Below are positions 1-64,000 of a stretch of DNA of 64,000 nucleotides, piece by piece. Position numbers and translations under genes: made by a program. Under the pieces are notes generated by a model. The model was not told where the DNA came from. It did not search any database and saw only the letters and a program-made list of their open reading frames with translations. Position 1 is the stretch's first letter. Every line of letters begins with the position of its first letter. The stretch comes from Cellulomonas sp. NS3 (GTDB lineage: Bacteria > Actinomycetota > Actinomycetes > Actinomycetales > Cellulomonadaceae): assembly GCF_024757985.1 (NCBI RefSeq), contig NZ_CP103289.1:4092001-4156000 (forward strand). Reading direction: 5' to 3'.

Positions 1-73
1 GGCCGGTCCCCCGGCTCGCCGCGGCGCGCGGTGCTGCGCGCCCGCGCTCGTGCGTGCGCACCCTCCGGGTCGG

Positions 74-724
74 CTACGGCGTCCAGACCGTGAGGTCGAC
101 CTCGGAGCCCTCGGGGTCGGCCAGCGTCCACCGTTGCGGCGCACGGGCGTCGCTCACGACTCTCCCCCCGGCGGCGACCGCGGCGGCGACCCGCTCCTCG
201 AGCTGGTCGGCGGCGAGCTGCACCTCAGCCCGGGGCCGGTCGCGCTGCGGTTCGCGGTCGTCCGTGTGCGGGAACGTCCACGACGGGCCGCGCCGCAGCG
301 GGTCCACCAGATCCGCGTCCCCCGCATCCTGGTAGCCGAGCACCGCGCGCCAGAACGGCCGGACCTGCGCGGCGGCGAGCGCCTCGAGCGCGACCTGCAC
401 GTGCTGTACGGCCGCCGGGTCCGCGTGCGCGTCGAGCGCCCGCGCCGCAGCGGAGATCGTCCGGGCGAGGTCGAGGTCGCGGGTGCGGAACCCCTCGGGC
501 TCGTCACCACGCAGCCGGACCGTCACGCCCTCCGGGCGCAGGTCCACGTCGGGATGACGGTTCACGGTCGTGGCAGCCGCGCTGATCGCCTGGACGAGCG
601 CGGCGCCGACCGAGAACGAGGAGGTCCGGAAGTGCGCGCACGCCCACACCCCGCCGGGCAGCACGCGCCAGTCATCGAGCCCGTGCGCCTCCGCCACCTG
701 CCGAGGGCTGATCCGTTCGGTCAT
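74..724 (-). CDS. Pterin-4a-carbinolamine dehydratase-like / VOC fusion protein
   Basis: 216 residues. The N-terminal half (about 1-100) resembles pterin-4a-carbinolamine dehydratase, the enzyme that recycles oxidised tetrahydropterin. The C-terminal half (about 110-216) looks like a glyoxalase/VOC domain (FWRAVLGYQD, then a terminal DPEGSEVDLTVW segment). The family's active-site motif normally reads HHP; here it is NRHPD, so the first histidine is an arginine and catalysis is doubtful. The ATG at 724 is the only sensible start. The gene is divergent from the ankyrin gene and stands alone. The fusion architecture is seen directly; the loss of dehydratase activity is inference. Confidence 0.8.
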   Translation of the reverse strand: MTERISPRQVAEAHGLDDWRVLPGGVWACAHFRTSSFSVGAALVQAISAAATTVNRHPDVDLRPEGVTVRLRGDEPEGFRTRDLDLARTISAAARALDAHADPAAVQHVQVALEALAAAQVRPFWRAVLGYQDAGDADLVDPLRRGPSWTFPHTDDREPQRDRPRAEVQLAADQLEERVAAAVAAGGRVVSDARAPQRWTLADPEGSEVDLTVWTP

Positions 725-835
725 GCCCTCACGCTAGCGACCCGCACCGCCCCGAGGACGCCGGTGCGTCGCTCCCGGCCCTGGACACGCGGCCGGGCCG
801 GGTGCACCGTGGAGGTCTCGGCGAAGGAGCCACCC

Positions 836-1576
836 GTGGACGCAACACTGACGTTGGCCGCCGACGACCCGCTCGCGCGCGAGGCCGCCGACGCGATCCG
901 CACCGGCGACGTCGAACGGCTGCGTGGGCTGCTCGCCGCGAACCCCGGGCTCGCGGCGGCCCGGATCACGCGCGACGTCGCCCAGCCGGACGCGACCGTC
1001 GAGGACCTGCCGACGTGCACGCTGCTGCACGTCGCGACCGACCACCCGGGCCACCTCCTCGCCGTCGGGCGCACGATCGAGGTGCTCGTCGCCGCGGGCG
1101 CCGACCCCGACGCGCCGTTCACCGGGCCGCACGCGGAGACCGCGCTGCACTGGGCCGCGAGCAACGACGACGTCGAGGCGGTCGAGGCGCTCGTCCGGGC
1201 GGGCGCGGACCTCGAGGCGCCCGGCTCCGTCATCGGGGACGGCTCGGGCACGGCCCTGGCGGACGCCGTGGCGTTCGGGCAGTGGCGCGCCGCGGAGCAC
1301 CTGTTCCACGCGGGCGCGACCGCGAACCTCTGGCAGGCGGCCGGGCTCGGGATCGTCGACCGGGTCGAGGCGCTGCTCGACGCCGATCCTGCGCCGGACG
1401 TCGACGACGTGACCACCGCGCTGTGGTGCGCGGCGCACGGCGGGCAGCGGGCGTGCGTCGACCTGCTGCTCGCTCGAGGGGCGGACCCGACCTGGATCGG
1501 CTTCGATGGCCTCACTGCCGCCGGCGCCGCGCGCCGGGCCGGTCACGGCGAGCTCGCCGACGCGCTCACCCCCTGA
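836..1576 (+). CDS. Ankyrin-repeat protein
   Basis: 246 residues from a GTG at 836, chosen because GAAGGAG sits about 8 bases upstream and because residues read upstream of it are arginine-rich and look like antisense of the preceding gene. Ankyrin-type helix pairs are visible as TLLHVATDHPG, IEVLVAAGADPDAP, TALHWAASNDDVEAVEALVRAGADLEAP, and CVDLLLARGADP with GLTAAGAARRAGHGELADAL at the end. There is no signal peptide, so it should be cytoplasmic. Ankyrin repeats mediate protein-protein contact; no partner can be named from the context. Confidence 0.85.
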   Translation: MDATLTLAADDPLAREAADAIRTGDVERLRGLLAANPGLAAARITRDVAQPDATVEDLPTCTLLHVATDHPGHLLAVGRTIEVLVAAGADPDAPFTGPHAETALHWAASNDDVEAVEALVRAGADLEAPGSVIGDGSGTALADAVAFGQWRAAEHLFHAGATANLWQAAGLGIVDRVEALLDADPAPDVDDVTTALWCAAHGGQRACVDLLLARGADPTWIGFDGLTAAGAARRAGHGELADALTP

Positions 1577-1639
1577 GCCGGCGTCGCCGACCGACGGCAG
1601 CGGACGTACGCCCAGGTTCGACCGTCGAAGGAGAGCCCG

Positions 1640-2419
1640 ATGAGCACGCCGCACGAGACCGACCCCACGCACCCCCGCCACACCGAGCCCGAGCGACCGC
1701 ACACGAGCGGCGTCCCCGCCGCGTCGAGCGACCGTGCCGAGCACCTCGACGACCGCACCGACGTCGACCACCGTGACCACGGCGCGTCCGTCGCCGGCCC
1801 CGCCGACGTCCCCGAGCCGGAGCCGGTCACGGTCTCCGCACGCGACCTCGGCGTCGACCGGCAGAGCGTCGTCGCGCGCGAGAAGGAGGAGTTCGGCGGC
1901 ATCAAGATCGGCTCCGCCTTCTTCGGCTGGCTCACCGCGACGGGGACCGCGGTGCTGCTGACCGCGCTCGCCGCGGGCGCCGGGACCGCGGTGGGCGTCG
2001 CCACGAACACCGACGTGGGCGAGGCCGCGGACCAGGCTGCCGGCGAGATCGGCACGGTCGGCGCCACCGGGAGCATCGCCCTGCTCGTGATCCTCTTCCT
2101 CGCGTACTACTGCGGTGGGTACGTCGCCGGGCGCATGGCACGGTTCAACGGCGCGAAGCAGGGCCTCGCGGTCTGGCTGTGGGCGGTCGTCATCGCGATC
2201 GTCGTCGCGATCCTCACAGCCATCGCCGGCGAGCAGTTCAACGTGCTCGCGCGCCTCGACAGCTTCCCGCGCATCCCGCTCAACGAGGGCGACCTCACGA
2301 CGGGCGGCATCGTCGTGATCCTGCTCGTGGCCGTCGCCAGCCTCGTCGGCGCCGTGGTCGGCGGGCTCGCCGGGATGCGGTTCCACCGCCGCGTCGACCG
2401 CGCGGGCCTCGGTCGCTGA
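1640..2419 (+). CDS. Four-helix membrane protein, paralogue A
   Basis: 259 residues. Residues 1-64 are a polar, His/Asp/Pro-rich cytoplasmic tail. Residues 65-259 align without gaps to the whole of the protein at 3717-4370 from its residue 23. Four hydrophobic segments are visible (about 90-115, 143-168, 180-203 and 224-247), with the shared motif YYCGGYVAGRMARF after the second. AAGGAGAG lies before the ATG. No function is recognised. The gene ends 40 bases before a strong hairpin that also follows the paralogue, so gene and terminator look duplicated together. Expression with the neighbouring PRC-barrel/DUF2382 stress-type gene is possible but unproven. Confidence 0.85.
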   Translation: MSTPHETDPTHPRHTEPERPHTSGVPAASSDRAEHLDDRTDVDHRDHGASVAGPADVPEPEPVTVSARDLGVDRQSVVAREKEEFGGIKIGSAFFGWLTATGTAVLLTALAAGAGTAVGVATNTDVGEAADQAAGEIGTVGATGSIALLVILFLAYYCGGYVAGRMARFNGAKQGLAVWLWAVVIAIVVAILTAIAGEQFNVLARLDSFPRIPLNEGDLTTGGIVVILLVAVASLVGAVVGGLAGMRFHRRVDRAGLGR

Positions 2420-2459
2420 GCGCCGCGGCCTGACCCGGAGCACCCGCCCTCGCACGACC

Positions 2460-2502
2460 CGACGCCGGCCGGCGCACGCACCCCGTGCACCGGCCGGCGT
2501 CG
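2460..2502 (+). terminator. Hairpin terminator, copy 1
   Basis: A 13-bp GC stem (CGACGCCGGCCGG with its complement), a single C/A mismatch, a 5-bp upper stem (GCACG/CGTGC) and a 5-base loop. No U-tract follows, as is common for actinobacterial intrinsic terminators. About 70 bases including this hairpin recur at 4404-4480 with few changes. Confidence 0.75.
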
Positions 2503-2823
2503 CCGCGCCCGGCAGGTCCGGCCTCGCGGGCGCGAGATCCCCGCACAGCACGACACGACCCGCGATTCCGACCACCTGATCGCGTTTCGGGGCGGTCTCG
2601 TGTTGCTGGGCCTCCAACCCCGACATAGCGTGATGAACGCACACAGCGATGTGCAGCTGCCCACGCAGCGGACGAATCGCTCGACGCTCCTGGTCGCGGA
2701 CGCACCACTGGGTCCCGGCCCCGGAGGCGACCGACGCGCAGGCCAGTCGCGTCACACCCCGACACCGCACCGCCCGGCTCCGTCATGCCGGTCGGCGCTT
2801 CGACGACCCCTGTGAGGACACAC
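2503..2823 (+). other. Intergenic leader of the PRC-barrel gene
   Basis: No credible gene was found here. It holds a possible promoter at 2603-2631 and then about 185 bases of untranslated leader. The leader is less GC-extreme than the coding DNA around it. Confidence 0.5.
2603..2631 (+). promoter_or_regulatory. Putative sigma-70-type promoter for the PRC-barrel gene
   Basis: TTGCTG and TAGCGT are separated by 17 bases. This is the best -35/-10 pair I found in the gap, but there is no experimental or comparative support. Confidence 0.35.
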
Positions 2824-3678
2824 ATGATCACCACCGACCAGATCCAGACCCTGCTCGTCTCCGGCGGCACCGTCATCGGCCCCGACGGCCAGAAGATCGG
2901 CAAGCTCGGCCAGATCTTCCTCGACGAGCAGTCCGGTCAGCCCGAGTGGCTCACCGTCTCGACCGGCCTGTTCGGCACGTCGCAGTCGTTCGTGCCGCTC
3001 GGCGACGCGAGCGTGCAGGGCGACGAGATCCACGTGCCCTTCGACAAGGACAAGATCAAGGGCGCCCCTCGCGTCGACGACGAGGACGGCCACCTCTCGG
3101 AGACCGAGGAGTCGGAGCTGTACGCGTACTACGGCCGGACCTACGGCGGCACCGACACGTACGAGAGCACGACCACGGCCGGCCTGGGCACGACGGGCAC
3201 CGACGTGCACGACGACACCGACACCACCTACACGGCCGCCGACACGGACGTGACCGCGGGCACCACGGGCACGACCACGGCCTCGGCGGGCACGACGGAC
3301 GACGCGATGACTCTCTCGGAGGAGCGGCTCGACGTCGGCACCGAGCGCGTCACCACGGGCCGCGCCCGCCTGCGCAAGTACATCGTCACCGAGCACGAGA
3401 CGGTCACGGTCCCGGTCCAGCGCGAGGAGGTCCGCCTCGAGCGTGAGCCCATCACGGAGGGCAACGTCGACGACGCGCTGTCCGGGCCCGAGCTCACGGA
3501 GAGCGTGCACGAGGTCACCCTCACCGAGGAGCGTCCGGTCGTGACCAAGGAGACGGTGCCGGTCGAGCGCGTCCGCCTCGACACCGAGACCGTGACCGAG
3601 CAGCAGCAGGTCACCGAGTCGAAGAGCCGCGAAGAGGTCGAGCTCGAGACCGACGGTGAGGGCACCTCGCGGCTCTGA
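2824..3678 (+). CDS. PRC-barrel and DUF2382 (YsnF/AvaK-type) protein
   Basis: 284 residues from ATG 2824, with GTGAGGA just upstream; an in-frame ATG at 2785 is less likely. Residues 1-100 form a PRC-barrel (GGTVIGPDGQKIGKLGQIFLD). A Thr/Gly/Asp-rich linker (about 115-165) is followed by a DUF2382 domain with characteristic alternating segments (LSEERLDVGTERV, VPVQREEVRLEREPI, LTEERPVVTKETVPVERV). This family is widespread in actinobacteria and cyanobacteria and often stress-induced; its biochemical role is unknown. It lies between the two paralogous membrane genes, 38 bases before the second, so cotranscription with paralogue B is likely. Confidence 0.9.
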   Translation: MITTDQIQTLLVSGGTVIGPDGQKIGKLGQIFLDEQSGQPEWLTVSTGLFGTSQSFVPLGDASVQGDEIHVPFDKDKIKGAPRVDDEDGHLSETEESELYAYYGRTYGGTDTYESTTTAGLGTTGTDVHDDTDTTYTAADTDVTAGTTGTTTASAGTTDDAMTLSEERLDVGTERVTTGRARLRKYIVTEHETVTVPVQREEVRLEREPITEGNVDDALSGPELTESVHEVTLTEERPVVTKETVPVERVRLDTETVTEQQQVTESKSREEVELETDGEGTSRL

Positions 3679-3716
3679 CGCCGCCCTCTGCCCGACCCCC
3701 AGGAGAGAAGGCCAGC

Positions 3717-4370
3717 ATGAGCACCAACGACACGGATCGCCCGGTTCCGCGGGACGGCGACAGCGAGCATGCGGGCGGCGCAGTCTCCGCGCGCGGCCTC
3801 GGCGTCGACCGGCAGAGCGTCGTCGCGCGCGAGAAGGAGGAGTACGGCGGCATCAAGTTCGGGTCGGCGTTCTTCGGGTGGCTCACCGCCACCGGCACCG
3901 CGGTGCTGCTGACCTCGCTCGTCGCCGCGGCCGGCACGGCGGTCGGCATCGCCAATGACACGGACGTCGCCGAGGCCGCGGACCAGGCGGCGTCCGACCC
4001 CGGCACCGTCGGTCTCGCGGGGGGCATCGCGCTGCTCGTGGTCCTGCTCATGTCGTACTACTGCGGCGGGTACGTCGCGGGCCGCATGGCGCGGTTCGAC
4101 GGCGCCAAGCAGGGGCTCGCGGTGTGGCTGTGGGCGGTTGTCGTCGCGATCGCGGTCGCGGTGCTCGCCGCCGTCGCCGGCGACCAGTTCAACGTGCTGG
4201 CGCGGCTGGACAGCTTCCCGCGGATCCCTCTCGGTGAGGGCGACCTGACGACGGGCGGCATCATCGCGGTGCTCGTCGTCGCGGCCGCGAGCCTCGCCGG
4301 CGCGGTGCTCGGCGGGCTCGCCGGGATGCGGTTCCACCGCAAGGTCGACAGGGCAGGGCTGGGTCGCTGA
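3717..4370 (+). CDS. Four-helix membrane protein, paralogue B
   Basis: 217 residues. Residues 23-217 match paralogue A residues 65-259 along their full length without a gap, while the N-terminal tail is shorter and different. It has four predicted membrane segments and the same YYCGGYVAGRMARF motif. AGGAGAGAAGG precedes the ATG. It follows the PRC-barrel gene closely and is followed by a near-identical copy of the hairpin after paralogue A. Function unknown. Conserved membrane segments and divergent tails suggest the tail carries the specific role. Confidence 0.85.
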   Translation: MSTNDTDRPVPRDGDSEHAGGAVSARGLGVDRQSVVAREKEEYGGIKFGSAFFGWLTATGTAVLLTSLVAAAGTAVGIANDTDVAEAADQAASDPGTVGLAGGIALLVVLLMSYYCGGYVAGRMARFDGAKQGLAVWLWAVVVAIAVAVLAAVAGDQFNVLARLDSFPRIPLGEGDLTTGGIIAVLVVAAASLAGAVLGGLAGMRFHRKVDRAGLGR

Positions 4371-4411
4371 CCCGTCCCGCGTCCCTGCCCGACGGGCACG
4401 ACAGCACGACC

Positions 4412-4454
4412 CGACGCCGGCCGGCGCACGCACCGCGTGCACCGGCCGGCGTCG
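4412..4454 (+). terminator. Hairpin terminator, copy 2
   Basis: Same design as the hairpin at 2460-2502: 13-bp stem, C/A mismatch, GCACG/CGTGC upper stem, 5-base loop. Only one loop base differs. Confidence 0.75.
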
Positions 4455-4586
4455 TCGTGCCCGCCGGGTCCGGCCCCGCGGCGCTGCAGGAGCGTCCGCC
4501 CGGCACGCACCCGTCGCGCACCCTCCGGCGACGCGGGTCCACGGGCCGGACGGCGCCCTCGCCGCGCATCGGGCACGATGCTCGGC

Positions 4587-6413
4587 ATGGCCACAGGCAC
4601 GTTCACCACCCGCCCGGAGCTGCTCGGCACGCAGGGCATGGTCGCCTCGACGCACTGGCTGGCGAGCGCCGTCGGGATGTCGGTCCTGGAGGCGGGCGGC
4701 AACGCGTTCGACGCCGCCGCCGCCGCGGGCTTCACGCTCAGCGTCGTCGAGCCCCACCTCAACGGCCCGGGCGGCGACGCCCCGCTGATGGGCCACCGCG
4801 CGGCGGACGGGCACACGTTCGTGATCTGCGGTCAGGGCACCGCCCCGGTGGCCGCCACCGTCGACCACTACACCGGCCTCGGGCTCGACCTCGTGCCCGG
4901 CACCGGGCACCTCGCGGCCGTCGTCCCGGGGGCGTTCGGGGCGTGGCTCGACCTGCTCGCGCGGTACGGGACGCTGCCGCTCGCGGACGTCCTCGGCCCG
5001 GCCGTCGGCTACGCGCGCCACGGCTACCCGCTGATCCCGCAGGCCGTCGCCACGATCACGGGCGTCGCGACGATGTTCGCCGAGCACTGGCCGACGTCGG
5101 CCGCGGTGTACCTGCCGCACGGTGCGCCGCCCGAGGCGGGCGCCCGGTTCACGAACCCCGAGCTCGCCGACACCTTCGAGCGGCTGCTCGCCGAGGCCAC
5201 CGCGGCCGGTCCGGACCGCGAGGCGCAGATCGAGGCCGCCCGGCGCGCGTTCTACGAGGGCTTCGTCGCGGAGCGCATCGACGCGTACGTGCAGGGCACG
5301 GCGGTCATGGACTCCTCGGGGAGCGCGCACACGGGCGTGCTGACCGGCGACGACCTCGCGGGGTGGCGCCCGACCGAGGAGGCGAGCGTCGCGGTGCCGT
5401 TCGGCGGCTACGAGGTGCACAAGACCGGTGCGTGGGGCCAGGGCCCGGTGCTGCTCCAGCAGCTCACGGTGCTCGACGCGCTCGGCGTCGGCGAGCTCGG
5501 CGAGGGCCCGGAGCTCGTGCACGCGGTGACCGAGGTCGCGAAGCTCGCGTTCGCGGACCGCGAGGCCTGGTACGGCGACGCGCCCGACGCCGACGTCCCT
5601 CTCGACGCGCTCCTCTCGCCCGGGTACGCGGAGCAGCGGGCGGCGCTCGTCGGGCGCGACGCCTCGGACGGGCTGCACCCGGGGTCGCCCGACGGCCGGA
5701 CCCCTCGCCTGCCCGCGTTCCTGTCGGCGGGGCCCGACGCCGGCTCCCGCGCGTCGTCGGCCGGCGCGCTCGGCACCGAGCCCGTCGCGGGCATCGGCGA
5801 GCCGACCGTGCGCCCCGACGGCCTCACGCGCGGCGACACGTGCCACGTCGACGTCGTCGACCGCTGGGGCAACCTCGTCTCCGCGACCCCCAGCGGCGGG
5901 TGGCTGCAGAGCTCCCCCGTCGTCCCGGGCCTCGGCTTCGCGCTGCCCACGCGCGCGCAGATGTTCTGGCTCGAGCCCGGGCTGCCGAGCTCGCTCGTGC
6001 CGGGTCGCCGCCCGCGGACCACGCTCAGCCCCGGCCTCGTGCTGCGCGACGGCGCGCCGTACCTCGCGTTCGGCACGCCGGGCGGCGACCAGCAGGACCA
6101 GTGGCCGGTGCCGTTCCTGGTCCGCCACCTGCTGCACGGGCGCAACCTCCAGGAGACCATCGACGCGCCCACGTGGCACTCGACGCACGTGCCGTCGTCG
6201 TTCTACCCGCGCGACCAGGTGCCCCGCGGGCTCGTCGTCGAGTCCCGGCTCGGCGCCGACGCCGTCGCCGACCTCACGCGGCGCGGGCACGCGGTGCAGG
6301 ACGCCGGGCCGTGGTCGCTCGGGCGGCTCAGCGCGACGGGGGTGCGCGCCGACGGGATGCTCCGGGCCGCGGCGAACCCGCGCGGGATGCAGGGGTACGC
6401 GGTCGGGCGGTGA
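4587..6413 (+). CDS. Gamma-glutamyltransferase family protein
   Basis: 608 residues from ATG 4587 (an ATG at 4578 adds three residues). N-terminal features are typical (ASTHWLASAVGMSVLEAGGNAFDAAAAAGF). The autoprocessing site is visible as GDTCHVDVVDRWGN, with Thr418 the expected N-terminal nucleophile of the small subunit. The small-subunit end (PRTTLSPGLVLRDG, FGTPGGDQQDQW) is present. No signal peptide is seen, so it may be cytoplasmic, unlike classical periplasmic GGT. The family hydrolyses or transfers gamma-glutamyl groups, or acts on related amides such as acyl side chains; the substrate cannot be read here. It is a single gene. Confidence 0.9.
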   Translation: MATGTFTTRPELLGTQGMVASTHWLASAVGMSVLEAGGNAFDAAAAAGFTLSVVEPHLNGPGGDAPLMGHRAADGHTFVICGQGTAPVAATVDHYTGLGLDLVPGTGHLAAVVPGAFGAWLDLLARYGTLPLADVLGPAVGYARHGYPLIPQAVATITGVATMFAEHWPTSAAVYLPHGAPPEAGARFTNPELADTFERLLAEATAAGPDREAQIEAARRAFYEGFVAERIDAYVQGTAVMDSSGSAHTGVLTGDDLAGWRPTEEASVAVPFGGYEVHKTGAWGQGPVLLQQLTVLDALGVGELGEGPELVHAVTEVAKLAFADREAWYGDAPDADVPLDALLSPGYAEQRAALVGRDASDGLHPGSPDGRTPRLPAFLSAGPDAGSRASSAGALGTEPVAGIGEPTVRPDGLTRGDTCHVDVVDRWGNLVSATPSGGWLQSSPVVPGLGFALPTRAQMFWLEPGLPSSLVPGRRPRTTLSPGLVLRDGAPYLAFGTPGGDQQDQWPVPFLVRHLLHGRNLQETIDAPTWHSTHVPSSFYPRDQVPRGLVVESRLGADAVADLTRRGHAVQDAGPWSLGRLSATGVRADGMLRAAANPRGMQGYAVGR

Positions 6414-6559
6414 GGCCGCGCCTGCGGCTGCCGGCGCGGTACGGTCCACCGGGACGGCCCCCACCAGCGACGACGTGCCTCCGCCCCGCGTGTGCGTCGA
6501 GACCTGGGTCCGCGTCGACGACGCGTTCCGCCCCGCGGCGCGCCTCCGTGTCCGTCGCG

Positions 6560-6589
6560 TTGCCGGGCCGCGCGCTCCCTGCCTAGGGT
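6560..6589 (+). promoter_or_regulatory. Putative promoter of the alpha-glucuronidase gene
   Basis: TTGCCG and TAGGGT are separated by 18 bases. The same TAGGGT -10 form occurs in the sugar ABC operon promoter at 16368-16396. It is the only good pair in the 340-base gap 6414-6753. Confidence 0.4.
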
Positions 6590-6643
6590 CGGTGCGGGCA
6601 ACGCGCCCGGCGACGGAGCCGGGCCGGATCGGAGACGCACGGC

Positions 6644-6757
6644 ATGATCCCCGCAACCACGACCGGCACGACGCTCGTGCCGAGCCTCGGCCGTCGGCGA
6701 GCCGATATCGGTTTCTACGTCCACACCCGCGTCGCACGCTCGGCGCCCGCCCGATGA
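6644..6757 (+). CDS. Possible 37-residue leader ORF before the alpha-glucuronidase gene
   Basis: An ATG with CGGAGAC upstream opens a 37-codon frame whose TGA overlaps the ATG of the next gene (ATGA at 6754). It contains the 10-bp palindrome CCGATATCGG at 6702-6711, which could instead be an operator. The encoded peptide is basic and matches nothing I recognise. It may be a translational-coupling leader or chance; low confidence. Confidence 0.25.
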   Translation: MIPATTTGTTLVPSLGRRRADIGFYVHTRVARSAPAR

Positions 6758-8925
6758 GCGCCACGTCGACCGTCCCGGGCCCCGCGCCGGCCGCGCGCGT
6801 GCACCCCGCGTGGCTGCCCGACACCGCGCTCGAGCCGCTCGGGACGGGTCACGCGCTGCTCCTGACGGGCGACGACGAGGCCGCTGCCGACCCGGTGCTG
6901 TCCACCGTCGAGGCCGAGCTGCGCCGCGCGACGGCGACGCACGGCGGGCGGCTCTCGACGCGGCCCGACGGCGACCCGGGTGCGGACGTCAGCGTCGTGC
7001 TCGCGACGATCGCGTCCGGCTCCGGGCCGCTGCCGGGCGAGACCGCCGGAGCAGGCGGCTCCACCCAGGGCACCGACGACACCGCGCCGGGGTGGCCCGC
7101 GCTCGTCCGGCGCGTGCTGGACGACCCGGGCGACCTGCCCCCCGAGACCTTCCGCCTCGTGCGCGACGCCGGCGTGACCGTCGTCGTCGCGTCGTCGGGC
7201 GCGGGGTTGCTGTACGGGCTCCACCACGTCGCCCGGGACGCCGCGGCCCGTCCCGGCCCCGCTGCCGAGGACACGGCCACGTCGGACGTGCTGCACTCCC
7301 CCGCCCAGGCGGTCCGCATGCTCGACCACTGGGACAACGTCGACGTGCACGACGTCATGGGTCAGGTCGAGCGCGGGTACGCGGGCGGGTCGATCTTCTA
7401 CGACCGCGGCGCGCTGCGGCCGGACCTGTCCCGCGCCGAGGAGTACGCGCGGCTGCTCGGCTCGATCGGGATCAACCGCGTCGGCCTTAACAACGTCAAC
7501 GTGCACGCCCGCGAGGCGCGCCTGCTCACCGAGGGCCTGCCCGACGTCGCGCGTCTCGCCGCGGTGTTCCGGCCGCACGGGATCCGGGTGCACCTCTCGG
7601 TGTCGTTCGCGGCGCCCATGACCGTCGGGGGGCTGCCGACCGCCGACCCGCTCGACCCCGACGTCCAGCGCTGGTGGGGCGACGTGACCGCCGCGGTGTA
7701 CCGGGCGGTCCCCGACTTCGGCGGGTACGTCGTCAAGGCCGACTCCGAGGGGCAGCCGGGGCCGTTCGCGTACGGGCGGGACCACGCCGACGGCGCGAAC
7801 CTCCTGGCGCGGGCCCTCGCGCCGTTCGGCGGGACGGTGTTCTGGCGCGCCTTCGTGTACGACCATGACCAGGACTGGCGCGACCGCTCGACCGACCGGG
7901 CGCGCGCGGCGTACGACCACTTCGCGCCGCTCGACGGCCGGTTCGACGAGAACGTCGTGCTGCAGGTCAAGCACGGGCCGCTCGACTTCCAGACGCGCGA
8001 GGCCGTCTCGCCCGTGATCGCCGCGATGCCGCGGACCCGGCTCGCGGTCGAGCTGCAGGTCACGCAGGAGTACACGGGCCAGCAGCGGCACGCGTGCTAC
8101 CTCGGCCCGTGGTGGCGCGAGATCCTCGACTTCCGGCCGTGGGGTGAGGGCGCGACGGTGGCCGACGTGGCGATCGGCGACGGTCCCGGCGGCAGGCCCG
8201 GTGCGCTCGTCGCGGTGTCGAACGTCGGGGACGACCCGTTCTGGACCGGGCACCCGCTCGCGCAGGCGAACCTCTTCGCGTTCGGGCGGCTCGCGTGGGA
8301 CCCGACGCTCGCGCCCGAGGCGGTGCTCGACGAGTGGGCCGGGCTCACGTTCGGCGCCGACCCCGAGGTCCGCGCCGGGCTGCACGCGGTCCTCGACGAC
8401 TCGTGGCGGACCTACGAGAGCTACACCGCACCCCTCGGCGTCGGGTTCATGGTGCAGCCCGGGCACCACTACGGGCCCGCGGTCGACGGGTACGAGTACT
8501 CGCCGTGGGGCACGTACCACTTCGCCGACCGCGACGGGATCGGCGTCGACCGCACGCGCGCGACGGGGACCGGGTACACCGGGCAGTACCCGGCGCCGTG
8601 GCGCGACGTGTACGAGGACCTCGCGACGTGCCCCGACGAGCTGCTGCTGTTCTTCCACCACGTCCCGTACGGCCACGTGCTGCACAGCGGCAGCACCGTG
8701 ATCCAGCACGTGTACGACACGCACTTCGCCGGCGTCGCCCGCGTCGAGGAGCTGGTCGCGACGTGGGCGTCCCTCGCGGGCAGGGTGCCGGGCGACGTCC
8801 ACGCGCGCGTCACCGAGCTCCTCGACGAGCAGCTGCGCAGCGCCCGGGAGTGGCGCGACCAGGTCACCACGTACTTCTTCCGGAAGTCCGGCGTGCCCGA
8901 CGCGCGGGGTCGCCGGATCTACTGA
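6754..8925 (+). CDS. aguA: Alpha-glucuronidase, GH67
   Basis: 723 residues without a signal peptide, so intracellular. GH67 enzymes remove 4-O-methyl-glucuronic acid from the non-reducing end of short xylo-oligosaccharides. The order is an N-terminal domain (about 1-160), a TIM barrel starting at RMLDHWDN, and a helical C-terminal domain. Catalytic positions fit the family: Glu332 in KADSEGQPG (acid), and Asp411 in GPLDFQ with Glu439 in VTQEY (base pair), the last two 28 residues apart as in characterised GH67 enzymes. Upstream in-frame codons are arginine-rich noise, so ATG 6754 is the start. Its substrates fit the beta-xylosidase and transporter at 10-16 kb. Confidence 0.95.
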   Translation: MSATSTVPGPAPAARVHPAWLPDTALEPLGTGHALLLTGDDEAAADPVLSTVEAELRRATATHGGRLSTRPDGDPGADVSVVLATIASGSGPLPGETAGAGGSTQGTDDTAPGWPALVRRVLDDPGDLPPETFRLVRDAGVTVVVASSGAGLLYGLHHVARDAAARPGPAAEDTATSDVLHSPAQAVRMLDHWDNVDVHDVMGQVERGYAGGSIFYDRGALRPDLSRAEEYARLLGSIGINRVGLNNVNVHAREARLLTEGLPDVARLAAVFRPHGIRVHLSVSFAAPMTVGGLPTADPLDPDVQRWWGDVTAAVYRAVPDFGGYVVKADSEGQPGPFAYGRDHADGANLLARALAPFGGTVFWRAFVYDHDQDWRDRSTDRARAAYDHFAPLDGRFDENVVLQVKHGPLDFQTREAVSPVIAAMPRTRLAVELQVTQEYTGQQRHACYLGPWWREILDFRPWGEGATVADVAIGDGPGGRPGALVAVSNVGDDPFWTGHPLAQANLFAFGRLAWDPTLAPEAVLDEWAGLTFGADPEVRAGLHAVLDDSWRTYESYTAPLGVGFMVQPGHHYGPAVDGYEYSPWGTYHFADRDGIGVDRTRATGTGYTGQYPAPWRDVYEDLATCPDELLLFFHHVPYGHVLHSGSTVIQHVYDTHFAGVARVEELVATWASLAGRVPGDVHARVTELLDEQLRSAREWRDQVTTYFFRKSGVPDARGRRIY

Positions 8926-9049
8926 CGGCGGGCGTGCCCACCCGACGCGCTCGTGTCGTCAGACCCCTCCGCCGGGCCGTACCGTGGTCGTGCGCGCGGG
9001 TGGGACGCAGCCGCGCGAGGCCCTCGGGGGCGCAGGCAGGCGGGGGACC

Positions 9050-10129
9050 ATGCCACAGGACCGACGGCTCGTGCAGGCGGTCGCACGGCTGTCCGCGGCC
9101 GCCACGCTCGACGCCGACCCCGGCGACATGCTGCGGGAGCTGTGCGTCGCCGCGGCTCGCGCGATCCCCGTCGACAGCGTCGGCGTGATGGAGGTCGAGG
9201 CCCGCGACGGGCGCCGGGAGACCGTCCGGATCGTCGCCGTCGAGGGGCGCGTCGCTCCGGCCGAGGCGGTGCAGGAGGCGCTGCAGCTCGGCCCGTGCCA
9301 CGACGCGGTCATGACGCAGGACGTCGTCGTCGTCGAGGACCTCGGCCGCATGCACGACGCGTGGGGCCCCTTCGTCACGACCGCGCTGGCGGTCGAGGTC
9401 CAGGCGGTCGTCGCCGTGCCGCTCCTCCGCCGCGAGGTGGTCTGGGGCACGCTCGACATGTACCGGCGCACGGCAGGGCCGTGGGACGAGCGCGAGATCG
9501 AGGCGGCCCGGCTGCTCGCCGACGTCGCCGTGTCCTACCTCGTCATGGCCCACGACCGCGACGAGGCCCGCGCGGCGCGGCGGGAGATCGAGCACCGCGC
9601 GCTGCACGACCAGCTCACCGACCTGCCCAACCGGAGCCTGCTGTTCGACCGGATGTCCCACGCGGTCGCCGTGGCGCAGCGCACCGGCAAAGCCCTCGCC
9701 GTCGCGTTCCTCGACCTCGACGGGTTCAAGGGCGTGAACGACAGCCTCGGCCACGCCGGCGGAGACGTCGTCCTCGTGGAGGTCGCCCGGCGGCTCGTCG
9801 CCACCGCCCGCACGGCCGACACCCTGGCGCGGCTCGCGGGCGACGAGTTCGTGCTGCTGTGCGAGGACGTCCCGCCCGAGCCCGAACCGCGCGCGCGTGC
9901 CGTCCGCGCGCTCACCGAGCGGCTCGCGCGGGCGTTCGGTGAGCCCATGCGGGTCGCGGGCACGTCGCTGCCGGTGACCGCGAGCATCGGCGTCGTCGTC
10001 ATCCGGCCCCGCGCCGGGGCGTCACCCGACGAGCTGCTCCACGCCGCCGACTCGGCGATGTACGAGGCGAAGGCGCACGGCCCGGGCGCGGTCGTGGTGC
10101 ACGACCGGGTCGACAGCCTCTCGGCGTGA
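9050..10129 (+). CDS. GAF-GGDEF diguanylate cyclase-like protein
   Basis: 359 residues from ATG 9050. A GAF sensor (about 10-165) is followed by a short helix and a GGDEF domain. The signature reads AGDEF (263-267); the first glycine is replaced by alanine, a change tolerated in some active cyclases. The product-inhibition site RxxD is present as RTAD five residues before it. There is no membrane segment or EAL domain. It probably makes c-di-GMP in response to an unknown ligand in the cytoplasm. It stands alone, between the alpha-glucuronidase gene and the end of the convergent sugar-uptake operon, with 12 bases to the latter. Confidence 0.9.
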   Translation: MPQDRRLVQAVARLSAAATLDADPGDMLRELCVAAARAIPVDSVGVMEVEARDGRRETVRIVAVEGRVAPAEAVQEALQLGPCHDAVMTQDVVVVEDLGRMHDAWGPFVTTALAVEVQAVVAVPLLRREVVWGTLDMYRRTAGPWDEREIEAARLLADVAVSYLVMAHDRDEARAARREIEHRALHDQLTDLPNRSLLFDRMSHAVAVAQRTGKALAVAFLDLDGFKGVNDSLGHAGGDVVLVEVARRLVATARTADTLARLAGDEFVLLCEDVPPEPEPRARAVRALTERLARAFGEPMRVAGTSLPVTASIGVVVIRPRAGASPDELLHAADSAMYEAKAHGPGAVVVHDRVDSLSA

Positions 10130-10141
10130 GGCCCCGCCCCG

Positions 10142-10840
10142 TCACACCTCGGTGACGAACCGCTCCTCGACGTCCGCGAGCATCGGCCCCGCGTTGCGCA
10201 GCAGCAGCCCGACCAGCACCGACGCGAGCAGCGCGAGCACCCAGTCCGACAGGAACAGCACGGTCCCCGTCGCGAGCACCCCGAGCGACGCCGCGCCGAG
10301 CGTCACGCCGGGTCGCCGCGCGAGGAAGAACCCCGCGAGCCGCGCAGCGTCGCGCGTGCGGAACGAGAACAGCGAGACGAGCACGAGCATGTGCGCGCAC
10401 CACAGCACGAGCCCGAGCGTCACCACGCCCAGCAGCGGCGCGAGCGCCGGCCCGGCGGGGACGGACCCGAGGTGCGTGAGGTTCGTCGCGAGGACCGCCA
10501 TCACCACCAGGAACGGGACCCAGAACCGCAGCACGTCGAGCCAGTTGAGCCGGTACCCGCGCCAGAAGTGCCCCGCGGGGCGCAGGTCCGGGTCGCGGCG
10601 GTAGGCCCGCAGCGCGAACAGCGCCGCGGACAGCGCCGGGCCGAGCGGGACGAGCGCGAGCGCGACGAGGGGGACGTTGCTCGCGTCGCGGGCCAGGAGC
10701 GGGAGGGCGAGCAGGCCCGGGGCGGCGGCCAGCACGAGCAGGGCCTCGACGACGAGGTACCAGTACGCCGTCGCGGAGGCCCGGGCCAGCACGCCGGTGC
10801 CGATCTCGCCGGGCTGCTCGCGGGCCGTCACCTGAGTCAT
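10142..10840 (-). CDS. DUF624 (YesL-like) membrane protein
   Basis: 232 residues with about five hydrophobic segments. DUF624 proteins regularly sit in operons for oligosaccharide ABC importers with LplB/YtcP-type permeases; their role is not established. It is the last gene of the operon beginning at 16296 and overlaps the GH39 gene by 4 bases (ATGA), implying coupled translation. Confidence 0.85.
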   Translation of the reverse strand: MTQVTAREQPGEIGTGVLARASATAYWYLVVEALLVLAAAPGLLALPLLARDASNVPLVALALVPLGPALSAALFALRAYRRDPDLRPAGHFWRGYRLNWLDVLRFWVPFLVVMAVLATNLTHLGSVPAGPALAPLLGVVTLGLVLWCAHMLVLVSLFSFRTRDAARLAGFFLARRPGVTLGAASLGVLATGTVLFLSDWVLALLASVLVGLLLRNAGPMLADVEERFVTEV

Positions 10841-12456
10841 CCTCGCTCCTGCGCGCCCGCGGCGCCGGGCGTCCCGGCCTCGGGACCGCCGGCGGTGCCC
10901 GACGCCGTGCCCGACGCGGCGCCCGGAACCTCGCCCAGCAGGCGCCCGTCGTCGACCCAGGGCGGTGTCTCGTCGCGCACCGGGAGCACCTCGACGAGCG
11001 CGATGCCGTGCCGGCCGAGCAGGACGTCGAGGTCGACGCGCCCGTCGCGGACCGTCGCGGACCGGTGGTCGACGGCCGGCTCCGCGCAGTCGTGCAGCAG
11101 CGCGAGCTGGCCCTCGGTGGGGTTCGCGGGCCGCCCGAGCTCACGCCACGCCGCCCAGGCGTTGCCGCGCTCGGCGTCGACCGAGCGCTGCACGACGAAC
11201 ACCGTCCCGCCGTCGGGCACTCCGCCGACCGGGACCGACAGCCGCACGACGTGCCCGGGCCCGGACCCGGCGTCATCGGCGTCGGTGCCGCCCACCGGCT
11301 GCCACGCGAGCACCGTCACGCGCCCGTCGTCGTCCCGGCACACGAGGTGGTCCTCGCCGCGCGCGAGGACGTGCGCGCCCGTGCGGGCCAGGAACGCGTA
11401 GAGGTGGAACGTCGGCTTGCGGACCTGCCGGTGCGTCAGCAGCCCGAAGCCGCCGTGGAAGAGCGCCGTGGGGATGTTCTCCTCCTCGAACACGTCGCTG
11501 AACGTCCAGTAGGAGAACGAGTCGGCGTGCTCGCCGCCGCCCGCGAGCACCGGCGCGAGGTACGCCGCGTTGTACGCGGAGTCGTGGACCGGGTTGTCGG
11601 GCCGGTAGGAGGTGTTGAACTCGGTGATGTGCACGGGCAGGTCCGCGAGCGCCGTGCCCGTGAGGTGCCGGCGCGGTGCCGCGAACTGGTCGAGCAGCGC
11701 CTGCGGCTCGGTGAGCGTCTGGTAGGTGCCGAAGGGCACGTGCTGCGCGGGGCCGGAGCTGTAGGCGTGCCGGCTCACGAAGTCGACGGGCACGTCGCGC
11801 GCGGTCACGAAGTCGGCGAACGGCGCCCACCACTCGTCCGACCCCGGGGAGATCGCCGGCCCGCCCACCTGCAGCGACGCGTCGACGTCCTTCACGGCCC
11901 GGGCGGTGACCTCGTAGAGCCGCAGGTACTCGGCCTGGTCGGCGCCCTGCCAGAAGACGGTGAGGTTCGGCTCGTTCCACACCTCGACCGGCCAGGTCCG
12001 CACCTCCTCGATCCCGTACCGGTCCACGAGGTGGCGCAGGGTCGCGCGCACGAGCGCGGCCCACTCGTCGTAGGACCGCGGCGGCGTGACGTTGCCCCTC
12101 CACCAGAACACCGTCTGGTCGCCGGACGCGAGGCCCGAGGGCATGAACCCGAGCTCGAGGAACGGGCGGATCCCGAGCCGGAGCCACGCGTCGACGACCT
12201 GGTCGAGGTAGGTGAAGGCGTGCCGGACGTGCCGGACCCCGTCGACCTCGTACGGCCGGTGCACCCCCAGGTCGTCGCTCAGCAGCCCGTGCCCGCGCAC
12301 GTGGCGGAACCCGATCTCGCGCTGCACCACCGCGAGCGACTCCTGGTAGTCCTGGCGCAGCGCGAGGTTGAGCCGGCCGGTCCCCACGCACGCGCGCCAG
12401 GCGTCACCGAGCGGTCCGACAGGCTCGTGGGGGACGGTGACGCGTGCGGTGCTCAC
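10837..12456 (-). CDS. Beta-xylosidase, GH39
   Basis: 539 residues, no signal peptide. The GH39 barrel is clear: Glu162 in WNEPN is the expected acid/base and Glu279 in HITEFNTSY the nucleophile; a C-terminal beta domain follows, and the last 40 residues are a Gly/Ala/Pro-rich tail. GH39 enzymes release xylose from xylo-oligosaccharides. It follows the binding-protein gene after a hairpin and is coupled to the DUF624 gene. With GH67 nearby, this suggests import and cytoplasmic breakdown of decorated xylo-oligosaccharides. Other GH39 activities (such as iduronidase) are much less likely in this context. Confidence 0.92.
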   Translation of the reverse strand: MSTARVTVPHEPVGPLGDAWRACVGTGRLNLALRQDYQESLAVVQREIGFRHVRGHGLLSDDLGVHRPYEVDGVRHVRHAFTYLDQVVDAWLRLGIRPFLELGFMPSGLASGDQTVFWWRGNVTPPRSYDEWAALVRATLRHLVDRYGIEEVRTWPVEVWNEPNLTVFWQGADQAEYLRLYEVTARAVKDVDASLQVGGPAISPGSDEWWAPFADFVTARDVPVDFVSRHAYSSGPAQHVPFGTYQTLTEPQALLDQFAAPRRHLTGTALADLPVHITEFNTSYRPDNPVHDSAYNAAYLAPVLAGGGEHADSFSYWTFSDVFEEENIPTALFHGGFGLLTHRQVRKPTFHLYAFLARTGAHVLARGEDHLVCRDDDGRVTVLAWQPVGGTDADDAGSGPGHVVRLSVPVGGVPDGGTVFVVQRSVDAERGNAWAAWRELGRPANPTEGQLALLHDCAEPAVDHRSATVRDGRVDLDVLLGRHGIALVEVLPVRDETPPWVDDGRLLGEVPGAASGTASGTAGGPEAGTPGAAGAQERG

Positions 12457-12483
12457 GGGGCTCCTCCGGGGGTGGACGTGCCA

Positions 12484-12521
12484 CCGTCCGGTCGCGGGCG
12501 AGGGGGCGCGCGACCGGACGG
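12484..12521 (-). terminator. Intercistronic hairpin after the binding-protein gene
   Basis: A perfect 13-bp stem (CCGTCCGGTCGCG and complement) with a 12-base loop lies between the binding-protein and GH39 genes. Hairpins at this place often protect or attenuate transcripts so that binding protein is made in excess; that role is inference. Confidence 0.55.
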
Positions 12522-12587
12522 CGACGTTCGGGTCCCGACGGGCTCAGCGGCTCAGCGAGCGCTGCGCCCGGCGGGGGTGGTGCGTGG

Positions 12588-14261
12588 TCAGCCGTTCTCC
12601 TCCGCGTAGCGCTGGTGGGCGCCGTTGACCGCGTCCATGAACGGCGCGAGGTTCATGCCCTCGAGCTCGGTGACGTACGCGTCCCACTCGCTCAGCGGGC
12701 GGTCACCGAGGATGAACTGCAGCGTGTTCGCCTCGACGAAGTCGGTCAGCGCCGTCTGGTAGAGGCTGACCTGCTCGCGCTCGATCTCGTCGAGCGGGTA
12801 CGGCGGGGCGACGGGGACGGCCTCCTTGGTGGCCATCTCCTCCTGCCACGCGAGCTCCTCCTCGTCGAGCATCGAGTAGACGAGGTCGGTCGTCGAGCCC
12901 TGCGCGAGCAGGAACACGCCGTTGTTGAACCCGTAGTCGACGTTGAGCTGCTTCGGCGCGCCCGGGTTGAGGCCCAGGTAGGTGATGTCGCTCGCGAGCG
13001 TCCGGGTGCCGTCGTCGGCCTTCTCGTACGTCTCGCCCTCGACGCCCCACTTCGCGAACTCGAGGCCCTCGTCGGAGTAGTACAGCCAGTCGATGAGCTG
13101 CAGCGTCGCGACGAACGTCTCCTCGTCGGCCACGCTCGACGAGAGCATGATGCCGCTCTCGAGGCGGGTGCCCGCCGTGAGGTCGCCGGCCGGGCCGGAC
13201 GGGACGCGGATCTTCTCGAACCGGGCGCCGGTGACCCCCTGCTCGGCGAACGTCGCGCGGTGGCGCAGCATCTCCTGGCGGTTGGTGCTCATCGCGGCGG
13301 ACTGGCCCGAGATGAGCTTCTGCTCGGCCGCAGCGTCCTCCTGCGTGAGGCTCTCGGGGTCCATCAGCCCGTCCTCGACGAGGCCGTGGAAGTACTCGAC
13401 CATGTCGCGGTACTCGTCGGTCGCGCCGGCGTAGACGAACTCCTCGGCGTCCGCGTCCCACTGCACGCCGGAGCTGTAGCCCCAGCCGCCGATCGTGCCG
13501 AAGCTCGGCGCGGCGACGTTGAGCAGCGAGCCGAGCGACGTCGGGTTGCTCCAGCGGTCCGAGAAGGGGTACGTGGAGGGGTTCGCGGCCTTGACGTCCG
13601 CGAACGACCCGGCCAGGTCCTCCCAGGTCTCGGGCTCGGTCTCGGCGCCCGCGGCCTCGAACACGTCGGTGCGGATGCCGATCGTGTAGTCGGGGCGCGG
13701 GGCCTCGAGCAGGCCGGGCAGCAGGTAGTACTTGCCGTCCTCCTGGCGGAGCTGGTCGAGGTACGGCTCGAGCTCCCACTCCTCGACCTTCGCCTGGAAG
13801 TTCGGCATGAGGTCGACGTAGTCGCTGACCGGGAGGATCGCGCCCGAGGCGACGAACGGTGCCTCCTGGCCGGGGTAGGTGACGGGGATGATCGACGGCG
13901 CGTCGCCCGCGCCGATGAGCAGGCTGCGGCGCTGCTCCCAGTCGCTCAGCGGCGCCAGGACCGTCTCGAACGAGACCTTGTTCTTCTCCTCGAGCGTCGT
14001 GAAGAAGAGCCAGTCCTCCTTGATCGGGTAGTTCGGGTGGTCGCGGTAGAGCAGCGAGAGCTCGATGGGCTCGGTGGCGACGAACGTGTCGCCGACCCCG
14101 AAGTCGTCCATCGCGCCGACCCGCTTGCCGTCGAGCGCGGTGGAGTCGGCGGTCGTGCCCTCGTCGCCCTCGTCGTCCCCGCCGCTCGAGCAGGCACCGA
14201 GGCCGAGGGCGAGCACGCCCACGGTCAGCCCGGTGATCAGGCGCGTGCGCCTCGTGGTCAT
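12588..14261 (-). CDS. Oligosaccharide ABC transporter lipoprotein (family 1 solute-binding)
   Basis: 557 residues from ATG 14261, with GGAAGGA upstream. A lipoprotein signal ends in LGAC, with the lipidated Cys at 24, then an acidic linker. The mature protein resembles LplA-type binding proteins (DWLFFTTLEEKN, GDAPSIIPVTYPGQE, MLRHRATFAEQG). It captures oligosaccharide at the cell surface for the two permeases encoded just upstream. No ATPase gene is in the operon; such systems usually share an MsmX-type ATPase encoded elsewhere. Substrate is inferred as xylo-oligosaccharide from the neighbouring GH39 and GH67 genes. Confidence 0.92.
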   Translation of the reverse strand: MTTRRTRLITGLTVGVLALGLGACSSGGDDEGDEGTTADSTALDGKRVGAMDDFGVGDTFVATEPIELSLLYRDHPNYPIKEDWLFFTTLEEKNKVSFETVLAPLSDWEQRRSLLIGAGDAPSIIPVTYPGQEAPFVASGAILPVSDYVDLMPNFQAKVEEWELEPYLDQLRQEDGKYYLLPGLLEAPRPDYTIGIRTDVFEAAGAETEPETWEDLAGSFADVKAANPSTYPFSDRWSNPTSLGSLLNVAAPSFGTIGGWGYSSGVQWDADAEEFVYAGATDEYRDMVEYFHGLVEDGLMDPESLTQEDAAAEQKLISGQSAAMSTNRQEMLRHRATFAEQGVTGARFEKIRVPSGPAGDLTAGTRLESGIMLSSSVADEETFVATLQLIDWLYYSDEGLEFAKWGVEGETYEKADDGTRTLASDITYLGLNPGAPKQLNVDYGFNNGVFLLAQGSTTDLVYSMLDEEELAWQEEMATKEAVPVAPPYPLDEIEREQVSLYQTALTDFVEANTLQFILGDRPLSEWDAYVTELEGMNLAPFMDAVNGAHQRYAEENG

Positions 14262-14326
14262 CGTCGTTCCTTCCGTCGTCGGCCGTCGTCGGCCGGTGCG
14301 GGGTGCGGGTTCCCGTTCGCGAGAGG

Positions 14327-15259
14327 TCACTGCTTGACCGCGCCGAGCATCACGCCCGACACGAAGTACTTCTGGACGAACGGGTACAGCAGGACGATGG
14401 GCAGCACGGTGAGCACCATCGTCACGGACTGGATGTTGGAGGCGATCTGCGTGACGTTCTCGGACGAGCCGCCGCCCACGGACGTCGCGGTCGTCGCGCC
14501 CGCGATGAGGTTCCGGAGGTACATGGTCACGGGGAACATCTCGGCGCGGTCGAGGTAGAGGAACGCGGAGAACCACGAGTTCCAGAAGAAGACCGCGTAG
14601 AACAGGACCATCGTGGCGATGACCGCCTTGCTCAGCGGGAGCACGATGCGCAGGAGCGTCCCGTAGGTGCTGAGCCCGTCGATCGCGGCGGCCTCCTCGA
14701 GCTCCGCCGGGAGATTCTCGAAGAACGACTTCATGACGAGCAGGTTGAACACGCTGATGGCGTTCGGGACGACGATCGCCCAGATCGTGTTCGTGAACCC
14801 GAGCGCGTTGATGAGCACGTAGTTCGGGATCAGGCCGCCGTTGAAGAACATCGTGAACACGGCGATCGCGATGAACACGTTCCGCCCGCGCAGCGCCCGC
14901 TTGGAGATCGCGTACGCGAACGTCGTGGTGAGGACGATCGAGATCGCGGTCGCGACGACCGTGTAGACCACGGTGTTCCGGTAGTTGACCCAGAACAGCC
15001 GGTCGGACATCACGAGCTGGTACGTCTCGAGGTTGAAGCCCCGCGGGACGACGTTGACCTGGCCGGCGTTGATGTACGCCTCGCCGCTGAACGACTGCGC
15101 GACGATGTTCACGAACGGGTACAGCATCACGACCATCACCAGCACGAGCAGCGTCGCGTTGGCGGCGCGGAACGCGCGGTAGGAGCGGCTGTCCTTGAGG
15201 CCGGTGGGGTGCGGAGCCTTCTCGAGGCGACGCGCGAGGGCGGTCGGGTCGGTGGTCAC
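14327..15259 (-). CDS. Carbohydrate ABC permease, YtcP/MalG type
   Basis: 310 residues from a GTG at 15259 whose GTGA overlaps the stop of the upstream permease gene by 4 bases. It has six predicted membrane segments and the permease EAA-loop motif (EEAAAIDGLSTYGTLLRIVLPLSKA). The C-terminus VSGVMLGAVKQ is typical of the YtcP subfamily. It forms the channel with the partner permease. Confidence 0.93.
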   Translation of the reverse strand: MTTDPTALARRLEKAPHPTGLKDSRSYRAFRAANATLLVLVMVVMLYPFVNIVAQSFSGEAYINAGQVNVVPRGFNLETYQLVMSDRLFWVNYRNTVVYTVVATAISIVLTTTFAYAISKRALRGRNVFIAIAVFTMFFNGGLIPNYVLINALGFTNTIWAIVVPNAISVFNLLVMKSFFENLPAELEEAAAIDGLSTYGTLLRIVLPLSKAVIATMVLFYAVFFWNSWFSAFLYLDRAEMFPVTMYLRNLIAGATTATSVGGGSSENVTQIASNIQSVTMVLTVLPIVLLYPFVQKYFVSGVMLGAVKQ

Positions 15260-16296
15260 CACAGGCTCGTCCCCACGGTGCGGCGCGAGATCGCGTTGGC
15301 GGACAGGATGAGCGTGAGCCCGATGAGCGACTCGAACAGGCCGATCGCGGTCGCGTAGCTGAAGTTGCTCGACGAGATGCCGACGCGGAACAGGTACGTC
15401 GAGATGACGTCGGCCGTGGAGTACACGAGCGGGTTGTAGAGCAGCAGGATCTTCTCGAAGCCGACCGCCATGAAGGTGCCGATGTTGAGGATCAGCAGCG
15501 TGACCATCGTGGGGCGGATCCCGGGCAGCGTGACGTGCCACGTCTGCTTCCAGCGGTTGGCGCCGTCGATGCGGGCGGCCTCGTAGAGGTTCTGGTCGAC
15601 GGTCGTCAGCGCCGCGAGGTAGAGGATCGTGCCCCAGCCGACGGTCTGCCAGACCTCCGAGCCGATGTAGACGGCCCGGAACCACTCCGCCTCCTGCACG
15701 AAGTTGACCGGTGAGCCGCCGACGAGGTCGATGAGCTGGTTGACGGTGCCCCGCAGCGAGAGCAGCTGGAACACCATGCCGACGACGATGACGACCGACA
15801 TGAAGTGCGGCAGGTAGGAGACGGTCTGCACGAGCCGCTTGAACCGCGGCGAGCGCAGCTCGTTGAGCAGGAGCGCGAGCACGATGGGCAGCGGGAACGC
15901 GATCGCGAGGCTCAGGGCGCCGAGGATCAGCGTGTTCTGGAAGACCTTCCAGAACGTCGGGTCGTTGATGAAGAGCTCGACGTACCGCAGCCCGACCCAC
16001 TCGTCGCCGAAGATGCTGCTGCCCGGGCGGAACCGGCGGAACGCGATGACGTTGCCGAGCATCGGCAGGTACCGGAACACCAGGAAGAACAGCAGCGGGA
16101 GCACGACGAGCGAGTAGAGCTGCCAGTCGCGGCGCAGGGCGCGGCGCCAGCCGCGGCGCGCGGGTCGCGTCCCCCGTGAGGCCGGCGGACCCGCGACGGT
16201 CGCGAGAGAGGCTGCCGCTCCGGCGCTGCCCGTGCCGCCGAGCGGGCCGGACGAGCCGCCTGCGGAGCCGGTGACGACAGGGTCGTGGACGGTCAA
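15256..16296 (-). CDS. Carbohydrate ABC permease, LplB type
   Basis: 346 residues and first gene of the five-gene operon. Residues 1-50 form a Gly/Ala-rich cytoplasmic tail; six membrane segments follow. The EAA loop reads YEAARIDGANRWKQTWHVTLPGIRP. The subfamily pairs with YtcP-type permeases and lipoproteins such as the one encoded at 12588-14261. Transcription is expected from the promoter at 16368-16396, under the operator at 16342-16363. Confidence 0.93.
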   Translation of the reverse strand: MTVHDPVVTGSAGGSSGPLGGTGSAGAAASLATVAGPPASRGTRPARRGWRRALRRDWQLYSLVVLPLLFFLVFRYLPMLGNVIAFRRFRPGSSIFGDEWVGLRYVELFINDPTFWKVFQNTLILGALSLAIAFPLPIVLALLLNELRSPRFKRLVQTVSYLPHFMSVVIVVGMVFQLLSLRGTVNQLIDLVGGSPVNFVQEAEWFRAVYIGSEVWQTVGWGTILYLAALTTVDQNLYEAARIDGANRWKQTWHVTLPGIRPTMVTLLILNIGTFMAVGFEKILLLYNPLVYSTADVISTYLFRVGISSSNFSYATAIGLFESLIGLTLILSANAISRRTVGTSLW

Positions 16297-16341
16297 CGCA
16301 CGGCCCCCTTCCGCCCGGACAACGCTATCCGGGCTGCGAAA

Positions 16342-16363
16342 CTATCGACGTCGGTGTCGATAG
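16342..16363. promoter_or_regulatory. Palindromic operator of the sugar ABC operon
   Basis: Perfect 8-bp inverted repeat, CTATCGAC and GTCGATAG, separated by 6 bases. It lies directly downstream of the predicted -10, over the likely start site, where a repressor would block transcription. No candidate repressor gene lies beside it; LacI or similar is a guess. Confidence 0.6.
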
Positions 16364-16367
16364 GTGG

Positions 16368-16396
16368 ACCCTAGGCGACGGGTGAAGTCGGGTCAA
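16368..16396 (-). promoter_or_regulatory. Promoter of the sugar ABC operon
   Basis: On the minus strand, TTGACC (16396-16391) and TAGGGT (16373-16368) are exactly 17 bases apart, a strong housekeeping promoter for this type of genome. The leader to the first start codon is about 65 bases. Confidence 0.65.
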
Positions 16397-16483
16397 GACG
16401 CGGGCTCGCCCCGGCCGTCCTGCCGCACGCCACGCGCCCTTTCACTCGGTCGGGTGAGAGCGCACACACTGCTGTGACCTGCA

Positions 16484-16491
16484 TGTATACA
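16484..16491. promoter_or_regulatory. TGTATACA palindrome in the divergent control region
   Basis: An AT-rich 8-bp palindrome in a GC-rich background, about 90 bases upstream of the sugar-operon promoter. TGTATACA-like sites serve some GntR-family regulators. The remainder of the 381-base gap 16297-16677 holds no credible gene. Confidence 0.25.
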
Positions 16492-16621
16492 ACCGCAACT
16501 TTCGAAGCCAATCGATACAGACGAGTCGTGGCGGAAGCGGGCCTCCCCCGAAGCGAGAGCCCAGGCGCGCGCCGCCGGCTACGCCCTTCCGCCGGTGTGA
16601 CCGGCGGCACGCCCGCCGATC

Positions 16622-16664
16622 GTTGCCATAGACAACCTTTGTGATACGGTTGCTTCCGGCAACC
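16622..16664 (+). promoter_or_regulatory. Two MarR-type operators over the MarR/MFS promoter
   Basis: Two 15-bp 6-3-6 inverted repeats, GTTGCCATAGACAAC (16622-16636) and GTTGCTTCCGGCAAC (16649-16663), lie 27 bp centre to centre. Each has one mismatch in the outer arms. The first overlaps a possible -35 (TTGCCA) and the second sits at the -10/start region, just before the ribosome-binding site. The placement fits autorepression by the MarR encoded next. Confidence 0.6.
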
Positions 16665-16677
16665 AAGGAGACGCCGC

Positions 16678-17232
16678 ATGACCACGAGCTCGTCCCGCAC
16701 CCTGCTCACCGCGATCGAGGACCTGGCCCGCGCCCAGCGCGAGACGGGGGCCCTGCTCGCCCGCGAGCTCGACTGCCCCCGCGCCGGCCTCACCCTCGTG
16801 CACCTGCTGAGCCGGCTCGGCCCGCAGCCCGTCGGCGACCTCGCCGAGCGCCTGCGCGTCGACATCTCCGTCGTCAGCCGCCAGGTGAGCGCGCTCGTCG
16901 ACGCGGGCCTGGTCCACCGGAGCGCGCCCGACGGGCCCGGCGCCGACCGGCGCGTGCGCACCGTCGCCCTGACGGCGCGCGGCACCGAGCTCGCGGCCCG
17001 CAGCCGCGCGCACCTCGAGGAGCGGGCCGGCGAGGCGTTCGCCGGCTGGACGCCCGACGAGCTCACGGCGGCTGCGGTCCAGGTGCAGAAGATCACCGCC
17101 GCGATCCACTCGCTGCCCCCGGGCCACCACGTCCCCACCCGAGCCGGCACCACCCCGGCCGGCACCACCACGGCACCGGCCACCACAGCACCCGTCACGA
17201 CACCCCCCACCCGAGAGCAGATCCCCGCGTGA
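16678..17232 (+). CDS. MarR-family transcriptional regulator
   Basis: 184 residues, ATG preceded by AAGGAG. The winged-helix core is clear (GDLAERLRVDISVVSRQVSALVDAGLVHRS, then the wing with DRRVRTVALTARG). The last 40 residues are a Thr/Pro/Ala-rich tail not usual for MarR. Its TGA overlaps the GTG of the efflux gene, so both are one operon. MarR proteins repress efflux pumps and release DNA on binding phenolic or other small ligands; the twin palindromes upstream are the likely targets. Confidence 0.92.
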   Translation: MTTSSSRTLLTAIEDLARAQRETGALLARELDCPRAGLTLVHLLSRLGPQPVGDLAERLRVDISVVSRQVSALVDAGLVHRSAPDGPGADRRVRTVALTARGTELAARSRAHLEERAGEAFAGWTPDELTAAAVQVQKITAAIHSLPPGHHVPTRAGTTPAGTTTAPATTAPVTTPPTREQIPA

Positions 17233-18983
17233 GCACACCACCGCAGACCCCCCGCCCCGCCGCCCCCGACGAACGCGGCACCACGACCGCCGTCGCACCC
17301 ACCGACCGCCCGGCCGGCCCGCCCGCCACCGCCCCCATGAGCCGCCGCGAGATCCTCGAGTCGCTGTCCGGGATCCTCCTCGGCATGTTCGTCTCGATCC
17401 TCGCGACGAGCGTCGTGTCGTCCTCGCTCCCCCGGATCATCAGCGACCTGTCCGGCACCCAGTCGTCGTTCACGTGGGTCGTCGTCGCGACCCTCCTGAC
17501 CACCACGATCTCGACGCCCATCTGGGGCAAGCTCGCCGACCTCGTCGACCGCAAGCTCCTCGTGCAGCTCGCGCTCGTCGTCTCGGTCGTCGCGTCGGCG
17601 CTCGCGGGGCTGTCCCCGAACGTCGAGATGCTCATCTCGATGCGCGCCCTGCAGGGCATCGGCGCCGGTGGCCTGATGGCGCTCGGCACCGTCCTGATCG
17701 CCGACATCCTGTCCCCGCGCGAGCGCGGCAAGTACATGGGCCTCATGGGCGCCGTCATGGGCGTCGCGATGATCGGCGGCCCGCTGCTCGGCGGCGCGCT
17801 GACCGACTCGATCGGCTGGCGCTGGAACTTCTTCGTCGGGCTCCCGTTCGCCGTCGCCGCGATCGTCGTGCTCCAGCGCACCCTGCACCTGCCGGAGCGG
17901 GCGCGCCGGGTCGTGCGGATCGACTACGCGGGCGCCGCGCTCATCTCGGCGGGTGTCGCCGGGCTGCTGCTGTGGGTCACGTTCGCGGGCCAGAACTTCG
18001 ACTGGCTGTCCTGGCAGACCGCCGCGATGCTCGGCGGCTCCGTCGCCGCGCTCGTCGCCGCGGTCGTCGTGGAGAAGCGTGCCGCCGAGCCGATCATCCC
18101 CCTGCACCTGTTCCGCAACCGCACGCTCGTCCTCGCGGTCGTCGCGAGCGTCGCCGTGGGCGTCGCGCTGTTCGGCACCTCGGTGTTCCTCAGCCAGTAC
18201 ATGCAGGTCGCACGCGGCCGCACGCCCACCGAGTCGGGCCTGCTCACCATCCCGATGATCGTCGGCCAGCTCGTCACCTCGACCATCGGCGGGCGCCTCG
18301 TGACCCGCACCGGCCGCTACAAGACGCTCATGACCGTCGGCGCCGTCGTGCTCGGTGCGGGCCTGGCCCTCATGGGCACCATCCACTACGACACGAGCTT
18401 CGTGGCCGTCAGCGCCTGGATGTTCCTGCTCGGCGCGGGCGTCGGGCTGCTCATGCAGAACCTCGTGCTCGCGGCGCAGAACACGCTCGACGTCCGCGAG
18501 GTCGGCTCGGGCACGTCCACCGTCGCGTTCTTCCGCACCCTCGGCGGCACCGTCGGGGTGTCCGCGCTCGGCGCGGTGCTCGCCAACCACGTCACGACGC
18601 GCATCTCCGACGGGCTCGCGGCGCTCGGCGTCGACACGAGCGCGCTCGCGGGCGGCACGAGCGCGGTGCCCGACGTCGGCACCCTGCCCGCGCCGGTCCG
18701 CACGGTCGTCGAGTCCGCCTACGGCGACTCGGTCGCCGACCTGTTCCTGTACTGCGTGCCCCTCGCGGTCGTCGCGCTCGTCGCGGTGCTCCTGCTGAAG
18801 GAGGTGCCGCTGGGCCGGCAGTCGGGTCTCGAGCAGCTCGCCGCGCAGCAGGCCGGCGCCGAGGACGCCGCGGGCACGGCGTCGACCGAGCCCGGGCAGG
18901 AGCTCGCAGCGCGGACCGGGTCCGACCCGGCCGACGCAGCCGCCGCGGGCGACGCCCGCGAGACGGTCCGCTCGGGCGCGTGA
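17229..18983 (+). CDS. MFS multidrug transporter, DHA2 (14-TM) family
   Basis: 584 residues from a GTG overlapping the regulator's stop by 4 bases. A Pro/Thr-rich N-terminus is followed by about 14 membrane segments. Family motifs are visible: PRIISDLSGTQSSFTWVV, GKLADLVDRK (motif A) and a motif C-like run GAVMGVAMIGGPLLGGAL. A large loop (about 480-515) precedes the last segment, and the tail is acidic. It is a proton-driven exporter of drugs or toxic compounds under MarR control. Confidence 0.93.
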   Translation: MSTPPQTPRPAAPDERGTTTAVAPTDRPAGPPATAPMSRREILESLSGILLGMFVSILATSVVSSSLPRIISDLSGTQSSFTWVVVATLLTTTISTPIWGKLADLVDRKLLVQLALVVSVVASALAGLSPNVEMLISMRALQGIGAGGLMALGTVLIADILSPRERGKYMGLMGAVMGVAMIGGPLLGGALTDSIGWRWNFFVGLPFAVAAIVVLQRTLHLPERARRVVRIDYAGAALISAGVAGLLLWVTFAGQNFDWLSWQTAAMLGGSVAALVAAVVVEKRAAEPIIPLHLFRNRTLVLAVVASVAVGVALFGTSVFLSQYMQVARGRTPTESGLLTIPMIVGQLVTSTIGGRLVTRTGRYKTLMTVGAVVLGAGLALMGTIHYDTSFVAVSAWMFLLGAGVGLLMQNLVLAAQNTLDVREVGSGTSTVAFFRTLGGTVGVSALGAVLANHVTTRISDGLAALGVDTSALAGGTSAVPDVGTLPAPVRTVVESAYGDSVADLFLYCVPLAVVALVAVLLLKEVPLGRQSGLEQLAAQQAGAEDAAGTASTEPGQELAARTGSDPADAAAAGDARETVRSGA

Positions 18984-18991
18984 CGTCCCCC

Positions 18992-19027
18992 AGGGCCGGT
19001 CGCGGGCAGGTGCCCGTGACCGGCCCT
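18992..19027 (+). terminator. Terminator of the MarR/MFS operon
   Basis: A 17-bp stem (AGGGCCGGTCGCGGGCA with its complement, one G-T wobble) with a tight turn, directly after the transporter stop. Confidence 0.75.
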
Positions 19028-19086
19028 CGTCGTCCCCCGGGGGGACGAGCCGCGCCGGGTGCGCCGGCGTCCGTCAGGATGGTCCC

Positions 19087-19572
19087 GTGAGCACCTCGGC
19101 ACCGACCCCCGGCGCGACCAGCGGCGACGCGCTGCAGCACGTCGAGCACGAGCTCGGCCTCCTGCTGCGGCGGGCGCGCGCCAACTCGGCGCGGATGGCG
19201 GCGCGGGTCCACCCCGACCTCGAGCCCGCGGCCTACCCGCTGCTGGCGCACATCGCGCAGAACCCCGACGTCCGGGCCCGCGAGATCGCCGCGCACATCG
19301 GGGTCGGGAAGGGCACGATGTCGCGGCAGCTGGCCCGGCTCGAGGAGCTCGCGCTCGTCGAGCGCCGCCCCGACCCCGAGGACTCGCGCGGCCAGCTCAT
19401 CCGGCTCACCCCCGAGGGGCTGCGCCGGGTCGAGGGCGCGAAGGTCGCGCGGCGACGGTTCCTCGGGGCGGCGCTCGGCGCGTGGACCGACGACGAGATC
19501 GGCCACCTGGCGGACCAGCTCGCCCGGCTCAACGCCGACCTCGAGGCGGCGGCCCGCCGCCGCACGGACTGA
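19087..19572 (+). CDS. MarR-family transcriptional regulator (second)
   Basis: 161 residues, GTG start 60 bases after the preceding terminator. The winged helix includes REIAAHIGVGKGTMSRQLARLEELALVERR and a wing ending RLTPEGLRRV. It forms its own unit, closed by the hairpin at 19581-19616. Target genes are not evident; the MFS gene upstream already has its own MarR. Confidence 0.9.
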   Translation: MSTSAPTPGATSGDALQHVEHELGLLLRRARANSARMAARVHPDLEPAAYPLLAHIAQNPDVRAREIAAHIGVGKGTMSRQLARLEELALVERRPDPEDSRGQLIRLTPEGLRRVEGAKVARRRFLGAALGAWTDDEIGHLADQLARLNADLEAAARRRTD

Positions 19573-19580
19573 GGTCCGTA

Positions 19581-19616
19581 CCCGCCCGCGACCGGTCGAC
19601 GCCCGGTGCGGGCGGG
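19581..19616. terminator. Bidirectional terminator between MarR and NERD genes
   Basis: CCCGCCCGC pairs with GCGGGCGGG, and inside it ACCGG pairs with CCGGT after a one-base bulge, leaving a 7-base loop. It lies between convergent genes. Confidence 0.7.
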
Positions 19617-19626
19617 GACGGTCGGG

Positions 19627-20400
19627 TCAGCGCTGCCAGGTCGTGCGCTGGCGGGCGATCGCCGCGACGGCGTCGACCCGGGGGGCCTCGAGGCGCTCGG
19701 GCAGGCCCCGGAAGATGCCGGGCACGTCGTGCCGGGCGACGACGAGCGGCTCGTCGGGCTGCTCGTCGGGGTGCAGGTCGAGCAGGCCCTGCAGCACGAG
19801 CACGCCGCGGACGCGCAGCTGCGACCCGACGGCCGAGCGCAGGAGGCCCTGGACCCGCGCGGCCTCGAGCCGGGCGTCACGCAGGTAGGGCACCGGGCGA
19901 CCCTCGAGCTCGATCGAGCGGCCCTCGACGCGCACGCGCCGGCCGGGGTGCGCACGCTCGGTCACGGTGAAGATCCCGCCCGGGCCGAGCAGGAGGTGGT
20001 CGACGACCGTGCCCTGGCGGCCGAGCGGCACGCCGTGCACGACCTGCCAGCCCTCCTGCGTGAGCCGGTCGAGGCGCGTGCGGACCGACCCGCCGCGCTC
20101 GCGCCGTGCGTTCTCCGCCGCGCTGCCGGCGCTGTCGGCCGACGGGCCGTCGAGCGCGTCCAGCGTGCCGAGCCGCTTGTCGAGCGTCAGCGGCAGCACG
20201 AGCTCGGTGACGTCCGCGCGCAGGTACGCCTGCGCCGCGCGACGCACGCCGGCCTCCGCCGCGGGCTGGTCGATGATGACCTCGCCGGACTGCAGGTCGA
20301 CGCAGCCGAGCCGCGCTCCGGACTCGCCCGTGACGTACAGGCGGTCGGCGCCGTACCGGCGCCACCGTCGCACGATCAGGGCCTCGTCCACGTGAACCAT
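19627..20400 (-). CDS. NERD-domain protein
   Basis: 257 residues from ATG 20400 (ATG 20409 adds three). The C-terminal half carries a nuclease-related NERD domain (HGVPLGRQGTVVDHLLLGPGGIFTV, then the RVEGRSIELEGRPVPYLRDAR region). The N-terminal 100 residues resemble a small beta-rich domain with VYVTGESGARLG-like turns; no helicase or kinase is fused. NERD proteins are thought to act on nucleic acids, but activity is rarely shown. It is a single gene in convergent orientation to the MarR gene. Confidence 0.8.
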   Translation of the reverse strand: MVHVDEALIVRRWRRYGADRLYVTGESGARLGCVDLQSGEVIIDQPAAEAGVRRAAQAYLRADVTELVLPLTLDKRLGTLDALDGPSADSAGSAAENARRERGGSVRTRLDRLTQEGWQVVHGVPLGRQGTVVDHLLLGPGGIFTVTERAHPGRRVRVEGRSIELEGRPVPYLRDARLEAARVQGLLRSAVGSQLRVRGVLVLQGLLDLHPDEQPDEPLVVARHDVPGIFRGLPERLEAPRVDAVAAIARQRTTWQR

Positions 20401-20564
20401 TATCGGCATCCGCGGGCCCTGTCTGAACCCGCTCCCCGAACGCGTGACGCCTCGTCGCGCGCCCGGACGGCGTGTCGTCCCTCGGGCGGACGTGTCGCGC
20501 CCGCTACCACCCGGTTCGCGCGGCGTCCCGGGCGGGCTCGGTGCCCGTCGCGAGAGGATGGAGC

Positions 20565-21278
20565 ATGCGCCTCCTTCTCATCCGCCACGGCCAGACCTCC
20601 TCGAACGTCGGCCGCAACCTCGACACCGCGGAGCCCGGCGCGGACCTGACCCCGCTCGGCGAGCGCCAGGCCCGGGCGCTGCCCGCGGCGCTCGAGGGCG
20701 AAGGCATCGACGCCATCTACGTCTCGAACCTCGTCCGGACCCAGCAGACGGCAGCGCCGCTCGCGCGGGCGCTCGGCCTCGACGCGCACGTCCGCCCGGG
20801 GCTGCGCGAGATCTCCGCGGGGTCGCTCGAGATGGCGGACGACCTGCCGTCGATCCGGCTCTACGTCGAGACGATGCTGCGGTGGGCCGGCGGGGACCTG
20901 GACGCCCGGCTGCCCGGCGGGGAGTCCGGCGCCGCGACGCTGAGCCGGTTCGACCGCGTCGTCGAGGAGGCCGCCGCCGCGTCCGACGTCGCGGTCCTCG
21001 TGAGCCACGGGGCCGTGATCCGCGCGTGGGCGGGGGCCCGGTGCGAGGACGTCACGGTGGGGCTCGCGGCCGAGAACCCGCTCTCGAACACCGGCGCCGT
21101 GCTGCTCACCGGGACGCCGGGACGGTGGCGCCTCGAGGAGTGGCACGCGGAGGCGCTCGGCGGTGCGCTCGTCGACGACCCGTCGCGCGACGGACCGGCG
21201 GGCGAGCCCGTCCCGGCGGCGGTCGCGAGCGCGGACGACGCCGGTCCGGCTGCCGGGCGACCCGGACGCCGTGGGTAG
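20565..21278 (+). CDS. Histidine phosphatase family protein
   Basis: 237 residues from ATG 20565, with GAGAGG upstream. The phosphoglycerate-mutase-like RHG motif is at the N-terminus (LLLIRHGQTSSN), and the second histidine is in VLVSHGAVIRAWAG. Typical substrates are phosphorylated small molecules; none can be assigned. The C-terminal 35 residues are low-complexity. It overlaps the kinase gene by 8 bases, so the pair may act in the same pathway. Confidence 0.9.
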   Translation: MRLLLIRHGQTSSNVGRNLDTAEPGADLTPLGERQARALPAALEGEGIDAIYVSNLVRTQQTAAPLARALGLDAHVRPGLREISAGSLEMADDLPSIRLYVETMLRWAGGDLDARLPGGESGAATLSRFDRVVEEAAAASDVAVLVSHGAVIRAWAGARCEDVTVGLAAENPLSNTGAVLLTGTPGRWRLEEWHAEALGGALVDDPSRDGPAGEPVPAAVASADDAGPAAGRPGRRG

Positions 21279-21960
21279 CGCGCGGGCGCACGCCGGGGCA
21301 CGCGCCGACGGGCTCGACGAGGTCGTCCGCCGCCTGCGCGCCGCGGTCCCGGAGCGTGGGCGGGCGCTCGTCGCGGTCGACGGGGTCGGCGGCAGCGGCA
21401 AGAGCACGTTCGCGGCCGCGCTCGCCCGGCGTGTCGAGGACCGGCCGGTCCTGGTGCTGCACGCCGACGACTTCCTGCACCCGTCCGCGACCCGGCACGC
21501 GCGCGGGCGGCTCTCGCCCGAGGGGTTCTGGCTCGACGCGTACGACTACGCCGCGCTGACCGCCTGGGCGCTCGCCCCGCTGCGGGCCGGCGGCGACGGG
21601 CTCTACCGCACGCACGCGCTCGACCACGCGGCCGACCGCGCCGTCCGGCCGGACCCGGTGCGGGCTCCCGAGGACGCGCTCGTGGTCGTCGAGGGGACGT
21701 TCCTGCACCGCGACGAGCTCGCGGGGTTCTGGGACTTCTCGGTGTACCTGGACGTGCCGATCGCGGTGGGCCACCGCCGCCTCGCGCTGCGCGACGGGAT
21801 CGACCCGGACCCGGAGCGCGGTCCGCTGCGCCGGTACGCCGGGGCGCAGCGCCTGTACCTCGACGCCGCCGCGCCGTGGGGGCGCGCCTCGGTGGTCGTC
21901 GACACGACCGACGCCGCGTGCCCGCGGATCATCGACCCGGCGGCGGCGGCGCGGGGCTGA
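21271..21960 (+). CDS. Uridine-kinase-like P-loop kinase
   Basis: 229 residues from GTG 21271, which overlaps the end of the phosphatase gene. Walker A reads GVGGSGKST; HADDFLHPSATR resembles the uridine/phosphoribulokinase DDF motif; the lid-like RHARGRLSPEGFWLDAYDY segment follows. Family members phosphorylate nucleosides or related small molecules; this divergent type is common in actinobacteria and unassigned. A strong terminator follows. Confidence 0.85.
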   Translation: MGSARAHAGARADGLDEVVRRLRAAVPERGRALVAVDGVGGSGKSTFAAALARRVEDRPVLVLHADDFLHPSATRHARGRLSPEGFWLDAYDYAALTAWALAPLRAGGDGLYRTHALDHAADRAVRPDPVRAPEDALVVVEGTFLHRDELAGFWDFSVYLDVPIAVGHRRLALRDGIDPDPERGPLRRYAGAQRLYLDAAAPWGRASVVVDTTDAACPRIIDPAAAARG

Positions 21961-21993
21961 CGGCCGCAGCGGCGCTGACAGCCGCGGCGCGCC

Positions 21994-22024
21994 GACGGCC
22001 CCCTGCTCGGTGCAGGGGGCCGTC
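21994..22024. terminator. Bidirectional terminator between kinase and msrB
   Basis: Perfect 13-bp stem GACGGCCCCCTGC with 5-base loop, between convergent genes. Its right arm (GGTGCAGGGGGC) is shared with the hairpin at 34409-34443. Confidence 0.8.
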
Positions 22025-22032
22025 AGCGGTCG

Positions 22033-22476
22033 TCAGGCCTGGGTCTCCGGGGTCGCCGGCTCGAACGTCAGGCTGACCGAGTTCATGCAGAACCGGTCGC
22101 CCGTCGGGGTCTGCGGGGCGTCGTCGAACACGTGCCCCAGGTGCGAGCCGCACCGCGAGCAGCGGACCTCGGTGCGCACCATCCCCAGCGTGCGGTCGGT
22201 CAGCAGCTCGACCCGGTCGCCCGCGAGCGGCGAGAAGAAGCTCGGCCACCCGCAGTGCGAGTCGAACTTCGTGTCGGAGCGGAACAGCTCCTGGCCGCAG
22301 CCCCGACAGCGGTAGACGCCCTCGCGCTTCTCGTCGAGCAGCTCACCCGTCCAGGGGCGCTCGGTCCCGGCGCGGCGCAGCACCGCGAACTCCTGCGGCT
22401 GGAGCAGCAGCTGCCACTCGTCGTCGCTCCTGCTGACCTCGTAGCGGCTCGTGCCGTCGGTCGGCGTGCTCGTCAT
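22033..22476 (-). CDS. msrB: Peptide-methionine (R)-S-oxide reductase MsrB
   Basis: 147 residues, a normal length. Two zinc CxxC pairs are present (CRGCG, CSRCG), and the catalytic Cys130 is in DRFCMNS. The enzyme reduces methionine-R-sulfoxide in oxidised proteins in the cytoplasm using thioredoxin. Substrate-binding residues of the family (HCGWPSFF) are intact. It is transcribed alone and ends at the bidirectional hairpin. Confidence 0.96.
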
Positions 22477-22570
22477 GCGCCCTCCTCGTCGTCGCGGGGT
22501 TCACCCGTCGACCTGCACAACGCTGCGCCGCCGCGATCTGTGCCCGCACGCGCGGACCGGTGCGCCGGCC

Positions 22571-23476
22571 TCACGTGCGCCCCGCCGCCCGCTCGCGCTT
22601 GCGCCGGTACATCGCCGCGTCGGCGTGCCGGACGAGGTCGCGCGCGGTCGTCCCGTCGCTCGGGAACACCGCCGCACCGATGCTCACGGTCATCCGGTGC
22701 ACGGCGCCGTCGACGGTGAACGGCTCGCGCAGCGCCGCGTCGAGGTCGGCGACGACCCGGTCGACGGCGTGGGCCGTGTCGCCCGGGACCCCGGCGAGGA
22801 CCGCGACGAACTCGTCACCCCCGCGGCGCCCGACGACGTCCTGCTCGCGCAGCCGCGACTGCAGGCAGCGGGCCGCGTGCGTGAGGTAGACGTCGCCGAC
22901 GAGGTGGCCGTGCAGGTCGTTGCCCCCCTTGAACGCGTCGATGTCGAGGAACAGCACAGCGGCCCCCGTGCCCGTCGCGGCCGCGCGCTCGAGCACCCGG
23001 TACAGCTCGTCGTCGAACGCCGCCCGGTTGAGCAGGCCCGTCAGGGGGTCGCGGGTCATCGCCTGGACGGCGCGGGTCTGCGCCTCGACCTCGGGGGTCA
23101 CGTCGTGCTGGACGCCCATGAAGTGGGTGACCGTGCCGGTGCCGTCGCGTGCCACCGAGATGTGGACGTCGTTCCAGAACGACGTCCCGTCCGCGCGGTA
23201 GTTGAGCAGCCGCACGCGCGTGAACTCCCCGGCGCGCAAGCCCGCACCCATCGCGTGCACCGCGCCGCGGTCGGTCGCGGGGCCCTGGAGGAACCGGGCG
23301 TTGCGCCCGAGGACGTCCTGCGCCGCGTAGCCGGTCATGACCTCGAACGCACGGTTGACGTAGACGAGCGGGTGGTCCGCCCCGAGGGCGTCCGCGATGG
23401 TGATCGGCGTGTCCGCGGAGGCGATGCAGAAGCTGAGCAGGTCCTCCGTCGTGGGCGGGCGCCCGGCCTCACCCAC
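22571..23476 (-). CDS. Cysteine-free LOV-like PAS / GGDEF protein
   Basis: 301 residues from a GTG at 23476 (GTG 23485 also possible; further upstream codons look non-coding). Residues about 15-125 form a LOV domain with all usual flavin contacts: GRNxRFLQ, LNYRADG, FWND and FMGVQ. However, the adduct-forming cysteine in GRNCRFLQ is Ala60 here. The GGDEF motif (219-223) is intact, with the inhibitory site REQD five residues ahead. It is expected to make c-di-GMP under flavin-linked (light or redox) control without a cysteinyl adduct. Cytoplasmic, single gene. Confidence 0.9.
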   Translation of the reverse strand: MGEAGRPPTTEDLLSFCIASADTPITIADALGADHPLVYVNRAFEVMTGYAAQDVLGRNARFLQGPATDRGAVHAMGAGLRAGEFTRVRLLNYRADGTSFWNDVHISVARDGTGTVTHFMGVQHDVTPEVEAQTRAVQAMTRDPLTGLLNRAAFDDELYRVLERAAATGTGAAVLFLDIDAFKGGNDLHGHLVGDVYLTHAARCLQSRLREQDVVGRRGGDEFVAVLAGVPGDTAHAVDRVVADLDAALREPFTVDGAVHRMTVSIGAAVFPSDGTTARDLVRHADAAMYRRKRERAAGRT

Positions 23477-23568
23477 CGGACGCACCCGCGCGCCGGCCGG
23501 TTCGCACGATCGCCCCCCAACGACGCGGTCACGATCACCTGACCCCTCGACCCTACCGACGGGTCGGC

Positions 23569-23595
23569 CGGGTCGGCAGCCCGCCGCCCGACCCG
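23569..23595 (-). terminator. Possible terminator of gdhA
   Basis: CGGGTCGG and CCGACCCG are separated by 11 bases downstream of the glutamate dehydrogenase stop; the loop is GC-rich. Moderate support only. Confidence 0.35.
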
Positions 23596-23644
23596 TCCAG
23601 CGGCGTTCGTGCGCATCGCCACAGCGGCCCACGACCCGCTCGGG

Positions 23645-25009
<1,365 letters not shown>

Positions 25010-25021
25010 TCAGTCGACAGG

Positions 25022-25672
25022 TTATGCGGGACGGCCGTCGGACCCCGTGTCGTCCCCCGCGGGCCCGTCGTACCGCAGCCCGGCCTCCGTCACCCGGGCA
25101 CCCTCCGACGGCGGGTGCGGGGTGCGCCGGCCGTCGTGGCCGAGGTGCTCGACGGGCACGCCGTGCAGGAGCACCGCGACGTCGCTGATCAGCCGCCGGT
25201 GGCAGCGCCACCACACCGTCTCGCTGCACATCACCACGGTCGCGCGGGGCCCGCGGGCGACGTCGTCGAGCAGGTCCGCCATGCCGCCGCGGAACTCGTC
25301 GGTGCGGGTGTGCGCGGCGTAGGCGCGGAACGCCTCGACGCGCCACCAGGGGTCGAGGTCGTCGGCGGGTGGGCCGTCGGCGGTGGCCGCGCGCGACGCG
25401 GCGACGGTCCGCCGGCCACCGAGGCGCGGCTCCCAGCGGTACCCGACCCCCGCCTCGGGCAGCCAGCGCGCGAGCTCGTCGCGCGCGACGTGCGGGTTCC
25501 GGCGGCTGCCGGGGAAGCGCCGGACGTCGACGAGCACCCTCGCACCGGCGGCGCCCAGCACCGAGAGGATCTCGTCCTGCCCGGCGGTCCCGTGCCCGAA
25601 GGTGAGGAGCGTCCCGCCCGTCGGGGGCAGCGGTCCGGGCGGGGGCGGTCCGGGCGGGGGCGGACCCGGCAC
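25022..25672 (-). CDS. DUF488 family protein
   Basis: 216 residues from GTG 25672, chosen because GAGGAGGA lies right before it. A Pro/Gly repeat (PGPPPPGPPPPGP) opens the protein. The DUF488 core follows: TFGHGTAGQDEILSVL, LVDVRRFPGSRRNPH, and the cysteine-containing CSETVWWRCHRRLI. The family is widespread, structurally uncharacterised in function, and sometimes linked to nucleic-acid or thiol chemistry. It ends 39 bases before the gdhA start codon, so readthrough into gdhA is possible. Confidence 0.85.
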   Translation of the reverse strand: MPGPPPPGPPPPGPLPPTGGTLLTFGHGTAGQDEILSVLGAAGARVLVDVRRFPGSRRNPHVARDELARWLPEAGVGYRWEPRLGGRRTVAASRAATADGPPADDLDPWWRVEAFRAYAAHTRTDEFRGGMADLLDDVARGPRATVVMCSETVWWRCHRRLISDVAVLLHGVPVEHLGHDGRRTPHPPSEGARVTEAGLRYDGPAGDDTGSDGRPA

Positions 25673-25748
25673 GGCTCCTCCTCGTACGTCCGGCGGCTCG
25701 CGTCCCCGCCAGCGTCGCACGACGACCTGGCCGCCGCTCGGAGCCTCG

Positions 25749-25976
25749 TCAGCTGCGAGCGAGTCGCTGCCAGGTAGCGCTGCGGCCCGCGCCGTCGACC
25801 TCGACCTCGACCTCGACCTCGACCTCGACCTCGACCTCGACGAGACCTTCGGCGCAGAGCTGGGCGAGCGCCAGTCGGATCGTCGGGTGGGAGACACCGG
25901 GCAGCACAGCGCGGAGGTCGGAGATCCACCGCGCCGATGCGGAGGTCGAGGTCGGCGCAGGACTGCACGGTTCCGC
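25749..25976 (-). pseudogene. Possible winged-helix fragment with a Glu-Val repeat
   Basis: The open frame encodes WISDLRAVLPGVSHPTIRL, a helix-turn-helix-like stretch, followed by LAQLCAEGL, seven Glu-Val repeats and a normal-looking end (DGAGRSATWQRLARS). There is no good start in this frame; the nearest GTG is 25907. A plausible start (GTG 25980) is in another frame and joins at about 25930, so one frameshift (natural or sequencing) may split a small DNA-binding protein. The rest of the 440-base gap holds nothing clear. Confidence 0.35.
25795..25841. repeat. Hexanucleotide microsatellite (TCGACC)n
   Basis: Seven perfect TCGACC units plus a partial one. Because the unit is a multiple of three, slippage would lengthen or shorten the encoded Glu-Val run without changing frame. 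Confidence 0.9.
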
Positions 25977-26113
25977 TCACCTTCCGCTCATCCTGCTGAG
26001 ACGACCCCCACATGAGCGGATCAGCGGATCGCCGGCAGATGGCTTCCGGCGACCCGGTCGGCCGCCGAGCGGGGAGCGTGGGGTCAGGTCGACCGAGCAC
26101 GGGAGCCCGCGGC

Positions 26114-28435
26114 TCAGGCGGTGCGCACCCACCGTGCGAGCTGCCCGGCCGGCACGACGCGGCGCCGCGCGACCGCGGCTGCCGACGCCCCGAGCCCGAC
26201 GAGCGTCCACACGAGCAGCGCCGCGATCGCGCCGCCCGCGCCGCCCTGACCGGTCACGACGCCCTGCAGCCCGTCGAGCGCCGCGGAGAGCGGCAGCGCT
26301 CGGAACAGGTGCTCGACGAGCGCCGGGACCGTCGAGACGACGGCACCCGCGAGCCCGACGACCGCGATGACGACCGAGACGAACCGGCCGACCCCGCCGA
26401 GCACCGCGACGAGGCCCTGGTTGACCGCCGCGAACGCGACCCCCGCGAGCACCGCGACCGCGAAGAAGGCCGCCCAGCCGCTCGGCGACAGGTCGAGCGC
26501 GAACGCCATGATGCCGCCGACCGCGAGGCCCTGGACGGCGCCGACGAGCGCGCCGGGGGCGAACGCGCCGAGCGCGAGCCGGACCGACGAGCGCGTCGAG
26601 CCGAGCGCGCGGCGCGGCACGGCGGCGAGCACGACGAACGTCGCGAGCCCCCCGAGCCACAGCGCGAGCGCCGCGAGCCACGGCACGCTCGTGTCGCCGA
26701 ACAGCGCGCCGTCGTCGGACCGTGCGGCGACCGGCGTGGCGACGACGTCCGCGAGCGTCGACGCCTCCTCGTCGGTGTACGACGGCACCTGCTCCCCCGC
26801 CTGGCCGAGACCGGATGCGAGCTCGCCCGCGCCGGACGAGAGCTCGGTCGCCCCTGACGCGACCTGGCCGGCACCCGACGCGAGCTCACCGGCGCCGGAC
26901 GCCGCGTCGTCGGCACCGGAGGCGAGCTCGCGCGCGCCGCCCGCCGCGGTGCGCGCGCCGGTCGCGAGATCCCGTGCGCCGCCCGCAGCCGTGCGGGCGC
27001 CCGACGCGAGCTGCGCCGCGCCCTGGGCGGACTGGTCGAGGTAGTCGGCGAGCGCGCCGAGGCCCGACGCCGACGCCGTGACGCCGTCGGCGAGGCCGCG
27101 GACGCCGGTGGCGAGCTGGGTGGTGCTCGTGGTGAGGGCCGGCGCGCCGTCGATGCCCCGCGAGACGGCGTCGTCGAGGCGGTCCGCCCCGAGGGCCAGC
27201 CGACCGATGCTGGACGTGAGGGTCGGCGCGCCGCTCGGACCCGTCGGGGCCCCGTCGGACTCGGCGCTCGTGATCGCGACGAGCGTCTCGCACGCCTGCG
27301 GCACGGCGGCAGCGCAGTCCGCGGCCAGGTCGGCGAGCGTGGCGAACAGCTGCGACGCTCCGGTCTGCACGTCGCCGATACCCGAGGCGAGGCCGGAGAC
27401 GTTCTGCCCCAGCCCGCCGTCGCCTGCGATCCCCGCCGCCAGCGCGTCCGCCCCCGCCGTCAGCTGCGCGACCTGCGGAGCCGACGCCGCCGCGGCCTGC
27501 GCCGACGCCCGCGTCTCCTGCGCGAGCCGCGACAGCCCGCTCGACAGCTCGCCCGCTCCCGTCGCGAGCTGCCCGACGCCCCCGGCGAGCTGCCCCGCCC
27601 CGGTGCCGAGCGTCCCGATCCCGCCCGCGAGCTGGTCGGCGCCGGCCCCGAGCTGCCCGACGCCGTCGGCGAGCGCGGTCGTCCCGTCGGCGACCTGCGT
27701 CGCGCCCGTGCCGAGCTGGCCCGCGCCGGACGCGAGCTGGTCGGCGCCGGACGCGGCCTCGCCGAGCGAGTCGTGCAGCGTCGTGAAGCCGACGAGCACG
27801 TTGTCGAGGTAGGTCGTCGTGAGCTGGTCGTTGAGCAGCCCGACGGCCGTGGTGGTCACGGCCTGCGCGACGGCCGCGTCGACGAGCCGCGAGCGCTCGC
27901 TCGTGGCGATGTCGATGCGCGCCTGCACGGCCTCGCCGGCCTCGCCGCCGAACGACGTGGCCGCGACGGAGAAGTCCTCCGGGATCGTCACGACGGTCGC
28001 GTAGGTGCCGTCGGCGAGGCCCTCCTCGGCGTCGTCGGCGTCGGTCAGGACCCACGTGAAGTTGCCCGACGAGTCGGAGCCGGAGACGTTGGCGACGCCG
28101 GTCGCGTCGGTGCCGCCGCCGGACCCGGCCTCGTCGCCCGCCGTGTCCCCGGCGGCTGCGGCCGCGTCGTCGGACGCGCCGCCCGCGGTCACGAGCGCCG
28201 ACGTGAGCTGACGCCCGAGCGGGACGGTCTGCCCGTCGACCTCGACGGCCTGGTCGAGGTTGACGATCGCGGCCTGCATGCGGTCGAGCCGCTCGGTGGG
28301 CTTCCACAGCGCCCAGGTGAGCAGGCCGCCGACGACGAGCGGCACGAGGACGAGCCCGAGCACGGTGACCCAGGTCGCGCGGCCCGGCGTCCGGGCGCGC
28401 TCGGGGCGCAGCAGCGTGGGAGAGGTCTGTGCCAT
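26114..28435 (-). CDS. YhgE/Pip-type membrane protein
   Basis: 773 residues. One N-terminal membrane segment (about 25-45) and a cluster of about five C-terminal ones bracket a large extracellular region. From about residue 210 to 520 it is built of repeats such as LASGAGQL and LADGVGQL, giving long helical coiled structure. This matches the YhgE/Pip (phage-infection-protein) family, related to ABC-2 and ESX-linked membrane proteins. It starts 5 bases after the MMPL stop, so the two are cotranscribed under TetR control. Family members are linked to export of lipids, proteins or toxic compounds; the cargo is unknown. Confidence 0.88.
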   Translation of the reverse strand: MAQTSPTLLRPERARTPGRATWVTVLGLVLVPLVVGGLLTWALWKPTERLDRMQAAIVNLDQAVEVDGQTVPLGRQLTSALVTAGGASDDAAAAAGDTAGDEAGSGGGTDATGVANVSGSDSSGNFTWVLTDADDAEEGLADGTYATVVTIPEDFSVAATSFGGEAGEAVQARIDIATSERSRLVDAAVAQAVTTTAVGLLNDQLTTTYLDNVLVGFTTLHDSLGEAASGADQLASGAGQLGTGATQVADGTTALADGVGQLGAGADQLAGGIGTLGTGAGQLAGGVGQLATGAGELSSGLSRLAQETRASAQAAAASAPQVAQLTAGADALAAGIAGDGGLGQNVSGLASGIGDVQTGASQLFATLADLAADCAAAVPQACETLVAITSAESDGAPTGPSGAPTLTSSIGRLALGADRLDDAVSRGIDGAPALTTSTTQLATGVRGLADGVTASASGLGALADYLDQSAQGAAQLASGARTAAGGARDLATGARTAAGGARELASGADDAASGAGELASGAGQVASGATELSSGAGELASGLGQAGEQVPSYTDEEASTLADVVATPVAARSDDGALFGDTSVPWLAALALWLGGLATFVVLAAVPRRALGSTRSSVRLALGAFAPGALVGAVQGLAVGGIMAFALDLSPSGWAAFFAVAVLAGVAFAAVNQGLVAVLGGVGRFVSVVIAVVGLAGAVVSTVPALVEHLFRALPLSAALDGLQGVVTGQGGAGGAIAALLVWTLVGLGASAAAVARRRVVPAGQLARWVRTA

Positions 28436-28440
28436 GCGGA

Positions 28441-31362
28441 TCAACGCACCTTCACGAGGTCGGGAGCGGCGGCGACGCGCACGGCGACGAGGCCGTCGGG
28501 CGTCTCGGGGAGCAGGCCCTCGAGGTCTGCGGGGTCGAGGCAGCTGACGACGAGGGTGAGGTGGCGCCCGTCGACGCGTGCCTGGCGCAGCGCCTCCTCG
28601 GTGCACGCGCGCACCTCGCGGCGCAGCACCGGGTCGCCGACGGCGTCGAGGTCGTCGACCACGACGACGACCGCGCGGGACGCGAACGCCTCGCGCAGCT
28701 CGCCGACGGGATCGGCGGCCCGGGCGAGCGACGCGACGGCGACCCGGCCGCGGATCGACGCGGCCCGCTCGGGCGCCACGAGCCCGTCCACCTTGAGGAC
28801 GCCGGCGTCGGCGTGCGCCCGGCCGGCGAGGGTGAGCAGCAGGGCCGTCCGCCCGCTGCGGTGGGGTCCGTGCACCACGAGGAGCCCGTCCTGCGGGACG
28901 CGCACGTCGACGCCGGAGTAGATCGGCGTGCCGTCGGGGGCGTCGAGTCGCAGGCCCTGCGCGGCCACGGCGTCGGTCGCGCCGGGCTCGGGCCAGTCCG
29001 CGAGCGCGATCTCCCGCGTCAGGCCCTCGCCCTCGACGTCGAACGACGGCAGCAGCCGGTCGAGCCAGCGCGGCATGTGCCACGCGCGGTCGCCGAGCAG
29101 GTGCAGCACCGCGGGGACGAGCGTCATGCGCACGACGAACGCGTCGACGAACACCCCGACGGCGAGGCCCAGCGCGATGGGCTTGATGTTGACGTCGCCC
29201 TCGGGGACGAACGCCGCGAAGACCGAGAACATGATCACCGCGGCGGCGGTGACGACCACGGCGGACGCGACGAACCCGGACCGCACGGCCGCGCGCGCGT
29301 CGCCGCCGTGCACGTAGTCCTCCCGCATCCGGGAGACGAGGAACACCTCGTAGTCCATCGCGAGCCCGAACAGCACGCCCATGAGCACGATCGGCATGAA
29401 GCTGATGACGGGCCCGAGCCGCCCGACGCCGAGCAGGTCCGCCGCGACGCCGTGCTCGAACACGAGCGCGACGACGCCGAACGACGCCCCGACCGAGAGC
29501 AGGTACCCGAGGGTCGCCTTGAGCGGCACCCACAGCGACCGGAACACCATCGTGAGCAGCACGAACGAGAGCCCGACCACGAGCAGCCCGAACGGCACGA
29601 GCGCCGCACCGAGCCGCGCGGAGATGTCGATCCCGACGGCGGTGACCCCCGTGACGGCGAGGTCGACGCCGTAGCGCTCCTGGAGCTCGTCGTGCGCGTC
29701 CCGGATCTCCTGCACGAGCGCCTTCGTCGCGTCGGAGTCCGGGCCGCCCTCGGGGATGACCTGGATGATCCCGGTGTCGGCGTTCTGGTTGGGCGTCGCG
29801 AGCGGGACCGCGGCGACACCGTCCAGCTGCTCGATCTCGGCCTGGAGGTCCGCCATGAGCCCGAGCGGGTCGGTCGAGCCGACGATCGTCCCGGTCACGA
29901 TGAGCGGGCCGTTGTACCCGGGCCCGAAGTGCTCGGTCAGCAGGTCGTAGGTCTCCCGCGCCGGGGTCCCCTCAGGCTGCGACCCGGCGTCGGGCAGGGC
30001 GAGGCGCAGGTCGAGCGCGGGCACGGAGAGGGCGCCGAGCCCGAGCACGACGAGCACGACGGTCAGCGCCGGGACGCGGGTCACGGCGCGCACCCACCCG
30101 GCGAAGAACCGGTTCTCGGCCACGGGGACGACGGCGTCGTCGGCTGCGTGCGCTCCCGCGGCGTGCGCCCCCGCGGCGTGCGTGCCGCTCGGCGCACCGG
30201 CCACCGGCATTCCGCCTGCGTGCGCTCCCCGCCCCGCGGCGGCGTCGTCGGCCCCGGGGACCGACTCCTCAGCCGCGCGGTGTCGCTCGGCGTGCGGCGC
30301 CTGCGCCCCGCGCCGCGCTGCACGCCGCTCCGCGCGGTAGCCCGGCCGCAGCCGCTCCCCCGCGAACCCGAGCAGCGCGGGCGTCAGGGTCAGCGCGATG
30401 ACGACCGCGACGCCGACCGCGCAGGCCGCGGCGACGCCCATCGTCGTGAGGAACGGGATGCGCGCGACCGCCAGCCCGACGAGCGCGATCATCACGGTGA
30501 GTCCCGCGAAGACGACGGCGGACCCGGCGGTCGCGAGCGCGCGCGCCGCGGACTCCTCGGGGTCCATCCCGGCCTTCAGCTGGCCCTGGTGCCGCGAGAT
30601 GATGAACAGCGCGTAGTCGATCCCGACGGCGAGCCCGAGCATGAGCGCGAGCAGCGGGGTCGTCGAGGAAATGGGAGCGACGAGCGTCGCGAGGTAGATG
30701 CCGGCCATCGACAGCGCGACGCCGAGCAGCGCGGTCAGCAGCGGCATCCCCGCCGCGAGGAACGACCCGAAGGTGATCACGAGCACGACGAGCGCGACCA
30801 GCACGCCGAGCGCCTCGGTGAGCGACGCGTGCGGCACCTCGTTGGCGAACAGCTCGCCGCCCAGCGCGGCCTCGGAGCCGGCCGGCAGGGCGTCCGCGAG
30901 GTCGGCCTCGACGTCCTCGAGCGTGGTCAGCGTGCCGGCGCCGACGGACTCGCTCGACCCGTCCATCTGCACGACGAGCACGAGCGCCCGGCGGTCGTCG
31001 GAGACCGAGCCCGTGACGTCGGTGCCGTACGGGTCAGTGACCGCAGCCACCCCGTCGACGTCACCGAGCACCTCGACCGCGTCGCTGACGGCCTGCGTGA
31101 CGGCGGGGTCGTCGACGTCCGAGCCCTCGGGCGCGACGACGACGTAGCGCGCCGAGGTACCGCTGACCTGCGGGAACGTGCGGCTGAGCTGGTCGAGCGC
31201 CTCGCCGGCCTCGGTCCCGGGGATCGAGAAGGTGTTGTCGGTGCCCTGGTTGAACAGCGCGGCGCCTGCCCCGACGACCAGGACGACCACGAGCCAGAGG
31301 GCGGCGACCCGGCGGCGGGCACGGTAGACGTCCCGTCCGAGCCGGTACAGGTACGAGGACAC
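28441..31362 (-). CDS. MMPL/RND transporter fused to an ATPase-like domain
   Basis: 973 residues from GTG 31362, with GGAGG upstream. Two MMPL halves (about 1-350 and 420-760) have the usual 6+6 membrane segments and family motifs (GLAVGIDYALFIISR, FGLAMDYEVFLVSRM). A His/Ala/Gly-rich loop joins them (HAAGAHAAGAHA). After the last helix a soluble domain of about 200 residues resembles an ABC nucleotide-binding fold: GPHRSGRT replaces Walker A (Arg for the lysine), VVVVVDDLDAV is a Walker-B-like strand, and no LSGGQ is visible. MMPL pumps use proton force, so an ATPase-like tail is unusual and may be regulatory. Confidence 0.92.
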   Translation of the reverse strand: MSSYLYRLGRDVYRARRRVAALWLVVVLVVGAGAALFNQGTDNTFSIPGTEAGEALDQLSRTFPQVSGTSARYVVVAPEGSDVDDPAVTQAVSDAVEVLGDVDGVAAVTDPYGTDVTGSVSDDRRALVLVVQMDGSSESVGAGTLTTLEDVEADLADALPAGSEAALGGELFANEVPHASLTEALGVLVALVVLVITFGSFLAAGMPLLTALLGVALSMAGIYLATLVAPISSTTPLLALMLGLAVGIDYALFIISRHQGQLKAGMDPEESAARALATAGSAVVFAGLTVMIALVGLAVARIPFLTTMGVAAACAVGVAVVIALTLTPALLGFAGERLRPGYRAERRAARRGAQAPHAERHRAAEESVPGADDAAAGRGAHAGGMPVAGAPSGTHAAGAHAAGAHAADDAVVPVAENRFFAGWVRAVTRVPALTVVLVVLGLGALSVPALDLRLALPDAGSQPEGTPARETYDLLTEHFGPGYNGPLIVTGTIVGSTDPLGLMADLQAEIEQLDGVAAVPLATPNQNADTGIIQVIPEGGPDSDATKALVQEIRDAHDELQERYGVDLAVTGVTAVGIDISARLGAALVPFGLLVVGLSFVLLTMVFRSLWVPLKATLGYLLSVGASFGVVALVFEHGVAADLLGVGRLGPVISFMPIVLMGVLFGLAMDYEVFLVSRMREDYVHGGDARAAVRSGFVASAVVVTAAAVIMFSVFAAFVPEGDVNIKPIALGLAVGVFVDAFVVRMTLVPAVLHLLGDRAWHMPRWLDRLLPSFDVEGEGLTREIALADWPEPGATDAVAAQGLRLDAPDGTPIYSGVDVRVPQDGLLVVHGPHRSGRTALLLTLAGRAHADAGVLKVDGLVAPERAASIRGRVAVASLARAADPVGELREAFASRAVVVVVDDLDAVGDPVLRREVRACTEEALRQARVDGRHLTLVVSCLDPADLEGLLPETPDGLVAVRVAAAPDLVKVR

Positions 31363-31426
31363 GGGGCCTCCGGGGAAGGCAGCCAGTCGGCTGGGTCGGC
31401 GTGGTGGTGACGAGGTGTCGGGTCGC

Positions 31427-31480
31427 GCGATACGCCAATGTATCCGATACGGCAACGTATTCGATACACTGGCGTATCGC
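31427..31480. promoter_or_regulatory. Three tandem TetR operators in the divergent promoter
   Basis: Three 16-bp sites of form GATAC-N6-GTATC (31429-31444, 31446-31461, 31463-31478; the middle one ends GTATT) are spaced exactly 17 bp centre to centre with one base between them. Together they form a 54-bp palindrome with 22 of 27 symmetric positions matching. They occupy the gap between the MMPL gene and the TetR gene. Confidence 0.75.
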
Positions 31481-31553
31481 CACCTGGGATCACCCGCCGA
31501 GCCGGCAGGAGGACCCGTCAGGGTTCGTTAGGGTCCAGCCAGAAGGAGGTGCC

Positions 31554-32222
31554 GTGGCCACCAGCACGCCCGAGCAACCCGTCGTCGCCGCCTCCGGCAC
31601 CCCGCGCCGGGGCCGCACCCGCGAGCGCCTGCTCGACGCGGCCTACGAGGTCTTCGCCGAGAGCGGGGTCCACGCCGCGAGCATCGAGCAGGTCTGCGAG
31701 CGCGCCGGGTTCACCCGCGGCGCGTTCTACTCCAACTTCACGTCCAAGGAGGAGCTGTTCTTCGCGCTCATGGAGCGCGAGCACGGCCTCCGGCTCACGT
31801 CCCTCGACGAGCGGGTCGACACCCTGCTCCCGACGCTCGACCTCTCGGGCGACCTCGACGAGCACGTCATCGGCGACCTCATCCTCGACTTCCTCGTCGG
31901 CCCGTTCGACAACCGCACGTGGACCCTGGTCTCGAGCGAGTTCCTGCTCCTCGCGATGCGGGACCCCGCCGTCGCCGCCGACTACCTCGCCTACCAGCAG
32001 CGCTTCGAGGCCTCGCTCGTCCCGATCGTGCAGCGCGCGATCGACCTCGCCGGGCGTGAGCTCGTGCTCGACCCCCGCGCCGCCGTCCGGATGCTGTGCG
32101 CGGTCCAGGTCGACGCCGAGCAGAGCGCAGTCCTCGGGGGCACGGCCGCCGACGAGCGCGACGTTCCCCGGCTCGCGCTCGCCCGGGCCCTGCTCGTCGT
32201 GACGCGCCCGAAGTCCGCCTGA
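31554..32222 (+). CDS. TetR-family transcriptional regulator
   Basis: 222 residues from GTG 31554, with AGAAGGAGG upstream. The N-terminal helix-turn-helix is textbook (RERLLDAAYEVFAESGVHAASIEQVCERAGFTRGAFYSNFTSKEELF); the C-terminal ligand domain is unassigned. It is divergent from the MMPL/YhgE operon and almost certainly binds the three GATAC-N6-GTATC sites between them, repressing both directions. A membrane-protein gene follows after one base. Confidence 0.94.
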   Translation: MATSTPEQPVVAASGTPRRGRTRERLLDAAYEVFAESGVHAASIEQVCERAGFTRGAFYSNFTSKEELFFALMEREHGLRLTSLDERVDTLLPTLDLSGDLDEHVIGDLILDFLVGPFDNRTWTLVSSEFLLLAMRDPAVAADYLAYQQRFEASLVPIVQRAIDLAGRELVLDPRAAVRMLCAVQVDAEQSAVLGGTAADERDVPRLALARALLVVTRPKSA

Positions 32223-32223
32223 C

Positions 32224-32931
32224 GTGGACGACGTGCTCGGGGACATCGCCTGGCAGGTCGTCGGCCTCGCGCTCGGGCTCGTGGTGCTCGCGCTGCACCG
32301 ACGGTACGTCCGCCGGCGGCTCGACGCCGGGGAGTGGAGGCGCTTCGACGGGTACGTGCGCGGCGACGCCCCCTACCCGCAGCGGTTCCGCAGGGTGCAC
32401 GTCGTCGTGAGCGACGGCGTCCCCCACCTGACCGGCCGGGGCGGGTTCGCGCAGTCGCCGGGCCGCCTGCATGTCGAGGGCGACCGCCCCTCGGGGCTCC
32501 GTGACCGCGTGGGCGACGCGCACGTGCTGGTGACGCGCGACCCGCACGGCCGACGCGTCGAGATCGCCCTGCGCCAGCCCGACTCCGTCCTGCTGCGCGA
32601 GGCGCTCGCCCGCGTCCCGGTCGACCGCTCCCCCGCCCCGGGGCTCGTCGACCTCGACGCGCGCCGCCGGCGCACCGCCGACCCGACGGTGCCGCTGCGC
32701 CCGCCCGGCGTCGGGGAGCGCCTGGCGTGGGCGCTCGCCGGGCTGCTGCCGCTGGCCGTCGCGTGGCTGTGGGTCGACGGCGAGACCCCTGGGAGCACCA
32801 CGCGCACGCTGGGCATGCTGGCCGCCGCCGTCGTGTGCCTGGTCGTCGCGCTCGTCGTGGGCGCCCGCCGCCGGGCCCGGTCCCACCGCCCGCTCGCGGA
32901 GGTCGGCGCGCCGCCGTCGGCCTTTCGCTGA
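32224..32931 (+). CDS. Small membrane protein, unknown
   Basis: 235 residues, GTG start one base after the TetR stop, so probably translated from the same message. One membrane segment near 8-25, a soluble middle of about 130 residues (WRRFDGYVRGD, VHVVVSDGVPHLTGRGG), and two more segments near 165-182 and 190-208. I do not recognise the family. Its position suggests control by the TetR regulator. Confidence 0.7.
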   Translation: MDDVLGDIAWQVVGLALGLVVLALHRRYVRRRLDAGEWRRFDGYVRGDAPYPQRFRRVHVVVSDGVPHLTGRGGFAQSPGRLHVEGDRPSGLRDRVGDAHVLVTRDPHGRRVEIALRQPDSVLLREALARVPVDRSPAPGLVDLDARRRRTADPTVPLRPPGVGERLAWALAGLLPLAVAWLWVDGETPGSTTRTLGMLAAAVVCLVVALVVGARRRARSHRPLAEVGAPPSAFR

Positions 32932-33095
32932 GGGCAGGGGCCGACCCTCGGCGGAGGTCCCGCCCCGGCCGGTCCGGAGATCGTCCGCGCGGTGCGGCGC
33001 GAGGTCGAGCACGGTGTGGGGCCGGCGAGCGGCACGGTCGGGTACCCGAGGGCGGCCGGCGGGCGCCGCGGGAGCCGGCCACGGTTCCCTCACCC

Positions 33096-33884
33096 TCACT
33101 CGCCCCCGACGCCCTGCCCGCTCGCACCGCCCTGCTGGACGCGGGTCGCGGGCCACCGGGTGCGGCCGTCGTCCAGCAGCACGAGCCCGCCGTCGCGGAG
33201 GTCACCGAGCACGACGACCGGCTTGCCGCGCCGGGGCCTCCACCCGTCGGAGCCGGACCACGTCCACCGGGTGCCGTCGGCGTCGAACGTGACGACGTCG
33301 TCCTGTGCCACGACGACCGCGCCGTCCCGCACGACTCGCGGGCGGGCGGCGCCGAGCAGCGCGCGGGGGCGAGGCGCGATCATCAGGGGCACCCCGACGG
33401 CCAGCGCCAGGACGGCGACGGCGACGCCGAGGACGGCAGACCCGAGCGGGGTGTACGTCCAGTCGTCGTGCCCGGCGACCGGGAGGACGACGGCCGGGTC
33501 GTCCGGGTCCACGACCACCTCGACGACGTCACCGACCTCCGCGCGGTTGTCGCCCGGGAACCCGAGCCCGAGAGTCTCGGTCCGGCCCTCCACGTCGACG
33601 TCGATCTGGGGCGACCCCCGTCCGGGCCGGACGTCGACGACGGTCACCGCGCTCCGCGGGGCGGAGTCGATGAGCCGCCGGTGGTCCGCGTCCGCCCGCG
33701 GGCCGACGACGAGCGCGACCGCCGCGAGGAGCAGCAGCGACGCGCCCAGCGCCGCGCGCAGGCACCACCACGTCACGCGCAGCCTCGCCCGGCGCAGCGC
33801 ACCCGCGTGCGTGACGACGCCGAGCCGACGCACCGGGCGTCGGCGGTCGTGGTCGGCATGATCCGACGGTCTCCCGCGCTCCAC
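33096..33884 (-). CDS. DUF3592-like membrane protein
   Basis: 262 residues from GTG 33884; an ATG at 33938 would extend it. One membrane segment about 40-60, an extracellular beta-rich part with VDVEGRTETLGLGFPGDNRAEVGDVVEVVVDPDDPA, which resembles DUF3592, a second segment about 155-175, and a cytoplasmic tail. Function is unknown. It is divergent from the next small gene and convergent with the preceding one; the 164 bases between 32932 and 33095 show no clear terminator. Confidence 0.65.
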   Translation of the reverse strand: MERGRPSDHADHDRRRPVRRLGVVTHAGALRRARLRVTWWCLRAALGASLLLLAAVALVVGPRADADHRRLIDSAPRSAVTVVDVRPGRGSPQIDVDVEGRTETLGLGFPGDNRAEVGDVVEVVVDPDDPAVVLPVAGHDDWTYTPLGSAVLGVAVAVLALAVGVPLMIAPRPRALLGAARPRVVRDGAVVVAQDDVVTFDADGTRWTWSGSDGWRPRRGKPVVVLGDLRDGGLVLLDDGRTRWPATRVQQGGASGQGVGGE

Positions 33885-33952
33885 GCCCGCAGTGTCCCAG
33901 CCGGCGCTCCCGGGTGGTGCGCCGGCACGGCCAGGCACGGCATCCTCGACAC

Positions 33953-34339
33953 ATGGCCAGGCTCCGCGTGACCGCCACCGAGGTGTACGTCCGGATGCAC
34001 TGGCTCGAACGACTCTCCACCTTCTACTGGCGTGCTGCTCCGCGTGTACCGCGGGACGCGGTCACCGGCGTCAGCATCGTCAAGCCCACCGTCGACCGGG
34101 TCGAGGGGCTCGTCAAGGTTCCGTTCATCCTCAACTTCGGCACCCTTCCCGGGCGGCTCTGCACGACGCTCCCGAAGGTCCGGACCTGGGCGGGGCAGCC
34201 GGCGTTCGCGGCGACGATGCGCTTCGTCCCGGCCCTCGTCGTGGAGCTGGACGCCGAGCGGGTGCCGTGGGCTCTGTGGGTCGTGTCCGACCGTGACGCC
34301 CTGTCCCTCGCACAGACGCTCCGGACACGCGCCCGCTGA
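33953..34339 (+). CDS. Hypothetical protein, 128 residues
   Basis: 128 residues from ATG 33953 (GTG 33914 is an in-frame alternative). The sequence has mixed beta/alpha character with no signal peptide or clear membrane segment (TEVYVRMHWLERLSTFYW, VSIVKPTVDRVEGLVKVPF, PWALWVVSDRDALSLAQTL). The run of beta strands with a final helix is reminiscent of small PH-like domains, but I cannot assign it. It ends before a strong hairpin. Confidence 0.6.
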   Translation: MARLRVTATEVYVRMHWLERLSTFYWRAAPRVPRDAVTGVSIVKPTVDRVEGLVKVPFILNFGTLPGRLCTTLPKVRTWAGQPAFAATMRFVPALVVELDAERVPWALWVVSDRDALSLAQTLRTRAR

Positions 34340-34408
34340 GGTGGCGCCGGGGGGTGGGTCGACCGGCCGCGGCGGCGCCTCCCGCCGGCGAGCCGGACCC
34401 GGACACGC

Positions 34409-34443
34409 CGACGCCCCCCGCACCAGCGGTGCAGGGGGCGTCG
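34409..34443. terminator. Bidirectional terminator before the DEAD-box gene end
   Basis: 10-bp stem CGACGCCCCC, one C/A mismatch, GCACC/GGTGC upper stem and a 3-base loop. Same layout as the hairpins at 2460 and 4412. It lies between convergent genes. Confidence 0.8.
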
Positions 34444-34459
34444 GACGAACGCGAGGGGC

Positions 34460-35986
34460 TCAGCGCGAGCGGCGCTTCCCGGCCATCGACATCGCGACCG
34501 CGCCGCTCGTCGCGCCGCCGGTCGAGGTCGAGTACACCGAGGTGCTGCCGCCGCCGCGACGCGCGCCGCCGCCGGCACGGGCCGGGCGCGCCGGCTGACC
34601 GCCGCGCGACGAGCCGCCACCCTGGCTGCGGCCGCCGGCCGACGCCGGGGCGCCGCCCTGGCCGCCCGCCGAGGCACCGGCGCCGCGACCGCGACCGCCG
34701 CCGCCCGCACCGCCACCGGCGCCGCGACGACGACCGTTGCCGCCACCGGCGGGACGCGCGTCACCCCGGCGAGGCTGACCCGGCGCCGGCGTGATGCCGA
34801 GCGACGCCGCCGTCGGCGTGACGAGCGCGGCGACCTCGCCGACGAGCTCGGCGACGACGCGCGAGCCCGGACGGGTCGGCTGCGGCTGGACGTTGATCTT
34901 GGCCTGACGGGTCAGGGTCCGGACGTCGCCGGCCTGCTCGGGGAGCATGACGGTGACGACGACACCCTCGGACCCGGCGCGGGCGGTGCGGCCCGAGCGG
35001 TGCAGGTACGCCTTGTGCTCGGCCGGCGGGTCGACGTGCACGACGAGCTCGACGTCGTCGACGTGGATGCCGCGCGCCGCGATGTCGGTCGCGACGAGCA
35101 CGCGCACCGAGCCGCTCGAGAACGCCTCGAGGTTGCGCTCGCGCGCCGGCTGGCTGAGGTTGCCGTGCAGGTCGACCGCGGGGATGCCCGCGCTCGTGAG
35201 CTGCTTGGCGAGCTTCTTGGCCTGGTGCTTGGTGCGCATGAACAGCACCCGGCGCCCGGTGCCCGACGCGAGCTCCTGCACGACGAGGCGCTTGGCCTCG
35301 GCGTCCGGGACGGCGAGCACGTGGTGCGTCATCTTCGCGACCGGGGACTCCGCGGAGTCGACCGAGTGCGTGAGCGGGTTGCTCAGGTAGCGCTTGACGA
35401 GCTGGTCGACGCCGTTGTCCAGCGTCGCCGAGAAGAGCATGCGCTGACCGCGCTTGGGCGTCTGGTCCATGATCCGCTTGACGCCCGGAAGGAAGCCGAG
35501 GTCGGCCATGTGGTCAGCCTCGTCGAGCACGGTGATCTCGACGCCGTCGAGCGTGAGGCAGCGCTGCTTGAGCAGGTCCTCGAGGCGGCCGGGGCAGGCG
35601 ACGAGGATGTCGATGCCGCCGTTGAGCGCGCTGACCTGACGGCTCTGGGAGACGCCGCCGAAGATCGTCGTGATGCTGAGGCGCTCGGCGCGGGCCAGCG
35701 GCTCGAGCGTCGCGGTGATCTGCGTGGCGAGCTCGCGCGTCGGGGCCAGGATGAGGCCGCGGGGGCGGGCGGCGCGGCGGGCGCCGGTCGACGCGGCGAG
35801 GCGGGCGACCATGGGCAGCGCGAACGCCAGCGTCTTGCCGGAGCCGGTGCGGCCGCGCCCGAGGACGTCGCGGCCCTGGAGCGTGTCCGGGAGGGTCGCG
35901 GTCTGGATCGGGAACGGGGCGGTGATGCCCTGCGCGGTGAGGGTCTGGACGAGGGACTCGGGCACGCCGAGAGCAGAGAAGGTCAT
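34460..35986 (-). CDS. DEAD-box RNA helicase
   Basis: 508 residues from ATG 35986. Helicase motifs in order: Q motif (PFPIQTATLPDTL), GRGRTGSGKT (Walker A), PTRELATQI, DEAD in VLDEADHMADLGF, SAT in MLFSATL, VLVATDIAARGIHVDD, and HRSGRTARAG. The last 110 residues are a Gly/Arg/Ser-rich tail that would bind RNA. It resembles RhlE/CsdA-type helicases that open RNA structure in the cold and during ribosome or mRNA turnover. The leader upstream is long (over 100 bases), as for other cold-regulated helicases; that link is inference. Confidence 0.95.
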   Translation of the reverse strand: MTFSALGVPESLVQTLTAQGITAPFPIQTATLPDTLQGRDVLGRGRTGSGKTLAFALPMVARLAASTGARRAARPRGLILAPTRELATQITATLEPLARAERLSITTIFGGVSQSRQVSALNGGIDILVACPGRLEDLLKQRCLTLDGVEITVLDEADHMADLGFLPGVKRIMDQTPKRGQRMLFSATLDNGVDQLVKRYLSNPLTHSVDSAESPVAKMTHHVLAVPDAEAKRLVVQELASGTGRRVLFMRTKHQAKKLAKQLTSAGIPAVDLHGNLSQPARERNLEAFSSGSVRVLVATDIAARGIHVDDVELVVHVDPPAEHKAYLHRSGRTARAGSEGVVVTVMLPEQAGDVRTLTRQAKINVQPQPTRPGSRVVAELVGEVAALVTPTAASLGITPAPGQPRRGDARPAGGGNGRRRGAGGGAGGGGRGRGAGASAGGQGGAPASAGGRSQGGGSSRGGQPARPARAGGGARRGGGSTSVYSTSTGGATSGAVAMSMAGKRRSR

Positions 35987-36356
35987 GAGGGGGCGCCTTT
36001 CCGGCGGTGGAGGAGGTCGGGGCTCGCGGCGGCTCTGCGGGGTTTCGACTGCTCGAGACCCGCCGGTGCTCCACGACGTCGGACGCGCTGGTTGCGCGCA
36101 TCGCACCACCCAGTGTGCCTCATGCGGGCCGTTTACGTGCATGTCTGTCGCGTCACGTGCGCCACACCGGGCGCGGGGACGCCGTCGGGCGCGCCCGCAC
36201 GCCCGGGCGGGAGGGCGCGCGGGCGGGTGAAACCTGGACGGTCGTCCACCTGCGGCGAGGTCGGGGCGTCCGAATCGTCAGGTCCTGCGCCGGGCGGCCG
36301 ATGGAGAGGCGTGCACCGCGGCGTCACGCGGCGAGCCCACGACACCGAGGAGAGCC

Positions 36357-39300
36357 GTGACCACCCCGAACGCCGTCCTGGTGCTCTCGCAGTGGGCCAC
36401 GGGCGACTACTTCGGCGAGGTGCTCGCCGGCGTGACGCGGGAGCTCGGCCGCACCGGGCGGCGCGTCGTCGTCGCGCAGACCCTCGACGCGGGCCTGATG
36501 AACGACGACGCCGTCGAGCCGCCGCCGTTCACCGCGCGCTTCGCGTGGGACCACGTCGACTCGGTCGTCTCCGTCTCCGCCGCCGTGCCCCGCGCGTACC
36601 TCGAGGAGGTGCGCGCCGCGGGCAAGGCGGTGACCCTCACGAGCAACCGCATCCCCGGGTTCGACGCGCCCGTGGCGATGCCGGACAACACCCAGGGCAC
36701 GCGCGACGCGGTGCGCCACCTCGCGGAGCACGGCCACACCCGCATCGGCTTCGTCGGCTGCCTCGCCCAGCCCGACATGGTCGAGCGGTACGACGCGTAC
36801 GTCGCCGCGGTCGAGGAGCTCGGGCTCGTCGCCGACCCCGCGCACTTCTACCCCGTCGCCAACAACGTCGAGCACGGCGGCGCGCAGGCCGCGGCGGCGT
36901 TCCTCGCGTCCGACGACCGGCCCACCGGCCTGATGTTCGCGACCGACCGCAACGCGCTCGGCTTCGTCCCGGCCGTCGCCGCAGCCGGGGTCGCCGTCCC
37001 GCGCGACCTCGCCGTCGTCGGGTTCGACAACGTCGAGGCGGGCGCGTTCACGAGCCCGACCCTCACGACCGTCAACCAGCGCTTCGACAGCATCGGCGCG
37101 CTCGCGGGCCGCCTCCTGCTCGACGAGCTCCGCGGCGGCAGCCCCCAGCCGGCCGGCCACGCGCCGCCCTCGCAGGTCATCGCGCGGGCGTCGTGCGGGT
37201 GCGCGGCGTCCGACGAGCGGCCCCGGTGCGAGCAGGTCAGCCCGGCCGAGGCGCTCGAGGGCCTCGAGTCGCGGCTCAACGCGGTGCTCGTCGCGGGCTC
37301 GCCGCTCGTCGACGCCCGGCACGCCGTGCAGGCGACGCTCGACGCGCTCGCGGCGGTGGTCGACCAGGTCGTCGCGACCGGGGAGCGCCCCGAGCACGAC
37401 CGTGTCGCCGCGGTGCTCGGGCCGCTGTCCGCGCACGTGCACCGGCCCGAGGTCCTCCAGCGGGTCGACGACGCGCTCACGCGCTACGTGCAGGACCGGG
37501 TCGGTGCTCTCGACGGGCTCGGCTCCGCGGTGCGCGGTCTCGTCGAGAGCATCGGGAGCCGTGCGTCCGCCGCGCTGTGGCGGATCCAGGCGGGCCTGTA
37601 CGTCGGCCGGGTCGACGGCCTCCGCAACGCGAACCAGGAGCAGTACGAGATCGGCATGGGCCTGCTCGGGCACGGCACGGACGACCCGGGCCGGCTGCGC
37701 TGGCTCGCGAGCTCGCACGTGCGCGTCGGGGTGCTCGCGCGCTGGCGGAGCGGGCGGCTCGTCGTCGAGGGCGTGCACGACCCCGAGGGCGTCGTGCGCT
37801 CGGCGCGCGTCGGCGACGTCGTGCGCCCCGAGCAGTTCCCGCCCGCCGAGCTGGTCGGCGCCGCGGACGCGAGCCGCGGCGAGGTCACCTACCTCATGCC
37901 CGTCCGCGCCAACGGCACCGACTGGGGCACGCTCGCCGTCGTCGGCCCGATCGACACGTCCGCGGGCCGCGACACCTACAACCACTGGGCCGCGCTGCTG
38001 TGCGCCGCGTTCGAGCAGGAGCAGCTGACCGAGACCCTGCGCACGTCCGAGGAGCGGTACGCGCTGCTGGCCCGGGCCATGAACGAGGGCCTGTGGGAGT
38101 GGGACCCGCAGAGCGGCGAGATGTCGTTCTCGGACCGCTGCTCGGACCTCCTCGGGCTCTCCCTCGAGCAGCGCGCCGGCGCGCTCGACATGCGGGCCGT
38201 CTGGTTCCAGGGCGTGCACCCGCAGGACGGCCCCCGGTTCCGCGCCGAGCTCCTGCAGGTGGTCGACGGCACCCTCCCGCACGCCGAGATCGAGTACCGC
38301 TTCCGCGGCCCGGGGCACGAGGGCTACCGCTGGATGCTTGCGCGTGCGATGCCCGTGACGAGCGGCGGCCTGCTCGGGCACGCCCGGACGATCCTCGGCT
38401 CGCTCACCGACATCGACGACCGCAAGCAGCTCGAGGAGGAGCTGCGCCACAACGCGATGTACGACGCCGCGACCGGGCTGCCCAACCGGCGGATGTTCCT
38501 CGAGCGGCTCACCACGAGCGTCGAGCGGTGGGTCGCGGCGCAGGTGCCGTTCGCCGTGGTCTTCCTCGACCTGGACCGGTTCAAGGTCGTCAACGACTCG
38601 CTCGGCCACCAGGTCGGCGACCGGCTGCTGCGCGAGGTGAGCGAGCGCGTCCGATCGGTGCTGCGCCCGCAGGACACCGCGGCGCGCTTCGGCGGTGACG
38701 AGTTCGCGGTGCTGCTCGACAGCATCAACCCCGAGCAGGTCCCCCGGGTGGCCCGCCGCATCCAGCAGAGCCTCGCGCGCCCGGTGGAGATCGACGGGCA
38801 CGCGCTGTGGGTCACCGCGAGCCTCGGCATCGCGTCGTCCGCGGTCAGCTACGAGCGGGCCGAGGACGTGCTGCGCGACGCGGACACCGCGATGTACCAC
38901 GCCAAGTCGCACGATCCCGGCACGCTGTCCTACTTCGACGCCGCGATGCACGACCAGGCCGTGCACCACGTGCGGCTCCAGGCCGAGGTGCAGCACGCGC
39001 TCGACGAGGAGCAGTTCGCGGTGCACTACCAGCCGATCGTCGACCTCGCGGCGGGCCACGTGCACCGCTTCGAGGCGCTCGTGCGGTGGGCGCACCCGAC
39101 GCGCGGGCTGCTCGGCCCCGGGGAGTTCCTGCCGCTCATGGAGGAGACCGGGCTCGTCGTGCGGCTCGGGCGCTGGATCCTCGAGGACGTGTGCCGCCAG
39201 GTCGCGCAGTGGCGCGAGCAGTACGACGGCCCCGTCAACGTCAGCGTCAACATCTCGGACCGCGAGTTCTGGCACGCGGGCCTCGTCGAGCACGTCCTGG

Positions 39301-39842
39301 CGTGCCTGCGCCGCTACGGCCTCGACGCGACGTGCCTGACGCTCGAGGTCACGGAGGGCGTGATCATGCGGCGCCCCGAGCTCGCGCACCACCTCATGGA
39401 CCAGATGCACACGGCCGGGCTCCGCCTGCACATCGACGACTTCGGGGCCGGGCACTCGTCCCTGCAGACCGTGCACCGCTACCCGGTCGACGCGCTCAAG
39501 ATCGACCGGTCCTTCGTGAGCGAGATCCTCGAGGGCAGCCAGAGCCGCGAGCTCGTCAAGGCGATCATCGCGATGGGCAGCGCGCTGGGCCTGGAGGTCA
39601 TCGCGGAGGGCATCGAGACGGTCGGGCAGCTCGCGGCGCTGCGCGAGGTCGGGTGCGCGAGCGGTCAGGGGTTCCTGTTCGACCGCGCGGTCCCCGGCGA
39701 CCGCGCCGCGGAGCTGCTGGGCCGCTCGCTCGTCGAGGAGGTCGAGGACGCGGCACCCCGGCGCACGAGCACGAGGCCCGCGAGGACCGACCCGAGGCCG
39801 TCGGCCACGAGGTCCCCGATCGTGTCCGCCTCGCTCACGTAG
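36357..39842 (+). CDS. LacI-like ligand domain / PAS / GGDEF / EAL protein
   Basis: 1161 residues from GTG 36357, with GAGGAG upstream. Residues 1-275 form a LacI/PurR-type ligand-binding fold (GFVGC, DRNALGFVPAVAAAGVAVPRDLAVVGFDN) without a DNA-binding helix-turn-helix or signal peptide, so it senses a ligand in the cytoplasm. An SCGC motif is at 279-282. A helical region, a PAS domain (about 564-695), GGDEF (779-783, with inhibitory RPQD) and EAL (E906) follow. EAL catalytic segments IDDFGAGHSS, LKIDRSF and IAEGIET are intact. It both makes and degrades c-di-GMP in principle. The final 50 residues run antisense into the convergent gene. Confidence 0.94.
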   Translation: MTTPNAVLVLSQWATGDYFGEVLAGVTRELGRTGRRVVVAQTLDAGLMNDDAVEPPPFTARFAWDHVDSVVSVSAAVPRAYLEEVRAAGKAVTLTSNRIPGFDAPVAMPDNTQGTRDAVRHLAEHGHTRIGFVGCLAQPDMVERYDAYVAAVEELGLVADPAHFYPVANNVEHGGAQAAAAFLASDDRPTGLMFATDRNALGFVPAVAAAGVAVPRDLAVVGFDNVEAGAFTSPTLTTVNQRFDSIGALAGRLLLDELRGGSPQPAGHAPPSQVIARASCGCAASDERPRCEQVSPAEALEGLESRLNAVLVAGSPLVDARHAVQATLDALAAVVDQVVATGERPEHDRVAAVLGPLSAHVHRPEVLQRVDDALTRYVQDRVGALDGLGSAVRGLVESIGSRASAALWRIQAGLYVGRVDGLRNANQEQYEIGMGLLGHGTDDPGRLRWLASSHVRVGVLARWRSGRLVVEGVHDPEGVVRSARVGDVVRPEQFPPAELVGAADASRGEVTYLMPVRANGTDWGTLAVVGPIDTSAGRDTYNHWAALLCAAFEQEQLTETLRTSEERYALLARAMNEGLWEWDPQSGEMSFSDRCSDLLGLSLEQRAGALDMRAVWFQGVHPQDGPRFRAELLQVVDGTLPHAEIEYRFRGPGHEGYRWMLARAMPVTSGGLLGHARTILGSLTDIDDRKQLEEELRHNAMYDAATGLPNRRMFLERLTTSVERWVAAQVPFAVVFLDLDRFKVVNDSLGHQVGDRLLREVSERVRSVLRPQDTAARFGGDEFAVLLDSINPEQVPRVARRIQQSLARPVEIDGHALWVTASLGIASSAVSYERAEDVLRDADTAMYHAKSHDPGTLSYFDAAMHDQAVHHVRLQAEVQHALDEEQFAVHYQPIVDLAAGHVHRFEALVRWAHPTRGLLGPGEFLPLMEETGLVVRLGRWILEDVCRQVAQWREQYDGPVNVSVNISDREFWHAGLVEHVLACLRRYGLDATCLTLEVTEGVIMRRPELAHHLMDQMHTAGLRLHIDDFGAGHSSLQTVHRYPVDALKIDRSFVSEILEGSQSRELVKAIIAMGSALGLEVIAEGIETVGQLAALREVGCASGQGFLFDRAVPGDRAAELLGRSLVEEVEDAAPRRTSTRPARTDPRPSATRSPIVSASLT

Positions 39843-40336
39843 ATCGACTCGTCCAGGTACGTGTGGCCGAGCCACTCGCTGATCTCCCACTGCACGCCGA
39901 GCGCGAGCCCCAGCCCGACGGTCAGCAGGACGACGCCGGCGCGCTGCCCGCGCGTCGTCGCGTCGCGGGGGTGCAGCGCCGCGCCGAGCCGCACGACGGC
40001 GAGGTAGGCGACGGCCGCGACGAGGCCGGTGACCACGAGGTGGACCGCGAGGTCCCACCAGGCGACCGCCTCGTACACGTCGAGGATCCCGCTCCACGCG
40101 GCGACGAGCAGCCCGGTCCCGTACGCGACGTCGAGCCCGCCCGGGGCCCGCAGCAGGCGCGGGACCACGAGCCCGCCGAGCACGAGCAGCATGAGCGCGA
40201 CCGCGACCGCGTCGAACGTCAGCGCGAGCAGGACGCTGAGCACCCCGGCGACGCGGACCGCGTCGGCCGGCACCCAGCGGGGCTGCGGGGCCGGTGCCGT
40301 GGAGCGGTCGGTCGCGGAGGGCTGCACCCGCGTCAC
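39665..40336 (-). CDS. Multi-pass membrane protein, DUF2238/YjdF-like
   Basis: 223 residues from GTG 40336 (ATG 40363 also possible). About five membrane helices; the segment VQWEISEWLGHTY and SEADTIGDLVADGLGSVLAGL resemble DUF2238 proteins. Function unknown. The Ser/Arg-rich C-terminal tail overlaps the GGDEF-EAL gene by 178 bases on the opposite strand. One of the two tails is probably dispensable. Confidence 0.7.
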   Translation of the reverse strand: MTRVQPSATDRSTAPAPQPRWVPADAVRVAGVLSVLLALTFDAVAVALMLLVLGGLVVPRLLRAPGGLDVAYGTGLLVAAWSGILDVYEAVAWWDLAVHLVVTGLVAAVAYLAVVRLGAALHPRDATTRGQRAGVVLLTVGLGLALGVQWEISEWLGHTYLDESIYVSEADTIGDLVADGLGSVLAGLVLVRRGAASSTSSTSERPSSSAARSPGTARSNRNP

Positions 40337-40415
40337 TGTAGGTCCGGCGCCGGGCCCCAGCACCCGGTGCGGTCGACACCGCCCTTCCGGGCCGCGCGTC
40401 GTGCCGGACGGTGGC

Positions 40416-40865
40416 TCAGGCGACGCCGCCGGGGAGCGTCCGCCGGCTCACGAGCCGGTGCAGGGCCCACCACGCGAGGGGCGCGTAGCCGAGCAGCACC
40501 GGGTACGGGCCGCGCATCGTCAGCCACGTCCGGGAGCCCGCCCGGCCGTCCGCGGGTGCGTCGACGCCGTGCTCCAGCAGGAGCACGAGAGGGCCCGAGC
40601 GCACGCGCCACGTCCACCGGCGACGGTCGTGCTCGACGGCGATCACGGCGAACCGCGCGGTCACGCCGAGCGGCCCGCGCACGCGACCCCGACCGCCCGC
40701 GGTGAGGGTCGCGGCGTCGGCGTCGACCCGCCGCAGGTGCGGCGCCCACCGCGGCCACAGCGCGAGCTCGTCGTAGCGGCGCCACGCCGTCGCCGGGTCC
40801 ACCCCGCCGTGCGCGCGCAGCGTCAGGGAGCCGTCGAGCAGGCAAGCGAGGCGGCGGGGGCGCAT
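40416..40865 (-). CDS. SRPBCC-fold protein
   Basis: 149 residues. The layout fits a START/SRPBCC ligand-binding domain: an N-terminal strand (SLTLRAHGGVDPATAWRRYDELALWPRWAPHLRRVDA), antiparallel strands with GRGRVRGPLGVTARFAVIAVEHDRRRWTWRV, and a long C-terminal helix. The WPRWAPHL motif is typical of polyketide-cyclase-like members. Ligand unknown. It is a single gene upstream of the DUF2238-like gene. Confidence 0.8.
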   Translation of the reverse strand: MRPRRLACLLDGSLTLRAHGGVDPATAWRRYDELALWPRWAPHLRRVDADAATLTAGGRGRVRGPLGVTARFAVIAVEHDRRRWTWRVRSGPLVLLLEHGVDAPADGRAGSRTWLTMRGPYPVLLGYAPLAWWALHRLVSRRTLPGGVA

Positions 40866-40944
40866 GCCTGATCGTCACCCGGCGACCCGCGGGGCGCGCG
40901 GCGTACCGCGGTCCGGGTCGACGTCCGCGGCCTCGGGCGCGCCG

Positions 40945-41610
40945 TCAGATGCGCAGGCGCTCGCGGCGCTGGGCGCCCTGGGTGCGCATCACGTAGCCGA
41001 ACAGCGCGTCGGCCTCGCGCGCGGTCGTCCCCTCGAACCGGCACCCGTAGTGCATGCCGGTGCGGGACTCCTGGCCGCGCACGACGACGGCAGCGATGAG
41101 GAACGGTGCGTCGAGCTCCGGGAACTCGAAGCGGATCACGCTGCCGACGGGCACGGTGTCACGCGCCAGCACGCGCATGCCGTGCGCGCTGATGTCGAGC
41201 ACGGTGAAGTCGAGCTCGTGCTCGCCCCCGGGCGGCTGCGTGGGGTCGGCGGCGTCGAGCCCCTCGAGGAACACCTCGGCGGGCCGGGACACGACGCCGC
41301 GGCACGGCACGGAGGTGCGGACCCGGGCGACCTCGCGCTTCTGCAGGGTCGCGACGAGGTCGACGTCGGCGATGTCGACCTGGTCGCCCGCGACGCGCGA
41401 GACGAACCCCGCGTACAGGCACTCGCCGCGGACCTCGTCGAGCACCTGGACGGTGACGTCCCGGCCGACGGCGAGCCCGCGCACGATGTCCTCGGAGCCG
41501 ATGGTCAGCGTGTCCCCCTCGAGCGCGCGCACGAAGCCGACGACGGTCACGTCGTCGTCCGCGGCGCGGATCGTGCAGGGGGAGAGCTCGTGCATCGGGT
41601 GTCCGTCCAT
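40945..41610 (-). CDS. PilZ-domain c-di-GMP receptor
   Basis: 221 residues from ATG 41610 (ATG 41595 alternative). An N-terminal YcgR-N-like beta domain (about 10-88) is followed by a PilZ domain with both c-di-GMP binding motifs intact: RxxxR as R92-EVA-R96, and DxSxxG as D139-IS-AHG144. The two-domain form matches flagellar-brake or secretion regulators. It is divergent from the membrane GGDEF-EAL gene at 41772 and probably reads the signal set by that and the other GGDEF proteins in the window. Confidence 0.93.
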   Translation of the reverse strand: MDGHPMHELSPCTIRAADDDVTVVGFVRALEGDTLTIGSEDIVRGLAVGRDVTVQVLDEVRGECLYAGFVSRVAGDQVDIADVDLVATLQKREVARVRTSVPCRGVVSRPAEVFLEGLDAADPTQPPGGEHELDFTVLDISAHGMRVLARDTVPVGSVIRFEFPELDAPFLIAAVVVRGQESRTGMHYGCRFEGTTAREADALFGYVMRTQGAQRRERLRI

Positions 41611-41771
41611 GGACGCGGCCGGCGGGGCCGCAGTGAGGCTGTTCCTCGGTCCGACGCTACCCGCGGTGGCGGGCACGGGCTGCCGCCGACGGGGTGAAAG
41701 CACGGGGCGGCGCCGGGTGAATCCGGACGTCCGTCCAGGGACCGGCGCGTCTGGTGAGGAGAATCTCACAA

Positions 41772-43952
41772 TTGTCCCTTCCGCTCCCCTACTGTGTGCC
41801 ACGAGCCCCGTCTCCCGGGGCTCGCGCGTCCCCCGCCGCCCCGTCCCGCCCCCGCGAGGTCACCCTGCCTCCCGCCCGCCGCCGCTGGTCCCTGACCCGG
41901 TACTTCGCCGTCGTGAGCGTGCTCGCCATGCTCGCGCTCGGGGCGACCCTCGTGGTGACGATCTCCGGCGTCCTCCAGCGCCAGGCGCTGCGCGACGGCG
42001 TCGACGCCGCCCAGACCGTCGCGGTCTACGCGGGACGCGCGGTCGACGCGGAGTCCTTCACGCTCGCGCTGCTCGACCCCGCCCAGCGGGCCCGCCTCGA
42101 GGACGAGCTCGCGGGCTACGAGGGCCGCCTCGTCGCGCTGCGCCTCTGGACGCTCGACGGCAACCTGCTCTACGACTCCGAGAGCGCCTCGACCGGCTTC
42201 CCGGACGGTGACCGGCTCGACGCCGCGACCCGCAAGGCCACGCCCGACGCGCGCGTCGTCACCGACGTCCGGGGCGGCGAGCTCGGCGGCACGCAGCGCG
42301 AGGTCCTGTCGGTCTACACGCCGATGACCGTCGACGGGCAGGTCCTGGGCGCCGCCGAGGTCGTGCTCGACCACACCGCGACGACCGCCGCCCTGCGCGA
42401 CGGGAGCCGCACCGTCACGATCGTCGTCGTCGCGGGCCTCGTGATCCTGTGGCTCCTGCTGTTCCGGACCGTGCTGACCGCGTCCCGCCGGCTGCAGAGC
42501 TCGGCGCTCGACAACGCGCGCCTCGCGCTCCTCGACTCGCTCACCGGCCTGCCGAACCGCCGGCTGCTCGCCGACCGCCTCGGCCGGTCCATCGAGCGCG
42601 CGCACGAGGACGGCACCCGCGTGGGCCTCGTGCTGCTCGACGTCGACCGGTTCAAGGACATCAACGACTCGCTCGGGCACGACCGGGGCGACGAGCTGCT
42701 CGAGCAGGTCGCGGCCCGGCTGCGCGACGTGCTGCGCGACGAGGACCTCGTGGCGCGCCTGGGCGGCGACGAGTTCGCGGTCCTGCTGCCCGAGGTGCAC
42801 AGCATCGAGGACGCGGAGCGCCTCGCCCAGCGGGTGCGCGGGGTGTTCGCGGCGCCGTTCGTGCTCGGCGAGCTGCCGCTGCACGTCGAGACGTCCATCG
42901 GCGTCGCGTGCCTGCCCGACCACGCCGACGACGCGACGTCGCTCATGCGGATGGCCGACGTCGCGATGTACACCGCGAAGGCCCACCGCCTGGGCGTCGC
43001 GGTGTACTCCCCGGACGAGGACGACTCCTCCCCGGCGCGGCTCGTGCTGCTCGGCGACCTGCACCGTGCGCTCGGGGCCCGCAGCACCGGGCGTGCGGGC
43101 GTGCGCGGGGAGCCGGCGCCGGGCGCCGGGGGCACCGGCGGCGACGCGGTCGACGGGCACGCCGAGCTCGAGCTGCACTACCAGCCGAAGGTCGACCTGC
43201 GGACCGGGCTCACCGCCGGCTACGAGGCGCTGATCCGCTGGCGCCACCCCACGCGCGGGCTCCTGCCGCCCGACCTGTTCGTGCCGCTCGCCGAGCAGTC
43301 GGGCCTGATCCACGAGCTCACCCGGTTCGCGCTCACGACCGCCGTCGCCCAGCTCGCGCAGTGGCAGCGCCAGGGACGCACGACGCCCGTCGCCGTCAAC
43401 CTCTCGGCGCACGACGTCACGTCGCCCACGGTCGTCCTGCTCATCGAGGACCTGCTGCTCGAGCACGACGTCCCGGCCGAGCTCCTCGAGGTCGAGATCA
43501 CGGAGACCGCGCTGGTCACGGAGCCCTCGCGCATCGTCCCGGTCCTCGAGCGCCTGTCCGCGCTCGGCGTGCAGGTCGCGATCGACGACTTCGGGATCGG
43601 CAACACGTCGATCTCCCAGCTGCTCGACCTGCCCGTCGACCAGCTCAAGATCGACCGCCGCTTCGTCACCGGGTTGACCGCGTCGAGCCTGCCGTCGAGC
43701 GGGCGCGGGTCGGGCGTCGTCGTCAAGGCCATGGTCGACCTCGCGCACTCGTTCGGCCTCACGGTCGTGGCCGAGGGCGTCGAGGACGCGGCGACCGCCG
43801 AGATGCTGCGGAGCCTCGACGTCGACCAGGCGCAGGGCTACCACTACGCCCAGGCGCTGCCCGCCGACGAGCTCCCCGACCCCGCGCCGACATCGGTGTC
43901 GACCGCGCTCGCCGGGGTGCCCCGGCCCGCACGCCCGGTGGCCTCCGTGTAG
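41772..43952 (+). CDS. Membrane GGDEF-EAL protein
   Basis: About 726 residues. The start is uncertain: TTG 41772 has GAGGAGA at good spacing, while GTG 41754 and 41796 are alternatives. TM1 (about 43-66) and TM2 (about 215-236) enclose an extracellular sensor of about 150 residues. Cytoplasmic GGDEF (331-335, inhibitory RDED five residues ahead) and EAL (E485) domains follow, both with intact catalytic motifs (IDDFGIGNTS, LKIDRRF, VAEGVED). It controls c-di-GMP in response to an external signal. A PilZ gene is divergent upstream and a TasA/SipW-type operon lies 166 bases downstream. Confidence 0.94.
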   Translation: MSLPLPYCVPRAPSPGARASPAAPSRPREVTLPPARRRWSLTRYFAVVSVLAMLALGATLVVTISGVLQRQALRDGVDAAQTVAVYAGRAVDAESFTLALLDPAQRARLEDELAGYEGRLVALRLWTLDGNLLYDSESASTGFPDGDRLDAATRKATPDARVVTDVRGGELGGTQREVLSVYTPMTVDGQVLGAAEVVLDHTATTAALRDGSRTVTIVVVAGLVILWLLLFRTVLTASRRLQSSALDNARLALLDSLTGLPNRRLLADRLGRSIERAHEDGTRVGLVLLDVDRFKDINDSLGHDRGDELLEQVAARLRDVLRDEDLVARLGGDEFAVLLPEVHSIEDAERLAQRVRGVFAAPFVLGELPLHVETSIGVACLPDHADDATSLMRMADVAMYTAKAHRLGVAVYSPDEDDSSPARLVLLGDLHRALGARSTGRAGVRGEPAPGAGGTGGDAVDGHAELELHYQPKVDLRTGLTAGYEALIRWRHPTRGLLPPDLFVPLAEQSGLIHELTRFALTTAVAQLAQWQRQGRTTPVAVNLSAHDVTSPTVVLLIEDLLLEHDVPAELLEVEITETALVTEPSRIVPVLERLSALGVQVAIDDFGIGNTSISQLLDLPVDQLKIDRRFVTGLTASSLPSSGRGSGVVVKAMVDLAHSFGLTVVAEGVEDAATAEMLRSLDVDQAQGYHYAQALPADELPDPAPTSVSTALAGVPRPARPVASV

Positions 43953-44118
43953 CCCCGAGCCCACCCGAACCGGTCCACACCGGCCCAGGACGGCGCGCAC
44001 CCGCCCAGACCGTCCGATCCCCGCACGAAGTCGTGCAGAAACGCTCAAGTCGCCCGGACGTCCTGCCGATGAGCCCCACGACCCCCACCGGGACCCCGCA
44101 CCGCGCGGCCCCACCTCG

Positions 44119-44838
44119 ATGAAAGGCACCCCGAGACCGATGGACGAGCTCCTCATGGAGATGGTCGACCCCCGCCCCCAGCGCCACGACGCCGCCCGGC
44201 GCCGACGGCTCGTCTCGACGGTCGTGATCCTCGGCCTCGCCGGGGTCGGCGTGACCGCCCTGACGACCGCGGCCCTGTTCACCGACAACGAGGCGGTCGC
44301 CGGGAACGGCATCACGACCGGCACGATCGACCTCGCCGCGTCCGCGCCCGACTTCGTGGTGCCGAGCGGGGGGCTCGCGCCGGGGGACGCGGTGCTCGCC
44401 GAGGTCACGGTGCGCAACGGCGGCTCGCTGCGCTACCGCTACGCCGTCCGCTACCAGGCGAGCGACGTCGACACCGCGTCGGGCACCGCCGACCACGCGC
44501 CCGACGCCGAGGCGACGGAGGCGCGCCTGTCCGCGCAGCTCCAGCTCCGCCTCTACGCCGGGGTCACGTGCACGCGCGCCGGGACGGACGGCGCCGAGCC
44601 GCTCGCCCGCGCCGGGCACGTCGACGGCGCCGGCGCGCTCGCGACCGACGGGTGGACCCGCCTGCTGGGCGACCCGACGAGCCTCGCGCAGCCCGGCGAC
44701 CGTGACCTGCCCTCGCAGGAGTCGGAGACGCTGTGCGTGCGCCTCGACCTCGCGCAGGACGCGGGCAACGAGTACCAGGACACGTCCAGCTCGATCTCGC
44801 TGCGGTTCGACGCGGAGCAGACGACCAACAACTCGTGA
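44119..44838 (+). CDS. TasA/CalY-like secreted protein with SipW-type signal
   Basis: 239 residues from ATG 44119 (ATG 44140 possible). After a basic N-terminus, a hydrophobic segment (VVILGLAGVGVTALTTAALFTD) ends in ALFTDNEAVAGNGITTGTIDL, the hallmark of SipW-dependent TasA/camelysin-type proteins. The mature part is beta-rich with two cysteines (TCTRAG and ETLCVRL), possibly a disulfide. TasA relatives form matrix fibres in bacilli; in actinobacteria the role is less clear. The stop overlaps the signal-peptidase gene by 4 bases, so both act together. Confidence 0.85.
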   Translation: MKGTPRPMDELLMEMVDPRPQRHDAARRRRLVSTVVILGLAGVGVTALTTAALFTDNEAVAGNGITTGTIDLAASAPDFVVPSGGLAPGDAVLAEVTVRNGGSLRYRYAVRYQASDVDTASGTADHAPDAEATEARLSAQLQLRLYAGVTCTRAGTDGAEPLARAGHVDGAGALATDGWTRLLGDPTSLAQPGDRDLPSQESETLCVRLDLAQDAGNEYQDTSSSISLRFDAEQTTNNS

Positions 44839-46019
44839 GCACGACGACCCGGCCGTTCGGTACGACCGCGCCCGCCGACGAACCTGTCGGCGGGTCGCGG
44901 GGTGCCGGCGTGCCCCGGGTCGGTCCGCCCTCGGTCCCCACGCCGCGGCTCACGTCGGCGCCCGGGTCCGGGCCCACGGCGACGCCCGCGCAGCCCGCTC
45001 CCGCGCCTGCGCCGTCGCCTCCGCCCGCGTTCCGGCCGCCCGCTCGTGGGCCTCGTCCGCCGGGGCACGCGCGGGCACGCCGGCCGGGGCTCCCGCCGCT
45101 GCTCGCGCGCGCGGCCGCCCCGGCCGGGACACGCTCCCGGCCCACCACCGCCACCACGCCGGCCATCGGGCTGGAGGCGGTCGCCTCGGCGGCGCGGGCG
45201 CAGGAGCTCGCGGGCGGCTCGTGGGTCCCCGGCACCGCCCGGACGCGGACGGCCGCGCGGTGGTTCCCCACCTTCACCCGCGCGCTGCGCGCCCTCGGCC
45301 GGCCCCGCGCCGCCCGGGGGGCCGCGCCGCACAGGGCGCAGTGGACGCCGGCCAACCTCGCGCGGGTGCCGCGCAGCTGGCGCCGGCGTCTCGTCACGGC
45401 GGTCGCGTGGCTCGTGGTCGTGGTGTGCGCGACGGCGTACGCGGTCTCGCTGCTCGTCCCGCTGTGGTTCCAGCTGCACGACCAGCGCGTGCTCATCGTG
45501 ACGTCCGGCTCGATGTCCGGGACCGAGTCGGGCGGCTTCGACGCCGGCGACGCGGTCATCATGCGGCGCATCACCGACCCGTCCCAGCTGCGGGTCGGTC
45601 AGGTCGTGTCGTTCTGGCCCCCGGGCTCCGACGCGCTCGTCACGCACCGCATCGTCGCGCTGCACTACCTGCCGGTGCTGCGCCAGGACGAGGCCACCGG
45701 CCGCATGCTCCCGACGCGCGACCCGGTCACCGGCGAGCTCGTGGAGCGCCCGTTCATCGTGACGAAGGGCGACGCCAACCCCGCGCCCGACCCGGACGCG
45801 ACGCCGCTGTCCCGCGTGCGAGGCGTGGTGCTCGACGTCTACCCGGGCTGGGGGTGGGTCCTCGCGTGGGCCCGCTCGGCGGAGGGCCGGTTCGCGATGC
45901 TCGTGCCGCCGCTCGTCGCGCTCGCCGTCATGGAGGTCCAGTCGCTGCTCGACAGCCGACGAGCCCCCCGCCCGCCGCGGCACCGAGGGAGGACGCAGGA
46001 TGACCTCCTCCTCGGCTGA
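44835..46019 (+). CDS. Signal peptidase I, SipW/ER type
   Basis: 394 residues from GTG 44835. About 200 N-terminal residues are Pro/Ala/Arg-rich and low-complexity, much longer than usual. A membrane segment (LVTAVAWLVVVVCATAYAVSLLV) is followed by the catalytic core: Ser in VTSGSMSGTESGG, His in ALVTHRIVAL (the Ser-His form, not Ser-Lys), and GDANPAPDPD. A second membrane segment is near the C-terminus. It should process the two substrates encoded on either side, with which its gene overlaps. Confidence 0.9.
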   Translation: MSTTTRPFGTTAPADEPVGGSRGAGVPRVGPPSVPTPRLTSAPGSGPTATPAQPAPAPAPSPPPAFRPPARGPRPPGHARARRPGLPPLLARAAAPAGTRSRPTTATTPAIGLEAVASAARAQELAGGSWVPGTARTRTAARWFPTFTRALRALGRPRAARGAAPHRAQWTPANLARVPRSWRRRLVTAVAWLVVVVCATAYAVSLLVPLWFQLHDQRVLIVTSGSMSGTESGGFDAGDAVIMRRITDPSQLRVGQVVSFWPPGSDALVTHRIVALHYLPVLRQDEATGRMLPTRDPVTGELVERPFIVTKGDANPAPDPDATPLSRVRGVVLDVYPGWGWVLAWARSAEGRFAMLVPPLVALAVMEVQSLLDSRRAPRPPRHRGRTQDDLLLG

Positions 46020-46311
46020 CCCCCGCGACGCACGGGGCCGGGTGCTGCGCCTCGTCGCCGCGTCGCTCGTCGTGGCCGGTGCGCTGCTCGGCACGGCGGC
46101 GGCCGCTCCCGGCTCCACGTCGGCGGTGTTCACCGACACCGAGACGGTCGTCACGACCGTGCGGACGGTGCCCGACTTCGACGCCCCGCGCACGCCGCCC
46201 GCACCGGCGCCCACCGCGACGCCGACGGCCACCCCGACCCCCACGACGCCGCCCGCACCGGCGTCGTCCCGGGACGACCTCCGGGCTCCGCGCGAGGGCC
46301 GCGGCCGCTGA
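46000..46311 (+). CDS. Small secreted protein with SipW-type signal
   Basis: 103 residues, ATG inside the end of the peptidase gene (20-base overlap). A hydrophobic segment (VLRLVAASLVVAGALLGTAA) leads to TSAVFTDTETVVTTV, the same cleavage-region style as the TasA-like protein. The mature part is short and ends in a Pro/Ala/Thr-rich tail. A second, smaller substrate or minor fibre component is the best guess. Confidence 0.75.
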   Translation: MTSSSADPRDARGRVLRLVAASLVVAGALLGTAAAAPGSTSAVFTDTETVVTTVRTVPDFDAPRTPPAPAPTATPTATPTPTTPPAPASSRDDLRAPREGRGR

Positions 46312-46387
46312 GCCGGGACGCCCGCTCCGCCCCGCCGGGTCCAAGCAGCGTCAGTCCTGCGCGTCGCCCCGCCGGACCCGAGCCGCG

Positions 46388-47554
46388 TCAGGCCCGCGCG
46401 TCGTCCCGACGCACCGCGAGCACGGTCACGTCGTCGGCCCGCGCGCGCCCCTGCGCGTCCGCCAGGCGCAGGACCGCGTCGACCGCTCCCTGCGCCGACG
46501 TGACGCCGCGCAGCGCGTCGTGGACCGCAGGGAAGGAGTCAGCGCTGTTCCGGAAGCGCTCGACGAGCCCGTCGCTGAACGTCACGAGCAGGTCCCCGGG
46601 CGCGAGGTGGACCGTGCGCTCGGTGGTCTCCGGCACGGGCAGCACGCCGAGCGGAAGGCCCGACGCCGTCAGCCGGGTGCTCGTGCCGTCGGGGTGCACG
46701 ACGAGCGTCAGGCCGTGGCCCGCGTCGGCGTAGGTCACGTCACCGGTCTCCCGGTCGAGGTGCGCGTGGAAGCTCGTCGCGAGGAAGCCGGTCGCGTGCA
46801 GGTCGGTGTGCAGCACGGCCCCCGCCTCGCCGAGCGCCTGCGCGACGCCCGCCTGACGGGACGCGACGCGCAGCACGGCGCGCACCGACGCCGCCATGAT
46901 GCTCGCGGCGGGCCCGGTGCCGAGCACGTCGACGATGCTCAGCGTCAGCCCGGCCGGAGTCGGCGACCAGTCGAAGAAGTCCCCGCCCACGCCGGCGGCG
47001 ACGCACGCCCCGGCGACGCCGTACCCGGGGACGTGCGGCGCCTCGCGCGGCAGGAGGCCGGCCTGGACCTGGGTGGCCCGCTCGAGCTCCTGCTCGACGG
47101 CCATCTGCGCCTCGACCCAGTGCGCGAGGTCGCGCAGCAGCGCCTCCTGCTCGGGCCCGAACTCGCGGGGTCGGACGTCGACGAGGCACAGCGCGCCGAC
47201 CCGGTGCCCGCCGGGGGCCATGAGCGGCTGACCCGCGTAGAAGCGCACGTGCTCCGCGCCCGCGACGCGCGGGAGGTCCGCGAACCGGGGGTCGAGCGTC
47301 GCGTCGGGGACGACGAGCATGCGGTCCTCGGTGACGGTCGTCGAGCAGAACGTCTGCTCCCGGGGCAGCACGCCACCGGGGTCACCCGCCTTGTGGACGG
47401 TCCGCGTGCGGTCGACCAGGGTCACGAGCGCCGTCGGGACCTCGAAGAGCCGCCGCGCGAGCCGGACGACGTCGTCGAAGCGCCGGTCCGGTCCGGAGTC
47501 GAGCACCCCCAGCCGGTGCAGCGCCTCGACCCGCTCCGCCTCGCTCGCGTGCAC
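46388..47554 (-). CDS. GAF-PP2C (RsbU/SpoIIE-type) phosphatase
   Basis: 388 residues from GTG 47554. A GAF domain (about 1-165; VTLVDRTRTVHKAGDP, HVRFYAGQPLMAPGG) is joined by a helix to a PP2C domain with all metal-binding motifs (GGDFFDW, IVDVLGTGPAAS, YADAGHG, ADDVTVLAV). Such enzymes dephosphorylate STAS anti-anti-sigma proteins. No STAS or kinase gene is beside it, but a paralogue at 59351 sits in a complete module, so cross-talk is possible. G-rich repeats lie upstream at 47648-47760. Confidence 0.92.
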   Translation of the reverse strand: MHASEAERVEALHRLGVLDSGPDRRFDDVVRLARRLFEVPTALVTLVDRTRTVHKAGDPGGVLPREQTFCSTTVTEDRMLVVPDATLDPRFADLPRVAGAEHVRFYAGQPLMAPGGHRVGALCLVDVRPREFGPEQEALLRDLAHWVEAQMAVEQELERATQVQAGLLPREAPHVPGYGVAGACVAAGVGGDFFDWSPTPAGLTLSIVDVLGTGPAASIMAASVRAVLRVASRQAGVAQALGEAGAVLHTDLHATGFLATSFHAHLDRETGDVTYADAGHGLTLVVHPDGTSTRLTASGLPLGVLPVPETTERTVHLAPGDLLVTFSDGLVERFRNSADSFPAVHDALRGVTSAQGAVDAVLRLADAQGRARADDVTVLAVRRDDARA

Positions 47555-47647
47555 CCGGACCCCCGCTTCCTCCGTAGACAGACCACCGGCTCCCCCATCG
47601 GCCGGCGTGCGTCGGACATGAGGGTTCTGGCCGCGAGCCGGGCGGGG

Positions 47648-47760
47648 GTGGGCGCGGCGCTGCGCGGGTCGGGCGGAGGTGGGCGCGGCGCGGGTCGGGT
47701 CGGGCGGAGGTGGGCGCGGCGCGGGTCGGGCGGAGGTGGGCGCGGCGCGCGTCGGGCGGG
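47648..47760. repeat. G-rich tandem repeat, four copies
   Basis: Units beginning GTGGGCGCGGCGC start at 47648, 47679, 47710 and 47736, of 31, 31, 26 and 25 bases, differing mainly by a GTCGG duplication. They lie between the phosphatase start and the GNAT gene end. The + strand G-runs could form quadruplexes; function unknown. Confidence 0.8.
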
Positions 47761-47811
47761 CACGGCGCCGGCCGGACGGGCGGGCTGGGGGTGCCCGACG
47801 ACGGTCGGCCG

Positions 47812-48369
47812 TCAGTCCACGACGGCGCTGCGACGCTCGAGCAGCACGACGTCGCGCCAGACGCCGTCGCGCCGACCGATGCGCTCGCGGACCCCGACGA
47901 CCCGGAACCCGTGCCGCTCGTGCAGCGCGAGCGACGCGATGTTCTCCCGGAACACCCCGGACTGCACGGTCCAGATCCCCGCGGCCTCGGTGCTCGCCAC
48001 GACCGCGCGCACGAGTGCCCCGCCGACGCCGCGGCCGTGGGCCCGGGCGGCCACGTAGACCGAGAGCTCGACGACCCCCGCGTACGCCGCGCGGCTGCTG
48101 ACCGAGGCGACCGCCGCCCAACCGAGCACCCCGTCGGTCCCGTCCAGCGCGACGAACCGGTGCGCGGCGCTGTGCCGGGCGTCCCACTCGTCCCACGTCG
48201 GGACCTGCGTCTCGAACGTCGCGTTCCCGGCGCGCATCCCCTCGTCGAACACCCCGAGGACCCCGCGCGCGTGGGCGGGGGTCAGGGGCAGGACGCGAAC
48301 GGCCGGGCGGTTGGCGGTGCCGTCGGCGGACGACGCGCCGCGGTCGGTCGACGAGGTCTCGTGGGGCAC
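47812..48369 (-). CDS. GNAT acetyltransferase, phosphinothricin-acetyltransferase-like
   Basis: 185 residues from GTG 48369; ATG 48411 would add 14. The fold follows the Pat/Bar family: FEGMRAGNATFETQVPTWDEWD-like substrate segment, then the acetyl-CoA loop RGVGGALV and SGVFRENIASLALHERHGFRVVGVRERIGRRDGVWRDVVLLER. It acetylates an amino-group substrate, possibly methionine sulfoximine or a related compound. Single gene. Confidence 0.88.
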   Translation of the reverse strand: MPHETSSTDRGASSADGTANRPAVRVLPLTPAHARGVLGVFDEGMRAGNATFETQVPTWDEWDARHSAAHRFVALDGTDGVLGWAAVASVSSRAAYAGVVELSVYVAARAHGRGVGGALVRAVVASTEAAGIWTVQSGVFRENIASLALHERHGFRVVGVRERIGRRDGVWRDVVLLERRSAVVD

Positions 48370-48518
48370 GGCGACATCGTCGCACCGGCCGGCCGCGGTC
48401 GACGTCGGCACGGCGCCGGTCGGGAGCGACCGGCGCGCGTCGACGTCGGCCCGCGTCCCGTCGGTGTCCGCCGGCGTCGCCCGGGGGCGGCCCGGGGGCG
48501 GCCCGGCGTCGGCCGGTG

Positions 48519-49097
48519 TCAGCCGGCGGTGTCGGCCCGCGCGTCGGCGGGCGTCACGCGCAGGTCGTCGAGCAGGAACAGGAACGCGCGCGCGTACGGG
48601 TTGTCGCCGACCTCGCGGCGCACGACCTCCCAGTCGATCTGCTCGCGCAGCGCCCGCGCGACGGGCAGGAGCCGGGAGAAGTCGCAGTAGTGCTCGCCGA
48701 GCACGCGCAGCTTGCTCGAGAGCACGTCGGTCGCGCTCAGCACCGGCATGCGCACCGCGAGGACCTCGATGCGGTCGGCCCGCTCGAACATCCCGTCGTC
48801 CACGGCCTCGCCCGTCATCCGGAAGAGGATGTCGATGAGCTCACCCTTGTGGAACGCCTTGAACAGCCAGTCCTCGGCGGGGTCGATCACCTCGAGGCCC
48901 GCCTCTGCGATGGCCACCCGCGCGACGTCCGCGTCCTCCTCACGGATGAGGAAGTCGGCGTCGTGGTCGGGTTCCGGCGCACCCCGGGCCCACGCGGCGT
49001 ACCCGCCGCACAGGGCGTACGGGATGTCGGCCTGGCCGAGCGCCACGGCAACGAGCCGCAGTCCGTCGTGCATCGCCTCGCGATCGTCGATGGGCAT
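48519..49097 (-). CDS. Nucleotidyltransferase-fold protein
   Basis: 192 residues. The Pol-beta-type motif is clear (ALCGGYAAWARGAPEPDHDADFLI, with the paired Asp residues), followed by helices typical of small AbiEii/MNT-like proteins (FKAFHKGELIDILFRM). Such proteins transfer nucleotides to RNA, protein or small molecules; some are toxins. No antitoxin partner lies next to it, so a toxin role is unsupported. Confidence 0.8.
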   Translation of the reverse strand: MPIDDREAMHDGLRLVAVALGQADIPYALCGGYAAWARGAPEPDHDADFLIREEDADVARVAIAEAGLEVIDPAEDWLFKAFHKGELIDILFRMTGEAVDDGMFERADRIEVLAVRMPVLSATDVLSSKLRVLGEHYCDFSRLLPVARALREQIDWEVVRREVGDNPYARAFLFLLDDLRVTPADARADTAG

Positions 49098-49154
49098 GCC
49101 ACGGGTCTACACGACCGCGTGCGGCCCCGCAGTGCGAGGGCAACAATCGGTGCG

Positions 49155-49976
49155 ATGCGACTCGCGACCTTCAACATCCTGCACGGGCGGTCGCTCACGG
49201 ACGGCGAGGTGGACCTCGACCGGTTCGGGGCGGCCGTCGCCCGGCTCGACGCGGACGTGCTCGCCCTGCAGGAGGTCGACCGCGACCAGCCACGCTCGCA
49301 CGGCGCGGACCTCACGGCCGTCGCGGCCGAGGCGATGGGGGCGCCCGAGCACCGGTTCGTCGCGACGCTCGCCGGCACCCCGGACCTGTGGTCGGCCGCG
49401 GACGGGGAGCTCCAGCCCAACACGGCGAGCTACGGCATAGCGCTGCTCAGCCGGCACCCGGTCCTGTCGTGGCACGCGATGGCGCTGCCGGCGCTCACGC
49501 GCAGGGTCCCGGTCGTGTTCCCCGGGCAGCGCGTGCCGTCGATGGTGCAGGACGAGCCGCGCGCCGCGCTCGCCGCCGTGATCGAGGTTCCGGGCGACGA
49601 CGGCGGGCGCCCCGTCGCCATGACGGTCGTCTCGACGCACCTCAGCTTCATCCCCGGCTGGAACTCCCGCCAGCTCCGCCACCTCGTGCGCGACCTGCGC
49701 GGCGTCCCGCGGCCCGTCGTGCTCATGGGCGACCTCAACCTCGAGGGCGACCGGGCCGCACGCGTGAGCCGGTGGCGTCCGCTGACCAGCACGAACACGT
49801 TCCCGCTCGAGAACCCGAACCGGCAGCTCGACCACGTGCTGGCGGACGGACCGATCGAGGCCACCGCGCTCGGCCGGGCGCTCGACACCGGGCTCTCGGA
49901 CCACCGCGCGCTCGTCGTCGACGTGGCGCTCGTGGGCGAGCCGGACCACAGCGCGCACGCGAGCCGGCACCTCTGA
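49155..49976 (+). CDS. Endonuclease/exonuclease/phosphatase family protein
   Basis: 273 residues from ATG 49155. Catalytic EEP motifs: TFNILHG, LALQEVDRDQ (metal Glu), STHLSFIPGWNSRQLR, MGDLN (Asp-Asn) and SDHRALVVDV (general base His). It has no signal peptide. Substrate may be DNA, phospholipid or an inositol phosphate; the family does not decide this. Divergent from the nucleotidyltransferase gene, single unit. Confidence 0.9.
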   Translation: MRLATFNILHGRSLTDGEVDLDRFGAAVARLDADVLALQEVDRDQPRSHGADLTAVAAEAMGAPEHRFVATLAGTPDLWSAADGELQPNTASYGIALLSRHPVLSWHAMALPALTRRVPVVFPGQRVPSMVQDEPRAALAAVIEVPGDDGGRPVAMTVVSTHLSFIPGWNSRQLRHLVRDLRGVPRPVVLMGDLNLEGDRAARVSRWRPLTSTNTFPLENPNRQLDHVLADGPIEATALGRALDTGLSDHRALVVDVALVGEPDHSAHASRHL

Positions 49977-50061
49977 GCCGGCGGCCCGGGCGCGGTCGGG
50001 CGAGCGGGCCGGCTCCGACGTCGGGCGCGTCCCGGTCCGGTCGCTGACCCCTCGGCCCGGC

Positions 50062-50832
50062 TCAGGGACGCCACCGCACGCACTCCGCCGCCTGCGGCCA
50101 CACGACCGTCGCCGTCCCGAGGCGTCGGCGCTCGGCGTCGACGATCGCCCACGCCGCGTCGAGCACCCGCCGGCGCTCCGCGGCCGGGAGCACCGCGACG
50201 CCCGAGTGCGTCCCGAGGAGCCCGCGCACGTCGTCGGGCGTCACGTGCCGGTCCCAGAGGACGTCGACGGTCTCCACCTCGTCCGCGGGCACGCCGACCG
50301 CGCGGCGCACGGGGTCGCGGAACCCGGTGCGCGCGCGGTCGGGGTCGAGCTCCGCGAGCGCGGCGGTCCAGCCCGTGCGCGGCCGCGGCCCGGTCCAGAC
50401 GAGCCCGAGCCACCCCCCGGGGCGCAGCACGCGCCGGACCTCGGCGACGGCGGCGTCGGGGCGGAACCAGTGCCAGGCCGTCGCGACGAGCACCGCGTCG
50501 ACGCTCGCGTCGGCGAGCGGCAGGCGCTCCGCCCCGGCGAAATGGGCCTCGGCGGCGGGGTGCCGGCGGCGCAGGACGTCGAGCATGGCAGGGTCCGGCT
50601 CGACCGCGACGACGCCGAGGCCACGCTCGAGCAGCTGGCCGGTGAGCTTTCCGGTCCCGGCGCCGACGTCGGCGACCCGGACCGCTCCCGGGGGGACGAG
50701 CCAGTCGACGGCGTCGTCCGGGTAGCGGGGGCGCCACCGCTCGTACTCCTCGGCGGAGGAGCCGAAGGCGCCGGCGCGGCGAGGGTCGAGCGCGGGGGCG
50801 CGGTCGGGTCCTCCGGGGCCGTCGGCGGTCAC
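50062..50832 (-). CDS. SAM-dependent methyltransferase (UbiE/trans-aconitate-like)
   Basis: 256 residues. It starts with FGSSAEEYERWRPRYPDDAVDWL and has motif I VADVGAGTGKLTGQLLERG; further motifs are EAHFAGAERLPLADASVDAVLVATAWHWF and VLRPGGWLGLVW. This is a class I small-molecule methyltransferase of the type common in actinobacteria. Substrate unknown. It follows another methyltransferase gene on the same strand. Confidence 0.88.
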   Translation of the reverse strand: MTADGPGGPDRAPALDPRRAGAFGSSAEEYERWRPRYPDDAVDWLVPPGAVRVADVGAGTGKLTGQLLERGLGVVAVEPDPAMLDVLRRRHPAAEAHFAGAERLPLADASVDAVLVATAWHWFRPDAAVAEVRRVLRPGGWLGLVWTGPRPRTGWTAALAELDPDRARTGFRDPVRRAVGVPADEVETVDVLWDRHVTPDDVRGLLGTHSGVAVLPAAERRRVLDAAWAIVDAERRRLGTATVVWPQAAECVRWRP

Positions 50833-50872
50833 GCCGTCCGACGCTAGCCCTGGACCGGGTCGAGGCCCAGGG

Positions 50873-51673
50873 TCAGGACGGCGTGCGCGCCGACAGCAGC
50901 GTGAAGGAGAGGAGCTCGCCGCCGTCCGCCTCCAGCATCGTCAGCACCGTGTCGGGGGTCCCGGCGTCCGGCCCCTCCCCCGCGGGCCGCAGCGCGGCGA
51001 CCGCGCGCTGCCACCGCAGCCAGTCGTCCCAGCCGCCGTCCTGCAGGCGCGCGACGACCTCGGTGACCAGCCCGGTCACCTCCCAGTGGAACCGCCACCA
51101 CTCCGGGGTGTGCCACGCGAGCGCCTCCCAGCCGACGCACGCGTCGACGTGCGGTGGGACCGCACCGAGGTCACGCACCTCGCGGCGCAGCGCAGGCGTG
51201 GCGACCCCGAGCCGCCCGCCCGGCACGAGCAGGCGCGTGAGGTGCGGCAGGTAGTGCTCGGACGTGCCGAAGTACTCGAACGCGTCGACGCACACGACCG
51301 CGTCGAAGCTCGCGGGCTCGAACGGCAGGGCGTGCGCCTCCGCGCGGACCGCCCGGGCCCGGTCGCCGACGCCGGCGGCCTCGAGCACGGCGGTGACCTC
51401 CGCGGGGTCGACCCACAGGTCCGCGGCGACGACCTCGACGCCGAGCTCGCGCACGAGGAACACCGACGTCGCGCCGCGTCCCGAGCCGAGGTCGAGCACC
51501 CGCATCCCGGGCCGCAGGTCGAGGTCGTGGCACAGGTCCTCGAGCAGCCAGAGCGGGTTCGGCCCCATGTCGAGCCCGACGAGCCACCGGGGGTCGTACG
51601 CCGAGGAGAGCGGGTAGCGGTCGGGGCGCACGAGCGCGGCCAGCGCGTCGTCGGCGGTCGGGGGGCGGCTCAC
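50873..51673 (-). CDS. SAM-dependent methyltransferase
   Basis: 266 residues from GTG 51673 (GTG 51679 possible). Class I fold with motif I VLDLGSGRGATSVFL, motif II AADLWVDPAEV and the post-I segment FDAVVCVDAFEYFGTSEHYLPHL. The DMGPNPLWLLEDL segment before motif I is typical of a family of actinobacterial methyltransferases seen near transporters. Substrate unknown. Confidence 0.85.
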   Translation of the reverse strand: MSRPPTADDALAALVRPDRYPLSSAYDPRWLVGLDMGPNPLWLLEDLCHDLDLRPGMRVLDLGSGRGATSVFLVRELGVEVVAADLWVDPAEVTAVLEAAGVGDRARAVRAEAHALPFEPASFDAVVCVDAFEYFGTSEHYLPHLTRLLVPGGRLGVATPALRREVRDLGAVPPHVDACVGWEALAWHTPEWWRFHWEVTGLVTEVVARLQDGGWDDWLRWQRAVAALRPAGEGPDAGTPDTVLTMLEADGGELLSFTLLSARTPS

Positions 51674-51857
51674 GGGCACAAGGAACCACCGCGGCGGACG
51701 GGCCGGCAACCGTATTGTCGCGCCGCGGCGTGCCCGGGCTGCGGGCCTCGCCCGGGGTGCCGTCGCACGACGCCGTCGCCCCTCGCGCCGTCGCCCGCGT
51801 GCGTCGCGACGCGTGCCGACGGCCGGGCGCCACCGTCCCCGCGCGGCGCGGTCGTCG

Positions 51858-52226
51858 CTACTCCGTCGACTCCGCCTCGAGCTGCTCGGCCTGCGCGAGC
51901 CGGACGCCGTGGCTGCGTGGCGGGGCCTTGATGCCGACCACCATGTCCACGATCTCGATGTACTGCGCCTTCGCGCCCATGCGGAACTCGGTCGCGGCCG
52001 CGTGGATCTGCTCGAGGGTGTCGGCCTCGACGATCGTCACCTGGTCGTACTTGGTCGTGAGCCCGCTCGTGACCACGTGGGTCAGCAGGTCGGAGAACTT
52101 CTCGAGGCTGTCCGCGTGGCTCTTGGACACCTCGTGGATCCCCTTGCGCCCGAGCGCGAAGTACTCGGGGCTGATCTTCATGAAGAGGAATCCGATGTAC
52201 TTGTTCTTCGCTCCGAGCCGGTGCAT
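51858..52226 (-). CDS. Small alpha/beta-barrel-like protein, unknown
   Basis: 122 residues, GGGGAGG upstream of ATG 52226. The sequence is unusually lysine-rich and less GC-biased than its neighbours (KNKYIGFLFMKISPEYFALGRKG, TKYDQVTIVEADTLEQIHAAATEFRMGAKAQYIEIVDMVVGI). The strand-helix-strand order resembles GYD/dimeric alpha-beta-barrel proteins, but I cannot confirm it. The atypical composition could reflect strong conservation, high expression or transfer. Confidence 0.65.
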   Translation of the reverse strand: MHRLGAKNKYIGFLFMKISPEYFALGRKGIHEVSKSHADSLEKFSDLLTHVVTSGLTTKYDQVTIVEADTLEQIHAAATEFRMGAKAQYIEIVDMVVGIKAPPRSHGVRLAQAEQLEAESTE

Positions 52227-52395
52227 CGCGGCCTCCCCGGGTCCATGGAGGGCGGCTTCCCCCGTCGACCACGCTGCTCGCGGGCGTCGCGCGCGGCAAG
52301 GACCGGGCGGCGTACCCGTTCGCGCACGCGGTCGCGCCGATCGGGCACCCCGGCGGCCGCGGCCCGGCGGGGACCCGCGCGCACCGGCCCGGTGC

Positions 52396-53067
52396 TCAGC
52401 CGGTCCCCGCGCGCACGAGCCCTGTCTCGTAGGCGAGCACGACGGCCTGCACCCGGTCGCGCACGGCGAGCTTCGCGAGGATCCGCCCGACGTGCGTCTT
52501 GACGGTGGCCTCGGAGAGGAACAGCCGCTCGGCGATCTCGGCGTTGGAGTCCCCGTCGGCGACGCAGCGCAGCACCTCGACCTCGCGCGGGGTGAGGTCC
52601 GCCAGCCGGGGGTGCGGCGCGTCGGCGGCGTCCCCGGGCTCGGGCATCCGGTCCGCGAACATCTCGAGCATGCGCCGCGTGACGCGCGGGGACACGACGG
52701 CGTCGCCGGACGCGATCGTGCGCACTGCGGTGACGAGGTCGGACGGCGCGGCGTCCTTGAGCAGGAACCCGCTGGCCCCGGCCCGCAGCGCCGCGAACGC
52801 GTACTCGTCGAGGTCGAACGTCGTGAGGATGAGCACGCGCACGTCCGGGTGGGCCTCGACGATGCTCCGGGTGGCCTCGATGCCGTTGACGCGCGGCATC
52901 CGCACGTCCATGACGACGACCTCGGGCCGCAGCGGACCGACCTGCTCGAACGCGGCCCGCCCGTCGCCGGCCTCGCCCACGACCTCGATGTCGCCCGCGC
53001 TCTCGAGCACGAGCCGGAAGCCCATGCGCACCAGCGCCTGGTCGTCCACCAGCAGGACCCTCGTCAT
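52396..53067 (-). CDS. NarL/FixJ-family response regulator
   Basis: 223 residues, GGAGGGAG before ATG 53067. Receiver domain with Asp54 (VVMDVRMP) as phosphoacceptor and a LuxR-type helix-turn-helix (LTPREVEVLRCVADGDSNAEIAERLFLSEATVKTHVGRIL). Its start overlaps the histidine kinase stop by 4 bases. It is last in an operon with an ABC exporter, whose expression it probably controls. Confidence 0.95.
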   Translation of the reverse strand: MTRVLLVDDQALVRMGFRLVLESAGDIEVVGEAGDGRAAFEQVGPLRPEVVVMDVRMPRVNGIEATRSIVEAHPDVRVLILTTFDLDEYAFAALRAGASGFLLKDAAPSDLVTAVRTIASGDAVVSPRVTRRMLEMFADRMPEPGDAADAPHPRLADLTPREVEVLRCVADGDSNAEIAERLFLSEATVKTHVGRILAKLAVRDRVQAVVLAYETGLVRAGTG

Positions 53068-54719
53068 GCGTCTCCCTCCTCCGACGGCAGCACCGCGCGG
53101 ACGCGCCAGCCCCGACCGTACGGCCCGGCCTCGACGTCGCCGCCGAACGCGGCGGCGCGCTCGCGCATCCCGACGAGCCCGCGCTGCGACCCGGGGCTCG
53201 CGTCGACCGGCAGGGTCGGGCCCTGGTCGGTCACGACGACCTCGACCGTGCCGGCGTCGCGGCGCACCGTGACGTCGACGGCCGGGGTGCCGGGCGCGTG
53301 GCGCAGCACGTTGGTCAGCGCCTCCTGCACGACCCGGTAGACCGCGAGCTGACGGTTCGCGTCGAGCTCCTGGAGGTCGGTGTCCGCGAGCCCCGTGGTC
53401 CGCACCGTCAGCCCTGCGGACCGGAACCGCTCGACGAGCGTGCCGAGGTCGACGCTGCCCGGCTGGGGCTCGAAGGGGGTCGCGTCGTCGCCGCGCACCG
53501 CGTCGGGGCTGCCGGTGCGCACGTCTCCGGGGCGCGGGTCCCCGGGGCGTCCGTCGCCGGGACCGGGGTCCCCCGGCCGCGCCGCCGCGATCGCGGGAGC
53601 AGGAGACCCGTCGTCGTGCAGGACGCCCAGCACGCGCCGGACGTCCCCGAGCGCGGCCCGGCCGGTGGCCACGAGCTCGTCGAGGGCCTCCCGCGAGCGG
53701 TCGGGCGCCCAGTCGACGGCCGCACGTGCCCCGCCGCCGAGGGCGATCATGACCGAGATGCTGTGCGCGACGACGTCGTGCATCTCGCGCGCGATGCGGG
53801 CGCGCTCGGCGGCCTGGACCAGCTGCGCGCGCTGCTCCTGGTCGCGGGCGAGCGCGTTCGCCTGCTCGACGAACGCCGCGAGGTGCAGGCGCTGGTTGCG
53901 CACGCCGGTGCCGGCGGCGACCGCGAGGAGCGCGAGCACGAGCACGGGCGCGGCGGTCTGGTACCAGACCGCGCTCTGCAGGAACAGGCCGGCCCGCGCC
54001 TCGCGGGTCGCCGCCTCGAGGTCGGTCCCGAGCGCCGGGTCGACGCCCATCGCGATCGCGCCGACCGTCGCGGGGAGGTCGAGGACGCGCGCCGCGACGA
54101 GGCAGGCGCTCACGGTCGCGGCGGCGGTGGCCCACGTGACCCGCGGCGGCGCGGAGGTCGCGACCGCGTACAGCGCGAGCGCGAGCCCGAGCTCGAAGCC
54201 GGACGTCGCCCCGGTGGCCGCGAGCGCCAGCACACCCAGGACCCCCATCACCGCGGCGACCAGCACGGGCCGGCGACGCCGCCACATCAGCGCCCCGGCA
54301 CCCGCGAGCATCAGCGCGAGGAGCACCGACTGCATCTGCAGGACGCGCTCGCCGCCGAGGTACGCGGAGAGCGCGTACATCGAGTCGGCCCCGAGCCCGA
54401 TGAGCGCGGACCACCCCAGGAAGACGAGCGCGACGAGCGCGTCCGTCACGACGGGGTGCCGCTCGAGGAACCGGCGCACGGGCCCGCGGCGGCGGGCGGA
54501 CTGCTCGGTGAACACCGGGGCCGGCGTCGGCCGCCCCGCACGCGCCCCGCCCTGGCTCCCGGCTGCCCCCACCGGAGCACTCTCCCAGGTCGGTCCGGAC
54601 GTCGCAGCGAGGCGGCGGGTGACGTCGGTCGGCGCCGCAGGGCGACCGCTCGCACCGGGCGCCGCACCCGGGCGGGCAGCCACCAGGCCGCCCGCCCCCG
54701 CGACGAGGGTCACGCTCAC
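53064..54719 (-). CDS. Sensor histidine kinase, NarL-type (HisKA_3)
   Basis: 551 residues from GTG 54719, overlapping the permease stop. About 70 N-terminal low-complexity residues, then about five membrane segments with little extracellular loop, so it likely senses membrane stress or partners within the membrane. Phosphoacceptor His314 is in AREMHDVVAHSIS. A disordered Pro-Gly-Asp-rich insert (about 378-410, repeats of PGDPGPGDGRPGDP type) separates the phosphotransfer helices from the ATPase domain (QEALTNVLRHAPG, GLVGMRERAAAFGG). Partner is the response regulator at 52396. Confidence 0.93.
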   Translation of the reverse strand: MSVTLVAGAGGLVAARPGAAPGASGRPAAPTDVTRRLAATSGPTWESAPVGAAGSQGGARAGRPTPAPVFTEQSARRRGPVRRFLERHPVVTDALVALVFLGWSALIGLGADSMYALSAYLGGERVLQMQSVLLALMLAGAGALMWRRRRPVLVAAVMGVLGVLALAATGATSGFELGLALALYAVATSAPPRVTWATAAATVSACLVAARVLDLPATVGAIAMGVDPALGTDLEAATREARAGLFLQSAVWYQTAAPVLVLALLAVAAGTGVRNQRLHLAAFVEQANALARDQEQRAQLVQAAERARIAREMHDVVAHSISVMIALGGGARAAVDWAPDRSREALDELVATGRAALGDVRRVLGVLHDDGSPAPAIAAARPGDPGPGDGRPGDPRPGDVRTGSPDAVRGDDATPFEPQPGSVDLGTLVERFRSAGLTVRTTGLADTDLQELDANRQLAVYRVVQEALTNVLRHAPGTPAVDVTVRRDAGTVEVVVTDQGPTLPVDASPGSQRGLVGMRERAAAFGGDVEAGPYGRGWRVRAVLPSEEGDA

Positions 54720-55567
54720 GCGTCGCGCCGGCGCAGCAGGACCCCGGCGACGACCAGCACGACGGCGACCCAGGCGAGCAGCACGCCGTAGCCCTGCCAC
54801 GGCGTCAGGTCCGTGGTGCTCGACACGGTGATGACCGAGCCGACCTCGTCGGCCTGCAGGAGCCGGCTGCCCGCGCTCGCCGGGAGGTGCGCGGCGAGCG
54901 TCTGGATGGGCGCCCACGGGATCGACGCGAGCGCGTTCTCGACGACCAGGAGCAGGCCGAGCACCGCGGCGATGCCCGCGGCGGAGCTGCGCACGAGCGC
55001 GCCGACGCCGAACGCGAGCGCCGTCACGGCACCCAGGTAGAGCGGGACGCCGAGCACGATCCGCAGGTCCTGGCCGCGCGTGAGGTCGACCGACATGCCG
55101 GTGGCCCCGAACCACGGGGAGCTGGCGGCCCAGGCGGCGAGGACGGCGACGAGCGAGGCGGCCATGACCGCGAGGACGGTCACGAGCAGCTTCGCGGCCA
55201 GCGCGGGGACACGGGTCGGCGCCGCGGCGAACGTCGAGCGGATCTGCCCGGTGCCGTACTCGCCGGCGACGGAGAGCACCCCCAGCGTGCAGAACACGAG
55301 CTGCGCGAGCGCCACCCCGGACGTGACGTAGACGGCGCCCACGAGGTAGGGGCTGCCGACCGCCTCGGGCACGGCGGAGATGCTCGACATGCGCGAGGCC
55401 GCGAAGGCCGGGACGACGAGGGCGCCGAGCACGAGCGTCCACCACGTCGAGCGCAGCGAGCGCAGCTTGACCCACTCGGCGGCGACGAGCCGGGGGAAGG
55501 TCGACGGGTGCACGGCCACGCGCCGGCGGGAGGGCGCGGCAGCGCCGGGGGCGACGAGGGCGGTCAT
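54716..55567 (-). CDS. ABC-2-type transporter permease
   Basis: 283 residues with six predicted membrane segments (AAEWVKLRSLRSTWWTL entry motif, typical of actinobacterial ABC-2 permeases). Start and stop each overlap the neighbouring genes by 4 bases. With the ATPase encoded upstream it forms an exporter, often for antibiotics, lantibiotics or lipids. Confidence 0.92.
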   Translation of the reverse strand: MTALVAPGAAAPSRRRVAVHPSTFPRLVAAEWVKLRSLRSTWWTLVLGALVVPAFAASRMSSISAVPEAVGSPYLVGAVYVTSGVALAQLVFCTLGVLSVAGEYGTGQIRSTFAAAPTRVPALAAKLLVTVLAVMAASLVAVLAAWAASSPWFGATGMSVDLTRGQDLRIVLGVPLYLGAVTALAFGVGALVRSSAAGIAAVLGLLLVVENALASIPWAPIQTLAAHLPASAGSRLLQADEVGSVITVSSTTDLTPWQGYGVLLAWVAVVLVVAGVLLRRRDA

Positions 55568-56535
55568 CGGTGGGCTCCTGAGGTGGGACGGGTCGGCCGG
55601 GCGAGGACGGTCGCGTCGGGGGCGTCGGCCGAGGTCGAGCGGTACTCGACCTCGGAGGCGGTGAGCTGCAAGTAGGCGTCCTCGAGCGAGCTCTGCACGG
55701 GCGTGAGCTCGTGCAGGACGAGGCCGGCGTGGGCCGCGACGGCGGCGACCTGGGGCGCGGGGAGGCCCGTGACCTCGATCAGGTCGTGCGCGACGGACGT
55801 GACCTCGGCCCCGGGCTGACGGGCGAGCACCGCCTCGAGCTCCGCGGCGGACGGGGTCCGCACCCGGACGGTCGTCGAGGTGGCGCGGCCGACGATCTCC
55901 TGGACCGGCGCGTCGGCGATGAGGCGACCCCGCCCGACGACGATCAGGTGGTCGGCGGTCAGCGCCATCTCGCTCATCAGGTGCGAGGACAGGAAGACCG
56001 TCCGGCCCTCGGCGGCGAGCCCGCGCAGCAGGTGGCGCACCCACAGCACACCCTCCGGGTCGAGGCCGTTGACGGGCTCGTCGAGGATGAGCGTCTGCGG
56101 GTCGCCGAGCAGCGCCGAGGCGATGCCGAGCCGCTGGCCCATGCCGAGCGAGAACGTCCCGGCCCGCTTCTTCGCCACCGACGCCAGGCCGGTGGCCTCG
56201 ATCACCTCGTCGACCCGCCGCGCGTCGATGCCGTGCGTCGTGGCCTGCGCGAGCAGGTGGCTGCGGGCGGACCGGCCGGTGTGCACGGCCTTCGCCTCGA
56301 GCAGCGTGCCGACCTCGCCGAGCGGCGCGCGGTGCCGGGCGTACGGCGTGCCGTTGACGGTCACGGTCCCGGCCGTGGGCCGGTCGAGGCCCACGATCAT
56401 CCGCATCGTCGTGGACTTGCCGGCGCCGTTGGGTCCGAGGAACCCGGTGACCCGCCCGGGCCGGACCGTGAAGGTCAGCCCGTCGACGGCGGTCTTGTCG
56501 CCGTACCTCTTCGTGAGCCCTGTGGCCTCGATCAT
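55564..56535 (-). CDS. ABC transporter ATP-binding protein
   Basis: 323 residues, AGGAGGAC before ATG 56535. Walker A GPNGAGKST, Q-loop region and signature FSLGMGQRLGIASALL (a LGMGQ variant usual in this BcrA/CcmA-like family), Walker B TLILDEPVNGLDPEG, switch His in FLSSHLMSEM. First gene of the four-gene operon ATPase-permease-kinase-regulator, all joined by 4-bp overlaps. Confidence 0.95.
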   Translation of the reverse strand: MIEATGLTKRYGDKTAVDGLTFTVRPGRVTGFLGPNGAGKSTTMRMIVGLDRPTAGTVTVNGTPYARHRAPLGEVGTLLEAKAVHTGRSARSHLLAQATTHGIDARRVDEVIEATGLASVAKKRAGTFSLGMGQRLGIASALLGDPQTLILDEPVNGLDPEGVLWVRHLLRGLAAEGRTVFLSSHLMSEMALTADHLIVVGRGRLIADAPVQEIVGRATSTTVRVRTPSAAELEAVLARQPGAEVTSVAHDLIEVTGLPAPQVAAVAAHAGLVLHELTPVQSSLEDAYLQLTASEVEYRSTSADAPDATVLARPTRPTSGAHR

Positions 56536-56744
56536 GTGTCCTCCTGCGTTCGGTGTGCTTCGAACGTAGGAGCGGGCGCCCGGCGTGGGGACGGCCGCCG
56601 GGACCACATCGTCCCGGCCGCGCCGTACGCCGCGAGGATGACGCCGTACCCCGCGCGGCGGCGTCGGCCCGGCACGCGCGCAGCAACGCGCAGCCGTCCG
56701 GCCGGCACGGGCCGGCACGGCCGGCACGGGCCCTGCCCGGACAC

Positions 56745-56782
56745 GACGAGGGGTGACGCCGTACCCGGCGCCACCCCTCGTC
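56745..56782 (-). terminator. Terminator of the HesB-like gene
   Basis: An 11-bp stem GACGAGGGGTG, one A/C mismatch, a CGCC/GGCG upper stem and a 6-base loop, immediately after the stop. Confidence 0.75.
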
Positions 56783-56810
56783 CGCACCGGCGCGAGCCGG
56801 TCGTCGGGTG

Positions 56811-57092
56811 CTACTGCTGCGGCGCGAGCCGGAAGCCGGCCGCCGCGTCGGTGCCCTCGGCGTCGAGCTGCTGGTCGGCGAGCGCGTCGGTGGTCTCCGG
56901 GGAGACGTACACGGTGGCACGGCCCGCGGTCACGACGTCGTCGCCGGGGGTGGGGGCCGCGACGAGCGCGAGCTCGAGCGAGCCGGCGCGCTCGGTGGAC
57001 TCCGCGATGCGGAGCCCGCCGGTGTCGGGGAGGCCGGCCTGCGTGGTCAGGTCCTCGACGGCGCTGCGGGCGTTCTCGGTCAGGGTGAGCAC
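56811..57092 (-). CDS. HesB/IscA-like protein without cysteines
   Basis: 93 residues from GTG 57092, with AGAGGAGAG upstream. It matches the HesB/IscA fold by sequence pattern (LTLTENARSAVEDLTTQAGLPDTGGLRIAES, ELALVAAPTPGDDVV, FRLAPQQ). A-type carriers use three conserved cysteines for iron-sulfur clusters; this protein has none. It is therefore unlikely to carry a cluster. Such cysteine-free members occur in actinobacteria with unknown role. Confidence 0.85.
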   Translation of the reverse strand: MLTLTENARSAVEDLTTQAGLPDTGGLRIAESTERAGSLELALVAAPTPGDDVVTAGRATVYVSPETTDALADQQLDAEGTDAAAGFRLAPQQ

Positions 57093-57437
57093 GGGTGCTC
57101 TCCTCTCGTTGCCGGTGAGGACGCCGGCCGTCACGGCCGTCTCGGCCGGTCGGTCGGCGCCTTCGGTCCGTTCCACCGTCACAAGGCCCGGTGGAGGCTG
57201 CAACCGGGCGTCCACGCAGCGAGACCCCCCGCGAGGGCCCCGGCGAGCGCGGCGCCGGCCGGTCGCGGAGGGCCGACCGCGACACGACGGAGCGCTCCGG
57301 GACGACCTCCGCCCGGTCGCCGACCGTCAGCGGACCGGCCCTGGCGGGCCGGCGAGCCCGGCCCGTGACGGGCGACGCGCGGTCGCCGGGGAGGTCGACA
57401 GACTCGATGAGAATGTCGCCACGAACCGTTTACATCG
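57093..57437. other. Divergent intergenic region
   Basis: No gene seen between the HesB-like gene and the arabinanase promoter. It is GC-rich at the left and turns AT-rich at 57405-57440, where the promoter for the arabinanase begins. Confidence 0.5.
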
Positions 57438-57466
57438 TTGACCGAAACATGTCGAATCCATATGTT
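57438..57466 (+). promoter_or_regulatory. Promoter of the arabinanase gene
   Basis: TTGACC (57438-57443) and TATGTT (57461-57466) are separated by exactly 17 bases, in one of the few AT-rich patches of the window. The transcript leader would be about 125 bases. Confidence 0.7.
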
Positions 57467-57477
57467 AGCGGTCACAT
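57462..57477. promoter_or_regulatory. LacI-type operator overlapping the -10
   Basis: ATGTTAGCGGTCACAT, 12 of 16 positions symmetric around a central CG, resembles TGTTAGCG-type LacI-family operators found before actinobacterial glycosidase genes. It covers the -10 and start site, so a sugar-released repressor is likely. Confidence 0.55.
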
Positions 57478-57596
57478 CCGACGAACCGGGCACCTCGCGG
57501 GATCGAGCACGCCCGGCATGGACGTCCGCGACACCGACGTCGCCGACCCGGACCGGACGCCGCCCCCCGCGGTGTCCCCGACGTGCAGGAGCCCTC

Positions 57597-59057
57597 ATGC
57601 CCGGCAGTCCTCCCCGCCCGACCAGCGACCACCGCCCCACCCCGACCCGTTCCCTGCGTCGCCTCGCCGCCACCGTCGCGACCGCCGCGCTCGCCGCGGG
57701 CGCACTCCTCACGATCGCCCCGACCGCGCAGGCCGCCCCGCCCACGCTCGTCGGCGTGCAGTCGGGGCGCTGCCTCGAGGTCCGCGACAACAGCACCACC
57801 GCGGGCGCCGCCGTCCAGATCTGGGACTGCAACGGCGTCGCCGGGCAGGGCTGGACGCTGACGTCCGCCGGCGAGCTCCGCACGCACGACGGCACCCGCT
57901 GCCTCGACGCGTTCGAGTGGGGCACCACGGCCGGCACCGCGCTGATCTCGTGGAGCTGCACCGGCAGCGAGAACCAGAGGTTCGCGTGGGGCGCGAACCG
58001 CTCGCTCGTGCACCAGCGCTCGGGGCTGTGCGTCGACGTCACCAGCGCGCGCACGGCCAACGGCACCGCCGTCGCGCTGTGGACGTGCAACGGCCGGACC
58101 AACCAGCAGTGGACCGCGGGCGGCACGACCCCCACGCCGGCTCCGACGACCGCCCCGACGGGCGGAACGGGCACGCCGCCCGCCACCTACCCCCGGCCGG
58201 GAGCCGTCACCGGGAGCATCGGCGCGCACGACCCGACGGCCGTCAAGCGCCCGGACGGCACCTACCTCGTCGCCACGACCGGACGGGGGATCCCGCTGAA
58301 GACCTCGCGTGACCGCACCTCGTGGACCGCAGCCGGCTCGGCGTTCCCGAACGGCACGCCGTGGACGTCGCAGCACACCACCGGCGACGTGTGGGCCCCC
58401 GACCTGTCCTACCGGAACGGGCAGTACTGGCTGTACTACTCCGCGTCGTCGTTCGGGACGAGCAAGTCGGGCATCTACCTCGCGACCAGCCCGAGCGGCG
58501 ACGCCGGGACGTGGACCAACCGCGGCCTGGTCGTCAGCACGACGGCGTCGAGCAACTACAACGCGATCGACCCCGACCTCGTGACCGACGCCCAGGGCCG
58601 GGTGTGGATGAGCTTCGGGTCGTTCTGGTCCGGCCTCAAGCTCATCGAGATCGACCCCGCGACGGGCCTGCGGTCCGGCACCGCGATGCACTCCATCGCG
58701 TCGCGCAGCGCGGGCATCGAGGCGCCCGACATCGTCCACCGCGGCGGGTACTACTACCTGTTCGTGTCGTTCGACGCGTGCTGCAAGGGCGCCCAGAGCA
58801 CGTACCGCGTCGCGGTCGGCCGCTCGACCTCGATCACCGGGCCGTACGTCGACCGCAACGGCACGCGGATGACGAGCGGCGGCGGCACTGAGGTGCTCGC
58901 GGGTCGCGGGTCGATCCACGGGCCCGGCCACTCCGCCGTCCTCGCCGACACCGACGGGGACGTGCTCTTCTACCACTACTACACGGACTCGGGCGCGCCC
59001 CAGCTCGGCATCAACCTGATCGGCTGGGACGCCGCCGGCTGGCCGTACGTGTACTGA
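57597..59057 (+). CDS. Secreted arabinanase: CBM13 (ricin-B) + GH43
   Basis: 486 residues from ATG 57597, AGGAG upstream. Signal peptide about 1-44 (RRLAATVATAALAAGALLTIAPTAQAA). A ricin-type CBM13 trefoil (about 46-175; repeats with CLEVRDN, CLDAFEW, CVDVTSA and QGWTL/NQRFAW/NQQWTA). A Thr/Pro linker precedes GH43 (about 200-486). The three GH43 acids are visible: Asp in AHDPTAVK, Asp in NAIDPDLV, Glu in GIEAPDIV. The set resembles GH43 endo-1,5-alpha-L-arabinanases. It depolymerises arabinan outside the cell. Single gene, own promoter/operator and terminator. Confidence 0.92.
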   Translation: MPGSPPRPTSDHRPTPTRSLRRLAATVATAALAAGALLTIAPTAQAAPPTLVGVQSGRCLEVRDNSTTAGAAVQIWDCNGVAGQGWTLTSAGELRTHDGTRCLDAFEWGTTAGTALISWSCTGSENQRFAWGANRSLVHQRSGLCVDVTSARTANGTAVALWTCNGRTNQQWTAGGTTPTPAPTTAPTGGTGTPPATYPRPGAVTGSIGAHDPTAVKRPDGTYLVATTGRGIPLKTSRDRTSWTAAGSAFPNGTPWTSQHTTGDVWAPDLSYRNGQYWLYYSASSFGTSKSGIYLATSPSGDAGTWTNRGLVVSTTASSNYNAIDPDLVTDAQGRVWMSFGSFWSGLKLIEIDPATGLRSGTAMHSIASRSAGIEAPDIVHRGGYYYLFVSFDACCKGAQSTYRVAVGRSTSITGPYVDRNGTRMTSGGGTEVLAGRGSIHGPGHSAVLADTDGDVLFYHYYTDSGAPQLGINLIGWDAAGWPYVY

Positions 59058-59107
59058 CGGCGTTCCGGGCGCCCCCGCCCGGCCCACGACCGACCTCGGA
59101 ACCACAA

Positions 59108-59136
59108 CGGGCGGCAGCCGGACCGGCTGCCGCCCG
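59108..59136 (+). terminator. Terminator of the arabinanase gene
   Basis: A near-perfect palindrome CGGGCGGCAGCCGG with its complement, one base apart; a 12-bp stem with a small loop is realistic. Confidence 0.8.
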
Positions 59137-59350
59137 TCGGACGCAGGTGCGCAACGGCAGACGCCTCACGGCGCGGGGCCGCTCGTGGCGGCGAAGGTCG
59201 AGCCCGGGCCGGTGTTCCCGGCTCCGCGAGATGGGCGTCCGACCAGTTCAGCGGGACCAACCGCCCCGCACCGGGAGGAACCCGGCACGGCGCGGCTCCC
59301 GGCGTGGGACTGGTCGCGCAGCACCCCGATCCGCTGGTTACCGTCGGCGC

Positions 59351-60595
59351 ATGGGGGGAGCAACGCACAGCAGGACCGGGCAGGTCGCGGAGGACGAGCG
59401 CGTCGCCGCAGTCCGCCGCCTCGGCGTGCTCGACACGCCGCCCGAGGAACGGTTCGACCGCGTGGCCCGCCTCGCGCAGCAGCTCTTCCACGTGCCCAAC
59501 GCGATGGTCTCGCTCGTCGACGCCGACCGGCTCTTCTACAAGGCGCACATCGGCACGGAGCTCCAGCAGATCCCGCGCCGGCACTCGTTCTGCTCGATGG
59601 CGATCGCGGAGCCCGCGACGTTCGTCGTCGAGGACGCGTCCGCCGACCCCCGCTACAGCGCCAACCCCTACGTCGCGGGCGACCCGCGGCTGCGGTTCTA
59701 CGCCGGGCAGCCGCTCGTCGCACCCGGCGGCCACCGCGTCGGCACCCTGTGCGTCGCGGACGACCGGCCCCGGGAGTTCTCCGCGGCCGACCGCGCGCTC
59801 CTCGGCGACCTCGCGCGGTGGGTCGAGAAGGAGCTCATCGTCGAGGCCGAGCTGGAGCGTGCCGCGTCGGTGCAGGCCGGGCTGCTGCCCGCCGCTCCCC
59901 CGGTGCTCGACGGCTACGAGGTCGCGGGGGCCTGCCTGCCCGCGCGTGCGGTCGGTGGCGACTTCTACGACTGGGACGTCGCCCCCGGGGGCGTCGCGCT
60001 GACGATCGCCGACGTCATGGGCAAGGGCATGGGCGCGGCGATCCTCGCCGCCACGGTCCGGGCGGTGCTCCGGGCGAGCGGCCGGGCGCGCGGCGTCGAC
60101 GGCGCGCTCGCGGACACCCAGGCCGCCGTCGAGCCCGACCTGCTGGGCTCCGGGAGCTTCGTGACCGCGTTCCACGGGCGCCTCGACACCGCGGCGCACG
60201 AGCTGTCCTACGTCGACGCCGGGCACGGGCTGAGCGTCGTGCTGACGGGCGACGGTCACGTGCGGCGGCTCGTCTCGACGGGGCCGCCGCTCGGCATCCC
60301 GGAGTACCTGGGCGAGCGGCTCGTCACGCGCCTGACCCTCGCGCCGGGCGACCTGCTCGTCACGTTCAGCGACGGGGTCCTGGACGTGCTCGACGGCACG
60401 CTCGCGTCGGTCGACCGGGTCGCCGACGCGGTGCGCGGTGCCGCGTCGGCGCAGGAGGCCGTGGACCGCGTCCTGGCCCTCGCGCCCGCGGGCGTCGAGC
60501 GGCCCGACGACCTCACGGTCCTCGCGCTCCGCCGTTCGGGGGCGCCCTCGGGCCGGAACGGCGACGCGCCGTCCGGTGGGGGGGCCGACGCGTGA
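59351..60595 (+). CDS. GAF-PP2C (RsbU-type) phosphatase
   Basis: 414 residues from ATG 59351. GAF domain (about 10-165; VSLVDADRLFYKAHIG, LRFYAGQPLVAPGG) and PP2C domain (GGDFYDWD, IADVMGKGMGAAI, YVDAGHG, PDDLTVLAL), all metal sites intact. Paralogue of 46388-47554. Its stop overlaps the glycan synthase start by 4 bases. In partner switching it would dephosphorylate the STAS protein encoded two genes on, reversing the RsbW-like kinase. Confidence 0.94.
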   Translation: MGGATHSRTGQVAEDERVAAVRRLGVLDTPPEERFDRVARLAQQLFHVPNAMVSLVDADRLFYKAHIGTELQQIPRRHSFCSMAIAEPATFVVEDASADPRYSANPYVAGDPRLRFYAGQPLVAPGGHRVGTLCVADDRPREFSAADRALLGDLARWVEKELIVEAELERAASVQAGLLPAAPPVLDGYEVAGACLPARAVGGDFYDWDVAPGGVALTIADVMGKGMGAAILAATVRAVLRASGRARGVDGALADTQAAVEPDLLGSGSFVTAFHGRLDTAAHELSYVDAGHGLSVVLTGDGHVRRLVSTGPPLGIPEYLGERLVTRLTLAPGDLLVTFSDGVLDVLDGTLASVDRVADAVRGAASAQEAVDRVLALAPAGVERPDDLTVLALRRSGAPSGRNGDAPSGGGADA

Positions 60596-62550
60596 GGCGC
60601 CAGCTCGCGCTGCGCGTCGCGGTGCTGCTCGCCGTCACGCTCGGCCTCAACTACACGGTCTGGCGCTGGCTCGAGTCGGTGAACTGGTCGGCGTGGTGGA
60701 TCGCCGTGCCGCTCGTGATCGCGGAGACGTACAGCTTCATCGACGTCGCGTTCTTCGGGATGACGATGTGGCGCGCGAAGGACCGCGAGACCCCGCCCCC
60801 GCCGCCCGAGGGCGCGACGGCGGACGTGTTCATCACGACGTACGACGAGCCCGTCGAGATGGTCATGACGACCGCGCTGGCCGCCCGCGACATCCGCTAC
60901 CCGCACCAGACGTACGTGCTCGACGACGGCGCGCGCCCCGGGCTCCGGGCCGCCGCCGACGCGGCGGGCATCGGCTACGTCGTGCGCACCGCCGACTGGG
61001 CCGACCGGCCGCGCCACGCGAAGGCCGGCAACCTCAACAACGCGATGCTCACGACCGACGGCGAGTTCATCCTCATCCTCGACGCCGACCAGATCCCGGA
61101 CCCCGCGATCCTCGACCGCACGCTCGGGTACTTCACCGACGACCGCGTCGCGCTCGTGCAGACCCCGCAGTACTTCACGAACGTGCCCGACGCCGACCCG
61201 CTCGGCAGCCAGGCGCCGCTCTTCTACGGCCCCATCCAGCAGGGCAAGGACGGCTGGAACGCCGCGTTCTTCTGCGGGTCGAACGCCGTGCTGCGGCGCG
61301 ACGCCCTCATGCAGCTCGGGCTCGTCGGCTACGTCCGGGAGACCGAGCGGACGGTGCGGGAGGCGCTCAGGGCCGGCTCGACGGTGCTCGCGCGCAGCCG
61401 CCGGCGCGAGAGCGACCCGCGCGTGCTCGCGGCGCTCGACGAGGTCGAGCTGGCCGTCCGCGACGCCCAGCGCCGGCTGCACGCGCAGGACCCCATCTCG
61501 GAGGTCACGTTCGAGTTCCAGCGCCGGGTCGGCGAGGTGTCCGCGTCGATGGTCACCGCGGACGTCGACGCGATGCGCGCGGACCTCGCCGCGATCTCGG
61601 CGATGAGCACCGGGCGCCACGTCGAGGAGACCACGCTGACCGTCGACGACGCGGCGCTGCGCCGGCTCTCGTCGCGCGACTGGTCCCCGCTCGGGGCGAT
61701 CGAGTCGGTCCGGGCGCTCGTCGCCGCGGTGGACGTCGACCGCTCCGACGAGGCCCAGGCCGTGATGCCGGTCGCGACCGTCTCGGTGACCGAGGACATG
61801 GCCACCGCGATGCGCCTCCACGCCCTCGGCTGGCGCACGGTCTACCACCACGAGCGGCTCGCCGACGGGCTCGCGCCCGAGGACCTCGGCACGATGATCA
61901 CGCAGCGGCTGCGGTGGGCGCAGGGCACGCTCCAGGTGATGCTCAAGGAGAGCCCGCTGACGATGCGCGGGCTGCGCTGGAGCCAGCGGGTCATGTACTT
62001 CTCCACGATGTGGAGCTACCTGTCGGGCTTCGCCGCGGTCGTCTACCTCGCCGCACCGATCATCTTCTTGTGCTTCGGCGTCCTGCCGGTGACCGCGTGG
62101 ACCGTCGACTTCTTCGCGCGGTTCATCCCGTTCCAGCTCGCGAGCCAGCTGCTGTTCGTCGTCGCCGCGCACGGCGTCAAGACGTGGCGCGGTCAGCAGT
62201 ACTCGCTCGCGCTGTTCCCCGTGTGGATCAAGGCCACGGTGACCGCGACCGCGAACGTGTGGTTCGGCCGGCCGCTCGGCTTCGCGGTCACGCCCAAGGT
62301 GCGTCAGGACGGCGGCGGGTCGTGGCGGCTCGTCCTGCCGCAGCTCGTCGCGATGGGCGCGCTCGTCGTCGCCGCGCTGATCGGGCTCGTGCGGTTCGGG
62401 CTCGGCTACGCGCCGTGGATGGGCACGTTCGTGAACCTCGCGTGGGTCGCCTACGACCTCGTGGTGCTCAGTGTCATCGTGGAGGCGCTGCGCTACCGCG
62501 GCTACACCGGTGGCGCGACCAGCGGCTCCAGCAGCAAGGAAGGGCAGTGA
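60592..62550 (+). CDS. GT2 membrane glycosyltransferase, cellulose-synthase-like
   Basis: 652 residues from GTG 60592. Two N-terminal membrane segments, then the GT-A domain: D111-D112 (VLDDG), DAD 164-166 (LDADQIPD), TED at 400-402 and Q438-RLRW (QRLRW); then about four to five C-terminal membrane segments. This is the D,D,D,Q(Q/R)XRW set of processive beta-glycan synthases. It lacks a PilZ domain. Between the donor-site strand (FFCGSNAVLRRDAL) and VTED about 150 extra residues of charged helix are inserted (about 240-395), where relatives have about 20. It makes and probably secretes a polysaccharide. Confidence 0.93.
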   Translation: MRRQLALRVAVLLAVTLGLNYTVWRWLESVNWSAWWIAVPLVIAETYSFIDVAFFGMTMWRAKDRETPPPPPEGATADVFITTYDEPVEMVMTTALAARDIRYPHQTYVLDDGARPGLRAAADAAGIGYVVRTADWADRPRHAKAGNLNNAMLTTDGEFILILDADQIPDPAILDRTLGYFTDDRVALVQTPQYFTNVPDADPLGSQAPLFYGPIQQGKDGWNAAFFCGSNAVLRRDALMQLGLVGYVRETERTVREALRAGSTVLARSRRRESDPRVLAALDEVELAVRDAQRRLHAQDPISEVTFEFQRRVGEVSASMVTADVDAMRADLAAISAMSTGRHVEETTLTVDDAALRRLSSRDWSPLGAIESVRALVAAVDVDRSDEAQAVMPVATVSVTEDMATAMRLHALGWRTVYHHERLADGLAPEDLGTMITQRLRWAQGTLQVMLKESPLTMRGLRWSQRVMYFSTMWSYLSGFAAVVYLAAPIIFLCFGVLPVTAWTVDFFARFIPFQLASQLLFVVAAHGVKTWRGQQYSLALFPVWIKATVTATANVWFGRPLGFAVTPKVRQDGGGSWRLVLPQLVAMGALVVAALIGLVRFGLGYAPWMGTFVNLAWVAYDLVVLSVIVEALRYRGYTGGATSGSSSKEGQ

Positions 62551-62891
62551 CGCGCATGCAGCTCGACAGGGACGTCCGACCCGACGGGATCGCGGTGCTC
62601 CGGCCGCGCGGCCGGCTCACGATGGTCGCCGCGAGCGACCTCAAGGCCGTGGTCGACGACGTGGTGGCCCAGGGTCACACCGTCGTGGTGGTGGACCTGC
62701 AGGACACCGAGTTCATGGACTCGTCCGGGCTCGGTGCCCTCGTCGGGGGCCTGCGCTCGGCCCGGGCGGCCGGCGGGGACCTGCGCATCGCGCGGCCCTC
62801 CACGCAGGTCCGCACGGTGCTCGAGCTCACGACGATGGACCGGGTGCTGCGGCCGCACGCGAGCGTCGAGGACGCCGTCGGTGCCGGCTGA
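62547..62891 (+). CDS. STAS-domain anti-anti-sigma-type protein
   Basis: 114 residues from GTG 62547, overlapping the synthase stop (ATG 62556 alternative), with AAGGAAGGG upstream. STAS fold with the phosphorylation motif FMDSSGLGAL (Ser59/Ser60). Normally its unphosphorylated form binds the RsbW-like kinase. It is encoded between synthase and kinase. Confidence 0.93.
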   Translation: MTRMQLDRDVRPDGIAVLRPRGRLTMVAASDLKAVVDDVVAQGHTVVVVDLQDTEFMDSSGLGALVGGLRSARAAGGDLRIARPSTQVRTVLELTTMDRVLRPHASVEDAVGAG

Positions 62892-63300
62892 CCGACCGGT
62901 CGAGACGCGGGTCGAGCACTGCGTCCTGCCCGGCTGCATCGAGCGCGTGCACCACGCGCTGGCCGGGCTGTGGGAGCAGGCGCCCGACGTCCCCGAGCTC
63001 GACCGGATGATGTTCGAGACCGCGGTGATCGAGGTCACCGCCAACGTGATCGAGCACGCCGAGCGCGGCGACGACTTCGACGCGGACGTGGTGCTGCGCG
63101 TCGAGGACGGGGCGCTCGTCGGCGAGCTGACCGACACCGGCGGCTTCGTCGACGTCGACCTCGACGTGGACCTCCCCGAGGACGACCTCGCCACGAACGG
63201 CCGGGGCATCCCGCTCGCGCGCCGGGCGGTGCACGAGATCTCCTACCGGCGCGGCGAGGGGCGCAACCACTGGCGCCTCGTGCGGCACTGGCAGGGTTGA
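62881..63300 (+). CDS. RsbW-like anti-sigma/serine kinase (HATPase)
   Basis: 139 residues from GTG 62881, overlapping the STAS gene by 11 bases. GHKL ATPase features: N-box ETAVIEVTANVIEHA, a G1-like ELTDTGGF, G2 NGRGIPLARRAV. Such kinases phosphorylate STAS proteins and sequester a target, usually a sigma factor. No sigma-factor gene follows, so the target here may be something else, possibly the glycan synthase. Confidence 0.92.
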   Translation: MPADRPVETRVEHCVLPGCIERVHHALAGLWEQAPDVPELDRMMFETAVIEVTANVIEHAERGDDFDADVVLRVEDGALVGELTDTGGFVDVDLDVDLPEDDLATNGRGIPLARRAVHEISYRRGEGRNHWRLVRHWQG

Positions 63301-63358
63301 CCCGGGACCGCGGGGAGGGGACCCGGCGAGGCCGGGGCACCGCGGAGGGGGGAACCAC

Positions 63359-64000
63359 GTGCAGCTGCCGTACACCTACCGCGTGACGCAGTACGACCCG
63401 CGCGACTGGGACTCCGCGGGCCGCTACTCGGGCGACGTCGCGTGGACGAGCGACGAGGGACCGGTCGAGGCCGCGCACGTCGAGGCGGTCGCCTGGTTCC
63501 TCGAGGAGCTCGGCGTGACGCACCTCGAGGTCCGCGACCCGATGAGCGAGGGCCTCGACCCCGACGAGGCGCCCCTGCCTCCCGAGCACCCGCTCGCGGG
63601 GCTGTTCGGGCGGCGGCTCGAGGGGTACTTCGACGGCGCGCTCGTCGACGTCGCCGGGGCGCAGCTCCTCGTGCGCGTGATGCTGCGCCGGGCCGGGGCC
63701 TGGTGCCGGCTCGAGGCGCCCGGTGCGTTCGTGCACGTCTGGTACGAGTCCGTCTACGTCGGGGCCGCGGAGCCGTGCCCGCGCTCCCTGACGCGCGCTC
63801 TGGCGGCCGGGCTCGACTGCGAGGAGGTCGCGGCCTCGCCCAACGACCCGGCCCCGACGGACGTCTCCCCGTGGGAGGACCGCCGCGCGGTCGACCCGGC
63901 GTTCTGGGCCGAGGTCGACGCGCTGCTGGAGGCGTACGGCGCGGTCATGGTCGAGGAGTGGGGCCCGTGGCCGCGCTGGCACCGGCTCACCACCGAGCAC
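63359..64000 (+). CDS. Unknown protein, cut by the window end
   Basis: At least 214 residues from GTG 63359, with GGAGGGGGGAA upstream, open to the last base. Acidic, mixed alpha/beta, no membrane segment or signal peptide (PYTYRVTQYDPRDWDSAGRYSG, EAVAWFLEELGVTHLEVRDP, WYESVYVGAAEPCPRSLTRAL). I do not recognise it. It begins 58 bases after the kinase gene and may belong to the operon. Confidence 0.75.
   Translation, partial: MQLPYTYRVTQYDPRDWDSAGRYSGDVAWTSDEGPVEAAHVEAVAWFLEELGVTHLEVRDPMSEGLDPDEAPLPPEHPLAGLFGRRLEGYFDGALVDVAGAQLLVRVMLRRAGAWCRLEAPGAFVHVWYESVYVGAAEPCPRSLTRALAAGLDCEEVAASPNDPAPTDVSPWEDRRAVDPAFWAEVDALLEAYGAVMVEEWGPWPRWHRLTTEH

What the first reader, a model, noticed from the sequence alone, without database searches (positions are those of the whole stretch)
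59351..63300. Partner-switching module wired to a glycan synthase
A GAF-PP2C phosphatase, a GT2 cellulose-synthase-like enzyme, a STAS antagonist and an RsbW-like kinase are translationally coupled (overlaps of 4, 4 and 11 bases). Partner switching normally controls a sigma factor; here none follows, and the output most tightly linked is a polysaccharide synthase. A direct, post-translational control of glycan export by STAS/kinase state is plausible.
Basis: partly seen in the sequence, partly recalled or inferred. Interest (0 to 1): 0.72.

Follow-up and report, generated by a model that had tools for sequence, protein, structure and literature searches.

The report
Protein switch attached to a glucan synthase
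A four-gene bacterial operon joins an on/off protein switch, best known for controlling gene expression, to a membrane enzyme that probably makes a cellulose-like sugar chain; the pairing recurs in many bacteria and suggests that the switch turns the enzyme itself on and off.

Summary
In detail: GAF-PP2C phosphatase, GT2 synthase, STAS protein and RsbW-like kinase overlap by 4, 4 and 11 bases.

It is a conserved module. Of the 80 best GT2 relatives, chosen by GT2 sequence alone, 75 have STAS directly downstream and 74 STAS then kinase. Looser clusters occur in Nostoc and Proteobacteria. No SigB/F/G sigma factor passes the cut-off here.

The main new clue is one clade of GT2 paralogs, in 16 genomes, with no phosphatase or kinase nearby. 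All 16 keep STAS directly 3', but its phospho-acceptor serine is Ala or Pro. This points to STAS, not the kinase, as the synthase's partner.

Switch-linked synthases have 41-184 residues between FCG and TED motifs; seven BcsA/BgsA-type controls, one with a PP2C gene upstream, have 19. The actinobacterial insert is predicted as three long helices, a candidate docking site.

Direct binding, the activating state and the polymer are inferred. Best reading: dephosphorylated STAS switches the synthase on, as SiaC does SiaD. New variant of a known kind.

The parts
59351..60595 (+). GAF-PP2C (SpoIIE/RsbU-type) serine phosphatase
   Evidence: Pfam SpoIIE 113 bits, GAF 62 bits; PDB relatives of the PP2C part 3es2, 3eq2, 3ke6 and of the GAF part 4zmu
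60592..62550 (+). GT2 cellulose-synthase-like membrane glycosyltransferase without PilZ domain
   Evidence: Pfam Cellulose_synt and GT2 models, no PilZ match; TIGR03030 CelA 325.5 bits, under its 699.1 cut-off; best Foldseek hit E. coli BcsA 9b8v, E 1.7e-23
61327..61770 (+). 148-residue insert (residues 246-393 of the GT2) between the FFCGSN and TED motifs; proposed STAS or kinase docking element
   Evidence: no counterpart in BcsA; FCG-to-TED spacing 164-184 in 112 module-clade rows, some of them duplicates, against 19 in 7 of 7 controls; three long helices in the model
62547..62891 (+). STAS (RsbV/SpoIIAA-like) protein; phospho-acceptor Ser59 at 62721-62723
   Evidence: Pfam STAS 67.7 bits; aligned with SpoIIAA 1th8/1tid; D-S kept in 102 of 109 rows
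62881..63300 (+). RsbW-like HATPase, putative serine kinase, N-box E51/N55/H59
   Evidence: Pfam HATPase_c_2 46.7 bits; profile best PDB hit RsbW 6m36, E 4.8e-8; N-box residues and GRG invariant in 15 of 15 aligned

Best explanation
A partner-switching module whose output is the GT2 synthase encoded with it. When the GAF-PP2C phosphatase is active it removes phosphate from Ser59 of the STAS protein; the RsbW-like kinase puts it back. The dephosphorylated STAS protein binds the cytosolic face of the synthase, most likely through the helical insert between the FCG and TED motifs, and licenses polymerisation and export of a glucan; phosphorylated STAS lets go. Shown by sequence: the four genes, their coupling, their conservation, the insert, and the joint absence of neighbouring kinase and phosphatase and of the phospho-serine in one clade that keeps STAS. 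Inferred: the enzymatic reactions of the switch, that STAS touches the GT2, that the unphosphorylated form is the active one, that the insert is the contact, and that the polymer is a beta-glucan.
For: GT2-STAS-kinase order in 74 of 80 loci, each of the 20 genus labels represented. STAS directly 3' of GT2 in 75 of 80; by the nearest possible start codon it overlaps the GT2 stop in 63 of those 75. Sixteen kinase-less paralogs (G028, G298, G235; 13 more, G119 among them) keep STAS 27-145 nt 3' of GT2 with the Ser59 position Ala or Pro in 16 of 16. Seven of the 16 were put in a tree and form one clade, 100/100; its place inside the module clade has 92/75 support. FCG-to-TED spacing is 41-184 in switch-linked synthases and 19 in seven controls. 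Kinase N-box and GRG are invariant and the phosphatase aligns with PP2C structures. No SigB/F/G sigma over cut-off. Looser linkage in Nostoc, Alpha- and Gammaproteobacteria. Precedent: SiaC-SiaD (passages).
Against: There are no binding or activity data. GT2 without STAS in view: L036, L101, L119 and L209; L119 and L209 show only 0.8 and 0.5 kb of 3' sequence, and the genomes of L101 and L119 hold a full module elsewhere (L051, L116). L081 keeps an intact STAS serine but shows no kinase or phosphatase in the fetched stretch. Control L175, a BcsA with spacing 19, has a PP2C gene and a weak STAS hit (E 0.005) upstream. In Proteobacteria most switch genes lie several genes from the GT2 or on the other strand. 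The kinase-less clade is one lineage with a long stem and strongly diverged STAS, so the joint losses may be a single event. The usual DxGxG box is not conserved among the kinases. This genome has 38 GGDEF places, so a c-di-GMP step cannot be excluded.
Confidence: 0.62

Rival explanations
1. Kinase as effector: the RsbW-like kinase binds and holds the synthase (or its insert) as RsbW holds sigma-B, and dephosphorylated STAS frees the synthase by binding the kinase.
For: Canonical RsbW logic (established knowledge); kinase directly after STAS in 74 of 80 loci. A WSPLGA-type element in the insert is present in 98 of 114 module-clade rows and 0 of 17 kinase-less rows, which would fit a kinase-contact motif.
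Against: Kinase-less paralogs keep STAS, not the kinase, beside the GT2, which this model does not predict. Sixteen module-clade rows lack the strict motif.
Confidence: 0.18
2. Indirect route through c-di-GMP: STAS controls a diguanylate cyclase elsewhere, as BgrV controls BgrR in Sinorhizobium mixed-linkage glucan synthesis, and the synthase answers to c-di-GMP.
For: Bgr precedent (passages of PMC7647112; the original paper was not read). 38 GGDEF places in this genome. A PilZ gene stands beside the Sphingobium GT2. A GGDEF protein lies in the Cellulomonas hominis locus L033.
Against: No PilZ match on the GT2; only one PilZ place in the genome; GGDEF-like ORFs found in only 2 of 80 loci, L033 and L090, by phmmer with two GGDEF queries (an earlier motif search had found only L090).
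Confidence: 0.12
3. A hidden transcriptional target: the module controls a sigma or other regulator encoded elsewhere, and the synthase is a co-transcribed passenger or regulon member.
For: Classical outputs of RsbW/RsbV; other STAS and HATPase genes in the genome could cross-talk.
Against: No SigB/F/G-type sigma over the cut-off; the three full-length matches are RpoD, WhiG and a FliA/WhiG-like factor. The GT2 is the conserved partner. Not closed: the 13 remaining weak matches were not examined, and RpoD also passes the NF005920 'SigB' model (468.7 against 464 bits).
Confidence: 0.08

Closest known systems
SiaABCD of Pseudomonas aeruginosa (PP2C SiaA, kinase SiaB, antagonist SiaC, diguanylate cyclase SiaD)
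   Same: Phosphatase, kinase and antagonist encoded with the enzyme that they control; unphosphorylated antagonist binds and activates the enzyme (passages of PMC8457831; co-transcription from the abstract start of PMC7278518 in the listing)
   Different: SiaC is DUF1987, related to STAS in structure, and the enzyme makes c-di-GMP; here a Pfam STAS protein is tied to a glycan synthase
BgrUVW-BgrR / BgsA of Sinorhizobium meliloti (mixed-linkage beta-glucan)
   Same: Partner switch controlling a GT2 beta-glucan synthase (passage of PMC7647112; original paper not read)
   Different: There the switch acts on a diguanylate cyclase and BgsA answers to c-di-GMP (start of the abstract of PMC5567048 in the listing). 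The R. etli GT2 beside an HlyD gene (L182), which I take for BgsA by recalled gene context, has spacing 19 and no switch genes in the fetched 14 kb
SypA/SypE (Vibrio fischeri) and HmpUVW (Nostoc punctiforme)
   Same: STAS-based switches controlling polysaccharide or biofilm; unphosphorylated STAS active or suggested to be; target unknown (PMC8256260 section 6; PMC4517449 passages)
   Different: No GT2 encoded directly with STAS and proposed as its target is described in the passages that I saw
RsbU-RsbV-RsbW of Bacillus
   Same: PP2C, STAS, HATPase kinase
   Different: No SigB; a synthase takes that place
BcsA cellulose synthase
   Same: Fold and catalytic motifs
   Different: No PilZ, an added insert, none of the Bcs partner genes among the four genes of the module, under the CelA cut-off

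Membership tests
RsbU/V/W-type partner-switching system | PP2C phosphatase, STAS protein with phospho-acceptor Ser, HATPase kinase with N-box, encoded together | tested here: met
RsbU/V/W-type partner-switching system | Kinase phosphorylates STAS, PP2C reverses it | not testable with these tools
   needs biochemistry
RsbU/V/W-type partner-switching system | Output is a SigB/F-type sigma factor | tested here: not met
   none in the module; none over the TIGR02980 cut-off in the genome
BcsA cellulose synthase (TIGR03030) | Score over curated cut-off | tested here: not met
   325.5 against 699.1 bits
BcsA cellulose synthase (TIGR03030) | C-terminal PilZ c-di-GMP domain | tested here: not met
   no PilZ match
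BcsA cellulose synthase (TIGR03030) | GT2 fold with DDG, DAD, TED and QRLRW motifs | tested here: met
SiaABCD-like enzyme-controlling switch | Switch genes and target enzyme in one conserved gene group | tested here: met
   (that the GT2 is the target is inferred)
SiaABCD-like enzyme-controlling switch | Antagonist binds and activates the enzyme when unphosphorylated | not testable with these tools
   inferred from kinase-less paralogs
SiaABCD-like enzyme-controlling switch | Antagonist is DUF1987 and enzyme a diguanylate cyclase | tested here: not met
   Pfam STAS and GT2
Mixed-linkage beta-glucan synthase | Product is (1,3;1,4)-beta-glucan | tested here: inconclusive
   GH26 in 21 of 80 loci by phmmer, GH16 in 0 of 80; six of the 21 GH26 confirmed by Pfam; GH16 beside two kinase-less copies and in Sphingobium; product not assayed

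The most novel reading that the evidence does not exclude
STAS is a dedicated, phosphorylation-gated regulatory subunit of a widespread class of beta-glucan synthases in Actinomycetota, Cyanobacteria and Proteobacteria: partner switching gates glycan polymerisation at the enzyme itself, doing the job that the PilZ domain and c-di-GMP do in BcsA, with an insert between the FCG and TED motifs as docking site. One clade has made the subunit constitutive by losing kinase, phosphatase and phospho-serine.
Probability: 0.45. Interest if true: 0.85.

Novelty: new variant of a known kind. Interest (0 to 1): 0.7.

Why it matters
Several STAS switches are known to control polysaccharides through unknown targets (SypA, HmpV; PMC8256260). 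This module offers a ready candidate for such a target, encoded one gene away, with point mutants that test it at once. If true, it adds a post-translational control layer for glycan synthases beside c-di-GMP, with a natural experiment (kinase-less, serine-less copies in 16 genomes) already done by evolution.

Tried and rejected
Sigma target beyond the window: rejected; the following gene is shared only with the near-identical G002 among the seven relatives checked, and no SigB/F/G sigma passes its cut-off. Membership of BcsA: rejected by score and missing PilZ. phmmer of the kinase against PDB found nothing at E <= 0.01; a profile of 15 kinases found RsbW. The DUF3131 literature (listing only) looked unrelated. 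PMC10237404 (orphan BcsA-like proteins, passages) has no mention of STAS or anti-sigma. GH16 as a general marker of the module: not borne out, 0 of 80 loci. A residue-level co-variation test between STAS and GT2 was considered and left out: too few independent pairs. The first spacing script stopped at an earlier TED-like triplet in five rows (122 in L058, L084, L088, L205, L212); corrected to 170. In one search the motif printed for L024, L118 (DVSG) and L197 (IVSG) is a wrong regex match; L024 and L118 are read from alignments (SPSG), and L197, whose fetched stretch ends about 0.5 kb after the GT2, was not used. The motif count of GGDEF (1 of 80) had missed L033 and is replaced (2 of 80).
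Full report
What is there. The window is G000:C1:4092001-4156000 of a 4.78-Mb genome, 75% G+C. Its closest relative found, G002, matches the GT2 at 97% and appears to be Cellulomonas cellasea, since L028 of that name has a contig of the same length (296,705 bases). Pfam finds GAF and SpoIIE/PP2C, Cellulose_synt/GT2, STAS and HATPase_c_2.

Is the grouping real? In 75 of 80 a STAS gene follows directly on the same strand; in 74 of 80 a kinase follows that; a PP2C lies somewhere in the fetched stretch in 74 of 80; the full order PP2C-GT2-STAS-kinase holds in at least 64 of 80 (only the two nearest PP2C hits per locus were kept). Each of the 20 genus labels (one is a family-level MAG) has at least one STAS-kinase locus. 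Many rows are Arthrobacter and kin, so they are not independent; L104 and L105 look like near-copies. The six loci outside the 74 are L036 and L101 (no switch genes in the fetched stretch, which for L036 is only about 3 kb upstream and 6 kb downstream), L081 (STAS only), and L040, L045 and L075 (STAS and kinase about 1.5-3.6 kb from the GT2 on the other strand). The GT2 is patchy: 8 of 59 relatives, 15 of 297 genomes of the order and 2 of 396 of the phylum at E <= 1e-60, the own genome counted in each. The gene after the module was found only in the own genome and G002 among the eight surroundings fetched.

Wider linkage. By tblastn on plasmids I picked high-ranking hits by eye, so these are examples and not a survey. 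Nostoc UHCC 0926 has GT2, STAS 1 kb downstream, PP2C and an HATPase within about 5 kb. Of nine proteobacterial GT2 records of the long-spacing type, seven (Sphingobium, Paracoccus seriniphilus, Pseudooceanicola, Pantoea agglomerans, P. stewartii, Vibrio THAF190c, Chimaeribacter) have PP2C, STAS and HATPase within the fetched 13-15 kb; P. liaowanqingii shows PP2C hits only, and Rhodobacteraceae SC52 shows no hit to my profiles and an annotated ATP-binding protein cut by the edge. Their neighbours include DUF3131 proteins, acyltransferase or OpgC genes and, in Sphingobium, GH16 and PilZ genes.

The most informative exception. A second GT2 form has no kinase or phosphatase nearby. It was seen in G028 (17 kb fetched around it), G298, G235 and G119, and a search of 121 genomes of G119's genus, 79 of which have a GT2 match of any form, gave 13 genomes with this form, G119 among them: 16 genomes in all. 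The 3' stretch searched was 0.7-1.5 kb in those 13 (0.7 kb in L194, at a contig end) and about 1.3-1.4 kb in G298 and G235. All 16 keep a STAS domain on the same strand, 27-145 nt after the GT2 end. The phospho-acceptor, the first Ser of DSSG, mapped through SpoIIAA structures, is Ala (GASG) in 14 and Pro (SPSG, in G028 and G298) in two of the 16, while D-S stands in 102 of 109 STAS rows overall (the seven others are G028, G298, G235 and G119, three of them counted twice). A maximum-likelihood tree of 53 GT2 rows puts the seven kinase-less rows that I included in one clade (100/100); its place inside the actinobacterial module clade, with only L023 outside, has 92/75 support; the seven controls stand apart (100/99), with a warning about long branches. 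Since Nostoc and the proteobacterial relatives outside also have switch genes, the ancestor most likely had the switch, and this lineage lost kinase, phosphatase and the serine but kept STAS. If STAS only talked to the kinase, it should have gone with it. Against over-reading: it is one clade on a long stem, its STAS is strongly diverged (E 1e-5 to 1e-12), and L081 has an intact serine without a kinase in view.

The insert. E. coli BcsA has 19 residues between FFCGSC and TED (counted from the alignment). All seven controls (L175-L179, L182, L183) have 19; the nine proteobacterial GT2 records above have 61-65, Nostoc 41, kinase-less copies 128-135, module GT2 164-184 in 112 rows, duplicates included (L080 did not match the motif). 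One control, L175, has a PP2C gene and a weak STAS hit upstream and so blurs the contrast. The insert is the least conserved part of the GT2 (mean identity to the window's residue 0.47 against 0.60-0.80 elsewhere) but holds conserved positions, including a WSPLGA-type motif present in 98 of 114 module-clade rows and 0 of 17 kinase-less rows (ids on a list of 17 duplicates or superseded pieces and rows under 400 bits were dropped before the count; L121 and L184 are the same locus, so 16 kinase-less loci). AlphaFold2 on 44 sequences (mean pLDDT 76) makes the region three long helices, 236-272, 276-297 and 302-337, with a low-confidence tail. The best fold match of the whole model is E. coli BcsA. 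By homology to BcsA this part is cytosolic (established knowledge), where STAS and kinase are.

Enzymatic parts. DDG, DAD, TED and QRLRW are invariant in 9 rows and invariant or at least 90% conserved in 49. The kinase N-box Glu, Asn and His and the GRG box are invariant in 15 of 15 aligned sequences, but the usual DxGxG box (recalled) is not. Profile search of PDB finds RsbW first. The phosphatase aligns with PP2C structures.

Other targets. TIGR02980 (SigB/F/G) has 16 weak matches and none over the cut-off. The three full-length ones are RpoD, WhiG and a FliA/WhiG-like protein under its own cut-off (163 against 189.6 bits); RpoD also passes NF005920, named SigB, which I take to be the actinobacterial primary-like SigB (recall). 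A c-di-GMP detour is possible in principle: 38 GGDEF places and one PilZ place in the genome, but GGDEF-like ORFs were found in only 2 of 80 loci, L033 and L090 (phmmer with two queries; L033 confirmed by Pfam).

Product. GH26 genes lie in 21 of 80 loci by phmmer (six checked by Pfam), beside both kinase-less loci scanned (L024, L184), and about 5.5 kb downstream of the module in this genome, beyond the window and behind an FtsH-like gene on the other strand. GH16 stands beside the same two kinase-less copies and in Sphingobium but in none of the 80 loci. The Nostoc GH26 hit is below the Pfam cut-off. GH16 and GH26 both contain lichenases (recall), so a (1,3;1,4)- or (1,3)-beta-glucan is my guess.

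Literature. Searches in an open-licence PMC library listed no paper that, from title or abstract start, describes a STAS-kinase-phosphatase module encoded with a GT2 synthase as its target; subscription papers are mostly missing. Closest: SiaC-SiaD (PMC8457831, passages), BgrV-BgrR (PMC7647112, passages; Baena 2019 itself not read), SypA and HmpV with unknown targets (PMC8256260, passages and section 6; PMC4517449, passages). PMC8256260 also mentions Anabaena all4160, a glycosyltransferase with an N-terminal STAS domain, a natural fusion in the spirit of this reading. PMC11418112 (passages) describes the phosphatase family in transcriptional control and has no mention of glycosyltransferase or polysaccharide.

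Judgement. Functional linkage of switch and synthase: about 0.95. STAS as direct effector: about 0.65. Activation by the unphosphorylated form, given that: likely but untested. Insert as the contact: about 0.5. Beta-glucan product: about 0.6.

Noticed in passing
window 46388-48385, - strand (match about 46407-47542): A second GAF-PP2C paralog (67% DNA identity) in the window, with none of the genome's STAS or GT2 (PF00535) places beside it; its metal-site motif reads VDVLGTG instead of ADVMGKG.
   Followed up: partly
G000:C1:248843-250003 (L002): The closest GAF-PP2C paralog in the genome, 72% DNA identity over nearly the whole gene.
   Followed up: no
G000:C1:2784686-2789576: A dense cluster of STAS and HATPase_c_2 hits, stressosome-like, in a genome without a SigB-type sigma over cut-off.
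   Followed up: no
L025:9503-10843 (G000:C1 about 4159502-4160842): An ice-binding-like (PF11999) domain behind a signal-peptidase-like N-terminus (weak, under cut-off) in one ORF.
   Followed up: partly
window about 9.6, 22.6, 38.5 and 42.5 kb; PilZ at about 41 kb: Four GGDEF places and the genome's only PilZ place lie in this window; the genome has 38 GGDEF places.
   Followed up: no
L026:7863-9875 (Nostoc plasmid pn1): The cyanobacterial GT2 carries a different, long insert before the KAGN motif, with only a short one before TED.
   Followed up: no
L127-L132, L180, L181: Proteobacterial plasmid GT2 gene clusters, most of them with partner-switch genes and, in all but Sphingobium (L127) and the unannotated Vibrio record (L132), DUF3131 and OpgC or acyltransferase genes.
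   Followed up: partly
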